Shown here one piece after another: positions 1 to 64,000 of a stretch of 64,000 nucleotides of DNA. A program made the translations under genes and the position numbers. Every line of letters starts with the position of its first letter. Position 1 is the stretch's first letter. The notes under the pieces are model-generated. The model was not told the origin of the DNA and made no database searches. It saw only the letters and a list, made by a program, of their open reading frames with translations. The DNA lies in contig JAOSJX010000024.1 of assembly GCA_027493875.1 (NCBI GenBank), forward strand, positions 62,001-126,000, in the 5' to 3' direction. The stretch is from Deltaproteobacteria bacterium. GTDB taxonomy: Bacteria; Lernaellota; Lernaellaia; JACKCT01.

Positions 1-1259
1 GTTTCGAGCGCGACGGAAACGACCCCGGAAGTCGTCACGCTGAACGAAGGCGCGTACGACGGCTATTTTGAAGGCGAGATCCAAACCGACGCCGGCGCAC
101 CGGCGTCCGACGGTAAAATCCAGGTTGTCGACGGCGACACGATCACCGTCACCTACGTCGACGCGAACGACGGCGACGGCGGCATCAACGTCCCGAAAAG
201 CGACGTCGTCGAAATCGATTGCGCCCCGCCCGTCTTCGGCGGACTCACCGGCCTCACGCCGCTCGACAACGAAGTCGAATTAACGTGGGACCCCGCCACC
301 GCGCCGGAGGCGATCGTCTATAACGTCTACCGCGCGGACGCGTCCGGCGGGCAGGATTTTGACCAGCCGACCTACGCCGCGGTGGAATCGCCCTTCGTCG
401 ATCCCAACGCGCCGAGCGGCATCGAGTGGTTCTACGTCGTGCGCGCGGCGGACCCCTGGGCAACGACGACGGCAACACCGTCGAACTTTCCGGGACGCCG
501 ACCGGACCCGACCGTCTCTTCTGGGACAACTTCGATTTCGACGCATGGCGGCCGACGCTGTCCCTGCCGGATTGGACCGTCATCGACTATCGCAACGACG
601 AGATGACGTGGTCGGAGGAAAACCAGATCGGCCGGACCTCCGATTACTGGCAGGGAAAATTCGCGATCGCCGACCACGGCGCCGCCGCCGAGTTCATCAA
701 AATGGACGAACAGCTCGTCACGCCGCCCATCGACTGCTCGCGTCACGAGGACGTGAAAATCGCGTTCTCGCACACCTTCTCCAAAGGGCTGTTCGAAACC
801 GCATCCGTGGACTGGTCCTACGACGCGCAAAATTGGACGCCCGTTATTAAATATTGGGCCAGCGGCGAAGGCGAGGAGGAATTCGACGTCCCTGACGCCG
901 ATTTGCACGAGCAGGTTTTCTTCCGTTTCTATTACGCCAACGCACGCCTGACCGGCGAATACTGGGGCGTGGATAACGTCCAGGTCACCGGCGTGCCCAG
1001 CACGGCCCCGCCGATCACCACGACGACCACGACAACCACCACGCCGAGCAGCACGACGACGACGACCATCCCGGCGGATGACGATACGGGCGATGACGAT
1101 ACCGCCGACGACGACACGGTGGACGAGGATACCGGCGATGACGATTCAGCGGACGATGACGCGTCCGACGATGACAACATCGATGACGATAGCGGCGACG
1201 TCGACGAACTCCCGGCGGGAGACGATGACGATGACGACGCCGGCTGCTGCGGCTGCTAA
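1..1259 (+). CDS. Secreted multidomain protein, 5' truncated by the window (FnIII-like segment, jelly-roll/cleaved-adhesin-like domain, Thr-rich and Asp-rich linkers, C-terminal AGCCGC); apparent frameshift near 462
   Basis: Frame 1 reads VSSATETTPEVVTLNEGAYDGYFEGEIQ...YNVYRADASGG...WFYVVRAADPW, then continues in the frame of ORF 426..1259 (GNDDGNTVELSGTPTG...WGVDNVQVTGVP-TTTTTTTT-DDDTGDDD...DDDDDDAGCCGC*). The shift is at the C/G run cccctgggc. Confidence 0.7.
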
Positions 1260-1267
1260 GTAACATT

Positions 1268-1347
1268 CAGGTTACAGGCTACAGGTCACAGGTTACAGGT
1301 CACAGGCTACCACGCCGACGGCGTGGCAGGCTGCAGGCTACAGGTTA
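1268..1347. repeat. Heptanucleotide array CAGGYYA (6 + 3 copies) interrupted by a 17-bp palindrome CCACGCCGACGGCGTGG
   Basis: Direct reading: CAGGTTA CAGGCTA CAGGTCA CAGGTTA CAGGTCA CAGGCTA | CCACGCCGACGGCGTGG | CAGGCTG CAGGCTA CAGGTTA. Confidence 0.9.
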
Positions 1348-1356
1348 CCGTGGGGC

Positions 1357-1416
1357 GCGGACTCGCCGAGGTGAGTCCGCGCCAATTCGCTCCGCGGACT
1401 CACCCGGTGAGTCCGC
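1357..1416. repeat. REP-like hairpin doublet (GCGGACTC...GAGTCCGC twice)
   Basis: 1357-1364/1373-1380 GCGGACTC/GAGTCCGC and 1394-1402/1408-1416 GCGGACTCA-CCCGG-TGAGTCCGC. Confidence 0.8.
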
Positions 1417-1549
1417 CGTCGTCCAAGCCTCATGCCACACTCCCTCAAGCCTTTTTCGCACCGTGCCACGCCTCAAGCCGCAAGCCCCACGCCGTTTGAT
1501 TCGCTCCCCCTTACCGCGTTTTGACCGGACGGATCGCGACAACGGCGGA

Positions 1550-1577
1550 CGTATCTCGTATATCGTATGTCGTATGT
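1550..1577. repeat. Heptanucleotide array CGTATNT x4
   Basis: CGTATCT CGTATAT CGTATGT CGTATGT. Confidence 0.85.
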
Positions 1578-1610
1578 CGAAATAAGGCGCGCTGTGGCGC
1601 GGAATGGCCG

Positions 1611-1696
1611 CACGCCGAAGGCGTGGTTATCCGGTTATCGGTTGTTCAGTTATCCGGTTGTTCGGTTGGCCACGCCGAAGGCGTGGTTGTCCGGTT
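1611..1696. repeat. Two CACGCCGAAGGCGTGG palindromes 60 bp apart with GGTTATC/GGTTGTC-type iterations between them
   Basis: CACGCCGAAGGCGTGG at 1611-1626 and 1671-1686, each followed by TTRTCCGGTT. Confidence 0.8.
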
Positions 1697-1882
1697 GTTG
1701 CGTTTCGAGAGGCCGGCGGCGAATATTGGGTTCCGGACGCAGATGCGGTGTCGCCCTTGCCGCGACGGATTTCGCGCGCGGAAATGCGCGGCGAGAGAAA
1801 ATCCAAGAACGCACGAAAGCACTAACTTAATGCGTGTCCCGGGTTATCCCTGTTTTCCTACAGGCTCAATGCGCCGGCCCCC

Positions 1883-1938
1883 TGGCTATCGGCTACCGTC
1901 GACCGGCCACTGGCCACTGGCCACCGGCCACCGGCCAC
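1883..1938. repeat. Heptanucleotide array YGGCYAY x8
   Basis: TGGCTAT CGGCTAC CGTCGAC CGGCCAC TGGCCAC TGGCCAC CGGCCAC CGGCCAC. Confidence 0.9.
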
Positions 1939-1942
1939 AAAT

Positions 1943-3484
1943 TCAACATCCGCAGCACGACGCGTCGTCATCGTCGTCGTCATCGTCGTTGTCATTGTTC
2001 GCGTCGTCGTCAATGTCATCGTCCGAATCGTCGCCGGCGGAATCGTCATCGTCATCAACTCCGGCGCACTGTCCCACGCTGTCGAAAAAGGTCCGCCAAT
2101 GTTCGTTGCCGTCCGCGTCGTATTTGAGAACGACCACGTCTCGCCGACCTTCAACGAATGTCGAACCGGCGACGTAAACGCTCCCGTCGTCGGCGAGAGC
2201 CAACCGAGCGTCGCGTTCGTCGGCATTAGCGCTGTCGCCGCAATAGGCGCGCTGCCAAAGCACCTCACCCGCGTTTCCGTATTTGCGAACCATTAAAACG
2301 TCGCCCGCAACGCAATCTTCATCTCCGACGACATCCGACGCCGGATTGGATGCTGTGTAAACGTTCGCCGTGTTATCCACTGCCACGGTGATGGACAAGT
2401 CGTACCAGCTACCGCTTCCGGCCTGATACGAGTCGGACCACCCTTTATCGCCCGAAGCGAGGTATCGTTGGATAAAATACGCAACCGGTGTGTCAGAGGT
2501 AAGACCGGCGACAATCGCGCCGTCGTCCGGCGTCGCCCGAACAGCGATCGGATGCGCGCTTGTAGGTTCTGGGTCGGTCGTGGACCAAATGATCTCGCCG
2601 TCACCGTCAATTTTCGTAACGTTAACGGTATCGGGAAAATAATTCGGATTCGGATCTTCCCAAACCAAACTCGCAAAAATGATCGTCTCGTCTTCGCCGA
2701 TGTCCGCCGCCGCGACAAATTCCGACCCCAAGGGAACTAAGTCAAATATCCATCCATCCAATAGTTCACCGTCCGACGAAAATACCGAAATCTTGGTATT
2801 GCTGGTGGCGTAACAATCATCTGTTGGACACTCGGTCCCGACGACGTAAGCGCGATCGGAACTCCCCAGGAGAAGATCAAGGGCAAATTCGCCGACGGGA
2901 GACTCGACCCAATTTGGAAACCAGGCGTCATCGAGCGCGCCTTCTCGAAAATGAAACACATTGTATTGCCCATAAATGTCGATCATCGTCGCGTACATGA
3001 GCGCATAAACATTGTCCGTTCCTGCCGAAGTGAGAACGAGAACGTGGGCATTCGACATCACCTTTTCCGCAAGTTTCGAACCCATTGTCGAATAGTAAAT
3101 CGCTATGGAGTGGACGAGCCCATCCTCGTCGCCCACGTCGGTATTGTCGCCGGCGAGATAGAAACCCTTCGGTGTCGTCGCAACGTGTTTTGGCGTCACA
3201 TCGACGCTATAGTCGCGCCAGATCTCTGCGCCATCGCCATCGAAAGTCGCGATATAACCCGGGGCGCCGAGGCGATCCGTCGGAAAATGGGAGACGCCGG
3301 TAATGACGATTCCGCCTTCGCCAACGATTCCGAGATCCGCAATGGTATCGGTGCAACCATCACCCGCTTCCATTCCGGTTGAGGCTCTAGCGTTCGCCGA
3401 CGCCACGCACAGGATACCAGCCAAGGCCGCCGCGACCATCGCCGGCAACCGGCAAGCCGCGTCACCAAGTGATTCCGAAGCCAT
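1943..3484 (-). CDS. Secreted beta-propeller-like protein with Asp-rich linker and C-terminal ASCCGC
   Basis: Start at MASESLGDAACRLPAMVAAALAGILCVASANARA (Sec signal); repeats such as WSTTDPEPTSAHPIAVRATPDDGAIVAG; ends GDDSDDDIDDDANNDNDDDDDDDDASCCGC*. Confidence 0.75.
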   Translation of the reverse strand: MASESLGDAACRLPAMVAAALAGILCVASANARASTGMEAGDGCTDTIADLGIVGEGGIVITGVSHFPTDRLGAPGYIATFDGDGAEIWRDYSVDVTPKHVATTPKGFYLAGDNTDVGDEDGLVHSIAIYYSTMGSKLAEKVMSNAHVLVLTSAGTDNVYALMYATMIDIYGQYNVFHFREGALDDAWFPNWVESPVGEFALDLLLGSSDRAYVVGTECPTDDCYATSNTKISVFSSDGELLDGWIFDLVPLGSEFVAAADIGEDETIIFASLVWEDPNPNYFPDTVNVTKIDGDGEIIWSTTDPEPTSAHPIAVRATPDDGAIVAGLTSDTPVAYFIQRYLASGDKGWSDSYQAGSGSWYDLSITVAVDNTANVYTASNPASDVVGDEDCVAGDVLMVRKYGNAGEVLWQRAYCGDSANADERDARLALADDGSVYVAGSTFVEGRRDVVVLKYDADGNEHWRTFFDSVGQCAGVDDDDDSAGDDSDDDIDDDANNDNDDDDDDDDASCCGC

Positions 3485-5196
3485 CGATCGACCCTGCTTC
3501 CCACACGATATTGCCTGTGTGGCCGGCTTGCACGACCAAGTACGTTTTGACATTGACGCGACCATTACTTTGATTGCCGCCGATCGCCGCGAAACGGTTG
3601 ATCGACGCGAGCGGGTCAAACGCTGACGGAAGGTCACTCGCGTCTACCCAAGAGACAAAAATCGTACTGTGACCTCCATTGCCGATTCGAACATACGCGC
3701 CGGGCCTTATCAAATCTCCTAGCGCCGCGTAATCGATGTCCGAAGGAAGAGGTCGTTGGGCGGGATCAAGCCATGCGCGACCGGTCACCGTCAGACGCGT
3801 CGGTCCGATCCACCGATTGAGGCGTACAAAAAAAGCCGGCCATTTCCCACGTGTCGAGATTGTCACCTATTCCGTCCTGTTGGACATGGGGCGTGCTCAA
3901 ATTCGACCCGTTGCGGATCGCCCACGACGCGAATTCCGAACACCAATTGAGAGGGGTTGCTTTCCAGTAGGTGATATTGCCGCGCGGCGTCGTATCCGTC
4001 AGCCACTTCGCCGGATATTTCGAACTCCACAATTGGCCGTAGTCCCGCGACGCTTGATTGATGATCTCGGGTATCGGCTCCGTCGGTGCGTACTTTCCCC
4101 ACGCCTGATACCAACACCACAGCTTCTTTCGATCCGCTAAGGACAAGGGTTTTACGGATGTTGCGCGGCGGCCAAGGTGAAACGTCGTTTTCAGGATGTC
4201 CATTTTGTTGAGCACCACGTGCGCGCCGTGGACGACCATCTCGCTGTCACCGAGCGGCTCGATGACGATATCGTCCAGCACATCCGCGTTGCCGCCGCAA
4301 CGTTCGAATTCCGGCGACTCAATCTGAACAAGGAGGGCGCTGCGATGAAGTTGGCCGGAATAATCGGGATCGAGAAGGTCGGCCATTTGCTCCATGAGAA
4401 ACGAGAGGATTTTTCCCAACGGGTGGTCGTAGTTGAAAAAGTCGGTCACCGGAATTCGTCTCGCGATGGAGACGGTGTAGGGCTGTCGTCCGGCGTCGGC
4501 GAGCGCGAATCGGTGGATCGGTCTGCATGCCGCGTTGCCGCCGAAAACGATGCGGGCGTTCTGGAGCGGCCGATCGGTCTTGAGATCCAGCGTCACCGAC
4601 GTATCGTCCGTAAAGCCGTAGTACCAGGGCGGACTGGTACGGCTGATACCGGTCGCCGTCGCGGCGGACATTTCACACCGCACGGATTCGAAACCGGCTA
4701 TCGCTTTCTCGTAGCGCGCATGAGCAACACTTCGCTCCGTCTGAAAACGCGGACGGAGATACGCCGCGCGCAGCATCTCCTCGCCGGACGCATCGATGTC
4801 GAGGTCTCTTGCCGCGTTCGCCGCGAACGATCCCCCAATGCTCGGATCGGCGTCCATTAACCTGGCGATGCGTGTCAACAACGCATTTCGGTCGCTGAGA
4901 ACCGACGACAATCCATCGGGAGGCGTAGGAATATTTATTAAAAAAGATACTCGGGGTGGGGACGATTTGTCCCTGTCGAATCTATTCCCATCGCATGGGG
5001 ATTTTTGAGAGCGTCGGCTAACGACGCGTCGAACCCCTCGAACGGAAGCCGCGCCGAACGGTCCCCTCGGAATGGCTGATTGTCTTAAAAACACCGGCGT
5101 CGGCGTATCGTCCAGGTCCTTGATGTTGACGGGACGCGGCTTGTCGTCGAGGTCCTTCAGATAGACCGGACGCGGTTTGTCGTCGGGAATAACCAC
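3462..5196 (-). CDS. Hypothetical protein with CHAP/NlpC-like WCSEFASWAI motif and N-terminal tandem DDKPRPV repeats; apparent frameshift near 3826
   Basis: ORF 3766..5196 (WCSEFASWAIRNG...WEMAGFF) continues in ORF 3462..3866 (WPAFFVRLNRWIG...GNGGHSTIFVSWVD) across an A7 run. Confidence 0.55.
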
Positions 5197-5208
5197 GCTT
5201 GCATCCAG

Positions 5209-6220
5209 CTATTTCACCGTCGAGGAGCCGCCGCTGACGATCACCTGCTTATCCGCCGCGATCGTGTCCTTGCCGTCCAGCAGGTCCTTGTCCGCGAAGG
5301 AGAGGTTTTCGATGCCCGTGGCCACGGAGCCCGACTCCACCGCCAACCCGTAGTACTGGTCCGACTTGTACGCCGTTTCGTTCAGGATCTTCACGTGCGC
5401 GATGTCCGTGTCGTCGTCGACGAAAATCGCGTCCCGGATATCCATCGTGCTGTTCATGCGGATGAGGATACCATAGTACTTCAGGATCGGCGTCGCCGTT
5501 TTGATCGTCGTGACGTATTTCGTGGGATCGTCCTCCCACGCCTCGAAGCTCACCAGCGCGTTCTGCCAGCCCAAAACGCCGATCCGCAGGTTATCCTCGA
5601 TGAAATTCTCGCCGATTACCTTCAGGTTCGCGAATTCGATCCCCGCCGCGCCGATCCGGCAATCGTGCGCATAGACGTTGTAAAGCTCCAGCGTCGAGTA
5701 TTTCGCCGCCAGGAAGCCGACAATGCCTTCCTCCGCGGCGCAGTAGTGCATGCGGACTTCGCTGTACTCCGTCACCTCCACCGCCGCCCGGCCCGTGCTC
5801 GCGTTCGTACTCATAAACGCTATGCCCAGAAACACCACGTTTTTTGGCTTTTTCCACATCAAACGGCGGGACGGTGACGGGCTTGTCCGCCTTGGGATTC
5901 CAGTCCCCCGCGCCGTCCGAGGCATTGTAGGGGTCCGCGTCGCCGGACTCGTAGTTGGTCTGATTCCAGACTTCCGTCTGGAACGTCAGGGAACTGCCGC
6001 CGGCCACGAAATTCAAACCCTCGATTTCGATGTAGCCGGAGGTTTCCGTATAAGTCTGCGGCGCGGCCAAGGTTCCCGCGAGATGAATCGTGATGTGCTC
6101 GTCGACCGGATCGGGAAGGATCGCGAGCACCGCCGAAATATGCTCCTTCGCCGTCCCGGACGATAGCCCGTCGTTCCCGTCATCCCCGCTGAGCGCGTTA
6201 ACGTAATAGTCGCTCGCCAT
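5209..6220 (-). CDS. Right-handed parallel beta-helix-like surface or tail-fibre-like protein; apparent frameshift near 5845
   Basis: MASDYYVNALSGDDGNDGLSSGTAKEHISAVLAIL... continues as KNVVFLGIAFMSTNASTGRAAVEVTEYSEVRMHYC... across a T6 run. Confidence 0.5.
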
Positions 6221-6410
6221 AATCGCCTCCCTTTCCCGCTTGGGCGGGTTGATCGTTCGTTCCCGTCACATGAATGACCACCGTTTCCCGCAACGGATCC
6301 GGCAGAAGCTCTAAAATCCCGGTGATTGTTTTCCTCGCCGTTTCCGGCGTTGCGCCGTCCGCGCAATCGTCTCCCTCAAGCGCATTGACATACAGGTCAA
6401 TTGCCATCAT
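6198..6410 (-). pseudogene. Truncated paralogue of the adjacent beta-helix protein
   Basis: MMAIDLYVNALEGDDCADGATPETARKTITGILELLPDPLRETVVIHVTG aligns with MASDYYVNALSGDDGNDGLSSGTAKEHISAVLAILPDPVDEHITIHLAG, then stops. Confidence 0.55.
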
Positions 6411-6425
6411 AACACCACCTGGTGA

Positions 6426-6894
6426 TTACTTGCTTTCGCTATCCGCTCCCGGACTCCCGTTACCCCGGGAACCGGATTTAATTGCATACTGGACAGTATG
6501 CGCTAACCCCCCCCGAGACCGCATATTTATCGAGCCAGCGGCGCGCGCCGCGTACGGCTTGCGTCGTGTTTGTGCCCGAATCGCCGATGTTGAGAACGGC
6601 GTAAAATCCCGGTCGGCGCTCATCAAGGAGTTCTTGAAGCTGTTCCGGATAACCGCGGCCGCGCGGCGCGCCGACGCCCTGCGTATGGCTGTCGCCCGCG
6701 CACAAAATAATGTTCCGCGCCTCTGGCCGGGCTTTTGGAAAGGCTCGGCGCCAATCGTCGTAAAGGCCGTACAGGCCCGAGGCGGCTTCAAACGCCGCGG
6801 CCAGCACGGCCAATCCGAGAATCGACGCTACGACGGCGAACGCAAGCCGCTTCCCGACCGGCAACCGAATCGGTGGGCCGACGTGCGCCGGCAA
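6426..6894 (-). pseudogene. Truncated SGNH/GDSL-type hydrolase (N-terminal TM plus block I only)
   Basis: RNIILCAGDSHTQGVGAPRGRGYPEQLQELLDE...NIGDSGTNTTQAVRGARRWLDKYAVSGG; no block V (DxxH). A C8 run and palindrome follow. Confidence 0.55.
6484..6501. repeat. 18-bp palindrome GCATACTGGACAGTATGC at the SGNH truncation point
   Basis: GCATACTG-GA-CAGTATGC, perfect 8-2-8. Confidence 0.8.
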
Positions 6895-6936
6895 GCAGCC
6901 TTGCCCCCGCGCTTTGTCTCTTTCCGTCTCTCGTCC

Positions 6937-9093
6937 TTAACCGTCCGATTCCCAGAACCGCCGCCACGGTTTTTCGAAATCCAGCTTCAACGTCATGCCG
7001 TCGAAGGCGATGACGTACGGATTCGTGTCCCACGCCTGCTGCGCGTAGGCGTTGTCGAAGCGCGGATACGGCCCCTGATCCACCGCGTCGCCGCCGACGA
7101 CGAGCGGCCCCGTCCATCCGTATTCGACAAGCCCGACCGACGGCGAATCGTAGGAAACGTCCAAACCGTCGACGCTCAACGACGCCGCGAGAAGGCCGTC
7201 GATGAAATCCTGAAACGTTCCGTCGTCCGAAGCGCGGCCGAGTTCCAGAATCCAGACGTTGGACGGATTATCCGCGATGAGCTCGTAACCGTCCGCCGGC
7301 GGATCGGCCCAGGCCGGCTCCACGTCGGAATACAAAGCCAGATACGCGTCACCCAACCGGCCGAAGGTCCAATGCGTTTCTTCGTGCGTTTCGTCGAACG
7401 CCGCTTTCGGAAAATAGGCGTGCGTGTAGTCTTTGAAGAGAAGGTCGTCGAGCAAGGGAATGGACGGCTTCAAATAAATGGCGACGAGCACGTTGCGGTA
7501 CTGCCCGGCCCGCGGCGTCCACCCGCCGTTCCAATCGGTGGCGAGGTAGTCGCCCGGCATGCCGCCCGGGTACGTCGTGAACACCACGGCGTCGCCGTCC
7601 AGAATCGCCGTCCACATGTGCTGCTGTCCCGCCCACATGCCGGGCTTGTAATCCTGCACGGACGAGAGCTGATAATCCGCCGTTCGATACGTATAGAGGT
7701 TCGCCTCCTCGGTCGCCGGTCCGCGCGACATGGGATCGAGCGCTTTCAACGTTTCCTCGACAAACGCGGTGCCGATGAGCGGACGGAGGATCTCCAGCGC
7801 GCCCCAGTAGCCGTCCCAGAGGTTGTAGTCCTCCATCACCTGCAACGCGCCGGGCATCACCTGCCACGCCGCGTAAGCGGACGCCGACCACCAGAACATG
7901 ACGTCCTCGAAATCGGTGTAACCGATGCCGTACGACGGCCCGTCGTCGATCCAAAAGCCGTCGCGCTGCCGGCTCTCGATCGGATCGGCGTCGTCGTTGG
8001 CGATCGCTTCCAAAACGGCCGGCGGCGCGTACGAGCTCGTGCACAAACCCACGCCGGTGAAATGTCCCGACGACGTGTACGCCCCCTGGCCGAAGAGAAT
8101 CCATTCGATCGTCCGCGTCGATTCGCCTTGGCGGCCCATCACGCTGCCCGGATAGGTGCGCCCGTGCGCCGTGGCGAAATAGCCCTTAAACGAATTGACG
8201 GCCATATCGAACGCGAACAAGTCCAGGGCCATCTCGGCCTTTTCGCGAATCTCCTCGTCCTCCGCGAAATCCACGAGATTCAAAAGCGCCGGCATGTCCT
8301 CGTTGTAATAGACGTTGGAATGAAATTCCGTGAACCCGAAACGCGCGCGCATTTCAAACCACGCGTGCAGGCGGGGAATCGCCTTGTCGATATGGTCCTG
8401 CCCCGTCAGCCCGTCGTTCGTAAACGTCTCGCCGCGGAAATACTGGCCCGCGAGCAGTTCGAGCGAAAGAAAAAGAATCTGATGGTTCTCGGACCAGAAA
8501 ATCATGTGGTCCGATCCGCCCTCGTCCGGCCAGTACTTGAAGTCGAGAAGCGTCTCCTCGATGTCGGCCTTCAAATCGTCCGTCAGATAGGCGCTGTCCT
8601 GTCCCAGATACAAAAGACGCATGATCGACGTCATCCCGAAATCCGCGGTGTCCTCGCGGTTGTCCGCCTTGGTGAGGTTGGCCTGGATCGGGTCTTCGTA
8701 AATTTCCCCGCCTACCGCCACGCGGCAAACCTGGCCGTGCGTCCCGCCGGAGCCGGGGCCCTGGTTGTCGAAGCAGTATTGGAGATATTCCTCGCACCGA
8801 TCGACGTAGCCCGGCGTCGCGGCGATCGGATCGCCCGGGTCGGTATCGTCATCGTCGGCGGCGTCGTCATCCCCGGTATCGTCGTCCGACGAATCGTCGT
8901 CCACGTCGTCGTCCGCCGCCGTGTCGTCGTCGGCGTCGTCATCGAGATCGTCGTCGCCGGCGCTGTCGTCGTCCGGTTCGGTGTCGCCGCCCGACGAATC
9001 GTCATCGTCGTCATCGCACCCGCAGGCGACGAGCGATCCCAACAAGTTAAAAAAACAGATAACGGTGAGAAGAAATATGGGAACAAGCCGCAT
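6937..9093 (-). CDS. Large lipoprotein: lipobox Cys, Asp-rich linker, then an alpha/alpha-barrel-like domain
   Basis: MRLVPIFLLTVICFFNLLGSLVACGCDDDDDDSSGGDTEPDDD..., followed by an ~600-aa Trp/Tyr-rich domain. Confidence 0.7.
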   Translation of the reverse strand: MRLVPIFLLTVICFFNLLGSLVACGCDDDDDDSSGGDTEPDDDSAGDDDLDDDADDDTAADDDVDDDSSDDDTGDDDAADDDDTDPGDPIAATPGYVDRCEEYLQYCFDNQGPGSGGTHGQVCRVAVGGEIYEDPIQANLTKADNREDTADFGMTSIMRLLYLGQDSAYLTDDLKADIEETLLDFKYWPDEGGSDHMIFWSENHQILFLSLELLAGQYFRGETFTNDGLTGQDHIDKAIPRLHAWFEMRARFGFTEFHSNVYYNEDMPALLNLVDFAEDEEIREKAEMALDLFAFDMAVNSFKGYFATAHGRTYPGSVMGRQGESTRTIEWILFGQGAYTSSGHFTGVGLCTSSYAPPAVLEAIANDDADPIESRQRDGFWIDDGPSYGIGYTDFEDVMFWWSASAYAAWQVMPGALQVMEDYNLWDGYWGALEILRPLIGTAFVEETLKALDPMSRGPATEEANLYTYRTADYQLSSVQDYKPGMWAGQQHMWTAILDGDAVVFTTYPGGMPGDYLATDWNGGWTPRAGQYRNVLVAIYLKPSIPLLDDLLFKDYTHAYFPKAAFDETHEETHWTFGRLGDAYLALYSDVEPAWADPPADGYELIADNPSNVWILELGRASDDGTFQDFIDGLLAASLSVDGLDVSYDSPSVGLVEYGWTGPLVVGGDAVDQGPYPRFDNAYAQQAWDTNPYVIAFDGMTLKLDFEKPWRRFWESDG

Positions 9094-9109
9094 GCTGATT
9101 TTACCATTC

Positions 9110-9454
9110 TTAAGCGAGTGTTTCGGGATGACCGGCATAGAGAACTCTTCCATCCCGTGCGACGCGGTGGGCTAACGAGGCTTTGACGGTAAGAAAACGG
9201 TCGAACTGCGCGCGGGTTTGAACGACGATATCCATCGGAACCATGATGCCGGCTTTCCTCGCATACGCGCGTTGCGCGCGGGCCGTCGCCGTTTCCTCGC
9301 TGTCGGAGACGATGACCAGTATGTCCAGGTCGCTGTCGCCGCCCGGCGATCCCCACGCATGGGAACCGAAAAGGTAAATCGTTTCCGGATGAAATTCCTC
9401 CCGCAACCGTTCCACGATTTCCTTGAGCGCTTTTTCTTTTTCGGATCGGTTCAT
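9110..9454 (-). CDS. Minimal nucleotidyltransferase (MNT) domain protein
   Basis: IYLFGSHAWGSPGGDSDLDILVIVSD matches the GS-x10-DxD signature. Confidence 0.8.
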   Translation of the reverse strand: MNRSEKEKALKEIVERLREEFHPETIYLFGSHAWGSPGGDSDLDILVIVSDSEETATARAQRAYARKAGIMVPMDIVVQTRAQFDRFLTVKASLAHRVARDGRVLYAGHPETLA

Positions 9455-9520
9455 CGTTTAAATATAGCCTGCCGGACATAAAAGAAAAACAGCGCGCCTG
9501 GACCCGCCGCGGGGAATCTG

Positions 9521-9688
9521 CTAGGAGCCTGGAGGGCATAGATGGTCGAGCCGGTGAACGCCTGGGCGCCGAGGTCAAGGAACGAAGGCGCAGAAATACC
9601 GGAACGTATTTTAAGCCTTCGTGACGCAGAGACCGGCGTCCAGGCGCTCATCCGGCGACGTGCCGGTCTATGTCCTCCAGGCTCCTAG
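9521..9688. repeat. 168-bp quasi-palindrome (MITE-like)
   Basis: Outer arms CTAGGAGCCTGGAGG/CCTCCAGGCTCCTAG are perfect; inner CGAAGGC...GCCTTCG and AAATAC-CGGAAC-GTATTT. Arms of ~80 bp are imperfectly complementary throughout. Confidence 0.8.
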
Positions 9689-9725
9689 GCAAGGCTTCTT
9701 ACGCAACGGCCGGGACGGAAGGGGC

Positions 9726-10034
9726 ATGAAAGCCGACGAGGTTTTCAAAATACACGGCGACGCGAACGTGACGGTCGTCGACGTACGCACCGGGTTGGAA
9801 CGGCGAGGCGGGCACATCGCGGGCTCCGTCCATATCCCGCTTCAACAACTCGCGGAACGGGCCGGCGAACTCGACACGGCGAAGGACATCATCGTCTATT
9901 GCCTCTCCGGAACGCGCAGCGCCATGGGCGTCCACATTCTCCGCAAACGCGGTTTTGCAAAGGTGCAGAATTTTTCCGGCGGATGGCTCGCGTGGAAATT
10001 CCGGGGATTCCCCGTCGAAGGAGAGAAGACGTGA
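9726..10034 (+). CDS. Rhodanese-like domain protein
   Basis: VVDVRTGLERRGGHIAGSVHIPLQQL...IIVYCLSGTRSAMGVHILRKRGFAKVQNFSGGWLAW. Confidence 0.9.
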   Translation: MKADEVFKIHGDANVTVVDVRTGLERRGGHIAGSVHIPLQQLAERAGELDTAKDIIVYCLSGTRSAMGVHILRKRGFAKVQNFSGGWLAWKFRGFPVEGEKT

Positions 10035-11315
10035 CGAAAACGGCGAAATGGATTGCCATTCCGGCGGTCGCGGCGGCGTTGTTCGCGGGGGTGTGGTCCG
10101 CCTCGGCGCAGGAACCGATCGCGCGGGCGAATTGGGGGGCGGCGGTTGGATTCACGCCGGCGCTGGACGTCCCGAATCTATCTGCCGGTATGACCGTGGA
10201 CGCCGGTAATCTCGACGGCTTCACGTCGGTGGTTCCCGAACCGATCCGCATTCTCGTTTCGAAATACAAGCTCAAGATCCGCGTGCGCGACTACGCGGCC
10301 TACGCGCCGTCCGACGGGTACATCAAGGCGACGAACGATCACCGCGGCAAAGCGCGTCTCGTCGATATCGGCGCCGCTTGGGATAAGGAAGGCCTCGACG
10401 GCTACGTCGCCGGTCTGCCGTTCCCGCAACCGAAGGACGGCAACGAGCTCGCCTGGGACTTCTATTACAACTATCACGGCGACGACGGACGTAACGAATT
10501 CGCCGTCTACTGGGTTTCCGCGAAGCGCGGTGTCGAGCGCCACGAGGTCTGGCGCTGGACGTACATTATCAACACGTTGCACCGCACCGACATCCCGCCG
10601 ATGCCGCGCCTCGACCGGTTGGCCGACAAGGACATCGCCGCGACGTCGCTCACGGAAACCCTCTTTCCACTCGACCGCAAAGGCCAACTTGCCCTCTACA
10701 ACGTCTACGACAATCCCACCGACCGCGAAGGGTGGGTCTACATCCCCGCGCAGCGGCGGACGATGCGTTTTACGAGCGATAATCACGGCGAGGCGTGGAA
10801 CAACACGGATCTCATGTACGAGGACATCCGCGGATACTCCGGCCGTCCCGAATGGATGGAATGGAAGATTCTGGAAAAACCACCGTGCTCGCGCCGATGG
10901 GTGCGAATGTCGCGCTGGGCAAAGACGAGGTGGAAAAAAAACCTACGACTTCAAGAACGCGCCGCACTGGAACCCGACGATGGACTGGCAACTTCGGCCC
11001 GTTTACGTCGTCGAACTAACGCCTAAGCTGACGAAGTATCCCTACAGCAAGCAGATCCTATGGATCGACGCCGAATCGTTCGTCGCGCACTTTAAGCAAG
11101 CTTACGACCGCAAGGGCCAGCTCTGGAAGCTCATGGTGAACGCGACCAACGACTCCGTCGATCCCGCGTCCAAACCGCTCACCATCGCCACCGCGTTCCT
11201 CGTCGATCTTCAGGAAGAACACGCCACGGTCTTCCCGTGGCACAGCAACGAAGCCAACGTCGGCGTCGATCCCGACATCTTCTCCCTGGCGACCCTGCGC
11301 AAGAAGGCCAAGTAG
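10031..11315 (+). CDS. DUF1329-like exported protein; apparent frameshifts near 10875 and 10937
   Basis: Signal peptide TKTAKWIAIPAVAAALFAGVWSASAQ; WGAAVGFTPALDVPNLSAGMTVDAGNLDGFTSVV...GWVYIPAQRRTMRF, resuming KTYDFKNAPHWNPTMDWQLRPVYVVELTPK after an A8 run. Confidence 0.65.
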
Positions 11316-11361
11316 GGGCGCGATTGATCGCGCCACAATCAGATCACCGGCCACTGAAAGA

Positions 11362-11386
11362 AAAGGGCGGGATTTCTCCCGCCCTT
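11362..11386. terminator. Bidirectional intrinsic terminator between convergent genes
   Basis: AAAGGGCGGGA-TTTC-TCCCGCCCTTT hairpin. Confidence 0.75.
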
Positions 11387-11456
11387 TGAATCGGCGATCG
11401 GTGCCCATCCTATGGTGCTTCGAGGATCCCTCCTCGCCGACCGGAGATTATCGTCC

Positions 11457-12272
11457 TTAGCCGGCCAGCAGCGACAGCGCCACGGTCGGGAGCTGGTTCG
11501 CCTGGGCCAGAATCGACACGCCCGCCTGCACCAGGATCGAGTTCTTCGTGAGTTCCGCCGTTTCGCGCGCGATGTCCACGTCCCGGATGCGGCTTTCCGC
11601 GGCGGAGAGGTTCTCGACCTGATTCGCGATCGAGCTGACGACCGACTCGAAGCGGTTCTGCAACGCACCCAGCGAAGCGCGGCGGCTCGCCACCGTGCCG
11701 ATCGCCGTGGTGGACGTGCCGAGCGCCGCCTGGGCGTTCGTCACCGTGCTGATCGACGTGGTCAGCGACAGGGCCGTCGAATCCACGTCCGACACCGCCA
11801 ACGTGATCTTTTCGCTCGACGTGATGCCGATCTGGATGTCGACGCTCAACGAGCCGTTAAGCAGCGCCGTCTCGTTGAACTTCGTGTTGTCCGCGATCCG
11901 CGTGATTTCGGTGCGAAGAGCCACGTACTCGGTGTTCAGGTAGCCGCGTTCGGCCGTGCCCACGGTGCCCGTCGAAGCCTGCTCGGCAAGCTCCTTCATG
12001 CGGACCAGCATCGAGCTGATTTCGTCCATCGCCCCTTCGGCGGTCTGGATCATCGAGATCCCGTCCGAGGAGTTCCGGCCGGCCTGCTCGAGGGCCCGGA
12101 TGTTCGCCCGCAATTTCTCGGAAATCGCGAGGCCCGCCGCGTCATCGCCCGCGCGGTTGATGCGAAGGCCCGACGCCAGACGCTCCAGGCTCTTGCCCAG
12201 ACCATTCTGCGAACGGTTGATGTGACGTTGCGCGTTGAGGGAAGAAATGTTGTTCGTAACGGTGAGAGCCAT
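11457..12272 (-). CDS. fliC: Flagellin
   Basis: MALTVTNNISSLNAQRHINRSQNGLGKSLERLASGLRINRAGDDAAGLAISEKLRANIRAL...; C-terminus NSILVQAGVSILAQANQLPTVALSLLAG. Confidence 0.97.
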   Translation of the reverse strand: MALTVTNNISSLNAQRHINRSQNGLGKSLERLASGLRINRAGDDAAGLAISEKLRANIRALEQAGRNSSDGISMIQTAEGAMDEISSMLVRMKELAEQASTGTVGTAERGYLNTEYVALRTEITRIADNTKFNETALLNGSLSVDIQIGITSSEKITLAVSDVDSTALSLTTSISTVTNAQAALGTSTTAIGTVASRRASLGALQNRFESVVSSIANQVENLSAAESRIRDVDIARETAELTKNSILVQAGVSILAQANQLPTVALSLLAG

Positions 12273-12418
12273 CGTGTATCCTCCTTGATACGTCCCTGCG
12301 AGAAAACAGTCCTTTGTTTCCTACCGATTTTTAGAGTTAGGCTTCCGTCCTGGATACCCAACTTTGCCCGAAGGCTTTGACAGCGCTGCTTGGTGAAGCC
12401 CTGCGGCCTCAAGAACAC

Positions 12419-12445
12419 TTATCGGCATGGCGACCGGAAACTTGA
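12419..12445 (-). promoter_or_regulatory. Sigma-28 (FliA) promoter upstream of flagellin
   Basis: Minus strand TCAAGTTT-N11-GCCGATAA; consensus TAAAGTTT-N11-GCCGATAA. Confidence 0.85.
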
Positions 12446-12565
12446 TGGAAATTTGATGACTTGCGGCACCGCGCGCCTCGGTGGACGCCCTGCGAAAATC
12501 TACCTATATGTGGAGGATAATCGCATCGGCAACACTACATATAGGCGAATTCAGTCGTAAGAAAT

Positions 12566-13665
12566 TTAAGGGGTTTTATAAGAAATACGATAAATCGCGC
12601 CGGCATAATCGTCGGAGACCAGCAAAGATCCGTCCGGCATCACCAGCACGTCAACGGGACGGCCCCAGACGCTCTCGCCGTTCAGCCATCCTTCGACGAG
12701 CGGTTCATACGCGACGGGTTCCGTATTGTCTTTCAACGTGACGGTCATCAAGCGGTAGCCTATTTTCTTCGTGCGGTTCCACGAGCCGTGCTGCGCCACG
12801 ATGATGCGTCCGCGGTATTTCTCCGGAAACATCTTTCCGGTGTAGAAAGTCATGCCCAGTCCCGCGACGTGCGCCTCGAAAGGAAACGCCACCGGTGTGA
12901 ACTCGGAGCACGAGCGTTTCTTGCCGTACTTCGGATCGGCGATGTCCTTGCCGTGGCAATACGGAAAACCGAAGTGCATCCCGCCTTCGGCGCGCGGTTC
13001 AATTCGTCCGGCGGCAGATCGTCGCCGAGCCAATCCCGTCCGTTGTCCGTAAACCAAAGGTCTTTCGTTTCCGGGTGCCAATCGAAGCCCACCGAATTGC
13101 GCAACCCGCGGGCGAAGACCTCAAAGCCCGATCCGTCTTTGTTGATCCGCGTGATCGTGCCGAACGGATCGCCCTCGTCGCAGATGTTGCACGGCACGCC
13201 GACGGGAACGTACAGCTTGCCGTCCGGTCCGAACGCGATGAATTTCCACGCGTGATGGCGTTTGTCCGGGTATTTGTTCGTCACCACCTCGGGCGTTCCC
13301 GGCGCCGCGAGCTTCGTTCCGATATCCTTGAAACGCAGAATCCGCGAAATCTCCGCGACGTACAGGTCGCCGTCCGCGACCGCCACGCCGTTCGGTCCGT
13401 CGAGCTTTTCCGCGATCGTCAGGATTTTTCGCTCTTTCGTTACCGCGTAAACCTTGTCCCCCGACGTTCCCACAAACACGGCCCCGCTCGGCCCCAGGGC
13501 CATCTCGCGCGGACGATCCAGGCCCGACGCGTAAACCTCGGCCTGAAAACCGGCCGGCATCCGGAGTTTTTGAACGGGGAGATTTGAATCGTCCGCGTCG
13601 AGACAGGCCGGCGCCGCGGCCACAAAGAAAAAGGCCGCCGTCACGGCGGCGAAGCGATTCATCAT
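12566..13665 (-). CDS. PQQ-dependent sugar dehydrogenase-like beta-propeller (sorbosone/glucose dehydrogenase family); apparent frameshift near 12985
   Basis: MPAGFQAEVYASGLDRPREMALGPSGAVFVG...NSVGFDWHPETKDLWFTDNGRDWLGDDLPPDELNRAP, continuing GMHFGFPYCHGKDIADPKYG... in the other frame. Confidence 0.85.
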
Positions 13666-13666
13666 C

Positions 13667-15035
13667 TCATGTCCCCAGATATTCAATGCGGTAAATAACG
13701 TCGGCGTAATCGTCGGACACCAGCAGAGATCCGTCCGCCATCGGAAGAACGTCCACCGGCCGCCCCCATTTGCTGCCGTCCATATTCAACCACCCTTCGG
13801 CGAACACGTCGTACGACGTCACGTCCGTTCCCGTCAACTTGACCGTCATCACACGGTAGCCGATCGGAATCGACCGGTTCCACGAGCCGTGTTGCGCGAT
13901 GAAAATCCGGCCTTGGTACGCGCTCGGAAACGACGTTCCCGTATAAAAACGCATCCCCAGCGCGGCGACATGCGGCCCCAGCGTCAGCTTCGGCGCGGTG
14001 TAATTCCCGCACGGATGCGCCTCGTCGCCGAAGGTCGGGTCCGCCACCGTTCCTTCGTGGCAGTACGGGAAGCCGAAGTGCAGGCCCGTCGTCGGCGCGT
14101 AATTCAATTCGTCGTTCGGAACGTCGTCCCCCAATTGATCGCGGCCGTTGTCCGTGAACCACAATTCGTGCGTCGTGGGGTGCCAGTCAAAGCCGACCGA
14201 ATTGCGGATGCCGCGGGCGACGATTTCGAAATTCGAGCCGTCCGGATCGATGCGCACGATCGACGCGTACGGATCGCCCGGATCACAGATGTTGCACGGC
14301 CCGCCGATCGGCACGTACAACTTGTCGTCGGGTCCGAACGCGATGAACCGCCACCCGTGCCAAACGTCCGTCGGGGAAATCCGTGTCGTTCACAACGACC
14401 GGCGTCGGCAGATCGTCCAGATCGTCTTCAACATTCGGGTACTTGAGCACGCGGTGGATTTCCGCGACGTACAAATCCGGTCCGCGCATCGCCACGCCGT
14501 TCGGAATGTTCATGCCCGACAGAATCTCGCGGACCGTTTCGCCGACGCCGTCCTGATCCGCGTCCGTCACGGCGTGCACCACGCCTTCGCGCGATCCGAC
14601 GAAAACCGTCCCCTGCGGTCCGCGCGCCAGCGAGCGGGCCACCGGGACCTGCGCGAAAACGCAGATCCGAAAACCGTCGGGCAATTCGATCTTGTCGAGC
14701 GGAAGCCCCGCGTCCGGACAAGGTCCCGGAACGACGGTATCGTCGTCGTCATCGTCGCCCGTATCATCGTCCGCGTCGTCGTCCGCCGTGTCGTCGTCGA
14801 GATCGTCATCCGCGTCATCGTCCCCGTCGTCATCGAGATCGTCATCGACAACGTCGTCGTCCGAAACGCCGGTATCGTCATCCGCGTCGTCGCCGGGCAG
14901 GGCGTCGTCGTCGGAGGCGTCGTCGTCGGGGTCGGCGATCGTCGCGCTCTCCGAGTCGTCATTTCCGCCGCAACCGCCGCACGACAGGTTCAAGGCGAGC
15001 GCCAGAACGGCCGCAAACAAAACGCCGTATCTCAT
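13667..15035 (-). CDS. Lipoprotein paralogue of the PQQ-dependent sugar dehydrogenase, with Asp-rich linker; apparent frameshift near 14361
   Basis: LALALNLSCGGCGGNDDSE lipobox; DDDADDDTGVSDDDVV linker; DFPDGR|WHGWRFIAFGPDDKLYVPIGGPCNICDPGDP is restored by removing one T. Confidence 0.85.
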
Positions 15036-15080
15036 GACGCCACCTTGTCACGCCGGCGCGCCGCGTGTCCATGAGAGAAG

Positions 15081-16166
15081 TCATGCATGCGAAGAACGCA
15101 TCGCATAGTCGCGCATCCGGACGCGTTGGCGCCGCGGCCCCCAATCCCCGGGCGACGCATCGAAAACGCCCGGGCAAGGTTGTCCGCACGAGGCGCACGC
15201 GCCGCGCGGGTCAAGATTCCAATCCGTCAACACATACCAATCGCGCCCGATCAGCCGCGCGCCGCACCCCTGGCAATACGTCGATCCGCCATGCTCGTCG
15301 TGCACGTTGCCCGTATACGCGTAACGCACCCCGTTTTTCAACGCGATCTGCCGTGCGCGGCGGAGCGTCGCGCCCGGTGTGTTCGGCCGGTCGCGCATCT
15401 TCCAGTCCGGGTGAAACGCCGTAAAGTGCATCGGCACGTCGGGTCCGAGCTCGCCCACGACCCACGCGGTCATCTCGTCAAGCTCCGCGTCCGAATCGTT
15501 GAGTCCGGGAATCAGCAGCGTCGTGAGCTCGAACCAAACGCTCGTCTCGTGCTTCAGATAACGCAAGGTCTCCAGCACGGGCGCCAAATTCGCACCGCAC
15601 ACCTTGCCGTAAAACTCCTCCGTGAATCCCTTCAAATCCACGTTCGCCGCGTCCATGTGATGGTAAAACTCAGCGCGCGCCTCCGGTTTGATGTACCCCG
15701 CCGTTACCGCGACCGACTTGATTCCCGCGTCCCGGCACGCCTGCGCGACGTCCACGGCGTACTCCAAAAAAATAACGGGATCGTTGTACGTAAACGCCAC
15801 GCTGCGGCATCCGTAATCGGCCGCCGCGCGCGCGATGGCCTCCGGCGTCGCCGCGTCCGCCAGCGTATCCATCTCCCGCGATTTGCTCATGTCCCAGTTC
15901 TGGCAAAACTTGCACGTCAGATTGCAGCCCGCCGTGCCGAACGACAAAACCGGCGTTCCCGGAAGAAAATGATTGAGCGGTTTTTTCTCGATCGGATCGA
16001 TGCAGTACCCGCTGGACCGCCCGTACGTCGTCAGCACCATCGTGTCGCCCTCGCGGGCGCGCACGAAACAAAGCCCCTGCTGCCCGTCCCGCAAACGGCA
16101 CTCGCGCGGACACGTCACACTGAATCCGCCCGTCGTCCAGCATCCGCCAATATCGTCCCGCCACAT
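15081..16166 (-). CDS. amrS: AmmeMemoRadiSam-system-type radical SAM protein (AmrS-like)
   Basis: GTAGCNLTCKFCQNWDMSKSRE; GYCIDPIEKKPLNHFLPG; AFTYNDPVIFLEYA; zinc-ribbon-like C-terminus CQGCGARLIGRDWY. Confidence 0.9.
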   Translation of the reverse strand: MWRDDIGGCWTTGGFSVTCPRECRLRDGQQGLCFVRAREGDTMVLTTYGRSSGYCIDPIEKKPLNHFLPGTPVLSFGTAGCNLTCKFCQNWDMSKSREMDTLADAATPEAIARAAADYGCRSVAFTYNDPVIFLEYAVDVAQACRDAGIKSVAVTAGYIKPEARAEFYHHMDAANVDLKGFTEEFYGKVCGANLAPVLETLRYLKHETSVWFELTTLLIPGLNDSDAELDEMTAWVVGELGPDVPMHFTAFHPDWKMRDRPNTPGATLRRARQIALKNGVRYAYTGNVHDEHGGSTYCQGCGARLIGRDWYVLTDWNLDPRGACASCGQPCPGVFDASPGDWGPRRQRVRMRDYAMRSSHA

Positions 16167-16244
16167 TCATCGCGTACTATTTTCCCACGCCGCGCCCACC
16201 AGGACCAGAGGAACGTTACGCCTCCACGATGCCTTCTCTTTTTT

Positions 16245-16270
16245 CATCCCTCATCCTTCATCCTTCATCC
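16245..16270. repeat. Heptanucleotide array CATCCYT x3.7
   Basis: CATCCCT CATCCTT CATCCTT CATCC. Confidence 0.8.
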
Positions 16271-16350
16271 CCCCACAATGGCTGACAGAATCGCCCAATC
16301 GTGTTAGCCCTTAAACTCCCGAGTTCAACAAAGGCGGAGAGAAGCGGGTT

Positions 16351-17210
16351 ATGGGGCAAGCGCTGATCACCGTGCGCGAAAATCCCGTTCGCTATTTCAT
16401 TTTCGTGTACGCGTTCTCGCTGTGCGTCACGTTGTTTCTGTCCACCATTCTCGATACGCTCGTGCTTTCGCGTCTCCCCGTCCTTGCAAACATCCTATTC
16501 GTCACCGCGCTTCCCTTACCGTTCGTCGCGTGGTGGACCGTCAAAGCGTTTCGCTCATCGGACCCGGTCACGCGCCCCTGCCGCCCGCGCACTATAAACA
16601 GGGCTTCGCGATTCTCATGGCCTTCACGCTCTGGGCCATCGGCTATTTCATCGTGAAATGGATCGTCGACGTCTCCGACGCGCGACTGCTGCCCGAACCG
16701 ATCGAAAGCCGCATTCCCTTCGTCCCCGGATCGGTCTTCACCTACCTCGGCCTCTACCCGATGTTCATCTTTCCGCTTTTGTGGATTCGCGACGAGGCGG
16801 CCTTCTCAAAAGTCATCCGCGCCTACACCGCGCTCATGCTTTTCTGTTACCTGATCTTCGTCGCCTACCCCGTCCGCATCGAGCGCCCGGAGTTCGCCGT
16901 CACCACTTTCGCGACATGGGCCTTGTCGGTCGTGTACCGCGCGGACAATCCGCCCATCAACTGCCTGCCCTCCGTTCACGTCGCCATGGTATTTCTTTCC
17001 GCGTTCATCCTCCGCGAAATCCGCCGCGACGTGGGCGCCGCCGCGCTCCTCTACGCCGCCGCCATCACGCTCTGCACGCTCACGACCAAGCAGCATTACA
17101 TCGCCGACGGCGTCGTATCCCTCATCGTCTCCTACGCCGTTTTTCAGTTCGTCTTTCATCCGGACCGCGTCGCCAAGCTTTTCACCCGCTTGCGTCCGAT
17201 CGGCGATTGA
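16351..17210 (+). CDS. PAP2-superfamily membrane phosphatase; apparent frameshift near 16555
   Basis: Multi-TM; NPPINCLPSVHVAMVFLSAFILREI...TKQHYIADGVVS (PAP2 motifs). Confidence 0.8.
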
Positions 17211-17225
17211 CCCCATGAATAGGGG

Positions 17226-18221
17226 ATGACGCAAACGTCCTTCCGCGCGGCCGCCGCCGCGCTCGCCGAATCGTTCCGCCAACGAAAATCGTGGCGCGCG
17301 CTTTTCTCCGCCATCGTCGTCGCGGCGATTTTCACCGTCCTGATCGCCTCCGGCGGTTGGAGCGAACTTCGAGCCGCCCTGGCGCAAACACGTTTGGAAA
17401 TTCTGCTCGCCGCCGTGCTGCTCCACCTGGGCGTCAGCTTCGCCGGCAACCCGACGCTGTGGCGGACGGTCCTTCGTTATCTCGGCATCGGCGCGCCGGC
17501 CGGCGAAACCTACCGTTTGTGGAACGGGATGTATTGCCTGCGCGTCGTGCTGCCCGCGCGGGCCGGTTCGTTCGTCGTCGGCCCCAACTACCTCCGCACG
17601 CATCACGGCGTCCCCTTCAGCCGCGGCGTCGGTTCGTTCGCGCTGACCTACTTTCTCAACTTCTATTGCCAGTGGTTCTTTCTCGCCGCCGGATTATTGA
17701 TCGTGGGCGCGCCTGGTGGGCCGCTGCCCGCGCTCCTCGCCGCGCTCCTGTTCGCCACGCCGTGGATCATGACGTGGTTCCGCGCGCCCGCCGGCCTCGC
17801 CGTTAAGTTCCATGCGCGCCTCGGAGAAATTCTCACGCGCCTCCTCGGCGCGTTCTCCGACATTCCGATCGCCCGGCGTCTCCGCCTCTTCGCCCTCGCG
17901 ATCGGCGTTCAGTTCATCGACGTCGTCGTCACGTGGCTGTGCCTGCGCGCCGCGGGAATCGCCGTTCCGTTCCCGGAAGTCATGTGGCGCGCCTCCGCCG
18001 TCACGCTCGCCGCCGCCCTGCCCGTCACCACCATGGGCCTCGGCACGCGCGAGGCCGCCATGGTGTATTTCTTCTCGCCCTTCGCCGGGGGGTCGAACGC
18101 CCTCGCCGCCGGACTCCTCCTGTCGTTCACCATGGAGATCGTGCCCGCGGCGCTGTCGATGTTCTTTTTTCCGAGTGTCGTGACGTTGGGTCTGGCCGCG
18201 CCCGAGGAGATTACGGAATAA
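17226..18221 (+). CDS. Lysylphosphatidylglycerol synthase TM region / UPF0104 family protein
   Basis: Multi-TM protein with VVLPARAGSFVVGPNYLRTHHGVPFSRGVGSF and GLGTREAAMVYFF. Confidence 0.75.
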   Translation: MTQTSFRAAAAALAESFRQRKSWRALFSAIVVAAIFTVLIASGGWSELRAALAQTRLEILLAAVLLHLGVSFAGNPTLWRTVLRYLGIGAPAGETYRLWNGMYCLRVVLPARAGSFVVGPNYLRTHHGVPFSRGVGSFALTYFLNFYCQWFFLAAGLLIVGAPGGPLPALLAALLFATPWIMTWFRAPAGLAVKFHARLGEILTRLLGAFSDIPIARRLRLFALAIGVQFIDVVVTWLCLRAAGIAVPFPEVMWRASAVTLAAALPVTTMGLGTREAAMVYFFSPFAGGSNALAAGLLLSFTMEIVPAALSMFFFPSVVTLGLAAPEEITE

Positions 18222-18826
18222 CTTCGCCACCGCAGACGGATATGATGGTATTGACCAGCGCCTTCAATTCTGAACACGCATCGACGGTGACTCGCAAATC
18301 GACCTCGCGTAAAATTCGCGCGGCATCTCGCGGCTTGATATAACTATCTCGACATTGCCCTCGCTCAAATATTTCCTTGATTCGATACGACGGTGGCTTC
18401 ATGTGGTTGACGCGCTCGGGGACGCCGGGCGGAGCTGCCTCATTGTGCTTCGCGAGCCGCTGGATGACCGGCCAATACGGAAGAAGCCATGCTTCAAAGT
18501 CATACTGAGCGGCGTGCGGGGAAAATTGTGGGTTGTCGCCCACCCAAGCCGTCATTTTACTCTTTGCGTCCGCCGCGTCTGTAAATTCCGGTGGCCGGGT
18601 TCCAGTGTAAACGTCCGTCAAAAGCGATAACATGGCCGGCGGGATTCTTGCCGCTCAGCAGATTTTCCACCACCCGTCGCAGTTTATCCGTTTTCGGAAT
18701 ACGACCGTCATAAGGATGCGGGTCGAGTTTCGGCATTCGCCCCTGAAGACGCGTTTCAAGAAGTTTACGCAAAGAGGGGATAAAAGCTTTTTCGGTCTTG
18801 CCTTCGACGATGATCGAAATCTTCAC
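18211..18826 (-). CDS. DUF4276-like (TOPRIM-like) protein; apparent frameshift near 18645
   Basis: GTG start overlapping the upstream stop (GTGA); MKISIIVEGKTEKAFIPSLRKLL...GHVIALTDVYTGTRPPEFTDAADAKSKM...QYDFEAWLLPYW after a one-T correction. Confidence 0.75.
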
Positions 18827-19972
18827 GGGCGCCCCCAAACGGCCCATCCGCCAGACTTCGTCGAGACTGTAGTCCGCGAGCCAACGATCGAGATCCATCG
18901 TGTCAGCCCAGGTCACGCGGGCGCAACCTTCTTCGTCAAGATCCATGACAATGACTTCGGTCGGATCCAGAAAACGTATAAACCGGTCGGAATGCGTCGC
19001 AACGATTAGTTGCGTCCGTCTTGACGCTTCGCGCATGAGATCGGCCAGGAGACTCAGGAGTTCCGGGTGAAGACTGACTTCCGGCTCGTCGATAAGCGTA
19101 ACCGTCGAAAGATTTGGGCTGTGGAGAAGAGATACGAGCCAGAGAAATCTTAATGTTCCCTCCGACAGTTCGCTGATGGCGATGGGGTCTTTGAACTTCG
19201 CGTCTTGCCACGTCATCGTCAGCATGCCGGCGGCCACGGGCGGAAATTGAAGGTCCACGAAATCCGGAAAAACCGAATGAAGTGAATCCGTAATCGACTC
19301 ATATCGGTCCCGGTCGCTCTCGCGCAGATAATAGAGAAAGGGGACGAGGTCTTCTCCTTCCGATCCCGGCAGGGTGGCCGGCTTCATCGGTTGAGGCAAT
19401 TTCACCGGCGCGCGCGGGCCTACTTGCAAGTTATGATATTGCGTCGCCGTCGCGAGGAGACGGCGTAATTCTTCCGGCTCTCGAAACATCCTCGGTACCT
19501 GGGCAAGTGACGTCTCCATCGGGTTGTGTTCCCAAGTCGGACGCACAAGACTATTTTGCTCGACATCGTAGTAACGAATGTCGGATTCCGACGAATTGAT
19601 ATGCAAAAATGGAGTGTAATATCCTGACCGCATTTGCGACAGGCTTTCGTTGGCAATGGAATAACCGGTGCCTCGCGGTGAGAGTCGAAGCTCATAGTGA
19701 AGTGGAGAATGTGGTTCTGGGACGCCCATATCCGCCGCAAGCGAAAGCGAATCGCTCTTGCCACGCGTCAACAGGCTTGAAATTCCACCGAACTGGGATA
19801 GCGCGCTGTTCAAGTTACCGGACGCCGATGCACTGAGTAGTGATAAGGCGTCAAGCAAGGACGTTTTTCCGGCTCCGTTGGCGCCGATCAGAGTCATGAA
19901 AGGACGGACAGCAAGGTCAATACTCTGGAGTCTGCGAAAGCCTGCTATTCCGATCCTGGCGATCTTCTGCAT
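18823..19972 (-). CDS. AAA family ATPase (AAA_21/OLD-like)
   Basis: Walker A GANGAGKTSLL; ISELSEGTLRFLWL signature; VTLIDEPEVSLHPELL Walker B; QLIVATHSDRFIRFL. Confidence 0.9.
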
Positions 19973-20112
19973 ACCGCCGTCCTTTCGTTGCCGAACTGGC
20001 AATTCGGGAGGGTACGAATTTTCCCATTTATGGATTACGCCGCGCTTCATCGATCGTCAAGCAAAGACGTTCACAGCGACGGACAGATAAGATAAACGTC
20101 CTGGGCCGGCGG

Positions 20113-21653
20113 CTACCGCGCCGGAATCGTCGCCGGAGCCGGTTCCGGCTCGCGGAACAGGCGGCGCAGGAGGAAATGGCGCGTGAGCCGGTGGAAATAG
20201 TACTTCGCGTAAAGCCAGAACCGGTAGTCCCGCCCTTTGAACGCCCCGAGAATCTGAAATCCGATCACCACCGGCGTCGGCAACTTGCCGAAATAACGAT
20301 TGAGCCGTGTCCGGAGAATGATCTCCACCATCGGCCGCGGAATCACCGTAATCGCTTTGTACAGCCGGTGAAAATCGTTGATGCGCGCCAGCGCCTTCTT
20401 GTCGTTCACCGTCGGCGAATGGAAATAGTCGCCGATCTCGCCGCGGTTGATCTGATCCATCCGATCGTCGTCGATGAGCCCCTCGCGGTGCGCCTGCTCC
20501 ACGATCGGCGTCCCCGGAAAATACGACAGCAGATGGCACTTGATCCGGTTCAACTTTTTGAGGCCCGCGTACATCCGCGCCGCCTCGAAGAAATCCTGCT
20601 CTTCCTCGCCCGGAATGCCGAAAATGTGGTCGATGTCGTAACGCAGTCCCGCCTTGTCCATCATCTGAAACGAACGCAACGCCTGATCGTTCGTCTCGTT
20701 CCGGTGCAGAATCTCTTTGCGGATTTTTTTCATTCGTCGTTTGCAGCCCGAACTCCACCGCGTAACAGTTCGATCCCTTGAGCTCGTCGATGATCTCCTG
20801 CGTGATGAACTTCGGATACGCGAAGCAGCGGAACGGCAGCCGGATCTCGCGCCGGTACATCTCCAGAAATTCCTTCAGCCACCGCGCGCTCGTAAACAAC
20901 ATCGCGTCATTGAACATCACTTCGCGGAAGTGATACCGCCGCCGCATACGCTGCAGCTCGTCGATCACGCCCGCCGGAGACCGCCGACGGAAGCTACCGG
21001 TTCTTATAAATCCGGTTCATCGACGCCTCGCAACAGAACGTGCATGACAGCGGGCAGCCGCGGCCCGTCATAATCATGTAATCGTCTTCGTAATTGATTT
21101 CCGCCTCGAACATCGGCTTGTCCGGCAGCGGCACCACGTCCAAATCCGGAATCGCCGGCAGCATCGGCGTGCGCACCACGCGGTCGCCGTCGAGGTACGC
21201 GATGTTCCCGACGTCCGCCAGGCGCCGTCCGCCTTCAAGCGCGTCCACGAGATCCATGATCATCGCTTCCGCCTCGCCGACGACCACCGCGTCGGCGCCC
21301 GACGCGCGCAACGTCACTTCCGGCGTCAGCGTCGCGTGAATACCGCCGACGAGGACTTTGCCGTTCCATCCCGCGTCACGCACCGTTTTCAGCACGGTCA
21401 AAAGCCACGGAAACGTGTTCGTGTACGCCGAGAGCATCAAATAGTCGGGACGATCGTCCAGAATCCCGCGCACCACTTTATGGAAACGGGAAAAACGCCG
21501 CTCCAGCGGTTTCACGTAAAAGACGTTGTCGTTGGGACCGAACAGGCCGGGATCGTAATAGAGGCTGGTGTGGTGGCCGTGTTCCTTGAGAACGGAGGAA
21601 AGGTACTCCACCCCAAGATTCTCGCGGCCTAAATGGACAAACCCGAAACGCAT
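20113..21653 (-). CDS. B12-binding-domain radical SAM protein; apparent frameshifts near 20725 and 20990
   Basis: MRFGFVHLGRENLGVEYLSSVLKEHGH...GRGCPLSCTFCCEASMNRIY, then MIDELQRMRRRYHFREVMFNDAMLF..., then NETNDQALRSFQMMDKAGLRYDIDHIFGIPGE. Confidence 0.85.
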
Positions 21654-21784
21654 GCGTCTCCCGTCACGTCCCATGAGGACCTTTCAATATACCGTATTGC
21701 TTGGCTTTTAGCACGGCCGCAAGCGTTTTCGACCGCCTTGTGATGAGCCTTAATATGCCTGGACGGGAGGACGGGGGGGCTTCC

Positions 21785-23419
21785 TAGATCGCGAATTCCT
21801 GGCCGTCGTCGCGCGATTTTTTCGGCTGTTTTTTTCGCCTGCAACACAACCGACAGGCTTTGTCCGTCGCGCCGGAACGTGTAGACGAGATCGTGCTCAT
21901 ACGCCAGCCGCGAGATCGGCGGCAGATGGTCGAGCGAAACGAACCGGAAAAGATACGCGTCGCCCTGGCGCAGCGCCTCCAGAAACGCGGGGTCCGCGTC
22001 GAACTCGATCTGCGCCTGCTCCGAACGCAGGTCGATGAGATTCGGCTCCGGCCACGACGTCACCGCGTCCGACAACCGGATCACGCGGTGTGCCGTGCCG
22101 AGCAGCGCGTTCACCACCGTGCGGACGATGCCGCCGCCGGCGACGCGGTCGCCCGTCGCGATCACGAAACGTCCGAGACGCACGTTCTCGTCAAACGGGT
22201 CCGCGGCGATCGGCTTTTTCATCCGCAGCCGCACGTTCGCCGTTTCCGTGTTGTGTATCTCGGCGGCGTCTTTCTCCAGCACCGCCAGCGTGGACGAGTC
22301 GATCCGTTCGGTGACGGCGGTGAGTTCCGCCTCCACGTCCGCCGTCGCCAGGCGCAGCGAGAGCTTTTGCCCGCGTTTCAGCGGTTCGCGCCCCAGCCAG
22401 AACAGGCTCGCCGTGATCTCGTGCGTCGGTGTCGGCGGCCGCTCCGTCGACGCGATCACGTGCCCGCGCTCGGCGAACAGTTCGTCGGTCAGCGTGATGC
22501 CCACGCTTTCGCCGGCGCGCGCCCGCGTTTTGTCCGGATCGTTCCACGTCACGAAGCCCTTCACCGTCGTCGTCTTGCCCGTCGGCGCGACGATGATGCG
22601 GTCGCCCACGCGGAGTTGGCCGGACTCGATGCGTCCCGCGTAAATGCGTTTGTTGTCCCACTTGTAGATGTCTTGAATCGGCAGCCGCAGCGGCACGCCA
22701 TCCTCCGAACGCACCGATTCGAACGCGTCGAGCGCCTGCACGAACGTCGGCCCGTGAAACCACGGCGTACGCGCCGAGCGGTTGACGATGTTGTCGCCGT
22801 CTTTCGCGCTGATCGGCACGATGTACGACGCCACCAGGCCCACGCTGTGAAGGAATCGCGTCACCTCGCCGGAGACCGCATTGAACAGCTTCCGCGAAAA
22901 ACCCGCGCGGTCCAGTTTGTTAACCGCCACGATGATCTGCCGGATGCCGAGCAGCGACAGCACGTAGGCGTGGCGCCGCGTCTGTTCCTGCATGCCCTCG
23001 TTCGCGTCCACCAGCAGGATCGCCGCGTCCGCCGCCGCTGATCCCGTGATCATGTTCTTCAGAAATTCCTTGTGGCCCGGCGCGTCGATGATGACGTATG
23101 GCCGCTTGTCGGTCTTGAAGAAGGTCTGCGCCGTTTCGATCGTGATGTTCTGCTCGCGTTCCTCCTCGAGCGCGTCCATCAGGTACGCGAACTCGAACTC
23201 GCGGCCCTGCCGCTTGCACGTCGCGACGATTTCCTCGTAACGCTCCGCCGGCAGCGATCCCGTGTCGAAGAACAACCGCCCGATCAGCGTGGACTTTCCG
23301 TGGTCCACGTGACCGACGATCACGATCTTCAGCCCCTTGTGCGCATCCATCGCATCCTCATGCTCGTCCGCGCGCGGTTCGTCCGCATCCGGTTCATTGA
23401 TTAACGGCAGCGCCTGCAT
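21785..23419 (-). CDS. cysN: Sulfate adenylyltransferase subunit 1 (GTPase); 3' end probably frameshifted near 21815-21835
   Basis: IVIVGHVDHGKSTLIGRLFFDTGSLP...REQNITIETAQTFFKTDKRPYVIIDAPGHKEFLKNMITGSAAADAAILLVDA. ATGA overlap with the cysD stop. Confidence 0.93.
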
Positions 23420-24237
23420 CACATGTATCCCATGGTCCGCAGTTTCTGCATCATGTACGCCTTTTCGTGATCCTGCGCGCGGCCGGCGCGCTCCGGCGTT
23501 TTCGTGATTTTCAGTTCCTCGACGATTTTGTCGATCGTGTCCGCGTTGGAGTCCGTGGGAATATTGCATGGCATGCACCCCAGACTGCGAAAGCGTTTTC
23601 CGTTCTTGGCGAAGTACAACGCGCACACCGGAATATTTTCGCGTTGGGTGTAAAGCCAGATGTCGAGTTCCGTCCAATGCAGCAACGGGTGGATGCGGAT
23701 GTGCGTTCCTTCCGCGAATTTCGTATTGAACTGGTCCCACAGTTCCGGCGGCTGATCGCGGAAATCCCATTCGAAATTCTGGTCGCGCGGCGAGAAGAAC
23801 CGTTCCTTCGCGCGCGAACCCTCTTCGTCGCGCCGGATGCCGAGAATGATGCCTTCGAAGCCCTCGCGGTCGATCAGGTGTTGCAGCGCGCGCGTCTTGC
23901 GTGCCGTGCAGCACTCGAAGCGTCCCTTGTCCGGCGTGATGCCCTGGGACGTCGCGTCTTCATTCACGCCGACGCGCAGATCGAGGCCCCACTCCTTGGC
24001 GTAGTGGTCCCGGAACGCGATCAGTTCCGGCGGCTTGTACGTCGTGTCGATATGCACCAGCGGAAACGGCACGCGGCCGAAAAACGCTTTGCGCGCCAGC
24101 CACAGCAGCGCGGTCGAATCCTTCCCGATCGACCACAACATCGCGATATTCTCGAAGTGGCGGAACGCCTCGCGGAGAATATAAATGCTCTGGCTCTCGA
24201 GCGCGTCGAGATGGTCCATGGCTACCCTCTTCATCAT
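23419..24237 (-). CDS. cysD: Sulfate adenylyltransferase subunit 2
   Basis: [68 protein letters not shown]. Confidence 0.95.
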
Positions 24238-24965
24238 CAAATCATCCGGCCTCTTTCGCGTCCCCCCGAAGCGACGTGAAGGCCGCATTCCTTGCTCTCG
24301 GGATTTTCCCACCACCAACGGCCGGCGCGTTCGTCGTCCCAAACCGCAACGGCCCGCGTGCACGGCGCACAACCGATAGAGGGATAACCCCGATCGTGAA
24401 GTTTGTTGTACGGCAAATTCCGGCCTCGAACAACCTCCCAAACCTCACGCGACGTCCACGACGCCAGGGGGTTGAATTTCAACACGCCCGCCCGGTCGTT
24501 GTCTTCTTCCACCGGATCGAGCCCGAAACGCGTCACGCTCTGCTCCTGCCGACGGCCGGTGATCCAGGCCGAGGCGCCTTCCAACGCGCGGCGCAGCGGC
24601 TCCACTTTGCGGATGCCGCAGCATTCGTGCCGGTTGTCCAGCGACTCGCGGAAAGAAAACAAACCCTTTGTCCGCTCCAACGTCTCCACCTTGTCCCGGT
24701 CCGGATAGAACCATTCAATGGCGATGCCGTAACGCCGCCGCACCTCTTCGGCGACCTCGTACGTCTCTTCGGGCAGCCGGCCCGTATCGATCGCAAAAAC
24801 CGTCGCGTCCGCGGGGCCTTTTTCGCATAGCATCTCGATAATGACGATGTCCTCGGGGCTGAAGCTGCACGCCAGCTTCAGGCCGCTTCCGAACTCGCGC
24901 TGCGCGGCGCGCAACAACTCCTCCGGCTTTTTAATCGCCTTCCATTCCTGGAGCGGCTTGGACAT
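24237..24965 (-). CDS. cysH: Assimilatory adenylyl-sulfate (APS) reductase, 4Fe-4S type
   Basis: [50 protein letters not shown]. Confidence 0.92.
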
Positions 24966-25042
24966 CTTCCCTCCATCGGCGAGAGACTACACTATCTTGA
25001 TCGAGAAAGTCAAGATTCCGTCCCAAGAAACCGTCGACGCCA

Positions 25043-25487
25043 TTAAATACTGAAATTCGCTACGTATTCCTGGTTCGCCTCAGCCTTCTCAACCAGATCG
25101 GCAATCGTCCAGTTGCCGAAGACATCCTCGAGGGATTTTTGAGTTTCCCGCCAGACCGCCGAGAGCACCGTATCCGCCTCGAGCCGTTTTCCCGTCGCAC
25201 CGTCGGCCGGAAATTGCGCGAGTTCCCCTTCAAAAAAAAGCGATAATATCGAGCAGTCTGATGTTCATCGGACGCATGGCCAGAAGATAACCGCCGTCCG
25301 ATCCGCGCCGCGACTCCACAAACCCCGCCTGACGCAGTTGCCGTAAAATGGCTTCGAGAAAGCGGATGGGAATCGCCTGCCGCTCGGCGATCTGCCCGAT
25401 CTTGATGGGCGAATCCGACTCGTACCGCGCCAGATCGAACAGCGCCTTGATCGCGTAATAACATTTTTGCGAGATGAGATTCGCCAT
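25043..25487 (-). CDS. Rrf2-family transcriptional regulator; apparent 1-nt insertion in a T8 run near 25236
   Basis: MANLISQKCYYAIKALFDLARY...RFLEAILRQLRQAGFVESRRGSDGGYLLA. Removing one T gives FFEGELAQFPADGATGKRLEADTVLSAVWRETQKSLEDVFGNWTIADLVEKAEANQEYVANFSI*. Confidence 0.9.
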
Positions 25488-25540
25488 GGCCGGGCCTATT
25501 CGATCACCGGGTGGTAAACACTGTCAATGCCCGCGGACTC

Positions 25541-26983
25541 CTAGAGCGTGTCCGGATCGTAGATCCGGATGTTGTCGACTTCCAAGGTCCCCTCGGTCAC
25601 GCCTTCCGTCGCGATCTTGATGCCCGACACGGCGGTCGGATCGCCGATGCCGTCGTCGTACGTTTCCAGGTCGGTGCACGGCGTCGGGTCTCCGTCGATC
25701 GTGACGCTGTAGGTCGTCCCGGTCCGGTCGGTAATGATGTCGATGAAATACCACGTGTCGTACGAGTAATCCGCGAGGCACGTGACCCAATCGCCCTTGT
25801 CGAAATTCAAGCTCTGGTCCCACGCGCGGATGTCGTCTTCGCGAAAGAAGACTTCCGTCCGCCACGGCTCGTCCGGTCCGTCCATGTGAAACGTCCCCAC
25901 GCCCGCGCGTTCGTCCGCGCGCAGCCGCATCGAAAACTGCAGACCGAGCGGATCGGGCCATTCGAGCGTCCGGTCGTAGGTAAGCGCCGCCCACGTGTCC
26001 CGCGGGCCGTCGGGGCTAATGTTGTCGTCGATGAGTTGCAGGATCTGCCCGCCCGGCGCGGTGAACAGCGGCTCGATCGTCGGAATCGTTCCGCCCCACG
26101 GATCGTTGATCATCTGCCACGGAGACGCCGGGGTCTGGTCCGTCGGCCACAACTCGAAATCGTCCCAGAAATAGATGAAGTAGTCCTCGGAATGAAACGG
26201 CGCTTCCGCGTTGTCCACGTGGTCCACGCCGAAATACTTCACGGTCGTGCTGAGGGGAATTTCGACGTCCGCGGGGCTCGGCGCGCTCTGCGTCGTCGGC
26301 CCCCCGATTTCCGGATCGCTCCCGTCCGTCGTGTAATAGACGACCGGATCGCCCGGATCGTCCGTATCCACGCACGTCACCGTCGCGGTGAACGGCGCGA
26401 CCGACAGCGGCGGATAGGGGCCGTTGTAGTTGCCGGTGCCCGGCGCGATCGTGCAGCTCGGCGCATCGAAGTCGAATAAATATTCCTCCAGCCCTTTCGG
26501 CGCCTCCTCGTTGCCGAGATCGTCCACCGCGAAGTAGCGCAGCGTCGTGTCGCTCGATACGCCGCTCACCGTCACCGGACTCGGCCCTTCCTGCGTCGTC
26601 CCTTGATCCGGCACCGGCTCGCTGCCGTCGGTGGTATAATAAATCGTCGGCATCGCCGTGTCGTTGTCGGTGGAGGTCAGCGTCACCGAAATCGTCTGGC
26701 CGAACCAACCGCCCGGCGGATCGACGGTCGTGACCGGCGCTTCCATGTCATGCGTGTCGTCGTCGACGTCGTCGTCCGTATCGTCGTCCGTATCGTCGTC
26801 GGTGTCGTCATCCGTATCGTCGTCCGTATCGTCATCGACGTCATCGTCGCCGTCGTCGTCGAGAACATCGTCGTCGATCGACCCGGTAACGTCGTCGTCA
26901 TCGTCGTCGTCGCCGCAGTCGCACCCGGCAAAAAGAAAAGCCGGGCATACCAGAAGGACAAGAAGCGCGGTCTTCCAAGCCAT
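25541..26983 (-). CDS. Lipoprotein: Asp-rich linker, two chitobiase/hexosaminidase C-terminal-like Ig repeats, concanavalin-like C-terminal domain
   Basis: MAWKTALLVLLVCPAFLFAGCDCGDDDDDDD; repeated YYTTDGSEP/YYTTDGSDPE. Confidence 0.8.
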   Translation of the reverse strand: MAWKTALLVLLVCPAFLFAGCDCGDDDDDDDVTGSIDDDVLDDDGDDDVDDDTDDDTDDDTDDDTDDDTDDDVDDDTHDMEAPVTTVDPPGGWFGQTISVTLTSTDNDTAMPTIYYTTDGSEPVPDQGTTQEGPSPVTVSGVSSDTTLRYFAVDDLGNEEAPKGLEEYLFDFDAPSCTIAPGTGNYNGPYPPLSVAPFTATVTCVDTDDPGDPVVYYTTDGSDPEIGGPTTQSAPSPADVEIPLSTTVKYFGVDHVDNAEAPFHSEDYFIYFWDDFELWPTDQTPASPWQMINDPWGGTIPTIEPLFTAPGGQILQLIDDNISPDGPRDTWAALTYDRTLEWPDPLGLQFSMRLRADERAGVGTFHMDGPDEPWRTEVFFREDDIRAWDQSLNFDKGDWVTCLADYSYDTWYFIDIITDRTGTTYSVTIDGDPTPCTDLETYDDGIGDPTAVSGIKIATEGVTEGTLEVDNIRIYDPDTL

Positions 26984-27272
26984 GGACGTCACCCCGGTTC
27001 GCGTCGTTTCTAGGACGTTGCGTTGCTCGAAAACGCTTCGTCGCCGTCTCTTCCCGAGCGGCCGTTTTCCCCAAGAGGCCGCGGGCCGAAACCGGCCCCA
27101 GGTTCGAACATCCATAATACCACAAAACGGGAGGAAATACCCAAGGAAGGCGCGTGCTCGGATGCCCTAAAATCGCCAATATTTACAGGTGCTTTCGAAC
27201 ACGGTTTCGCGGGCCGGAAATCGTCTCCGGTCGGCGCCCGAATCACGCTCCGTTTCGACGAAAACCGCGCGC

Positions 27273-27776
27273 TCAGGAGATGGTGGCCGGCGGGGTATCG
27301 CCGGGCTTTTCCGCACCGCCGAATTCCACGAGTGGGACCGGCCGGATCTCGAATCGGTCGCCCGCGCCCGTTCGTTCCCCGTACCAGAGATGAACCGACA
27401 CCGTCGGAAAACGCTCCAGCAGGAGACGCCGCGCGCGGCGGAGATCGGACGCGTGCCGCGCCGCCTCGCGCTCGCGCGACGGAAAGCCGAAGGTCGCGTA
27501 CGCGCCGCAGTCCTCGTGGTTGACCAGATGGATCTCGCGGATGCGGTGCAGGCGGACCGCGACGTCGAGATCGCGCACGAGCGATTCGTCGCTTCCGTCC
27601 CGCGGGCGAACGAGATCCTGTACGCCGCCCGCGCGCGTGATCACGTCCGCCGTGACGGACCGCCGCCGGAGAAAATCGGCGACCATGTTTCCGCCGTCGG
27701 CCCGCTGGTGCAAACGATAGTCGACGCACGTCACCACCGCGGCGTGACATTGTGATTGAATGAACTCGCCCATCAT
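27273..27776 (-). CDS. Carbonic-anhydrase-like protein
   Basis: VVTCVDYRLHQ...ITRAGGVQDLV...EIHLVNHEDCGAY. Confidence 0.65.
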   Translation of the reverse strand: MMGEFIQSQCHAAVVTCVDYRLHQRADGGNMVADFLRRRSVTADVITRAGGVQDLVRPRDGSDESLVRDLDVAVRLHRIREIHLVNHEDCGAYATFGFPSREREAARHASDLRRARRLLLERFPTVSVHLWYGERTGAGDRFEIRPVPLVEFGGAEKPGDTPPATIS

Positions 27777-27892
27777 TCCCCCTCGCGTTGGTGGCGGTCG
27801 TCGGCGTTCGTTCCGTTACCGCGTCTCCGCCCGCGCCGCCGTCAGCGCTCTCACTTCTTTCCCTGCTCGCCCGCCTTTCACACTTTTTTCAA

Positions 27893-27920
27893 ATTCGTCA
27901 TTCGCAATTCGTCATTCAAA
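27893..27920. repeat. Heptanucleotide array ATTCRNN x4
   Basis: ATTCGTC ATTCGCA ATTCGTC ATTCAAA. Confidence 0.75.
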
Positions 27921-27921
27921 C

Positions 27922-27950
27922 AAAAAGGTGCGGCCCGGTAAGACCGCACC
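27922..27950 (-). terminator. Intrinsic terminator of the downstream-facing MFS gene
   Basis: Minus strand GGTGCGG...CCGCACC followed by TTTTTG. Confidence 0.75.
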
Positions 27951-28012
27951 CATTAGCAAGGAAGGATCAAGACGAGCTCCGCGTGATGCGGAGCGCGCCT
28001 GGGCGCCGGGGG

Positions 28013-29320
28013 TCACGCCTTCGGCCTGACCTCGGCGCCCCGCGCAACGGTGACTTCCTTTTCTTTCAGGGCCGGCCGAACCATCGCGACCAAACCCGCG
28101 GCGGCCAGACAAAGGACGCCGCAGATCGTGAACGCCAGCGGGAAATTGCCCAGGTCGCCGAGCTTCCCACCCATGATCGGTCCGAAGATTCCGCCGATCC
28201 CGTAAGCCAGGAAGACGAGCGGATAGTTTTGTCCGACGAATTTGGTCCCGAACGTGTCCGCGGTGATGGTCGGGAACAGCGCGAAGTTGCCGCCGAAGTT
28301 GAAGCCGATCAGCGTCGCGCCCAGATAAAGCAGCGCCGGCGTCCCGGCCATCCACTGGAAGAGTATGACCGCCACGCCCTGCGTCGCCATCATGACGACG
28401 ATCGACGTTTTCCGCCCGAGGCGGTCGCTCATCGCGCCCCACGCGATCCGGCCGATCCCGTTGGCCAGCGAAAAGAAGATCGCCATCGCCGTCCCCGCCA
28501 CGGCCGATGCGCTCGCCGCGTCCATCCCGCGCGCCGCGAGGGCTTCCATCGGGAACAGCTTCATGAGGCCGATGCTCATAAGCCCCGCGCTCGCCCCGAA
28601 CGCGAACGTCAGAAGGATCATGTAAAACTGCGGCGTCCGCAGCATCTCGCGGCTCGTGAAGTTCACCGCGCCGACGGCGGGCGCCGCCCCCGCCTTGGCC
28701 TCCGGCGGCGTATATCCTTCAGGCTTCCAGCCCTCGGGCGGAAAAACCATCCAGACGCCGCCGAGCACCACCGTCGCCGCGAAGACGATGCCGTAGATAA
28801 GGAACGTCGTGGACAGTCCCAGGCGATCGAGAAGATGCCCCCACTCCCCCGCGAGCTTCACCCACAACATCGCGCCGAAACCGAAGCCCGCGACCGCAAG
28901 ACCCGTAATGAGTCCCTTCTTGTCCGGAAACCAACGCATCCCGACGGCGATCGGAACCACGTAGGCGAGGCCGATGCCGCTGCCGCCCACGACGCCGACG
29001 AAGAAAAGCACCGCCGGAAAACTCGTGCCGCCGAAGAGCCCGGCCAGAATGTAGCCGAGCCCGAGCACGATGCCGCCCGAGATCGCCAACTTGCGCGGGC
29101 CCCATTTCGCGAGCATCCGCCCGGCGAGCACCATGACGATGGCGAAAAAGGCGAGCCCCGCGGAGAAAACCGCTTGCGTCTGCGTCTTCGGCCATCCCGT
29201 TTGCGTCAGCTTCGGCGTAAACACCGACCAGGCGTAAATAGCCCCGAGGCTGAGTTGAATCAGAACGGCGCCGAAAACGACCCAGGAACGGTTCATCACG
29301 TTATTTTTATGATCCGGCAT
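28013..29320 (-). CDS. OFA-family (oxalate/formate antiporter-like) MFS transporter
   Basis: MNRSWVVFGAVLIQLSLGAIYAWSVFTPKL...GMRWFPDKKGLITGLAVAGFGFGA. Confidence 0.9.
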   Translation of the reverse strand: MPDHKNNVMNRSWVVFGAVLIQLSLGAIYAWSVFTPKLTQTGWPKTQTQAVFSAGLAFFAIVMVLAGRMLAKWGPRKLAISGGIVLGLGYILAGLFGGTSFPAVLFFVGVVGGSGIGLAYVVPIAVGMRWFPDKKGLITGLAVAGFGFGAMLWVKLAGEWGHLLDRLGLSTTFLIYGIVFAATVVLGGVWMVFPPEGWKPEGYTPPEAKAGAAPAVGAVNFTSREMLRTPQFYMILLTFAFGASAGLMSIGLMKLFPMEALAARGMDAASASAVAGTAMAIFFSLANGIGRIAWGAMSDRLGRKTSIVVMMATQGVAVILFQWMAGTPALLYLGATLIGFNFGGNFALFPTITADTFGTKFVGQNYPLVFLAYGIGGIFGPIMGGKLGDLGNFPLAFTICGVLCLAAAGLVAMVRPALKEKEVTVARGAEVRPKA

Positions 29321-29385
29321 GGTGGGACGCGCTCCTTCCTGTGCATCGGGCCGTCGGAGGCCCACATTTCACAAATTCCCAAAAT

Positions 29386-29405
29386 ATGAATGAGCCCTCA
29401 TTCAT
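29386..29405. promoter_or_regulatory. 20-bp palindrome ATGAATGAGCCCTCATTCAT; candidate TetR-type operator
   Basis: Perfect dyad ATGAATGAG-CC-CTCATTCAT upstream of the MFS gene. Confidence 0.7.
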
Positions 29406-29599
29406 TTTCTGATTCGATTCTCCGCCCAAACGCCGGTCAGGTCAACGAAAATCGTCTATGAGTTTTGTCCGTTTTTACATTTCATAGATCAAGATAAATT
29501 ATTAATATTATTAAATAAAATGAGCTTTTACGACGCACTGCGCCGTTTGATCCTCATCAAGCCGGACTTTGGCGCAGGTAAGACGGCGAATTTTAATTA

Positions 29600-30586
29600 G
29601 AGCACTTCACGGTTGCATGTAGCCACATGATTTGAACCACCCGAAAGCGTCGTCGGCGGTGACGGTGCGGAGAGCTTCGCCGATGGCGCGGAAAAGTGCG
29701 TCGAGGGTTCGGGCTTTGACCTTGCGGAGATATGCTTTGATCTTGGACCACATCTTCTCGATGGGATTGAGATCGGGACTGTACGGCGGCAGGTAACGCA
29801 CCTGCGCTCCGACCGCCTCGATGAGGTGCGTCACCGCCGGGCTCTTGTGTGGCGCGAGGTTGTCCATCACCACCACGTCGCCCGCCCGCAGCCTCGGTGC
29901 CAGGACATGCTCGATGTACGTCTCGAATGCGGCGCCGTCGGTGGCCCCGTCGATGACCCAATCGACCGTTTGTCCGTTGAACCACAGCGCCGAGATCATG
30001 GTGGTCGTGTTCCAATGCCCGTGCGGCGACGCATCCACCACGCGCCCTCCGTCGAAGGCGCGCCCGTAAAGCCGGGTCATGTTGGTCTTGGCGCCGCTCT
30101 CGTCCAGAAAAATCAGGTGCGACGAGTCGATCCCGTCCGTTTCTTGGCGCCAAGCCTTCCGCCGGGCTTGGACGTCGGGACGGTCCTGCTCACGGGCGCG
30201 GAGTGACTTTTTTTTCGGCGGCAGCCCAAACGGCCCAGCGCCCGATGAACGGCCATGATGCTGCCGTGGCCGCCCGTGGCTGCCAGCAGTTCTTCGAGCG
30301 TGGCGTCCGGGTTTTCGCAAACCGCCTTCTTCAAGGCTTCCAACCGCGGACCTTGATAAACAGCCTGCCGGCCGCCGCCATGCGGTTTCGGCGCGATCGA
30401 CTCGCCCCGCCGCCGCCGGCCCAAGAGATTTCTCACGAATCCGTAGCTGACACCGAACCGGGCTGCGATGTCCCGCTTCGTCACCCCGCCGCGTTCGTAA
30501 GCCGCCACCACCTTCTCGCGTAGGTCCATCGAATAAGCGCTCATGTCTGACGTATCGGCATAGCCAACGCCAAACGTGAATTGCTC
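29600..30586 (-). mobile_element. IS630-family insertion sequence with TIRs and TA target duplication
   Basis: Left TA|GAGCACTTCACGGTTG, right CAAACGTGAATTGCTC|TA. Two overlapping transposase reading frames; DDE region LIFLDESGA...[14 protein letters not shown]...[19 protein letters not shown]. Confidence 0.93.
29607..30544 (-). CDS. IS630 transposase (HTH ORF 30113..30544 joined to DDE ORF 29607..30320 by a frameshift at an A8 run)
   Basis: [44 protein letters not shown] and DDE frames overlap at CGGAAAAAAAAGTC. Confidence 0.93.
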
Positions 30587-30683
30587 TAGACCTTCAATAG
30601 TCTGGCCAAAGAAATGATGGTAAAGAATCGCACGATCACCGAGAAACGGCTTCTGAACCGTCGCCGTTCATTTGAGGGTGTTG

Positions 30684-31926
30684 ATGATTCGCGCGATGCT
30701 TGCCATTGCCGTTTTGACGGCCTGGGCGCCGCCCTCCGCGGCGGCGCCCACCGCTCTGGCGAAGCCCAACATTGTTGTTATTTCACTTGATACGGTGCGC
30801 GCGGATCATCTCGGAATTTACGGATATCGTCGGAGAACGTCTCCCAACATAACGCGGCTCGCGCTCCGTTCTTCCGTTTTCGACCGAGCGTACAGCGCTA
30901 CGCCGTGGACGCTCGGATCCTTCGCCGCGCTTTGGACATCGCAGCTTCCCAGCGTGGCCGGGATATTCGATTGGGGAAACCATCTCAAACCGCCGGCCGT
31001 TACCCTCGCCGAGATCCTCCGATCCGCGGGTTACGAAACCCATGCCGTCGTGAGTTGCGACGGTTTGCAGCGCAACGGCATCGAGCAGGGGTTCGACGTG
31101 TTTGACGACTCGCTCAACGACCGGCTGGACGCTTACGCGGCGCTGACGTCGCGCGATGTCACCGACGCCGGGATTCGCGCGTTGAACAGAGAACGCCGCC
31201 GGCCGATTTTTCTGTGGCTGCATTACTTCGATCCTCACGAGAAATATCTGGATCATCCCGAATTCGCGTTCGGCTCGGCGGAAATCGATTTATACGACGA
31301 GGAAATCGCCTCGACCGATTTCCATATCGGCCTGCTCATCGATTTCATGCTCGAAAAAGGGCTGTTTCGGAACACGATCATCGTGCTGCACGCGGATCAC
31401 GGAGAGGAATTCGGCGAACACGGCGGATCGCGCCATGCCATGACGCTGTACGAGGAAGTCGTCCGGGTGCCGCTGATCATCTATGTTCCCGAGAGGGCGC
31501 CCGACCGCGTGAAAGGGCTCGTCTCGCTCGTGGACGTCGCGCCGACGTTGCTCTCGCTCGCCGGCGTGGAAATTCCGTCGTCGTTCCGCGGCCGAACGAT
31601 GTCGGGGGCGCGGCGGACGTTTCGCTCCGCCGAAAAACGTTACGGTTTATCTGGAAAATTACGCGAACGGCCGTTGTCTCCACGGCTTGGCCGAAGAGCG
31701 GTACAAGCTGATCTTCGATTGCGCGGCCAAGGACGATGCCCTATTCGACATCGCATCCGACCCTGGTGAGAAGCGCCGCCTGACCGAAGCGGACGACCGC
31801 ATGAATTTGTTCAGAACCAAAATCAAACTTCGCTGGCGCTTCCGTGGACGCACGGCGCTGATCGAGCGCGAAGCCGTGCCGGAAGAATTGAAACAGATTT
31901 TGCGGTCGCTCGGTTATCTTCAGTAG
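30684..31926 (+). CDS. Exported sulfatase-family protein; apparent frameshifts near 31605 and 31637
   Basis: KPNIVVISLDTVRADHLGIYGYRRRTSPNI...VLHADHGEEFGEHGGSRHAMTLYEEVVRVPLIIY; C-terminus EERYKLIFDCAAKDDALFDIASDPGEKRRL. Confidence 0.85.
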
Positions 31927-32057
31927 CCTCCAAGAGAAACGGCGCCGCCGCGGCGAAACGCCCGCCCTTCGTTGCGGGACCGGATCTATTTGGCTAAAAT
32001 CCGCGCGTCTCAAGCGGACGCGACGCGGCACCAAAAGAAACGAGCGGAGGAGCCCGG

Positions 32058-33722
32058 ATGGACGCGAAGAAGCTTGCCGAGGCCCGCGAAAAGTGGCGGC
32101 AAAAGGTTGAAAAATCGCTGGCGAAATTCCCCGAACGGCGCAAGACGTTCAAGTCCACGTCGGACTTTGAAATCGACCGCTGCTACGCCCCGGAAGGCGA
32201 CGCGGACGAGACGTACCTGGACCGGCTCGGCTTTCCCGGCGACTACCCGTTCACGCGCGGCGTCCAACCCACCATGTACCGCGGCCGGTTCTGGACCATG
32301 CGCCAGTACTCCGGCTTCGGCGACGCCGCGGCCACCAACGAGCGCTACAAATACCTGCTCGCGCAGGGGCAGACCGGCCTCTCCGTCGCCTTCGACCTCC
32401 CCACGCAGATGGGCTACGACTCCGACGACCCGCGCGTGACCGGTGAGGTCGGCAAAGTCGGCGTCGCCATCTCGTCGCTCGAAGACATGGAGACGCTCCT
32501 CGACGGTATTCCGCTGGATAAGGTCAGCACGTCGATGACCATCAACTCCACGGCGGGCACGCTGCTCGCCTACTACGTCGCCGTCGGCAAGAAGCAGGGC
32601 GTCGCCACGAAGGATCTCCGCGGCACCATCCAGAACGATCTGCTCAAGGAATACATGGCCCGCGGCACGTACATTTATCCGCCCGCGGAATCCATGCGCA
32701 TCATCACCGATATCTTCGCCTACTGCCGCGCGGAGGTTCCCAACTGGAACACGATCTCGGTGTCGGGTTACCACATCCGCGAAGCCGGCTGCTCGGCGGT
32801 TCAGGAAGTCGCGTTCACCCTCGCCGACGGCATCGCGTACGTGAACGCCGCGCTCGAAGCCGGCCTCGAGGTGGACGAGTTCGCGCCGCGCATCTCCTTC
32901 TTCTTCAACGCGCACAACAACCTCCTCGAAGAAGTCGCCAAGTACCGCGCCGCCCGGCGCATGTGGGCGAAGATCATGAAGGAGCGCTTCGGATCGAACG
33001 ATCCGAAATCGATGATGCTCCGTTTTCATACGCAGACCGCGGGATCGATGCTCACCGCGCAGCAGGCCGAAAACAACATCGTCCGCGTCACGCTCCAGGC
33101 GCTCGCGGCGGTTCTCGGCGGCACGCAATCCCTGCACACGAATTCCATGGACGAAGCCCTCGCCCTGCCCACGGAAAAGGCCGTGACCGTCGCTTTGCGC
33201 ACGCAGCAGATCCTCGCGCACGAGGCGGGCGTGGGCGATACCATCGACCCGCTCGCCGGCGGCTACTACGTCGAGGCCCTGACCGACGAGATCGAAGCGA
33301 AAGCGTGGGACTACATCAAACGCATCGACGAGATGGGCGGCATGGTCGAGGCCATCATGCACGGCTTCCCGCAGCGCGAGATCCAGAACAAGGCCTACGA
33401 GTGGCAGGTGGAAATCGAGAACGACGACCGCGTCATCGTCGGCGTCAACAAGTTCACGGCCGACGAGCAACCGCCCGCCGACCTTCTCAAGGTGGACGAG
33501 TCCGTGGAGCGCGCGCAGCGCGAACGCCTCGCGGCGCTGCGTTCGCGGCGGGACGGCGCGCGCGTCAAAACGGCGCTTGCCAAAATCACGGAAACCGCCA
33601 AGGGCACGGGCAACCTCATGCCGCCCATCGTCGAAGCCGCGGAAGCCTATGCCACCACCGGCGAAATCGCCGACGCCATGCGCGAGGTCTTCGGCGAATT
33701 CGAGGAAGTGATCGTCGTCTAG
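32058..33722 (+). CDS. Methylmalonyl-CoA mutase, large (alpha) subunit
   Basis: [65 protein letters not shown]...[23 protein letters not shown]. Confidence 0.97.
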
Positions 33723-33733
33723 CGAAAAGTAAA

Positions 33734-33756
33734 AAGCGGAGCCGGTCGGCTCCGCT
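33734..33756 (+). terminator. Candidate intrinsic terminator after the mutase gene
   Basis: AAGCGGAGCC-GGT-CGGCTCCGCTT hairpin followed by CGTTCTT. Confidence 0.6.
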
Positions 33757-33803
33757 TCGTTCTTGCTCAAAGGCCCAACGGCTCAATCGCTCAGCGGCCC
33801 GCC

Positions 33804-34487
33804 TCAGTCTCCCACCGCCGGGGCGCCGGAACTGACGACGAAGATCATGTCGGCCGCCGCTTCGAATGGATAACTCTCTTCATCCGCGGCGGCGTCATCA
33901 TCCGCGGCGGTGTCGTCGTCGTCCGGTCCGCCGTCCGTCGTATCGTCGTCGCCGGTATCGTCATCACCCGTGTCGTCATCGGCGTCGTCGTCGCCGGTAT
34001 CGTCATCGTCGTCCGCGAGCGCGTCGCCGTCGTAAACAAGGACGCGGAAGTTCAGGATGACCGGAATGGTCTCCACCAGCGGGACGGTAAACTTGAACGT
34101 CCGGTCGTTTTCCTGTTGCACCCATTCGACCGGCTCGAACGAAATGCGTGCGGCGTCCTGGTTGCGAAGGAAGATTTTGACGTTGGCTTCGACGTCCTCA
34201 AAACGCGAAAGCCGGTCGATCCGGCACACGCCCTCCACCAGCGAACCTACCGGGCCGCGGTACTTGCGGAACTCCACGCGGCCGATCACGTCGTCCGTCT
34301 GGAAATTGTAGAGGTCGTCGCGCAGCACCAGGATCGGAATGCGGCGGGTATCGTCGCCGTCGTCGTCTTCCTCGTTATCCTGCGTGCACGCGATCACGAA
34401 CGACACCGCCAAGAGGCCGAGAAGCAGCGCGGCCCCGAAGAGCCACGCGCGGCGGTTCGTCGCGCCGTTACGGACGGTTTTCATCAT
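33804..34487 (-). CDS. Lipoprotein with internal Asp-rich linker
   Basis: LLLGLLAVSFVIACTQDNEEDDDGDD lipobox; DALADDDDDTGDDDADDDTGDDD. Confidence 0.7.
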   Translation of the reverse strand: MMKTVRNGATNRRAWLFGAALLLGLLAVSFVIACTQDNEEDDDGDDTRRIPILVLRDDLYNFQTDDVIGRVEFRKYRGPVGSLVEGVCRIDRLSRFEDVEANVKIFLRNQDAARISFEPVEWVQQENDRTFKFTVPLVETIPVILNFRVLVYDGDALADDDDDTGDDDADDDTGDDDTGDDDTTDGGPDDDDTAADDDAAADEESYPFEAAADMIFVVSSGAPAVGD

Positions 34488-34593
34488 CGGCGTTTGGTAT
34501 CAGGGGCCACCCGCCTTGTCAAGACGCAACGGCCCTCCCGACGTCCTCCATCAAGCGCGCAACCGCGCGCGATCTCTGAGCTTTTCGCGCGGC

Positions 34594-35217
34594 CTACTTC
34601 CCTTCGACCTTGTCGCGGACGGACTTCACGACCTTCTTCAAACTCGTGTTCGTCAGCCAGTTCTGAATGAACTTCGGCACGGACATTCCGGTGTCAACGG
34701 CCACGGTGTACGCGACGATCGACTTTCCGTCGCCGTGCGCCTTGACCACCCACGCGCCCACCGAGTCGGCCACGTTTTTCTTGGGCTTCGCGTCGTCCAT
34801 CCGCCAACGGACGGTTCCCGCGTCCTTGTTGACTTCATGGATGCAGGTGTACGTGACCTGACTTCCGACGATCGACAACTCGAATTCCACGTCCACGCGG
34901 TTGCCCTCGCGCTTCACGACCTTCGTTTGTTTCGTGTTGGGCATCCACGACGGATAGGTCTCGAAGGAATCGAGCGCCGCCATCACCTTGTCGGGCGGCG
35001 CGTCGATCATGATCAAGGCCACGCCGCGCCCTTTGTCGTTGCCGGCGGCGTCCTTCTCCATGATGTTTTCCTTCACGATGTCGCCGTCGGCGAGCTTCGC
35101 CAGATTGTCGGACGTCAGATATTTCGAGAGATCCGGCACCGGCACAAAATCCGGCGCGGCCACGGCGACGGCCGACCACAGGACCGCCCCGAGAAAAACG
35201 CAAAAACCAGCTTCCGC
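34594..35217 (-). CDS. SRPBCC/START-like exported protein; apparent frameshift near 35180-35200
   Basis: DAPPDKVMAALDSFETYPSWMPNTKQTKVVKREGNRVDVEFELSIVG...GTVRWRMDDAKPKKNVADSVGAW. Confidence 0.7.
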   Translation of the reverse strand, partial: AEAGFCVFLGAVLWSAVAVAAPDFVPVPDLSKYLTSDNLAKLADGDIVKENIMEKDAAGNDKGRGVALIMIDAPPDKVMAALDSFETYPSWMPNTKQTKVVKREGNRVDVEFELSIVGSQVTYTCIHEVNKDAGTVRWRMDDAKPKKNVADSVGAWVVKAHGDGKSIVAYTVAVDTGMSVPKFIQNWLTNTSLKKVVKSVRDKVEGK

Positions 35218-35250
35218 ATAAACTCGCTCCCCCTTGTCTTGAGTCCGGAT

Positions 35251-36291
35251 CTACTTACCACGCGCCGCCGCGCCGGGGCCAGAGGGCTCGTTTTTCGGCG
35301 CGTCCGCCCGGGCCAACGCCCGCCGCCCGCCCGTCGCAAGGACGACGCCGCCGGCGAGAATGAACGGAATCTGGCTGATGAGGTGCACGACGATGGCGAC
35401 CGGCAGCGCCCGTTCCCGCGGGATGCCGACGAGCTCCGAGCCGAGCACGAACCCGGCGTGAAACGTCCCGACGAATCCGGGAGATGCGGGCGCGGCAACC
35501 GCGAACGTCACCGACACCATGACGACCGCGACGTCCGAGAACGTGACGTCGATGCCGACCGCTTTGAAGACGTACATGCCGGGCCCCATCGTCACGAGCC
35601 ACATCGTCAGCGAAAGCGCGAAGACCAGGGCCGCCCGCCCCTTGGACTCCAGCGCGGCGAGCCCGTGCAGCGCCTCGTCGAACCAACGCGCAAGCCGCGA
35701 CGCGTGTTCCGCCGGCGCGGCTCCGCGCTTCGCCCGACGTCCGCGCAAAAAGAATCCGAAAACGAGGAGCCCCAAAACAACCGATCCCGCGCCCGCCCCC
35801 AGCATCCAAGGAGGAACGGGCAGGCCGGGAATTTCCTTTCCGCAAATCCCGAAAGAAAGAAGGCACCGATCAGCGCAAGCGCGACGACGTCGAGCGTCCG
35901 CTCCAGCACCGCCACCGACGCCGTGGACATGAACGGCGCGCCGGTCCGCCGCGCGAAATACCCGACGCGCACCACCTCGCCCGTCCGCATCGGCATCAGG
36001 CCGTTGAAAAAGATCGACACGAGCACCGCTTCCATCGACGCGGCGAAGGTCGAGCCCTGTCCGTGCATCATGACGTGCCAGCGAAACCCGCGGACCGTCG
36101 TGCCGGCAACGAAAAAAAACAGCGCCACGACGAGTGGCAACACCGGCATCGACGCGATGGCTCGGACCGTTTCGCGCAAATCCATGCCGCGCAGCGCGAT
36201 CCACAGCGCGAAGACGGTGATCGCCGCGGAGATCGTGAGCGCCACGGGTTTTTTTTCGGAGAAACGCGAACAGCGCCCCGAGACGTTCCAT
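35251..36291 (-). CDS. UPF0104/lysylphosphatidylglycerol synthase-like membrane protein; apparent frameshifts near 35850 and 36255 (T8)
   Basis: GFRWHVMMHGQGSTFAASMEAVLVSIFFNGLMPMRTGEVVRVGYFARRTGAPFMSTASVAVLERTLDVVALAL...PASPGFVGTFHAGFVLG. Confidence 0.8.
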   Translation of the reverse strand: MERLGALFAFLRKKTRGAHDLRGDHRLRAVDRAARHGFARNGPSHRVDAGVATRRGAVFFRCRHDGPRVSLARHDARTGLDLRRVDGSGARVDLFQRPDADADGRGGARRVFRAADRRAVHVHGVGGGAGADARRRRACADRCLLSFGICGKEIPGLPVPPWMLGAGAGSVVLGLLVFGFFLRGRRAKRGAAPAEHASRLARWFDEALHGLAALESKGRAALVFALSLTMWLVTMGPGMYVFKAVGIDVTFSDVAVVMVSVTFAVAAPASPGFVGTFHAGFVLGSELVGIPRERALPVAIVVHLISQIPFILAGGVVLATGGRRALARADAPKNEPSGPGAAARGK

Positions 36292-36295
36292 CGGG

Positions 36296-37465
36296 TCAGC
36301 CCGCCAAAGCGCGTTCGATGGCTTGCCAGACCTGGTCCTGGCCGATGCGGTCCATGCAGTCGATCGTGCGGCAAAGCTTGACGTAGCCGAAGATCGAGCA
36401 CGGCCGGCACGGCACGCGCGTCGAGACGCTTTCGCCCGACGCCGTGGGCGGTCCCCACTTGCGTTCGTCGGACGCGCCGAAAAGGACGACGGTCCGCGTG
36501 CCGAACGCGTGCGCGAGGTGCGTGACGCCGGTGTCGCACCCGACGTAGAGCTTCGCGCGCGCCACCACCGCCGCCGTTTCCGAGAGCGACAGCCGCCCGA
36601 CAAAGGACGTCACCCGCGGATCGTTCACCGAACGCATCACCTCGCGCGCGATCATCGACGAATCGTCGCCGCCGACCAACGTCACGCGTCCGGCGTTGAG
36701 CGCGAGCAACCGCCGCACGATTTCCGCCCAACGCCCCGCCGGCCAGACTTTGCCGCGCGCGCCGCCGTACGGGAACACGGCGACGTAGCGTCCCGGCGCC
36801 TCCGAAAATCCCGGCACGGACGACGGCAGCCGCGACTCGTCGAGCAGGCCGGTGAGCGGCAGCGGCGCGTCGGCTTTGCCGCAAAGCGGCTCGACGAGCA
36901 GCGAGAACGCCTCGGCTTCGTGACGGTCCATCGGGTAATCGACGAGATGCGTGTAGAGTTCGTTACGCGCGGGGCTGATCTTGAAACCGATGCGCACCGG
37001 CGCGCCCGAGAGATACGCGAAGATGACCGACGAGTTGTGAAACTGTTCCGCGTCGATGGCGACGTCGAATTGCCCGTCGCGCAGTTTTGAAAGAAACGTT
37101 TGCGGCCCGCGGTCGTAGCAGAGCACCTCGTCGAAGAGCACCGAAAGATCGGCGACCTGCCGGTTGCGCTGTTCGCCGACGAGCGTCAGGCGTGCGCTTG
37201 GAAACAGTTCCTTGACACGGCGGACGGACGGCAACAGCAACAGCAGATCGCCCATGCCGCCGGGCCGGATGAAAAGGACGCTTTTGACGCGATCCGGAAC
37301 GATTTCGACGAAGGGCGGCCCGAGCGTCTTCCGGAAGTTCCGCCACCCGAGAAATCGGACGATCAACCCGCCGATATAGCGGTCGACAAACTTGAGCGCG
37401 CCGGTCTTGAATCCCAAGCCTCTATCCTCGCGAAAGTTGGACAAAAGGAAAGGGAAATCGGGCAT
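36296..37465 (-). CDS. Glycosyltransferase family 9 (heptosyltransferase-like)
   Basis: SVLFIRPGGMGDLLLLLPSVRRVKELFPSARLTLVGEQRN...YVGCDTGVTHLAHAFGTRTVVLFGASDERKWGP. Confidence 0.9.
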   Translation of the reverse strand: MPDFPFLLSNFREDRGLGFKTGALKFVDRYIGGLIVRFLGWRNFRKTLGPPFVEIVPDRVKSVLFIRPGGMGDLLLLLPSVRRVKELFPSARLTLVGEQRNRQVADLSVLFDEVLCYDRGPQTFLSKLRDGQFDVAIDAEQFHNSSVIFAYLSGAPVRIGFKISPARNELYTHLVDYPMDRHEAEAFSLLVEPLCGKADAPLPLTGLLDESRLPSSVPGFSEAPGRYVAVFPYGGARGKVWPAGRWAEIVRRLLALNAGRVTLVGGDDSSMIAREVMRSVNDPRVTSFVGRLSLSETAAVVARAKLYVGCDTGVTHLAHAFGTRTVVLFGASDERKWGPPTASGESVSTRVPCRPCSIFGYVKLCRTIDCMDRIGQDQVWQAIERALAG

Positions 37466-37566
37466 TTGTCAAGGCCGGCGGCGCGTGCTCGCCGATGAGT
37501 CCGCGCGGCCGGCGCGAGGATTGCCGCGTGGCTCCCGGGCAACGGAGCGCGGACGCGCGGCGAAGG

Positions 37567-37959
37567 CTACGGGCGGAGGGTTTCAGGAAAGAAGCGGCGT
37601 CGCGGCCGCGACGCTTTTCTTATTTTTTCCGGATCGGGGAGTTGCCCGGCCGCTTCGATTTCCTTCTGCTCTTCAAGGGATTTCGCCGTGGGCAATTGAT
37701 CCTTCTTCTCGGTGATGACCGGGTGCTTTTCGCACATGTCGGCGTTGAACTGCGTGTACCAAGTCCACTTTTCCGGAACTTCCTCGTCCTCGTAGATCGC
37801 TTCGACCGGGCACTGGTCCACGCACGCGTCGCAATTGATGCAGGTCTCGGGGTTAATGTAGAGCATGTCCGGACCCTCGTGGAACGCCTCGACCGGGCAG
37901 ACCTCCACGCAATCCGTGTATTTACATTTCACACAGTACTGAGTAACGACGTAAGTCAT
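37567..37959 (-). CDS. fdxA: 7Fe ferredoxin
   Basis: MTYVVTQYCVKCKYTDCVEVCPVEAFHEGPDMLYINPETCINCDACVDQCPVEAIYEDEEVPEKW. Confidence 0.95.
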   Translation of the reverse strand: MTYVVTQYCVKCKYTDCVEVCPVEAFHEGPDMLYINPETCINCDACVDQCPVEAIYEDEEVPEKWTWYTQFNADMCEKHPVITEKKDQLPTAKSLEEQKEIEAAGQLPDPEKIRKASRPRRRFFPETLRP

Positions 37960-38211
37960 TCTATCTTCGCTCCTTCCCCAAACCGGGCCACGGCAACACG
38001 CTGCGGCGAACGACGTTTTTCCTGAACGGCGACGCGAAAAGGGATATGCCGCGTTCGTGCCGACAAGTCAATACGAACGCATGGCGCCAACAAATCGGAG
38101 CTTCCCTCGTGTTTGGCGCTTCTCCGGTGACGCGCCGTCTCATGTCCGAAAAGCTTCCGCCACCGGGCGGTTTTTTCTCGGACCTTCGATCTTTGACGAT
38201 GGACCGAATAA

Positions 38212-38280
38212 AAAGAAGGGCGTCTGGAGCCCTTGAGAAACAGCCACCCGTTCTTGTTGTTTTTCGGGCCCCAGACGCCG
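38212..38280 (-). terminator. Large hairpin terminator downstream of the Crp/Fnr gene
   Basis: Minus strand GGCGTCTGGGGCCC...GGGCTCCAGACGCC then CTTCTTTTTATT (14-bp stem, one mismatch). Confidence 0.65.
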
Positions 38281-38340
38281 TCCCGATACGGAGGGATAGG
38301 AGGGGTCGACCCCACCGGCTCGGCGGGGGTTTCGGTTTTT

Positions 38341-39022
38341 CTAAGCCGCCCCGGCCGCGGCGCTCTCCAGCGCCTGCCGGTCGATGAAGCATGGTTTTCT
38401 TCGGCATCGGCCGCACCAGCCGCGCGGCACGGAATTTCGAAATCGTCCGGATGCAGGTCTCGACGGTAACGCCGGCCATGTCCGCGATTTCCTGGCGCGT
38501 GAGCGGCAGGCCGATCAGCCCATCCTGCTCGCCGGTCCAGCGATCCGCCAGCATCACCAGCAGATTGGCGATCCGCTCCTGCGCGCGGCCGACCGAGAGA
38601 AACTCGACGTTGCGTTGGAGGTCGCGGATGTGGCGCGCCATCTCTTCGGACACGGCCAAACCGATCCGCGGATTTTTCTGCGCCAGCGTCCGAAGCGTCG
38701 CCGCGGGAAACCGCGTCACGACGACCTTGGTCCGCGCCTGCGCGGAAAGGTTGTAGGCGGTTTCGGTCATCGCCTCGGGCAAGCCGAGCACGTCCCCGGG
38801 GCCGAACAACGCGACCACGCGCTCGCGGCCGGACGGATCCTGCTTGACCAGCCGAATCGTCCCCTTTTTGACGATCAGAATCGCGTCGGCGCCGTCTCCT
38901 TCCACAAAGAGAAACTCGCGCCGCGCAAAGACCCGCGTTCCCGCGTATCGGAGAAAGAATTCGTGTCCGTTGCGGATGAGGGCGGACATCATGGAGGATT
39001 CGACTTTGAGGTGCGGGGACAT
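38341..39022 (-). CDS. Crp/Fnr-family transcriptional regulator; apparent frameshift near 38395
   Basis: cNMP fold FFLRYAGTRVFARREFLFVEGDGADAILIVKKGTIRLVKQDPSGRERVVALFGPGDVLG; HTH LTRQEIADMAGVTVETCIRTISKF; corrected C-terminus FIDRQALESAAAGAA*. Confidence 0.92.
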
Positions 39023-39140
39023 GAAAGCCTCCGTTCCTTGGCCAAAAAAAGTCCTTCGACAAAGGCGCATACGCCGCGCGCCGCCCGGGCGTTTCAACCG
39101 CACGACCGAAAAGTGCCGTATTGCGTGAGGCGACTTACGT

Positions 39141-39797
39141 TTAGTGGGGAAAGCGCGTCTTATTCGGCGGAACGGCCGGGCCAGAGCAGGAAAACCCAAG
39201 CCCCACGGCGGGAAGCAGGAGACCGCCGTGCATGCAGAGAAGATGGTAAATGCCGTCGTATCCGCAATGGTGGTAGAGCGCGGAGACGCCGACCGCCCCG
39301 GCGGCCACGCCGAACATGACGCGCGCCGCGAAGCTGCGCCGCATGACGTTGCGCGCGGGGAAGAACGCGGCGATGGCCAGCACGACAAAAATCAACCCGG
39401 TGGCGAAACAACCCCAGCCCGCGGCGAACACGTCGGTGCTGAATTCCTCGGGCTGCCCGGCGTGAAAAAACGGCCAGTGCAGCAAGGAGGCGAAAATCAC
39501 CACGAGCGCGGTCAGCCACGTCCGCCGGATCAGCGGCCGGCCGAGCAAGAGCGCGGTCGCCGCGGTGACCAGGGCGACGAACAGCAGATCGTCCGCCCAG
39601 TAAGTCCATGAAGAGAAGTTGATCGGGATGTCGGCGCGGTATTTTCCGATCAGCCGCGGGGCGTGCGCGAGCAGCACCAGCGCCGCGACGATCAGCGGAA
39701 ACAGGCGCCACCGCAGACGGCGGTCGTCGGCCAGTTGGCGAAGGATCAGGTCCTTCGCGCCGACGAACCCGACCGGGTTTTTACTCACGTCACTCAC
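39141..39797 (-). CDS. NrsF/DUF1109-like membrane protein, putative anti-sigma factor
   Basis: Six TM segments, ALYHHCGYDGIYHLLCMHGG; overlaps the sigma factor gene. Confidence 0.6.
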   Translation of the reverse strand: MSDVSKNPVGFVGAKDLILRQLADDRRLRWRLFPLIVAALVLLAHAPRLIGKYRADIPINFSSWTYWADDLLFVALVTAATALLLGRPLIRRTWLTALVVIFASLLHWPFFHAGQPEEFSTDVFAAGWGCFATGLIFVVLAIAAFFPARNVMRRSFAARVMFGVAAGAVGVSALYHHCGYDGIYHLLCMHGGLLLPAVGLGFSCSGPAVPPNKTRFPH

Positions 39798-40501
39798 GTC
39801 CGCTCCTCGGCGACGCCGCGCAGCTTCTTCCTCAACTGGGCGAACGCGCGATGCTTTCGAACGCGCACCGTGGCCGGATCGAGCCCCAGCCGGCGCGCCA
39901 CGTCCGCCAGATCCATGTCGTGAAAATGGTTAAGAATCACAACCTCTTTCTGATGATCCGGCAAGGTTTCCAACGCCACCCGCAACGCTTCGGACAACAA
40001 CGGATCGGGCGGCTCGGGCGCCTCCCCCGTTTCGGGGAGCGTTCCGTCGGACGTCAGCGTTTGCGGATCGCGCCCCAGGCGCCGAAACGCGTCGATCGCC
40101 AAGCGGTCCGAAATCGTAAACAGCCACGGCAAAACGGCCGTGCCCGTGCGGTAATTCTGCCGGTGCGCGTGGAGTTTCAGGAACGTCGCCTGGACCAGAT
40201 CCTCCGCCGTCGTGGGGCCGACTTTCCGGACGAGCCGTCCGAACAGAATCGGACGCACGTGGTCGTAGAGCGAAGCGAACGCGGTTTCGTCGCCGTCCGC
40301 GTACCGCTCCATCCACTCTTCCAGCGTTCCGTCCGGCGTGTCGGCCGGCGAAAGAAACAACCCGAAGAACAGGGACGCCTCCCGTCCCGCGCTCCTTCGT
40401 CCTGTCGGCGCGGCGATCCGCCAAGTTTTCTGGAAGCCGCGCGAAAAACAAGGCCCGGCCCCCGGGCGGGCCGTTCGCTGGCCGTTCAGTTCGTGCGTCA
40501 T
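39794..40501 (-). CDS. ECF-type RNA polymerase sigma factor
   Basis: MERYADGDETAFASLYDHVRPILFGRL...TAEDLVQATFLKLHAHRQNY...LPDHQKEVVILNHFHDMDLADVARRLGLDPATVRVRKHRAFAQLRKKL. Confidence 0.93.
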   Translation of the reverse strand: MTHELNGQRTARPGAGPCFSRGFQKTWRIAAPTGRRSAGREASLFFGLFLSPADTPDGTLEEWMERYADGDETAFASLYDHVRPILFGRLVRKVGPTTAEDLVQATFLKLHAHRQNYRTGTAVLPWLFTISDRLAIDAFRRLGRDPQTLTSDGTLPETGEAPEPPDPLLSEALRVALETLPDHQKEVVILNHFHDMDLADVARRLGLDPATVRVRKHRAFAQLRKKLRGVAEERT

Positions 40502-40750
40502 TTCCCTTCATCCGTCCTTAAGGAGATACGCGCGACGCCCCGCCCGTGTTCCGGCGGCGCGGACGGCGGGGCTTTCTATACGCCAAATCCCTGAAATTAC
40601 GTTGACGTTTCGCACCTTCCGGGGATATAAATTCAGAACTCGGTCAGGCGGGTCGTGGGGTATCGTGGGTTTTTCTCGTCAAGTCAGGATCGGCCCGACG
40701 GCGCCCCGAGGGCGGTACCGATATTTTATCGTCCCGAGGAAGGAGCAATC

Positions 40751-42031
40751 ATGAGCAGGCGCGCGTTATTCATCGCGGTTCTGGTGCTGGGATGCGCCGC
40801 GGCGGCGCAGGCCGGCGATTTCGAACACAGCCCGCGTTTTCTGGGCTTGGCGGACACCGGCAACGCGGCGTTCAATCCGACCAACATGCCGCCGGTCTTC
40901 GAGAACATCGCCACGGCGGCGGACCCGTCGAAATTTTACATCGGCGGCGAAAGCCGGTCGGTGAACTATTTCGGTTTCGGCTCCGAGGACGACGTGGACT
41001 ACAACATGCTCCTCGTGCGCGGCGGCGCCAGCATCAAATCGTTCTACCCCTTCGGCGAGGACGACGACGATGACTGGACCGGCCGGTTCGGATTGCTCGT
41101 CGCGCCGGGCGTGGCGGCGGACGTGCTGCGCGTGCGGATCAACGACGACGACACGGAACTGGAGCTGACGGACCTGCGCGTCGTGACGTCTCCCGCGATC
41201 CGCATGGGCCTCGCGTACGGCTTCCACGAAGCTTTCGCCGCGGGCCTCGGCTTCACCATGTACCCGTCCGCGGCGCATGCGAACCAGTTCGAAGGAACGC
41301 AGAACACGCCGGACGGTTCGGACAACGCGGACTTCCAGGACAACTGGGTGATCTCGGGCCCGTTCGCGTTCACGCCGGAAGTCGGATTCCTGTGGCGGAC
41401 GAACACGGGCATGCAGTTCGGCCTCGCGTATGAAATGGGTTACTTCGCCAAGCGCGAAACGAGCGTCGAGCACCAGACCAAGGACGGCGATTTCGACTAC
41501 GACACCGAGGTGGCCGTCGTGAAGCCGCACAACCTCGGTCTCGGCTGGGCGTACAAGATCGACGACATCGACGACTTCTACGTCAGCGCCGACCTCGACC
41601 TTTATTTCCGCCAGACCTACGAGGGCGACACCTACGACGTCCGCCGCGGGCGCGACTATTACGTCCGCAGCGCGGTGCCCGTGAAGGACGACCCGACGAC
41701 GTGGTCGAACGAACCGCTCGATCCGAACAGGCACAAGATCGGCGAAAAGTTCTACGCCTCCACGAACAACCGCTACATCCTGTCCGCGGCGGTGGAAAAG
41801 GCGTTCGAAACCGTGAGCCTGCGCGGCGGCATGGGGTATCAGGTCGAAAACGGCCTGGACCGCGACCGGCCGCTGTCGAGCTTTTTCACCACCGTCGGTC
41901 CGACGCTGCTCTTCGACGAGGCCATTTACATGGCCGCGGCCGGCCGCTTCGACATCGGATTCGCCGGCGGCGAAACGACGTATCTCGTGCTCGGAACCGG
42001 CGGATCGCTGATGCTCGGCGGGACGTTCTAA
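40751..42031 (+). CDS. Outer-membrane beta-barrel-like protein (OmpP1/FadL-like length and pattern)
   Basis: Signal MSRRALFIAVLVLGCAAAAQAGDFEHSPRFLGLADTGNAAFNP; alternating aromatic strands; C-terminal ...LMLGGTF ending in Phe. Confidence 0.6.
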   Translation: MSRRALFIAVLVLGCAAAAQAGDFEHSPRFLGLADTGNAAFNPTNMPPVFENIATAADPSKFYIGGESRSVNYFGFGSEDDVDYNMLLVRGGASIKSFYPFGEDDDDDWTGRFGLLVAPGVAADVLRVRINDDDTELELTDLRVVTSPAIRMGLAYGFHEAFAAGLGFTMYPSAAHANQFEGTQNTPDGSDNADFQDNWVISGPFAFTPEVGFLWRTNTGMQFGLAYEMGYFAKRETSVEHQTKDGDFDYDTEVAVVKPHNLGLGWAYKIDDIDDFYVSADLDLYFRQTYEGDTYDVRRGRDYYVRSAVPVKDDPTTWSNEPLDPNRHKIGEKFYASTNNRYILSAAVEKAFETVSLRGGMGYQVENGLDRDRPLSSFFTTVGPTLLFDEAIYMAAAGRFDIGFAGGETTYLVLGTGGSLMLGGTF

Positions 42032-42058
42032 AAGCCCGCGAAATCGTAAGACATTAAA

Positions 42059-42087
42059 AAACCGCGCCGTTACAAAACGGCGCGGTT
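42059..42087. terminator. Intrinsic terminator
   Basis: AAACCGCGCCGTT-ACA-AAACGGCGCGGTTT. Confidence 0.8.
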
Positions 42088-42171
42088 TGTCGTTTTTGGG
42101 GTTCCGCGTTTTCTTTTTGACACACCTTTCCATCACGCCTACACTATTTTGTCTGTTTATTTGGGGGATGC

Positions 42172-45100
42172 GTGTTGTCTCGCAACTCGATTTATTTTCC
42201 GGCCCTCCTCCTCGCGATGATTCTGATCGCCGCGGGATTCGCCGCGTGCGGCGGAGGCGAGAGCGGCGCGGACGGTGAGGGCGGCGCGCGCGTCGGCGAC
42301 GACGATGACGACGGCCCCCTGCCGCCGGGGGACGACGACGCCGGCGACGACGACGTGGACGATGACGATGCGGACGACGACACCGGCGACGACGATACAA
42401 GCGGCGACGACGACGCGGACGACGACACGGGCGATGACGACGACGATACGGCCGGCGACGCCGGACCGGTCATTACCATCGCCAAGCCGAGTGACGGTTC
42501 CACCTACAACGCGCACGAGATTCCCGTCGAGGCGGCGGTCGAGAACGCCGACTGGGGAACGGTGCGTTGTTTTTACGACGCCGTGGATATCACCTCGATC
42601 CTGACCATTGCGAACGAGGCGGAAGGCAAGGGATACAATTTCGACATCACCGGGCAGATCGACGGCGTCGTGTCGGGCTGGCACGATTTCAAAGTCCTCG
42701 CCACAAATGCCGAAGGAACCACCCAGGAGATCTCGTCGTTCCTCGTCCAAATGGACGATCCTTATCTGGAATTGACGCTGTCGAAATATCTCGCGGAGCC
42801 GGAGCAGCAAGTGACGGCGACCGTGACGGCGTACGACGAGGACGGCGGCGAAGTCACCGTGAGCTATCAATATACCGTGCAGCCCAACAGCGGCTTTACC
42901 CGCAACGGCGACAAGTTCACGTTTCACGACACCGGGACCTATCAGATCACCGCGCAGGCCACGCTCGGCGGGGACGTCATTTCCGACACGGAAACGATCG
43001 TCATTAAAGACCTCACGCCGACCCGCGTCGCGGTCGTGCTCACCGCGACGCAGACGCAGGCCGGCGTGCCCATCGCCGCGAACGCCACCGTCTACAACAG
43101 CCACGACGAACCCCTGGACGGGTTTCAGGTGGTGTACACCGTTTCGCCGCAGGCGGGCGTCACCGTCGACGGCCAGATCATCACGATGACCAAGGCGGTC
43201 CAGCACACGATCACGGGCACGGTGCAGGGCACGACGATCAAGGACTCGAAGAATTGCACGGTCACGCCGGGCGACCCGGCGAAGATCGTGCTGACGGTCA
43301 TCCCGGCGACCATTCCCGCGGGCGGCAGCGTCCTGTGGACCGGACGCGTCGAAGACCTGTTCGGCAACCAGATCACGCCGGCCACGATTACGGTGACGGT
43401 CACGCCGAACGACGGCGTCACCATCAACGGCAACACCATCACCTTCACCAAGGCGCTGCTTCAGCCCTATCAGGTGAAGGGGCGCTACCAGATCCTGACG
43501 GAAACCAAGACCGTTCAGGTCAACGACGTCGTCGAGCCGCGCATCACGTGGACGCAGCCCGAACGCGGATCGGTCACGCTGACGACGGGCGTCGAGGTCC
43601 GCGGTTTCGTCACCGAGGAGGACAGCGGCATCGCGTCGTTCACCATCAACGACAACAACGTGAACCTGACGCCGGAAGGCTTGTTTATCCACACGGTGAC
43701 CGATCTCGAACCGGGCATCAACATCATCATTGGCGAGGCGATCGACCTTTTCGGCAACGAATCGCGCGCCAACATCTCCGTGCTGCGCGGCCAGCTCGCG
43801 CCGGACGACACGGCGGTGGAGGACGCCGTCGCGGTGCGGGTCAATCAGCGCGGCCTCGATCAGATCGAGGATTTCGCCGAAACCTTCATCGCCGATTTCG
43901 ATATCATGGACCTGCTCGGCGATTACGTGCCCTTCGAGATCGGCGAGCCCGGCGACAGCCTCTATATCCTCGGCGATCTGACGCAGGTCGCGTTCGATCC
44001 GCCGCAGGTGCAGCTCACGCCCCAGTGGTACGGGCTCAACCTCTCCGCGACGATCCCGAATATCGACATCGACGGCTACGTGGACGTCACGCTGAACACC
44101 GCGTCGACGACGCGCTACACGCTGGAGGCCACCGGCGTCATCACCGCCGGCGCCGATATCCACGTGGCGGTCGTCGACGGGGACATCGTGGTCACCGTCG
44201 AGAATTTCGCGCTCAATCTGGACGGGCTGACCGTATCGATCGACGGCTACAGCAACCCCGGCCTCATCGCGCTCATCCGCCTCGTCATCGATCAGGCCAT
44301 CGGCGACCTGCTGTCCACCGAGTTGCCGCAGATGATCGAGGACCTGCTGGGCAGCCTGGATCTTGCCTTCGATCAGACCATCGGCGACGCGACGTATCTT
44401 TTTACGTTGGGCTTCGCCGATCTCAGCTTCGACGTCGACGGCATGATGCTCCTGCTCGACGCCCTGGTGACGACGGACACCATCGACCCCGACACGCGCG
44501 ATCTCGGCGGCAGCCTCCATACGCCGAACCTGGAACCGCAAATGGGCATCTACACGCCCGACGGCGGCCTGGACTACGGTTTCGGCGCGGCGCTCGGCGA
44601 CGATTTCCTCAACCAGGCGCTTTATCAGTTCTACCGTTCGGGCCTGCTGACCTTCCGCATCAACGAGGAGTGGGCCGACGAGCAGGGATTCCAATACGAC
44701 CTGACCACGACGGATCTGGCGCTTTTCCTGCCCGGCCTCGCGGACCTCTATCCCGACGCGCCCATCGAGTTCTGGCTCGATCCGCAGCTGCCGCCGGTGA
44801 TCGTGTTCGGCGCGGACGACGCCGCGGCGGATGGGCTCGGCCTGAAACTTCAACTCGGCGACATGCTCATCAACATGGTGGTCGTGCCGGACGGCCTCGA
44901 CCCGGTCAACGCGCTCGGCATCGCCGCCTCCGCGGAAATCGCGCTGACGGTCGCCGTCAACCCGGACACGCAGTCTATCGCCATCGGATTCGGTTCGCCC
45001 CAGGTCTACGTGGACGTGTTTGAAAGCGAGTTCATCTATTTCCCGTACGCGTTGGTCGAACAGTTGATCCCGCTCATCGTGGAACTCGCGCTTCCCCTGC

Positions 45101-45239
45101 TCGGCGATTTCATCGAGGAAATCCCCATTCCGTCGTTCGAGGGGGCTGACGTTGACCGTCGTCGAAACGTCCGTGTTCGGACCGAACGACGACTTCCTCG
45201 GCATCTTCGGCGACCTGTCGCAAGCCACGCCGCCGTGAC
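42172..45239 (+). CDS. Large lipoprotein with Asp-rich linker and Ig-like repeats; apparent frameshift near 45141 (G5)
   Basis: LLAMILIAAGFAACGGGESG lipobox; DDDDTGDDDTSGDDDADDDTGDDDDD; corrected C-terminus PSFEGLTLTVVETSVFGPNDDFLGIFGDLSQATPP*. Confidence 0.8.
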
Positions 45240-45354
45240 GGCCGCGCGGCCCCGGCGGATTGCCTCCGGGGCGGATATCCGGTATGAATTAAACAAGGGG
45301 CGAAGAACCCGCCGGGGCCGCACGACGACGGTCCCGGTGTCCTGAGGAGGGACC

Positions 45355-46027
45355 ATGAAGAAACAATTGATCGCCGCGATGATGATTTTCGCGTTGGCGG
45401 GCCTCGGCGCGGCCGGCGGCGCGTCGGCGCAAAGCACGCCGTTCGAAGGCGACGTGGATTTCATCACCCCGCTGGCGCTTCTGCCCCTGACGCAATACAA
45501 CTTCACGTTCCGCGTCACCAACACGAGCACGCCCGGCGAAACGACGCGGCTCATCGAGGCGGTGGAAATCTATATGCCCTCGCCCGACTACGGCATCTTC
45601 CCGCTGGACCTCGTGGCGCCCGTCGCCCTGAACGGCGGAACCTGGGACGTCGCCGCCGCCGCGCGCGACGGGGACAACGTCTGGGTGATTTCGTGGAACC
45701 ACTACGGCGCGCATCCGCCGCTGGACGAAGGCGGTGACATCGGCTCGGGCGAATTTCTCGACTTCGCGTTTTCCGCGCTGACGGATACCAGCGCCACCGA
45801 CGGTTTCGATTGGCGCCTCATGGCGGACACGGGAGAATTTGACGAGGGCACGGCGTACGTCGGCGGCGACGACGATGACGACGACGACGATGACGACAAC
45901 GGCGACGACGACATCGACGACGATGACGACACGGAAGACGGCAATCCCTTTGCCGATCCGGACGATGACAACGACGGATTCCTTCCCTCGGACGACGAGG
46001 AAGAGGGACGGCGGCTGCGGCTGCTGA
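45355..46027 (+). CDS. Secreted protein with Asp-rich linker; C-terminal DGGCGC if a 1-nt frameshift near 46005 is corrected
   Basis: Signal MKKQLIAAMMIFALAGLGAAGGASAQ; DDDDDDDDDNGDDDIDDDDD. The annotated frame ends in RRLRLLKSGRR; the neighbouring frame reads GAC GGC GGC TGC GGC TGC TGA. Confidence 0.7.
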
Positions 46028-46050
46028 AATCCGGACGACGATAGGAAACA

Positions 46051-46079
46051 AAGCCCCGCCCGCCCGGCGGGGCTTTTTT
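46051..46079 (+). terminator. Intrinsic terminator
   Basis: AAGCCCCGCCCGCCCGGCGGGGCTTTTTT. Confidence 0.85.
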
Positions 46080-46218
46080 ACACCCGCCCGCGACCCGAGG
46101 TCGGCCCGCCGAAATCGGCCCAAAAACACCGGCTTGACACGATGCGAACGCGCCGCATAATGGGGCCGCGTCTTAATCAAATAAAATTATCGGCAGATTT
46201 TACGCGGCTTTTAAGAGA

Positions 46219-49022
46219 TTGACCGATCGCCTCGCGCGAAACGCTGTTCGCCGGGCGGATCGGGCAACGCCTCCCGGGGATGGATTGTCGAGGCGGACCG
46301 CGCTCGTCGCTTTCCTATTGATCGCGGTGCTTGTCGCCGGAACGGCGATGGACGCCGGCGCGCGCGTCATCGTCTGGGAAGACTTCCTCAACGCCATTCC
46401 GGATTCGTGGACGGTCGTCGACAATTTTCTCGGATTGCCCTGGTCGGCCCCGTGGTATTTCAACCTGAACATGTATCCCTATCGCGTCGGCGGCTATAAC
46501 CCGACCTATCCGTACGGTTATACCGCGTGGAGCAACGTGGACGCCTACTGCGCGATCGCGAACAGCGACTTCTGGGGTCTCTACGCGTATTTCAACCTCG
46601 GTTTCCTGTTCCCTACGCGCCCGCGGACACGGAACTGATTTCGAATTACGTCGACCTGTCCATGTTCTCCAACGTGGAGGTCAGTTTCAGCAGCGATTTT
46701 CAGAATCTGACCGGCGCCGGCGACGAGGCGTCGTTCTACGTGGAAAATCCCGGCGCGACCACCATTCTCAACTACATCAACCAGACGCATTTCGACGAGA
46801 ACGTCAATTTCGATATCTCCGGAATCGCGGATGGCCAATCGCAGGTGCGGCTGCGTTGGCGGTACCAGACGGGAAGCTTCTGGGATCTGTGGTGGGCGAT
46901 CGACAACGTGCTGCTCGAAGGCGACTGCGCCGCGACGGCGGACGGCGCCATGGAAGAGGACGACAACGGTTTTGAAAATTCCGTCGCGCTCACCGGCGGG
47001 GTGTTCGACTCGGTCGCGTGCCTGACGCCCGACGAGTACCCGTCCTACCTGACCGAAGTCTGGGTCGCCATTTTCGCCGGCGGCCAGCCCGCGTGCGACG
47101 TCGATCTCGTCGTCTACGAGGACACCGACGGGACCGGCCCGCCCGAGCGTTTCCCGCTGTTCGTCGGCAATTTCACGCCGATCCTCGACTCGTGGAACAT
47201 CTTCGACATGACCTTGTTTTCGCAGTTCGACGTTCCGATCACGTCCGGCTCGTGGTGCATCGGCCTGCGTTACAACAACTGCACCGGCGGAAGTTACCTC
47301 GGCATCGACCAGAGCACCAACCAGGGGCATAGCTGGGCCGGATCGCCGTCCGGCGGATGGATCACCGCGAACGATCTCGGCTATCCGGGCAATTGGGCCG
47401 TGCGCGCGTACGATGAGTACTGCACGATCCCGACCACCACCACGACGACGACCACCACGACCACCAGTTCGTCGTCGACCACGACCACCACCACCACGAC
47501 GACGTCCTCGTCGACGACAACCAGCTCGTCGTCCACCACGACGACATCGTCATCGACCACGACGACGTCTTCGTCCTCGACGACGACAAGTTCGTCGTCA
47601 ACAACGACCACGTCCTCGTCCTCCACGACGACCAGTTCTTCCAGCACGACCACCACGTCTTCGTCGACGACGACCACAAGCTCCTCGTCAACCACGACCT
47701 CGTCGTCGTCCACCACAACGACATCGTCGTCCTCAACCACAACGAGCTCTTCCAGCACGACCACCACGTCATCGTCGACGACGACGACAAGTTCCTCGTC
47801 GACAACAACTTCGTCGTCCACCACAACGACGTCTTCGTCCTCCACGACCACATCGTCGTCCTCAACAACGACGAGCTCTTCCAGTACGACCACCACGTCT
47901 TCGTCGACGACGACGACGAGCTCCTCGTCGACAACGACCAGCTCGTCCTCGACGACCACCACCTCGTCTTCGAGCACGACCACGTCGTCGTCCTCGACAA
48001 CCACGAGTTCCTCGTCAACGACCACCACGGCGCCGACCACGACGACAACGACGTCGACGTCTTCCTCCACCACGACGACGTCCCCGGCGACGACCACAAC
48101 GACCTCGTCGTCTACGACCACCTCCTCATCCTCGACAACGACGGTGCCGACAACCACCACCACAACGTCCACCACGGCGCCGGCCACGACGACCACGACC
48201 ACAACGTCCTCCTCGACGACCACCACGGCGCCGCCGACCACGACGACCACATCGTCTTCATCGACAACGACGTCCTCGAGTTCCACGACGACTTCGTCCT
48301 CCTCGACCACCACGAGTTCGTCGTCCACCACCACGTCGTCCTCGTCGACGACGACGGCGCCGGGGACCACGACGACCACGGCCCCCGGGACAACGACCAC
48401 GACCATCCCGGGAACCACGACCACGACGGCGCCCAGCACAACGTCCACCACATCGACCACCACGCCCGGCACCACGACGACGACGGCGCCGGGGACGACC
48501 ACCACCGTGCCGGGAACCACAACAACCACGGCGCCAGGGACCACCACGACGACCGCTCCGGGGACGACCACCACCACCGCGCCGGGAACCACGACAACCA
48601 CCGCGCCCGGGACCACGACAACGACCGCTCCGGGAACGACGACGACGACGGTGACGACCACGACATCGACCACCACGACGACCGCGGGCGGCGATGACGA
48701 CACCGGCGACGATGATACGAGTGATGACGACACCGGCGACGATGATACGGGTGATGACGACACCGGTGACGACGACACGGGCGATGACGATACCAGCGAC
48801 GACGACACGGACGATGACGATACCGGCGACGATGATGTGGACGACGACAGTGATGACGATACGTCGGACGACGACTCGTTCGATGACGATTCCTTCGACG
48901 ACGACTCGGGCGGCGAACCGTTCCCGCCGGATGACGACGACGACGCGGCGCAGGCCCGCGAAGGCGACGTCAGCGGCGGCACGGGCGGCTGCAACTGCGA
49001 CGGCGGCTTGCAGACCGGTTGA
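46219..49022 (+). CDS. Secreted protein: jelly-roll-like domain, ~400-aa Thr/Ser/Pro mucin-like region, Asp-rich linker, Cys-containing tail GGCNCDGGLQTG; apparent frameshift near 46612
   Basis: RRTALVAFLLIAVLVAGTAMDAGARVIVWEDFLNAIPDSWTVVDN... continues in ORF 46527..49022; TTTSSSSTTTT..., APGTTTTT repeats, DDDTGDDD... Confidence 0.8.
47431..48690. repeat. 1.26-kb ACC/ACG/TCG-type trinucleotide low-complexity tract encoding Thr/Ser/Pro
   Basis: Direct reading: (TTTSSSS)n then (APGTTTTT)n. Confidence 0.9.
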
Positions 49023-49098
49023 GCCGCGCTCCTCTTCCCAGTACATTCATGAACCGAGACTCCGTTTCGGGGCCTCCGTGCAACCTTGGAGGGATTCG

Positions 49099-49854
49099 AT
49101 GCGCGTTTTTGCCATCGCCACCGTTTTGATGTTGAGCCTGGCCGCGATACCCGCGGCGCACGCCGCGACGATTTTCACCGAAGACTTCAGCGGCGGCATT
49201 CCCGGGGATTGGAGCGTCGTGGACAATCTCAGCGGCGGCGCCGTCTGGCGTGACGACGATCCGGGCGACCGCGCGACGGAGAACGCCTGGGCGCAGATTT
49301 CCGGCGGCTTCGCGATCGCCGACAGCGGATGGTGGGCGTCGGAATACACTGACGGATCGGCGGATACCGAGCTCGTCAGCCCGTCCATCGATTGCAGCAA
49401 CTTCGCCGAGGTTCAGCTTTTCTTCTTCACCGATTTCCGCAGCGCCGCGCCGGGCGACCACGCTTACGTCGAGGTGTCCAACGACGAGACGAAAACGTGG
49501 AACGAAGCCGAGCATTTCGACGCGACGGACGTGACCGAAACGTCGAAGACCGTGGACGTCTCGGAGTGGGCCGACGAGCAGGCGAACGTCAAAGTGCGTT
49601 TCCGGTACGTTACCGGCGGCACCGACCAGAAGTGGTGGGCGGTGGACGACGTGCGCCTTACCGGTATCGACTTCACGGTGGAGGACGACGACGCGGACGA
49701 TGACGCCGGCGACGATGACGACGACACCGACGGCGGCGGATATTACGACGATGACGCGGACGACGATGACGACGATGACGCAAACGATGACGACGACGCC
49801 GGCGGCGACGATGACGACGATTCGTCGGAGGACGACGGCGGCTGCTGCGGCTGA
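49099..49854 (+). CDS. Secreted jelly-roll-like protein with Asp-rich linker and C-terminal DDGGCCG
   Basis: MRVFAIATVLMLSLAAIPAAHAATIFTEDFSGGIPGDWSVVDN...WWAVDDVRLTGIDFTVEDDDADDD...SSEDDGGCCG*. Confidence 0.85.
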   Translation: MRVFAIATVLMLSLAAIPAAHAATIFTEDFSGGIPGDWSVVDNLSGGAVWRDDDPGDRATENAWAQISGGFAIADSGWWASEYTDGSADTELVSPSIDCSNFAEVQLFFFTDFRSAAPGDHAYVEVSNDETKTWNEAEHFDATDVTETSKTVDVSEWADEQANVKVRFRYVTGGTDQKWWAVDDVRLTGIDFTVEDDDADDDAGDDDDDTDGGGYYDDDADDDDDDDANDDDDAGGDDDDDSSEDDGGCCG

Positions 49855-49880
49855 GCTCCGGCGCTTCCGGGCATCCTTCC

Positions 49881-49945
49881 TGGGAGCGCAGGTGTCCTCA
49901 CCTGCACCATCATAAAAGAGCAGACGAGGACGTCTGCGCTCCCGG
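49881..49945. repeat. REP-like inverted repeat GGGAGCGCAGgtGTCCTCaCCTGC / GCAGacGAGGACgtCTGCGCTCCC
   Basis: 24-bp arms nearly complementary, 15-bp AT-rich loop, between convergent genes. Confidence 0.8.
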
Positions 49946-49951
49946 CCCCAC

Positions 49952-51316
49952 CTAAGAGAACATTAGACGAAGCTTCGCGATCTGTTCGCGGACGGCGTCG
50001 GGCGCGGTGCCGCCCGTCACGGCGCGCCGCGCGGCGGAATCTTCCGGCGTCCAGCGCGCCTCCTCCGGCGCGATCTCCAAACGCCGCGCGATTTCCTCGG
50101 CGTCGAGGCCGGCCAGGCTCACCCCCGATTCTTCGAGTTCGAGGATGAGACCGGCCACGCGCTCGTGCGCCGCGCGAAACGGAACGCCGCGGCGCACCAG
50201 CGCGTCGGCGAAATCGGTCGCCGCGCATTCCGCGGGAATCGCGCCGCGCATCCGCGCCGTATCGAATCGCGTTTCGGCGAAATGCGCGCGCGTCACGTCC
50301 AGGCACAACACGAGCGCGTCGAAAATCTCGAATACCGCCGCCTTGTCCTCCTGGAGATCCTTGCCGTAGGCGTGAGGCAGGCCCTTGATCAGCGCCGCCA
50401 GACCGGCCGCGCGGCCGAGAATCGTCGCCGCCTTTCCGCGCACGAGCTCGAGGCCGTCCGGATTGCGTTTCTGCGGCATCATGGAACTGCCCGTGCTGGT
50501 GGCGTCGGGCGGCCGGTGAAACGCGAACTCGCGCGACGCGCGAATGATACCGTCCTCCGCGCGCCGCGAAAGATTCGCCGCCGCGAGGCTCGCCGCGAAC
50601 GCGAATTCGACGGCCGCGTCGCGCGACGACACGCCGTCCTGCGCGTTGAGCGTCGGCCGCGCGAATCCCAGCGCGTGCGCGAGCTTTTCTCGATTCACCG
50701 GCAATCCCGATCCCGCCAGCGCGCCCGAACCGAGCGGGCACTCGTTCGCACGCTTGGCGAAATCGCGAAAACGCGCCCGGTCGCGCGCAAGCTCGGCCGC
50801 GAACGACGCGAGGTCGAATCCGATCGTGATCGGCAGCGCGGGTTGCAGATGCGTATAGCCGGGCATGACGTCCGCCGCGTGTTTCTCCGCGAGATCGAGC
50901 AGCGCAAGCGCAAGCCGGTCGATCGCCGCGCCGGCCGCGGCCGCGGCGTCCCTCAAAAACAAGCGCAAATCCGTCGCCACTTGATCGTTGCGGCTTCGCC
51001 CGCTGTGGACCTTCGCGCCGGCATCGCCGACGCGCTCGGTCAACTGCCGCTCGATGAGGCTGTGAACGTCCTCGTCCGGCAGCGCCGCCGCGTCGAATTT
51101 TCCCTCGTCGAATTCCCGGGCGATCGCCGTCAAGGCGCCGTTCAGCGCGCCTTGCTCTTCTTCGGTCAGCACGCCGAGCCGCGCCAGTTCGTCGATCCAC
51201 GCACGGTTCACGCGCACGTCGTACGGCAACAAGCGCAGGTCCACCGGCAGGCTGCGGTTGAGCGCGTCCATCGAGGCGTCGAGCGGTCCGGCGATGCGTC
51301 CTTTCCAGAGGGTCAC
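49952..51316 (-). CDS. argH: Argininosuccinate lyase
   Basis: VHSGRSRNDQVATDLRLFLRD; GYTHLQPALPITIGF; GSSMMPQKRNPDGLELVRGKAA. Confidence 0.97.
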   Translation of the reverse strand: MTLWKGRIAGPLDASMDALNRSLPVDLRLLPYDVRVNRAWIDELARLGVLTEEEQGALNGALTAIAREFDEGKFDAAALPDEDVHSLIERQLTERVGDAGAKVHSGRSRNDQVATDLRLFLRDAAAAAGAAIDRLALALLDLAEKHAADVMPGYTHLQPALPITIGFDLASFAAELARDRARFRDFAKRANECPLGSGALAGSGLPVNREKLAHALGFARPTLNAQDGVSSRDAAVEFAFAASLAAANLSRRAEDGIIRASREFAFHRPPDATSTGSSMMPQKRNPDGLELVRGKAATILGRAAGLAALIKGLPHAYGKDLQEDKAAVFEIFDALVLCLDVTRAHFAETRFDTARMRGAIPAECAATDFADALVRRGVPFRAAHERVAGLILELEESGVSLAGLDAEEIARRLEIAPEEARWTPEDSAARRAVTGGTAPDAVREQIAKLRLMFS

Positions 51317-51329
51317 GGCGGTCCTTTCG

Positions 51330-52604
51330 TCAGTCGCGTTTGAACTTCGAATAGTTCGGCGCGCGGTAGCCTTTCAAGCGCTCGCCGCCTTCGTGCTCGA
51401 TGAGGCTGCGAATCTTGATCGGCAAGCCGTACAGTTCGATGAAGCCCTTCGCGTCGACCTGATCGTACACGTCGGCCTTGCCGAAGGTCGCGAAATCCTC
51501 GCGGTAGAGCGAATACGGGCTCCGCCGTCCGCGCACGAGGATATTACCCTTGTAAAGCATCAGGCGCACTTCGCCGGTCACATTGTGCTGCGTGGACGCG
51601 ACGAACGCGTCGATCGCTTCGCGCAGCGGCGTGAAGTAGAGGCCGTTGTAAATGATCTCCGCGTATTTCGGCGCGATGGATTCCTTGTAGTGCATCGTCT
51701 CCGCGTCGAGCACGAGGGATTGGAGCTCGTGGTGCGCGGCGTACAAAATGGATCCGCCCGGCGTTTCGTACACGCCGCGGCTCTTCATGCCGACAAGACG
51801 GTTCTCGACGATATCGACGCGCCCAACGCCGTGCTCGCCGCCGATCGCGTTGAGCCGTTTTAGCAGTTCCACCGGCCCGATGCGTTCGCCGTCGAGCGCC
51901 ACCGGCACGCCGCCTTCGAATTCCAGCGTCAGCGTCGCCGGCGTGTCCGGCGCGTCGAAAGGGCTTTTCGTGAGGTGATAGATTTCCTCCGGCGCATCCC
52001 GCCACGGGTCTTCCAGCGTGCCGCCCTCGCTGGAGATGTGCCAAAGGTTCGCGTCGTGGCTGTAAATCTTGTCGGGCCGCGCGTCGACCGGCACGTTCCG
52101 CTCGCGCGCGTACTCGATCGCGTCCTCGCGGCTCTTGATGTCCCAAAGCCGCCACGGCGAGATGATGCGCACATAGGGATTGAACGCGCGGAACGTGAGT
52201 TCGAAACGCACCTGATCGTTGCCCTTACCCGTGCAGCCGTGCGCAACGGCGTCGGCGTTCTCTTCCTCCACAACTTCCATCATGCGCCGCGCGATGAGCG
52301 GCCGGGCGATGGCGGTGCCCAGCAGATAGCGCTCCTCGTACTGCGCGCCCGCCTGCATCATCGGAAAAATGTAGTCGCGCAGAAATTCCTCGCGCAGATC
52401 CTGAATCACCGCGCGGTCGGCGCCGGTCGCCAGCGCTTTTTGCTCCAGCTTTTCCGGATCGAGATCGCCCTGCCCGAGATCGGCGGCGTACGCCACGACG
52501 CGGCAGCCGTAATGTTCCTTGAGCCACGGGATGATGATGGACGTGTCGAGCCCGCCGGAATACGCCAGCACGCACGTCGTCACGGGACGCGGGTCCTTGG
52601 TCAT
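51330..52604 (-). CDS. argG: Argininosuccinate synthase
   Basis: CVLAYSGGLDTSIIIPWLKEHYGCRVVAYAADLGQG; AHGCTGKGNDQVRFELTF. Confidence 0.97.
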   Translation of the reverse strand: MTKDPRPVTTCVLAYSGGLDTSIIIPWLKEHYGCRVVAYAADLGQGDLDPEKLEQKALATGADRAVIQDLREEFLRDYIFPMMQAGAQYEERYLLGTAIARPLIARRMMEVVEEENADAVAHGCTGKGNDQVRFELTFRAFNPYVRIISPWRLWDIKSREDAIEYARERNVPVDARPDKIYSHDANLWHISSEGGTLEDPWRDAPEEIYHLTKSPFDAPDTPATLTLEFEGGVPVALDGERIGPVELLKRLNAIGGEHGVGRVDIVENRLVGMKSRGVYETPGGSILYAAHHELQSLVLDAETMHYKESIAPKYAEIIYNGLYFTPLREAIDAFVASTQHNVTGEVRLMLYKGNILVRGRRSPYSLYREDFATFGKADVYDQVDAKGFIELYGLPIKIRSLIEHEGGERLKGYRAPNYSKFKRD

Positions 52605-53047
52605 TTCTCGTTTTCTCCCCAGGGATGCAGCCGGCCCGCCAATCGGGCCAGCACCACGTTGCGCGCCGTGCGGTCGGCGCACGCGACGAACACGGTATCG
52701 TCGCCGGCGACCGTGCCGACGACCTCGCCCCACGCTTCCCGATCGAGACGCAGCGCCAGCGGCGACGCCTGCCCCGGCGGAACCTTGATCACCACGAGCG
52801 CATCGGCGAGTTGCGCGTCGAGCACCGGCCCGGGCCATTCCTCGTGCGCGTCCGGTAGCGACGGCAGCACGTACCGCCCGCCCGCCTTGACGATGCCCAT
52901 GCGCGCGATGTCGCGGCTGACGGAGCTTTGCGTCGCGTCCAGGCCACGCTCGCGCATGGCGCGGACCAGGCCGTTTTGCGTCGCGATCTCCCGCTGCGCG
53001 ATGATTTCGGCGATCAGACGCCGGCGCCGGTGCACGCGGTCCGTCAT
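52601..53047 (-). CDS. argR: Arginine repressor
   Basis: Winged HTH ATQSSVSRDIARMGIVKAGGRYVLP; C-terminal GTVAGDDTVFVACADRTARNVVLARL. Confidence 0.93.
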   Translation of the reverse strand: MTDRVHRRRRLIAEIIAQREIATQNGLVRAMRERGLDATQSSVSRDIARMGIVKAGGRYVLPSLPDAHEEWPGPVLDAQLADALVVIKVPPGQASPLALRLDREAWGEVVGTVAGDDTVFVACADRTARNVVLARLAGRLHPWGENEK

Positions 53048-54112
53048 GCGGCGGCGGCTCCCGCGGCGAAACGGCGCGCGAGGTCCGCGTAAACGCGCGC
53101 GGCGCGTCGCACCTGCTCGATGTCGATATCCTCGTCCGGCCGGTGCGAAACCCCGCTGTCACCCGGTCCGATCTTGACGGCGGGCACATCGCCGAGAAAC
53201 GCCCAATCGCTCGCCGCGCGGCCGGCGCGGGTCTCGCCGCCGGTCACCTCGAGCGCCAGCGCCAGCAACGGATGCCCCTCCGGCGTTTCCACCGGCGGCC
53301 AGTCCGTGCCGACCTTTTTCCACGCGGCCGTGACGGCACGCCTCGCGCACGAGCGCCAACACCCGGTCGTGCGGATACGCGGGAATCGTCCGGATGTCGA
53401 ACATCGCCGTCGCCGTCGGCGGCGTGACGTTGTCGGCGACCCCCGCGGAGAGGCGCACGGGCGTGATTTTCACGCCGCCCAGGCGCGGATCGGTCTCGGG
53501 AAACTCCAGACCGCATACGCGCACCAAATCCTCCGCTAAAAGCAGCGGCGATCCCTTGCCGGTGCTGTACGCGGCGTGCCCCTGCTCCGCCTCCGCGATC
53601 AGTTCCACGACGAGCAGGCCGCGCTGCGCGACGCCGACGTTGAGCTCGGTCGGTTCGCCGACGATCGCGGCGGCCAGGGGCCCGAGTGTCGGAATCACGC
53701 GCGGCGCCGCGGGGACGTCGCCCTCCTCGTTCGAGGAAAGGTAGAGAATCACCGATCCGGCAAAGCTCTTGTCGGCCGCGAGGGCGGCCGTCGCCGCGGC
53801 CATGGCGGCGGCGCTGCCCTTCGCGTCGGTGGCGCCGCGCCCGCGCAGCCGGCCGTTCACGACATCGCCGCTGCACGGATCGAAGGTCCAGCCCGAGCCC
53901 GGCGGCACGGTGTCGAGGTGCGACAACAACAGGAGCGCCGGGCCCCGTTTGCCGACCCGCGCCACCAAGCCGTCCTTCGTGTTCGTCGATTCGACGCCGT
54001 GCTCGGTCAGCCAGCGCGACGCCGCGATCTGCACGGCGGCGGTATCGCCGGTGACGCTCGGCACGCGCACGAGCGCGGAGAGAAGCTCCACCGCATCCGA
54101 CGCGGGCGCCAT
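53044..54112 (-). CDS. argE: M20-family deacylase (acetylornithine deacetylase / DapE-like); apparent frameshift near 53330
   Basis: LLLLSHLDTVPPGSGWTFDPCSGDVVNGRLRGRGATDAKGSAAAM...YLSSNEEGD; C-terminus GPGDSGVSHRPDEDIDIEQV. Confidence 0.8.
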
Positions 54113-54116
54113 GGCC

Positions 54117-55042
54117 TCAGCCCCCTTCCTGGTAGACCGATTTTCGCGGCGGCCCACGATCATCGTGCCGCAGCCTTCCGCGGTGAACAGTTCGGTGAGC
54201 AAACTGTCGCCGCGCAGGCCGTTGATGATGTGCGTTCGCTTGACGCCCGACGTCGCGGCGCGCACGCACGCGTTGATCTTGGGCAACATGCCGCCCTTCA
54301 CCGCCCCGGACGCCACCAACGCTTCGATGTCCGACGGATCGCCGAACGGCACGAGGCTGGCCGGGTCCGCCGTGTCGCGCAACAGGCCGTCCGCCTCGGT
54401 GAGAAAGACGAGTTTTTTGGCCCCGAGCGCGATCGCCAGTTCGCACGCCAGCGTGTCCGCGTTGACGTTGAGCACGTTCCCCTCACGGTCCGCCGCGAGG
54501 CTCGCCACCACCGGCACGAAATGCTCTTTCGTCAGCACCTCGATGACGCGCGGGTCGATCTGCTCCGCCCGGACGTCGCCGACCAGCCCGAAGTCCACCT
54601 CGCGTTCGAGGCCGTCCTCGCCCGGCACGGGCATCGGCGGCCGCCGCTCGGTCGTCACGAGATGGCCGTCGAGGCCCGAAATGCCCACCGCTTGAACGCG
54701 GTGCCCGCGAAGCGCCGAGAGCACCTGAATGTTCAGCAGCCCGCCGTAAACCATCTTCGCCACGTCCAGCGTGGCCTCGTCGGTGACGCGCCGCCCCGCG
54801 ACGAGGCGCGGCTCGATGCCCAGCCTTTTTTGCAGCGCGGTCGCCTGCGGGCCGCCGCCGTGGACGATCACGAGGCGGATCGACAGTTGTTCGATCAGCG
54901 CCACCTGCGCGGCGAATCCCGCGAGCGCCTCGTGGTCCGCGAGCACCCCGCCGCCGAGTTTGAGGACGAACGTTTCGCGCCGGTAGCTCCGGATGTAGGG
55001 CATCGCGGACTTTAACGATTCGATGAGCGAGCTTTCATGCAT
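54117..55042 (-). CDS. argB: Acetylglutamate kinase; apparent 1-nt deletion near 54150 removes its stop
   Basis: FVLKLGGGVLADHEAL...IRLVIVHGGGPQATALQKRLG...GLLRDTADPASLVPF...GGMLPKINACVRA; corrected end REKSVYQEGG*. Confidence 0.95.
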
Positions 55043-55056
55043 GCCGTTCGGATCTC

Positions 55057-56087
55057 CTAATAGGGAAAGAAGCCCGGCGCGCCGAGCCCGTCGGTCTCGG
55101 GCAGGCCGAGCGCGATGTTCATGTTCTGCACCGCCTGTCCCGCCGCGCCTTTGCCGAGATTGTCGATAACGCACAGCACCAGAACCTCGCGGCCCTGTTG
55201 CTTGACGAAAAGATGCGCGTGATTCGTCCCCTGCGCATCCGCGACGGCGGGCGGCTCGTCGCGCAGCGTGACGAAGGGTTCGCGGGCGTAGGCGTCCGCA
55301 TAGAGGGCGCGGACGTCGCGGTCCTTGAATTCCTCCGACCGCAAATGAGCGGCGGCGTGAATGCCGCGCACGAAGGGGCCGGAGTGCGCGATGAGGCGCG
55401 GATGAAGATCGCGCCCCGCGTCCTCGGACAACACGCGGGCGATTTCCGCCTCGTGCTGATGCGCGAGCGGCTTGTAGACGAAAAGATTCGACGCGCGGAA
55501 CGGGTGGTGCGTGGTCGGCTTGGGTTCGCCGCCCGCGCCGCTCGATCCCGTGACGGCGAAAACCGCCGCGTCGTCCGGCAGCAGCCCCTCCTTCGCGAGC
55601 GGCCAGAGCGCGAGCGCGGCGGAGGTTGCCATGCATCCGGGATTCGCCACGCATTCCGCCCGCGCGACGGCGTCGCGGCGCGCTTCGGACAATCCGTAAA
55701 CGAAACGCGGTGCGAGCGCGAAGTTCGGATGCGCGCCGTAATGGCGGCGGTAGGATTCTTCGTCGGCCAAACGGAAGTCCGCGGCCATGTCGATCACCAG
55801 CCGCGGCGCCTGTTCGAGGATCGACGTCATCAGGTGCGCGCTTTCGCCGTGGCCGAGCGCGACGAAAACGACGTCCGCCCGCGACGCGGCCTCCGCCGGC
55901 TCCGCGTTCGAAAAACGCGGCCCGCGTCGTGCGCGAACGCCGGGTGCGCCGTGCTCCACCGCTCGCCGGGCCGGCTGCGGCTCACCGCCTCCACCGAACG
56001 CACGCCGGGATGCCCGGCCAAGTACCGCAGTAGTTCGCCGCCGACGTATCCGGCGGCGCCAAGGACGGCGACGCGCAAACCGCTCAT
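55057..56087 (-). CDS. argC: N-acetyl-gamma-glutamyl-phosphate reductase; apparent frameshift near 55920
   Basis: MSGLRVAVLGAAGYVGGELLRYLAGHP; VFVALGHGESAHL; ECVANPGCMATSAALAL; HLFVKQQGREVLVLCVIDNLGKGAAGQAVQNMN. Confidence 0.95.
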
Positions 56088-57169
56088 GCGGGCACCGCCG
56101 CGAGCCCGGTGCCTTCCATGACCGCGCGCGCCAGCGAGTCGGCGTCGTGCCGCGCGTTGTGCGCCGGAACGCCGAGGGTTTGCTGGATGAAATCGCGGCC
56201 GACCCCGCTGTCGGTAACCGGACCGCTCATCACCGTGATGGGCAGCTTGAAACGCGTTTCGAAAAGCTCGTGCGCGCCCCACGCCGCCACCTGGTCCGGC
56301 GCGCAAACGACGAACGCTTTGCCCGCCGCCGCCAGCCCGGGATCTTCCAGAATGTCCGCCACGCCGTATTCGCCGAGAATGCCGTCGCCGAGCTCCGCGA
56401 CGACCACGTCGGCATTCGTGCCGGCGAGGTGGTTCATGATGCCGCGCGCGACCGACACCGCGCAGTGGTCGTGCGTCGTGGCCACGCCCGCGTCGTTGAA
56501 CGTAAATGCGTGCGTGGCGCCGGCGTCGAGCATGCCGAGCGCGTCGCGCCGCAGCGACACGCCCGTGAGCTTGCACGCGGCCACCTTCAGCCCGGCTTTC
56601 GACAAATGCCGCACGATCTGCACGCACGCCACGGTCTTGCCCGAATTCATCGCGGTCCCCGCGACGTAAACCACCGGCGGAAGATTCGGCCGAAGCTCCT
56701 CGGCCTGCGGAATGGCTCCGTGCAGAATATCCGCCGGCTCGCCGACCCGGTCGCCCGCGGCCGGGATGCGCAGCACGGCGCCGAGGATTTCCACGTCGAA
56801 AGGCAGCCCCAACTCGTCGACGTAACTCGTGCAGCGCCCGATGATGCCGCCCATGTTGAGTAGTTGCAGGGTATCGCCGACGCTGATCGACTCGGGCACT
56901 TCCCCCGCGTATCCCTTGAGCGCGCGGCGCCGTCCGAGGACGCCGGCGAGTACGTCGCCAGCGCGTAGCCGGATCAGCCGGCCGCTCACGTCCTCGATTT
57001 CGTTGTAGGTCACCTTGTCGCTGAGGACGCGGGCGGCGACGACGTACCCTTCCGTCGCGCGGATCTGGGGTGATATCAAAACATCCCGCGATAACGCGGC
57101 GTTACGCGTCGCACTGGTGATACGGTCGAGTTTGAGCCGAAAACTTTCCAACGGTGGCCCCCAAAACAA
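56084..57169 (-). CDS. P-loop NTPase of uncertain function at the head of the arg cluster
   Basis: VVYVAGTAMNSGKTVACVQIVRHLSKAGLKVAACKLTG (Walker A); 4-bp overlap (ATGA) with argC. Start codon uncertain. Confidence 0.75.
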   Translation of the reverse strand: MFWGPPLESFRLKLDRITSATRNAALSRDVLISPQIRATEGYVVAARVLSDKVTYNEIEDVSGRLIRLRAGDVLAGVLGRRRALKGYAGEVPESISVGDTLQLLNMGGIIGRCTSYVDELGLPFDVEILGAVLRIPAAGDRVGEPADILHGAIPQAEELRPNLPPVVYVAGTAMNSGKTVACVQIVRHLSKAGLKVAACKLTGVSLRRDALGMLDAGATHAFTFNDAGVATTHDHCAVSVARGIMNHLAGTNADVVVAELGDGILGEYGVADILEDPGLAAAGKAFVVCAPDQVAAWGAHELFETRFKLPITVMSGPVTDSGVGRDFIQQTLGVPAHNARHDADSLARAVMEGTGLAAVPA

Positions 57170-57177
57170 ACCCCAAA

Positions 57178-57206
57178 TTGTGCATAAAAATTCATATTAT
57201 GCACAA
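57178..57206. promoter_or_regulatory. Candidate ArgR operator (ARG box) inside a 29-bp dyad
   Basis: TTGTGCATAA-AAATTCATA-TTATGCACAA, perfect 10-bp arms; contains TGCATAAAAATTCA, one mismatch from TGAATAAAAATTCA. Confidence 0.65.
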
Positions 57207-57329
57207 AAGGAACGCGTATCTATGCACCAACTTCGCCGCCATGTCAAGCGAAAATTCGCGCCCGCGCGCCTCGCCGGCGGACTTTACTCAACACTTTGAA
57301 TTTAAAGGGATTTTTACGAACAGATCAGA

Positions 57330-58226
57330 GAATGATGACGCCGTCTTTTTCCTTCGTTTCCCCGCCTTCGTCCTCTTCCGGCCTTTTTCTCCTGCGCCTT
57401 CGACAGCGCGGTGTGAATAATATCGCGCGTGGCGTGCAGTTCGGCCTCGTCCCGGCGCCGGCTACCGGCGAGGAACGCGTCGAGGTCGCGGGTCATGATC
57501 TGGGGATTGATCCGCCCGGGGAATTGCGCACGGCGCGGTTCACGATGTCGATGATCGGCTGCCGGTCGCGGCGCCGCTGCATCCCGCGCAGACACTCGTC
57601 AAGAAACTCGTCGCCGTCGTAGGGGTAATGATCGCCGAATGAGCGGTCGTCGCCCGACGCCTTGAACCACGCGATGATTTCGATATAGGCGGTCAGGTGC
57701 AGCCGGATCGCCGCCGCGAAATTGCCGAGGTCCTTTTCGAGCAGCGCCTGTTCCTCGTGCAGCGTGGAGAGATAGCGGCTTTTGTTGGCGAACGAAATAT
57801 CGTCCCCGTATCCCCGATAAAATTAAGCGCGTCCTCGAAGGTTCGCGACGTCTTTTTCGCCTTGCCCTGCTTCTTATAGATATCCCCCAGCGTAAACATG
57901 GCCGGGAGCACCCACTCGAGGGTGGACCCCGGGACGACCTTCAGCATCCGTGCGATGCGCGTCACGCCCGGAACGACCGATTCGATATTGAGTGCCTTGT
58001 TCCCTTTTTTACCGGCCAGATAGGCTTCGTAGTCCCAGCCGTTGATCCGCAGGGACCTGTAGAGCATCCGCTCCGCCTGCGCGAGCTTGCCTTTTTCAAT
58101 CAGCTTTTCAGCACGTTCCACGGCCGAGGCGACGCGGTGCGAGCCCATTTTCGCGAACTGGACCTGAAGATAGACGAGCACCACGGCGGTCAGAAAACCG
58201 AGCGTGAGAACGACCGGAAGGATCAT
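57330..58226 (-). CDS. Membrane-anchored TPR-like hypothetical protein; apparent frameshifts
   Basis: MILPVVLTLGFLTAVVLVYLQVQFAKMGSHRVASAVERAEKLIEKGKLAQAERMLYRSL; the 3' part is split over other frames. Confidence 0.45.
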
Positions 58227-58330
58227 GGCGGTTCTGACTTTCTACGTGTTGGAATTCCCCCATTGATTCTAGGCACAACCGTGCTGAAAAATCAACAGAA
58301 AAACCCTTTCGCCACAGGGATTTAGCCCTT

Positions 58331-59956
58331 TTATGCCCCGCATCCGCACGATGCGTCATCGTCGTCGTCATCGTCGTCGCCGGAGGAGGTGAATTCCGCC
58401 TGAACACTGCACAATTCTTCAATACAGCCGGCGAAATCGCCGCAATTGTCGACGTCTTCGTGATCGGCGCAATCCTGGACGCAGTCCCAGGGCCCCGTGG
58501 CGTCCTGGCAAAGATTGTGCGCCTTGGCGCCGGACATCGGTTCGCCGTTGTCGAAAAGGGCCAGATCGCATTCCGTGTAGATCAGCGTCAGCAGATCGGT
58601 GCAATCGATGTCGCCGTCGACGCCGTCGTCGTCGGCGTCGTCGTCGCCGTCGTCATCGTCGTCATCGTCGCCGAAGCCGGCGACCTCCTTGTACCGTTTC
58701 ACCGCCTCGTACGCATTGATCTCGCCCCACCCCGTGTCCTGGTTCCACGTGCCGTTGTTGGAGGCCGTTTCGAACATCACCTCGGCGACCAGATCGGGGT
58801 CAGGGCCGGCCGCGCTGATCATGAGCGCCGCCACGGCGGCGGCGTGGGGGCACGACATGCTCGTGCCGGAGAACGCGTAGTATCCGACGCCGCTCCACCA
58901 CGACGTCGTCTGCTGAACGATCTCCTCGCCCGGCGCGAGCACGTCGAGCGCCGTGCCGAAGTTCGCAAAACCGGAACGCGACGCCGCGGTACCCGGCGTG
59001 TGCGGGCGGCTCGATCCCACCGCGATCACGTTGTTGTACGCCGCCGGATAATCGACGGGCGAATCGCCGTCGTTGCCCGACGCCGCGAACACGGTGACGT
59101 CGTTCGTCCAGGCGTAGGTCATGGCGTTGGCCGACTGGCTCACGTACTGCGGCCCGCCGAGACTCATGCTGATGATGTCCGCGCCGTTGGCGACGGCGTA
59201 GTAGATCGCGTCGATGATGTCGCCCTCGTACGCCCCGCCGAAATTATCCGGAAACACCTTGAGCGGCATGATCGCCGCGTCGTACGCGATGCCCGCGGCG
59301 CCGAGCCCGTTGTTCGTCGCCTCGGCGATCGTATTGGAGACGTGCGTTCCGTGGCCCTGCGAATCGGTGGCGTCCGTGTCGTTGTTGTTGAAATCGTATC
59401 CCGCGAGAATGAACTGCGCGCGGTCGTCGATGGACATCAGGTAGCCCGTGTCGAGCACCGCCACCACGGTCCCCGTCCCCTTCGCCAGATCCCACGCCTT
59501 GTCCACGTAAATCTGCGGGAAGTTGGATTGATACTGCGAGTAGTAAGGATCGTTCGGCGTGAAGCTCGGATACAGCACCCAGTTCGGGTTGGCGTCCTCC
59601 ACCTCGGGCATGGCGCGAAGTTTTTCGACGACGGTCTTCACGTCTCCCGTGAACTCGACGAGCGTGTAGGTCAGATCGCCGGTATCGAAGCCGCCCGCTT
59701 TTTTCAGTTCGACGGCCGCGTGCGACGTGCCCTGAAACGTATGGAACGAACGCACGCGCGCCCCGCCGCGCGCCACGGCCGATTCGGCGTCGGCCAGGCT
59801 CATGGCCTTTCGAAACGACACGATCGCGGTGGTGCCGCTGGCCTCGGCGCCGTCGATCATCACGTTGAAGCTGTCCTTATAAGCCCAGGCCGGCGCGGCC
59901 ATAAAAACCATGACCGCCACGGCGACGAGTACCGCCGGACCGAATTTCTTTGTCAT
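58331..59956 (-). CDS. Exported subtilisin-like (S8) serine protease with Cys-rich module, Asp-rich linker and C-terminal SCGCGA
   Basis: Signal MTKKFGPAVLVAVAVMVFMAAPAWA; VVAVLDTGY; DSQGHGTHVSNTIAEA; FSGTSMSCPHAAAVAALM; ends SGDDDDDDDDASCGCGA*. Confidence 0.93.
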   Translation of the reverse strand: MTKKFGPAVLVAVAVMVFMAAPAWAYKDSFNVMIDGAEASGTTAIVSFRKAMSLADAESAVARGGARVRSFHTFQGTSHAAVELKKAGGFDTGDLTYTLVEFTGDVKTVVEKLRAMPEVEDANPNWVLYPSFTPNDPYYSQYQSNFPQIYVDKAWDLAKGTGTVVAVLDTGYLMSIDDRAQFILAGYDFNNNDTDATDSQGHGTHVSNTIAEATNNGLGAAGIAYDAAIMPLKVFPDNFGGAYEGDIIDAIYYAVANGADIISMSLGGPQYVSQSANAMTYAWTNDVTVFAASGNDGDSPVDYPAAYNNVIAVGSSRPHTPGTAASRSGFANFGTALDVLAPGEEIVQQTTSWWSGVGYYAFSGTSMSCPHAAAVAALMISAAGPDPDLVAEVMFETASNNGTWNQDTGWGEINAYEAVKRYKEVAGFGDDDDDDDGDDDADDDGVDGDIDCTDLLTLIYTECDLALFDNGEPMSGAKAHNLCQDATGPWDCVQDCADHEDVDNCGDFAGCIEELCSVQAEFTSSGDDDDDDDDASCGCGA

Positions 59957-60132
59957 TGACCGCTTCTCCCTGGGATGCGTCATCCCGCAAACGGGCGGGT
60001 AAAAAAAGCTTCCCTTTATACACGCGTTGCGGCCCCGATCCAACCGGTCCCGTTCCGCTTTCCAAGCCCGCCGGTTGACCGGAATTCCTCAATTATTTAA
60101 GACGGTTCACGCACAACCCCGGCGGAGGGTCT

Positions 60133-60992
60133 TTGGAACAATTCATCGGCGTCAAGGCCTACGCGAAGGTCAACCTCCGCTTGGAAGTCCTCGCGCGCCG
60201 GTCCGACGGATACCACGATCTCCAGATGGTCAACGCGTGCCTCGATCTCGCCGACGACCTTGTCCTGGAGCGAACGGACAACGGCATCCGGCTGGTCGTC
60301 GAAGGCGCGGATCTCCCCGTCGACGCGGACAACCTCGCCTACCGCGCCGCGCGCGCGTTTCTCGACGCGGCCGGAGAAGGCGGCGGCGTGGTGATCAAGA
60401 TCGGTAAAAAAATTCCCGTGGCGGCGGGCCTCGGCGGCGGGTCCGGCGATGCGGCCGCCGTGTTGCGCGGGATGAACGAATTGTTCGGCGCCGGCCTCGA
60501 CGACGCGCGCCTCGCCGACCTCGGGCTGAAAAATCGGCGCGGACGTACCGTTCTGTTTGCGCGGGACACCGAGCGTGGTGCGCGGCGTCGGCGAAATCGT
60601 GCTCCCGTACGACATCACCGGCGATCTCCGCGTCGGCCTTTTGAATCCCGGTTTTCCGGTAAGCACGGCGGAGGCGTACCGCATGGCCTCCGCGTCCGGC
60701 ACTCCCCCGGACCGCTTCTACCCTTCCCGGCGCGCTCGCGGGAGCGGCCGCCGCGGCCGGGATTTTGCGCAACGATCTCGAAGCGGTGATCGCCGCGCGC
60801 CACCCGGAAATCGGCGAGATGCGTGAGCTTTTGACGGAGAACGGCGCCGCGGGCGTGCTGATGAGCGGCAGCGGTCCGAGCGTCTTCGGCCTGTGGGACG
60901 GCGCGCTCCCGGAGGACGAACTCACCCTCGCCGCGATGGAACACGGCTGGCGGTTTTACGCCGCGCGGCTGCGGACGGTGGCCACGGCATAA
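60133..60992 (+). CDS. ispE: 4-diphosphocytidyl-2-C-methyl-D-erythritol kinase; two apparent frameshifts (near 60531 and 60727)
   Basis: VKAYAKVNLRLEVLARRSDGYHDLQMVNACLDLAD; KIPVAAGLGGGSGDAAAVLRGMNELFG; GVLMSGSGPSVFGLWD. Confidence 0.93.
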
Positions 60993-61103
60993 CAGAACGT
61001 CATGGAGGAAAACGAAAAACCCTTGCCCTGAGCAGCGTCGAAGGGGCGCTTTTTTGTTCTCCGGGGTGAAAAAACCAGGACGGTCTTTTTCAACCCTGAG
61101 TAA

Positions 61104-61175
61104 TGGGGCGTCGACAAGTGGTAAGTCACGGGACTTTGAATCCCGCATTCGCAGGTTCGAATCCTGCCGCCCCAG
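61104..61175 (+). tRNA. tRNA-Gln (anticodon TTG)
   Basis: Acceptor TGGGGCG/CGCCCCA; anticodon arm CGGGA-CTTTGAA-TCCCG; T arm GCAGG-TTCGAAT-CCTGC; no encoded CCA. Confidence 0.95.
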
Positions 61176-61464
61176 TCAACAAAATCAGGCATTCGGCGCG
61201 ATTTCCGCCGGGTGCCTTTTTCTTTGAGTCACCACTGAGCAACCACGCAGAAAAGTTTAGCGTTGATCCGCAGAGACGGGCGATCGTTCGTCCATCTACC
61301 GGCGAAAGCGGTCCTTTATAGGTATCCACGTCGCACTTTATGAATCGACGGGTGACGACGATCTGGCGCATGCTGTAGATTGTGTCCTGGTAGTTGGCGG
61401 TTTTCGTTTTCGGCGCAAGACGGGTTACCCACGTGAGGCCAAACTTAAGAAGGAAAACCAGATC

Positions 61465-61884
61465 ATGAGGCCTAATCCTGCACAGTTCGTCACCCTCGTG
61501 ATGCTCACCCTCACGCTCCCGCTTTTCCTCGCGTGCGATGGGTGCGGGCTTGGCGGCGACGACGATGATGATGACGACGACGACAGCACCGAGTCTGAAT
61601 TCGGCGATTGCCAGGAAGAAGTTTTTAATCCGGGACTCCTTGACCCGGAAAGCGAAGATTATCGGTCTGATATTGATGCCGCGCTTAAAAATTGCGATGA
61701 CCAACAAGAAGGGCGTTTCGATTGCTCTGGTGTGGGGGATTATGAAAGCGAGGAATGGTGTAACTGCGTGGTTCCTTTTTATCAGCAAGCATGCGAGTGT
61801 GCGAGTTCTATCTGCAGCGATCATCCAGTCTGTGGAGAGTACGACGTCATAATGTTTGAGAATAATTGTGGAAGATATTATTGA
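61465..61884 (+). CDS. Small Cys-rich lipoprotein with Asp tract
   Basis: LTLTLPLFLACDGCGLGGDDDDDDDDDSTESEFGDCQEE...WCNCVVPFYQQACECASSICSDHPVCGE. Confidence 0.7.
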   Translation: MRPNPAQFVTLVMLTLTLPLFLACDGCGLGGDDDDDDDDDSTESEFGDCQEEVFNPGLLDPESEDYRSDIDAALKNCDDQQEGRFDCSGVGDYESEEWCNCVVPFYQQACECASSICSDHPVCGEYDVIMFENNCGRYY

Positions 61885-62212
61885 GCACTCCAATGGAGAC
61901 GCCTTCGTGTACTTTCAAATGAGTCTCCTGGTTCTCGCGCTCGCGCTCTTTCTCCCGCTTGCTTGCGTCAATGCATCGGACGATGACGATGATGACGACG
62001 ATAATGCGGACGAATTTACCGATGCCGACGTGGCCGAATGCGAGGCGGAAGTTTATGACGATTGCCCAGACGGCGCGGACGAATACGAAAATCCGCAATG
62101 CTACCGATGGCTTTTAAGCTGTTCTGAGTGCGGCTGTCATGTTACCGATTGTTCGACAATGACAGGCGAGCCTAGCCAGTCGGAATGTCCCTACCTGCGC
62201 GATGATGTCTGA
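61856..62212 (+). CDS. Small Cys-rich lipoprotein with Asp tract (adjacent paralogue-like)
   Basis: MSLLVLALALFLPLACVNASDDDDDDDDNADEFTDADVAECEAEVYDDCPD...CYRWLLSCSECGCHVTDCS. Confidence 0.65.
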   Translation: MRIIVEDIIEHSNGDAFVYFQMSLLVLALALFLPLACVNASDDDDDDDDNADEFTDADVAECEAEVYDDCPDGADEYENPQCYRWLLSCSECGCHVTDCSTMTGEPSQSECPYLRDDV

Positions 62213-62374
62213 TATTACGGACCGGCACTAATGAAAAACGAATAGGCAACGTAAATGTGTCCGGTAATTCGCGGCAAGCGCCCATTGAATCGCAACCGGC
62301 AGCGCGAATTTTTGCCGAGATTTTCCGCATTCCGAGCGGCTGGTTTTTCGAGTTTTCCGACTCTTCCACGCGCG

Positions 62375-64000
62375 CTACGCGCCCTCGTCGCCCGGCCCTG
62401 CCGCCGGAACGAGGCACCCCGGGCCGTCGCCAATCAAATCCGTGCGGCCGGCGACCGTCAGCGCCTCGCGCACGAAGCGCGCGTTGTCCGGCCGGCGGTA
62501 TTGCAGAAGCGCGCGCTGGAGCTTTCGCTCGCGGTGGGCGAGCGGGCGGTAGACTTTTTCGTCCGTCAGCGGATCGACGCCGGTGTAATGCATGCACGCG
62601 CTCGCCGTGCCCGGCATCGGCACGAAGTCCTGGATCTGCGTCGACTCGATGCCGCGCTCGCGCATGAATTGCGCGACCTCCAGCGCGTCCTCCATCGTCG
62701 ATCCCGGATGCGACGCCATCACATACGGCACGATCTCCACGCCGCTTCGCCCCAGCTTTTTGAACGTCGCCACGCATTTGTCGAAAAACCGCGGCGTCTG
62801 GTCCGCGGCGTACTTGCGCAGGCGCCGCATCACCGCGTCGCTCACGTGCATCGGCGCCGGCTTGAACATGCCCCCGGTAAAGCGCGAGAGGATCAGCAGG
62901 AACAACTCCTCGCCGTCGGGATCGTTCTCGATCAGATCGTAGCGGAAGTTCGACGCGATAAACGCCTGCTTGACGCCGTCGATCTTCAGCGCTTCGCGCA
63001 GGAGATTCAGGTAAGGCCGCTGCGTGGTGTTGAGGTTGCGGCACGGTTCGGGATAGGTGCACGACGCGCGCGCGCAGGCGTCGCGGTTCGCCTCCTCGGC
63101 GCCGGGCTCCTGCTTGGCGCAGCGCGTTCCGTAGACGTTGCCCACCGGTCCGCCGATATTGCTCACCACGCCGCGGAAATAACGGAACTTGGACACAAGC
63201 CGCGCCTCGCCCAGCACGTTCCCCTCGCTCCGCGAGGTCACGAAACGCCCCTGGTGCGCGAAGATCGCGCAGAAGCTGCATCCGGCGTGACAGCCGCGGT
63301 GCGTCATCAGCGAAAATTTCACCGTCTCGAACGCCGGAATCGCGCCCTGTTTCTTGTAACGCGGATGCGGCGTGCGGACGAACGGCAGCTCGTAAACCGC
63401 GTCCAGCTCCTGCGTCGTCATCGGCGGCTGCGGCGGATTGACCACCAGCACGTGATCCGCGTAGCGCTGCGTCATCGGCTTGGCGTGCCAGGGATCGAAG
63501 TTGGACAGATCCGATTTGGCCATGCGCAGAAAGGCATCCTTGTCGCGCACGACGTCGTCGTAGTCCGGAAGATCGATGCGGTCCTTGCCGACGACTTTAT
63601 CGAGATGGTCCTCCGGCGCCGCGCGCCACGCGACGCCGCGGACGCCGCGGCATCCTTCGATCCCCGTACCGTGACGGAAACACTTGACGATGTCGCGCAC
63701 CGCTTTCTCGCCCTGGCCGTAGACGAGCAAATCCGCGCCCGAACCGGTGAGCGTGCCGGCGAGGACGGCGTCGTCGAAGTAGTCGTAGTGCGCCAGCCGC
63801 CGGAGGCCGGCCTCGATGCCGCCGAGGATCACCGGCGTTTCCGGAAACACCTGCTTCAACGCCTGGCCGTACACGACCACCGCGTGATCGGGGCGGCGCC
63901 CTGTCAGGCGTCCCGCGGAGTAGTTGTCGAATTTGCGCGGCCGTTTCGTGGGCGAATAATTGTTGATCATCGAATCGGCGCAGCCGGAGGTGACGCCGAA
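62375..64000 (-). CDS. YgiQ/UPF0313-family radical SAM protein (truncated by the window end)
   Basis: MINNYSPTKRPRKFDNYSAGRLTGRRPDHAVVVYGQALKQVFPETPVILGGIEAGLRRLAHYDYFDDAVL; HRGCHAGCSFCAIFAHQGRFVTSRS. Confidence 0.93.
   Translation of the reverse strand, partial: FGVTSGCADSMINNYSPTKRPRKFDNYSAGRLTGRRPDHAVVVYGQALKQVFPETPVILGGIEAGLRRLAHYDYFDDAVLAGTLTGSGADLLVYGQGEKAVRDIVKCFRHGTGIEGCRGVRGVAWRAAPEDHLDKVVGKDRIDLPDYDDVVRDKDAFLRMAKSDLSNFDPWHAKPMTQRYADHVLVVNPPQPPMTTQELDAVYELPFVRTPHPRYKKQGAIPAFETVKFSLMTHRGCHAGCSFCAIFAHQGRFVTSRSEGNVLGEARLVSKFRYFRGVVSNIGGPVGNVYGTRCAKQEPGAEEANRDACARASCTYPEPCRNLNTTQRPYLNLLREALKIDGVKQAFIASNFRYDLIENDPDGEELFLLILSRFTGGMFKPAPMHVSDAVMRRLRKYAADQTPRFFDKCVATFKKLGRSGVEIVPYVMASHPGSTMEDALEVAQFMRERGIESTQIQDFVPMPGTASACMHYTGVDPLTDEKVYRPLAHRERKLQRALLQYRRPDNARFVREALTVAGRTDLIGDGPGCLVPAAGPGDEGA

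Follow-up and report, generated by a model that had tools for sequence, protein, structure and literature searches.

Within about 670 bp (positions 1268-1938) of one stretch of bacterial DNA, several tandem arrays with different unit sequences lie between the same two genes, and most have units of seven bases. A reading of the sequence alone ascribed them to a process that generates heptads, such as replication slippage or an enzyme footprint, rather than to the spread of one repeat. We asked what is constant in these arrays and which process could account for it. The stretch analysed, 64,000 nucleotides long (G000:C24:62001-126000, hereafter the window), belongs to a genome of 5.21 Mb in 28 contigs, G000.

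Heptanucleotide arrays between two convergent genes

The features of the locus are listed by window position.

426-1259, + strand: left flanking open reading frame (ORF) with an Asp-rich tail, end ...DDDDDDAGCCGC; its upstream half lies in another frame (1-606)
1268-1309, + strand: Array A, CAGGYYA x6; first unit 8 bp past the stop codon of the + strand gene, G-rich strand outward
1310-1326: palindrome CCACGCCGACGGCGTGG, 17 bp, between both CAGGYYA blocks (direct reading)
1327-1347, + strand: second block of Array A, CAGGCTG CAGGCTA CAGGTTA (x3; direct reading)
1550-1577, + strand: Array B, CGTATNT x4, within a dispersed repeat shared with G000:C23 at about 128980-129080
1610-1626: palindrome GCACGCCGAAGGCGTGG (direct reading)
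1625-1667, + strand: GGTTATCC/GGTTGTTC iterations, period mainly 8 (direct reading, Tandem Repeats Finder)
1670-1686: palindrome CCACGCCGAAGGCGTGG, then GGTTGTCC GGTTGTTG up to 1700 (direct reading)
1882-1937, - strand: Array C, CYGGCYA-type units in phase, strict x5 at 1903-1937; lies downstream of the - strand gene, 4 bp from its stop codon
1943-3637, - strand: right flanking ORF with an Asp-rich tail, end ...DDDDDDDDASCCGC
16243-16271: fourth period-7 array of the window, TCATCCY x4, between divergent ORFs

The flanking genes are convergent and tail-bearing, as the sequence-only reading had described; an Asp-rich tail with CCGC closes both. The right ORF matched the SBBP beta-propeller lipoprotein model weakly, far under the model cut-off. 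The CAGGYYA (six plus three copies), CGTATNT (four copies) and YGGCYA-type arrays of that reading were all confirmed by direct reading and recovered by Tandem Repeats Finder. Self-match at lag 7 was 0.388 in 1260-1942 (z = 6.8 against 300 second-order Markov shuffles); lags 14, 21 and 28 were likewise raised and, among lags up to 30, only lag 8 exceeded z = 2 besides the multiples of seven (z = 2.2). A GGTTRTC-like iteration had also been counted among the heptads, but the DNA at 1625-1700 runs mainly at period 8 (GGTTATCC GGTTATC GGTTGTTC AGTTATCC GGTTGTTC). Within the window, the palindromes at 1310-1326, 1610-1626 and 1670-1686 share the form CCACGCCGNNGGCGTGG and adjoin arrays. The dispersed repeat CGCGTTTTGAMCGGACGRATCGCGACAACG...TCGRAATAAGG bears the CGTATNT array at window 1510-1600 and at G000:C23:128980-129080.

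Period-7 excess and unit families in the genome

A genome-wide scan for period 7, set beforehand as the test, was carried out on a 1.264-Mb sample of G000 (five contigs). An array was called at ≥18/21 matches at the given lag, and the noncoding set was defined by a crude purpose-written gene caller. Noncoding arrays numbered 38 at period 7, 15 at period 14, 11 at period 21, 7 at period 6 and 4 each at periods 8 and 9, and at the same threshold this sample held none at periods 4, 5, 10, 11 and 13. The predicted excess was thus borne out (38 arrays versus 0-4 at periods 4, 5, 8, 10, 11 and 13). A shuffled control gave no period-7 array, and the coding DNA of the sample held 9 versus the 38 in noncoding DNA.

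About a dozen unit families were found in G000 (CAGGYYA, RGGATGA, GTAGGTR, CYGGCNA, RCGAGGT, NTTGGTT, GRCGAAT, CGTATRT, CAGTTRA, GGCTTGR, CCTTYGT and others), and the same few families reappear at many loci. Across the whole genome the CAGGYYA pattern CAGGYYACAGGYYACAGG had 83 overlapping matches on many contigs, and its reversed form had 0. Families pass into one another in phase inside single arrays, at C22:54568 (CAGGTCG to CAGGTCA to CAGGTTA), at C22:100640 (CCTTYGT to CCTTCAT) and at C12:45163. The presumed independence of the sequence families had to be given up, given a few families at many loci, drift inside arrays and the same-family inverted pairs described below.

Copy numbers were counted for families that include units of the relative G002 described below. 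Runs of GAGGATN numbered 7, 4, 13, 2 and 1 at two, three, four, five and six copies; those of GTAGGTR 2, 8 and 1 at three, four and five; those of RGGATGA 4, 4 and 6 at two, three and four; and those of RATTGAA 4 and 1 at four and five. The preference for four copies is present in these four families, is seen in GAGRAAA arrays as well, and is absent from CAGGYYA and CTGGCNA, whose copy numbers reach 19 and 31.

Period 7 in relatives and other phyla

The phylum comparison comprised seven genomes (G000-G006). G002, from a sister genus in the same family, had 31 period-7 arrays in 314 kb, with the units GAGGATY, GAGRAAA, RATTGAA and GTGAGAA, and G004 had 3 in 65 kb. No period-7 array reached the threshold in the sampled DNA of G001, G003, G005 and G006 (230, 46, 60 and 143 kb, respectively), which does contain period-6, 9 or 21 repeats; one looser period-7 stretch was seen in G001 below the threshold. 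The CAGGYYA pattern was absent from all six relatives of G000. Given that relatives keep period 7 with other units, the period travels and the sequence does not.

Public genome contigs were scanned with the 18-base CAGGYYA pattern, and at least 115 contigs matched. Since we estimate that about 120 exact chance matches are expected for a collection of that size, the public matches were checked. Genuine period-7 arrays were present in 87 of the 115 matching contigs listed; among these matches, the phyla with arrays were Bacteroidota, Cyanobacteria, Chloroflexota, Planctomycetota, Acidobacteriota, Patescibacteria, Elusimicrobia, Omnitrophota, Actinomycetota, Pseudomonadota and others. Arrays lying 60 bp or more from the query match, hence not selected for period, were counted as independent. 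In the 115 contigs listed they numbered 99 at period 7, 19 at period 8, 10 at period 9, 5 each at periods 6, 10 and 12, 1 each at periods 5 and 11, and 0 at period 4, a distribution suggestive of a threshold at seven with decay beyond it. Collectively, the many units, the other units of relatives and the cross-phylum excess (99 arrays versus at most 19 at any other period among the matches listed) lead to the conclusion that no single ancestral element accounts for the arrays, as the sequence-only reading had held.

Frameshifted genes in G000 could raise the suspicion that the arrays are an artefact of assembly or sequencing. However, the layout is identical in the separate assemblies of G002 and G004, isolate genomes of other phyla also carry period-7 arrays, and the layout has been published for Xanthomonas (PMC4692102). 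The artefact explanation is refuted by these independent genomes, and we give it next to no probability.

Comparison with known heptameric repeats

The arrays have a 7-bp tandem unit, at least two to three copies, a mostly intergenic position and a dispersed distribution in the genome; by these criteria they are short intergenic heptameric tandem repeats, of the STRR or long simple sequence repeat class. Heptameric STRRs of cyanobacteria, for example of the CCCCA(G/A)T type, were reportedly described by Mazel in 1990. Like these, our arrays are degenerate, intergenic heptads with several families per genome, and the Nostoc locus aligned below belongs to the STRR type; unlike these, they occur in a different lineage and their units are mostly different.

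For the GGGAATC heptads of Xanthomonas and the GGGGA(C/T)T heptads of Nostoc, the gene-edge layout reported below has been published and linked to G-quadruplexes; four units are favoured in Xanthomonas, and an intramolecular quadruplex needs at least four copies (PMC4692102). Our arrays have in common with them the G-rich strand downstream on the coding or upstream on the non-coding strand and, in several families, the four-unit preference. The Xanthomonas and Nostoc repeats, however, are one type of quadruplex-capable G-tract, whereas a dozen families in one genome show the same layout here, many arrays lack four GG runs, and G-tracts of that type do not define the set. The TAACTGA direct repeats of Beggiatoaceae are likewise intergenic heptanucleotides at many loci, in two to six copies; they consist of a single unit, mostly pointing at start codons, and were proposed as a translational regulatory site (PMC4679880), whereas the arrays here have many units. 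As cited in these two papers (PMC4692102, PMC4679880), Mrazek and co-workers reported in 2007 that heptamers are the commonest class of long simple sequence repeats in many bacterial genomes, and proposed slippage with seven as the length of DNA held by the polymerase. The slippage or footprint idea of the sequence-only reading was thus anticipated. The period-7 excess and this hypothesis are shared with our arrays; edge polarity and pairing are absent from the 2007 description in the form in which those papers cite it.

Placement, polarity and pairing at gene edges

The arrays abut ORFs, with a median outer distance of 5.5 bp to the nearest 3' edge. At the left edge of gaps, the + strand was the G-rich one in 38 arrays against 10, and at the right edge in 7 against 30 (Fisher p = 2.6e-8); G002 taken alone gave 14/1 and 1/15. 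Sorted by gene end, 3' edges had 43 sense-G versus 14 sense-C arrays, and 5' edges 3 versus 25. The outward 3' strand was therefore G-rich at both kinds of edge, in each gene orientation with enough cases. Contigs of other phyla showed the same direction more weakly among the matches listed (41/26 and 16/35, p = 0.0016).

Neighbouring arrays in one gap were often inverted members of one family. In G000, 6 such neighbours were observed against 1.7 expected from shuffling of partners (P = 0.0015); in G002, 5 were observed versus 3.3 expected, which is not significant (P = 0.13). The G-arm came first in 11/11 inverted pairs of the two genomes. In the other phyla, the count of inverted same-family neighbours was 11 versus 2 among the matches listed. 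Some array pairs flank terminator-like hairpins. In G002 gaps such as L097:9537-10807, L115:5428-5832 and L121:1692-2009, heptads co-occur with GGAAGGCT octads and with ACACGGAGG and CATGGACAT nonads, and the motif ATCGCAA or ATCGCAT lies on the gap side of several different arrays in G002.

The arrays could have been selected for a structure that acts at transcript ends, either a G-quadruplex or a long stem-loop between two paired arms. Their position right after stop codons, the quadruplex minimum of four copies, the stems that paired arms could form and the hairpins between some pairs would all fit. However, arrays containing three GG runs or fewer kept the polarity (left 15/0, right 3/6, p = 6e-4), and four GGG runs occur in just two arrays, which makes the quadruplex unlikely as the common cause. 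RATTGAA and GAGRAAA arrays favour four copies too. A selected stem would favour variant copies in register, yet in the four G002 pairs inspected the variants in one arm are out of register with those in the other, and we rejected a selected stem between paired arms. Overall, we consider the structural explanation distinctly unlikely.

Avoidance of Shine-Dalgarno-like sequences was rejected as the whole cause of polarity, since 3' edges are polar too. A stop-codon idea, based on the TAA, TAG or TGA held in the reverse complement of CAGGYYA, fits that family by inspection and does not fit CTGGCNA, RCGAGGT or CGTATNT.

Change in place at an orthologous Nostoc locus

An orthologous region was compared in four Nostoc genomes, two represented by contigs of the public set and two added. 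Within DNA that is otherwise colinear, the left array contains GGGGACT about 7, 3, 5 and 1 times, the single copy having resulted from a 137-bp deletion that starts inside the array. The right, C-rich array keeps its place, direction and period, and its unit differs among the four (CCCCAAT, CCCCAGT, CCCAATG and CCCCATG). In a second gap, compared between two Nostoc species, the length difference likewise starts within an array. At the one locus followed, the flanks are colinear and present even in species with few units, unlike the pattern of an insertion at an empty site with target duplication. Orthologous arrays persist between species without rearrangement.

Candidate genes and rival generators

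No enzyme gene responsible for the heptads was found among the Y1 transposase, Ku, MutS and Y-family polymerase candidates. The Y1 (IS200-type) transposase domain had 23 matches in G000, several near-identical in score (e.g. C25:74118-75126, C2:343043-343402 and C23:430766-431125). It was rejected as a discriminating gene, since every one of the seven phylum genomes has matches, even where the sampled DNA showed no array. Ku was found only in G002 among the seven, and MutS was present in all seven; Ku, confined to one array-bearing genome, and the loss of MutS were both rejected as causes. All four array-free genomes carry an intact Y-family polymerase domain; G002 has none, the G004 match is weak, and in G000 the domain is divided between two reading frames. 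Its loss would fit the phylum, but among 30 array-bearing genomes of other groups the domain was found in 23, with a strong match in 22, and loss was rejected. Given similar splits in the G000 MutS, the split of the polymerase gene suggests assembly indels. Frameshifted genes in G000 include the left flanking gene (window 1-1259), MutS (three pieces) and the Y-family polymerase (two pieces), with coordinates including G000:C1:283434-284003 and G000:C23:249376-249820. These frameshifts suggest indel errors of assembly, consistent with the 78% completeness of the genome.

In a mobile-element reading, the arrays would form the arms, seen as inverted pairs, of small mobile or dispersed elements of the REP/BIME or MITE kind, and a transposase, for instance a Y1 enzyme of the IS200/RAYT type, would have moved them. 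The constant G-arm-first order of same-family pairs, the palindromes between the window arrays, the ATCGCAA motif beside different arrays in G002, the dispersed repeat around the window CGTATNT array and the Y1 matches in G000 are consistent with such elements. REP/BIME repeats with RAYT transposases are likewise short, intergenic, near gene ends, in inverted pairs and close to palindromes. In contrast to them, the heptads are sequence-variable and probably lack a conserved hairpin unit, though one palindrome form recurs in the window; Y1 genes do not track array presence. Nostoc species with few units have the orthologous DNA beside the array, so that an inserted element is ruled out there, and the layout is constant while units differ between loci. 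We regard this explanation as unlikely.

Alternatively, repair could add G-rich heptads to 3' ends at intergenic breaks and the ends then be joined, so that gaps would resemble two telomere-like ends head to head. The G-rich outward 3' strand at both kinds of gene edge, the frequent use of one family for both arms of a gap and the two Nostoc length differences with a breakpoint inside an array would agree with it. Against it, the candidate genes yielded no enzyme, Ku occurs only in G002, the Y-family polymerase link fails outside the phylum, and the Nostoc arrays persist without rearrangement. This account appears very unlikely.

In-place change as the proposed generator

In-place expansion, contraction and homogenisation of whole units is the best-supported generator, to which we would give about an even chance. 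Arrays would grow, shrink and change their unit in place by seven-base steps, presumably through strand slippage or mispairing of neighbouring copies, slippage being the molecular step that we infer. New variants would be homogenised within an array, so that one family turns gradually into another at a constant period of seven. Seven itself may be the length of duplex held by the polymerase, as Mrazek's proposal, in its cited form, would have it. Selection or a second mechanism would then limit survival to arrays beside gene ends with the G-rich strand outward, often as an inverted same-family pair across the gap.

The heptad-generating process of the sequence-only reading thus stands in part. 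The shared period, the many units and the in-place change in Nostoc speak for it. Slippage or a footprint alone, however, predicts neither the outward-G polarity nor the same-family inverted pairs; it predicts a steady fall-off in length, yet several families peak at four copies, and spread or convergence is suggested by the recurrence of one family at many loci. The slippage account does not derive seven from first principles, and the in-place evidence comes from one well-aligned locus in another phylum. Given that pure slippage does not predict polarity, pairing and the four-copy peak, an added cause is needed. One candidate is the loss of Shine-Dalgarno-like G-rich arrays upstream of start codons, which might explain part of the polarity and would cover 5' edges only. 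R-loops that form behind the last ribosome would, past the stop codon, favour G on the sense strand; loss by recombination of arrays longer than about 25 bp would hold the copy number near four; and 3'-end addition during repair could also contribute.

The arrays conserve a seven-base spacing and a placement, not any one sequence. We found no accepted reason for the number seven in the literature. Together, G000 and the sister genus set what stays constant (period, placement, polarity and pairing) apart from what is free (unit sequence), and this separation makes the polymerase-footprint, quadruplex and mobile-element ideas individually testable. A wider and considerably less likely generalisation is that, across many phyla, one sequence-blind process or selective rule both lays down and maintains heptads, about four at a time, beside gene ends, with the G-rich 3' strand outward and often mirrored across the gap. 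STRRs, the Xanthomonas and Nostoc G-repeats and the window arrays would then be instances of it, and the cause would be a general replication or repair property of intergenic DNA rather than G-quadruplexes or element spread. If general, the layout would let a replication or repair process at gene boundaries be read from the sequence, and its rapid evolution would make it useful as a marker for strain typing.

Asp-rich tails and coding repeats

An Asp-rich tail with GCGC or CCGC ends many proteins, at window 1200-1259 and 1943-2060 (- strand) and in about 30 genes of the G000 sample, and looks like a C-terminal sorting signal. GGCCAGT-type heptads directly follow the stop codon of several Asp-tail genes, including three tandem paralogues in L169. 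At window 47431-48650, about 1.2 kb of ACC/GAC-rich tandem repeats lie within an ORF and are followed by an Asp-rich repeat region.
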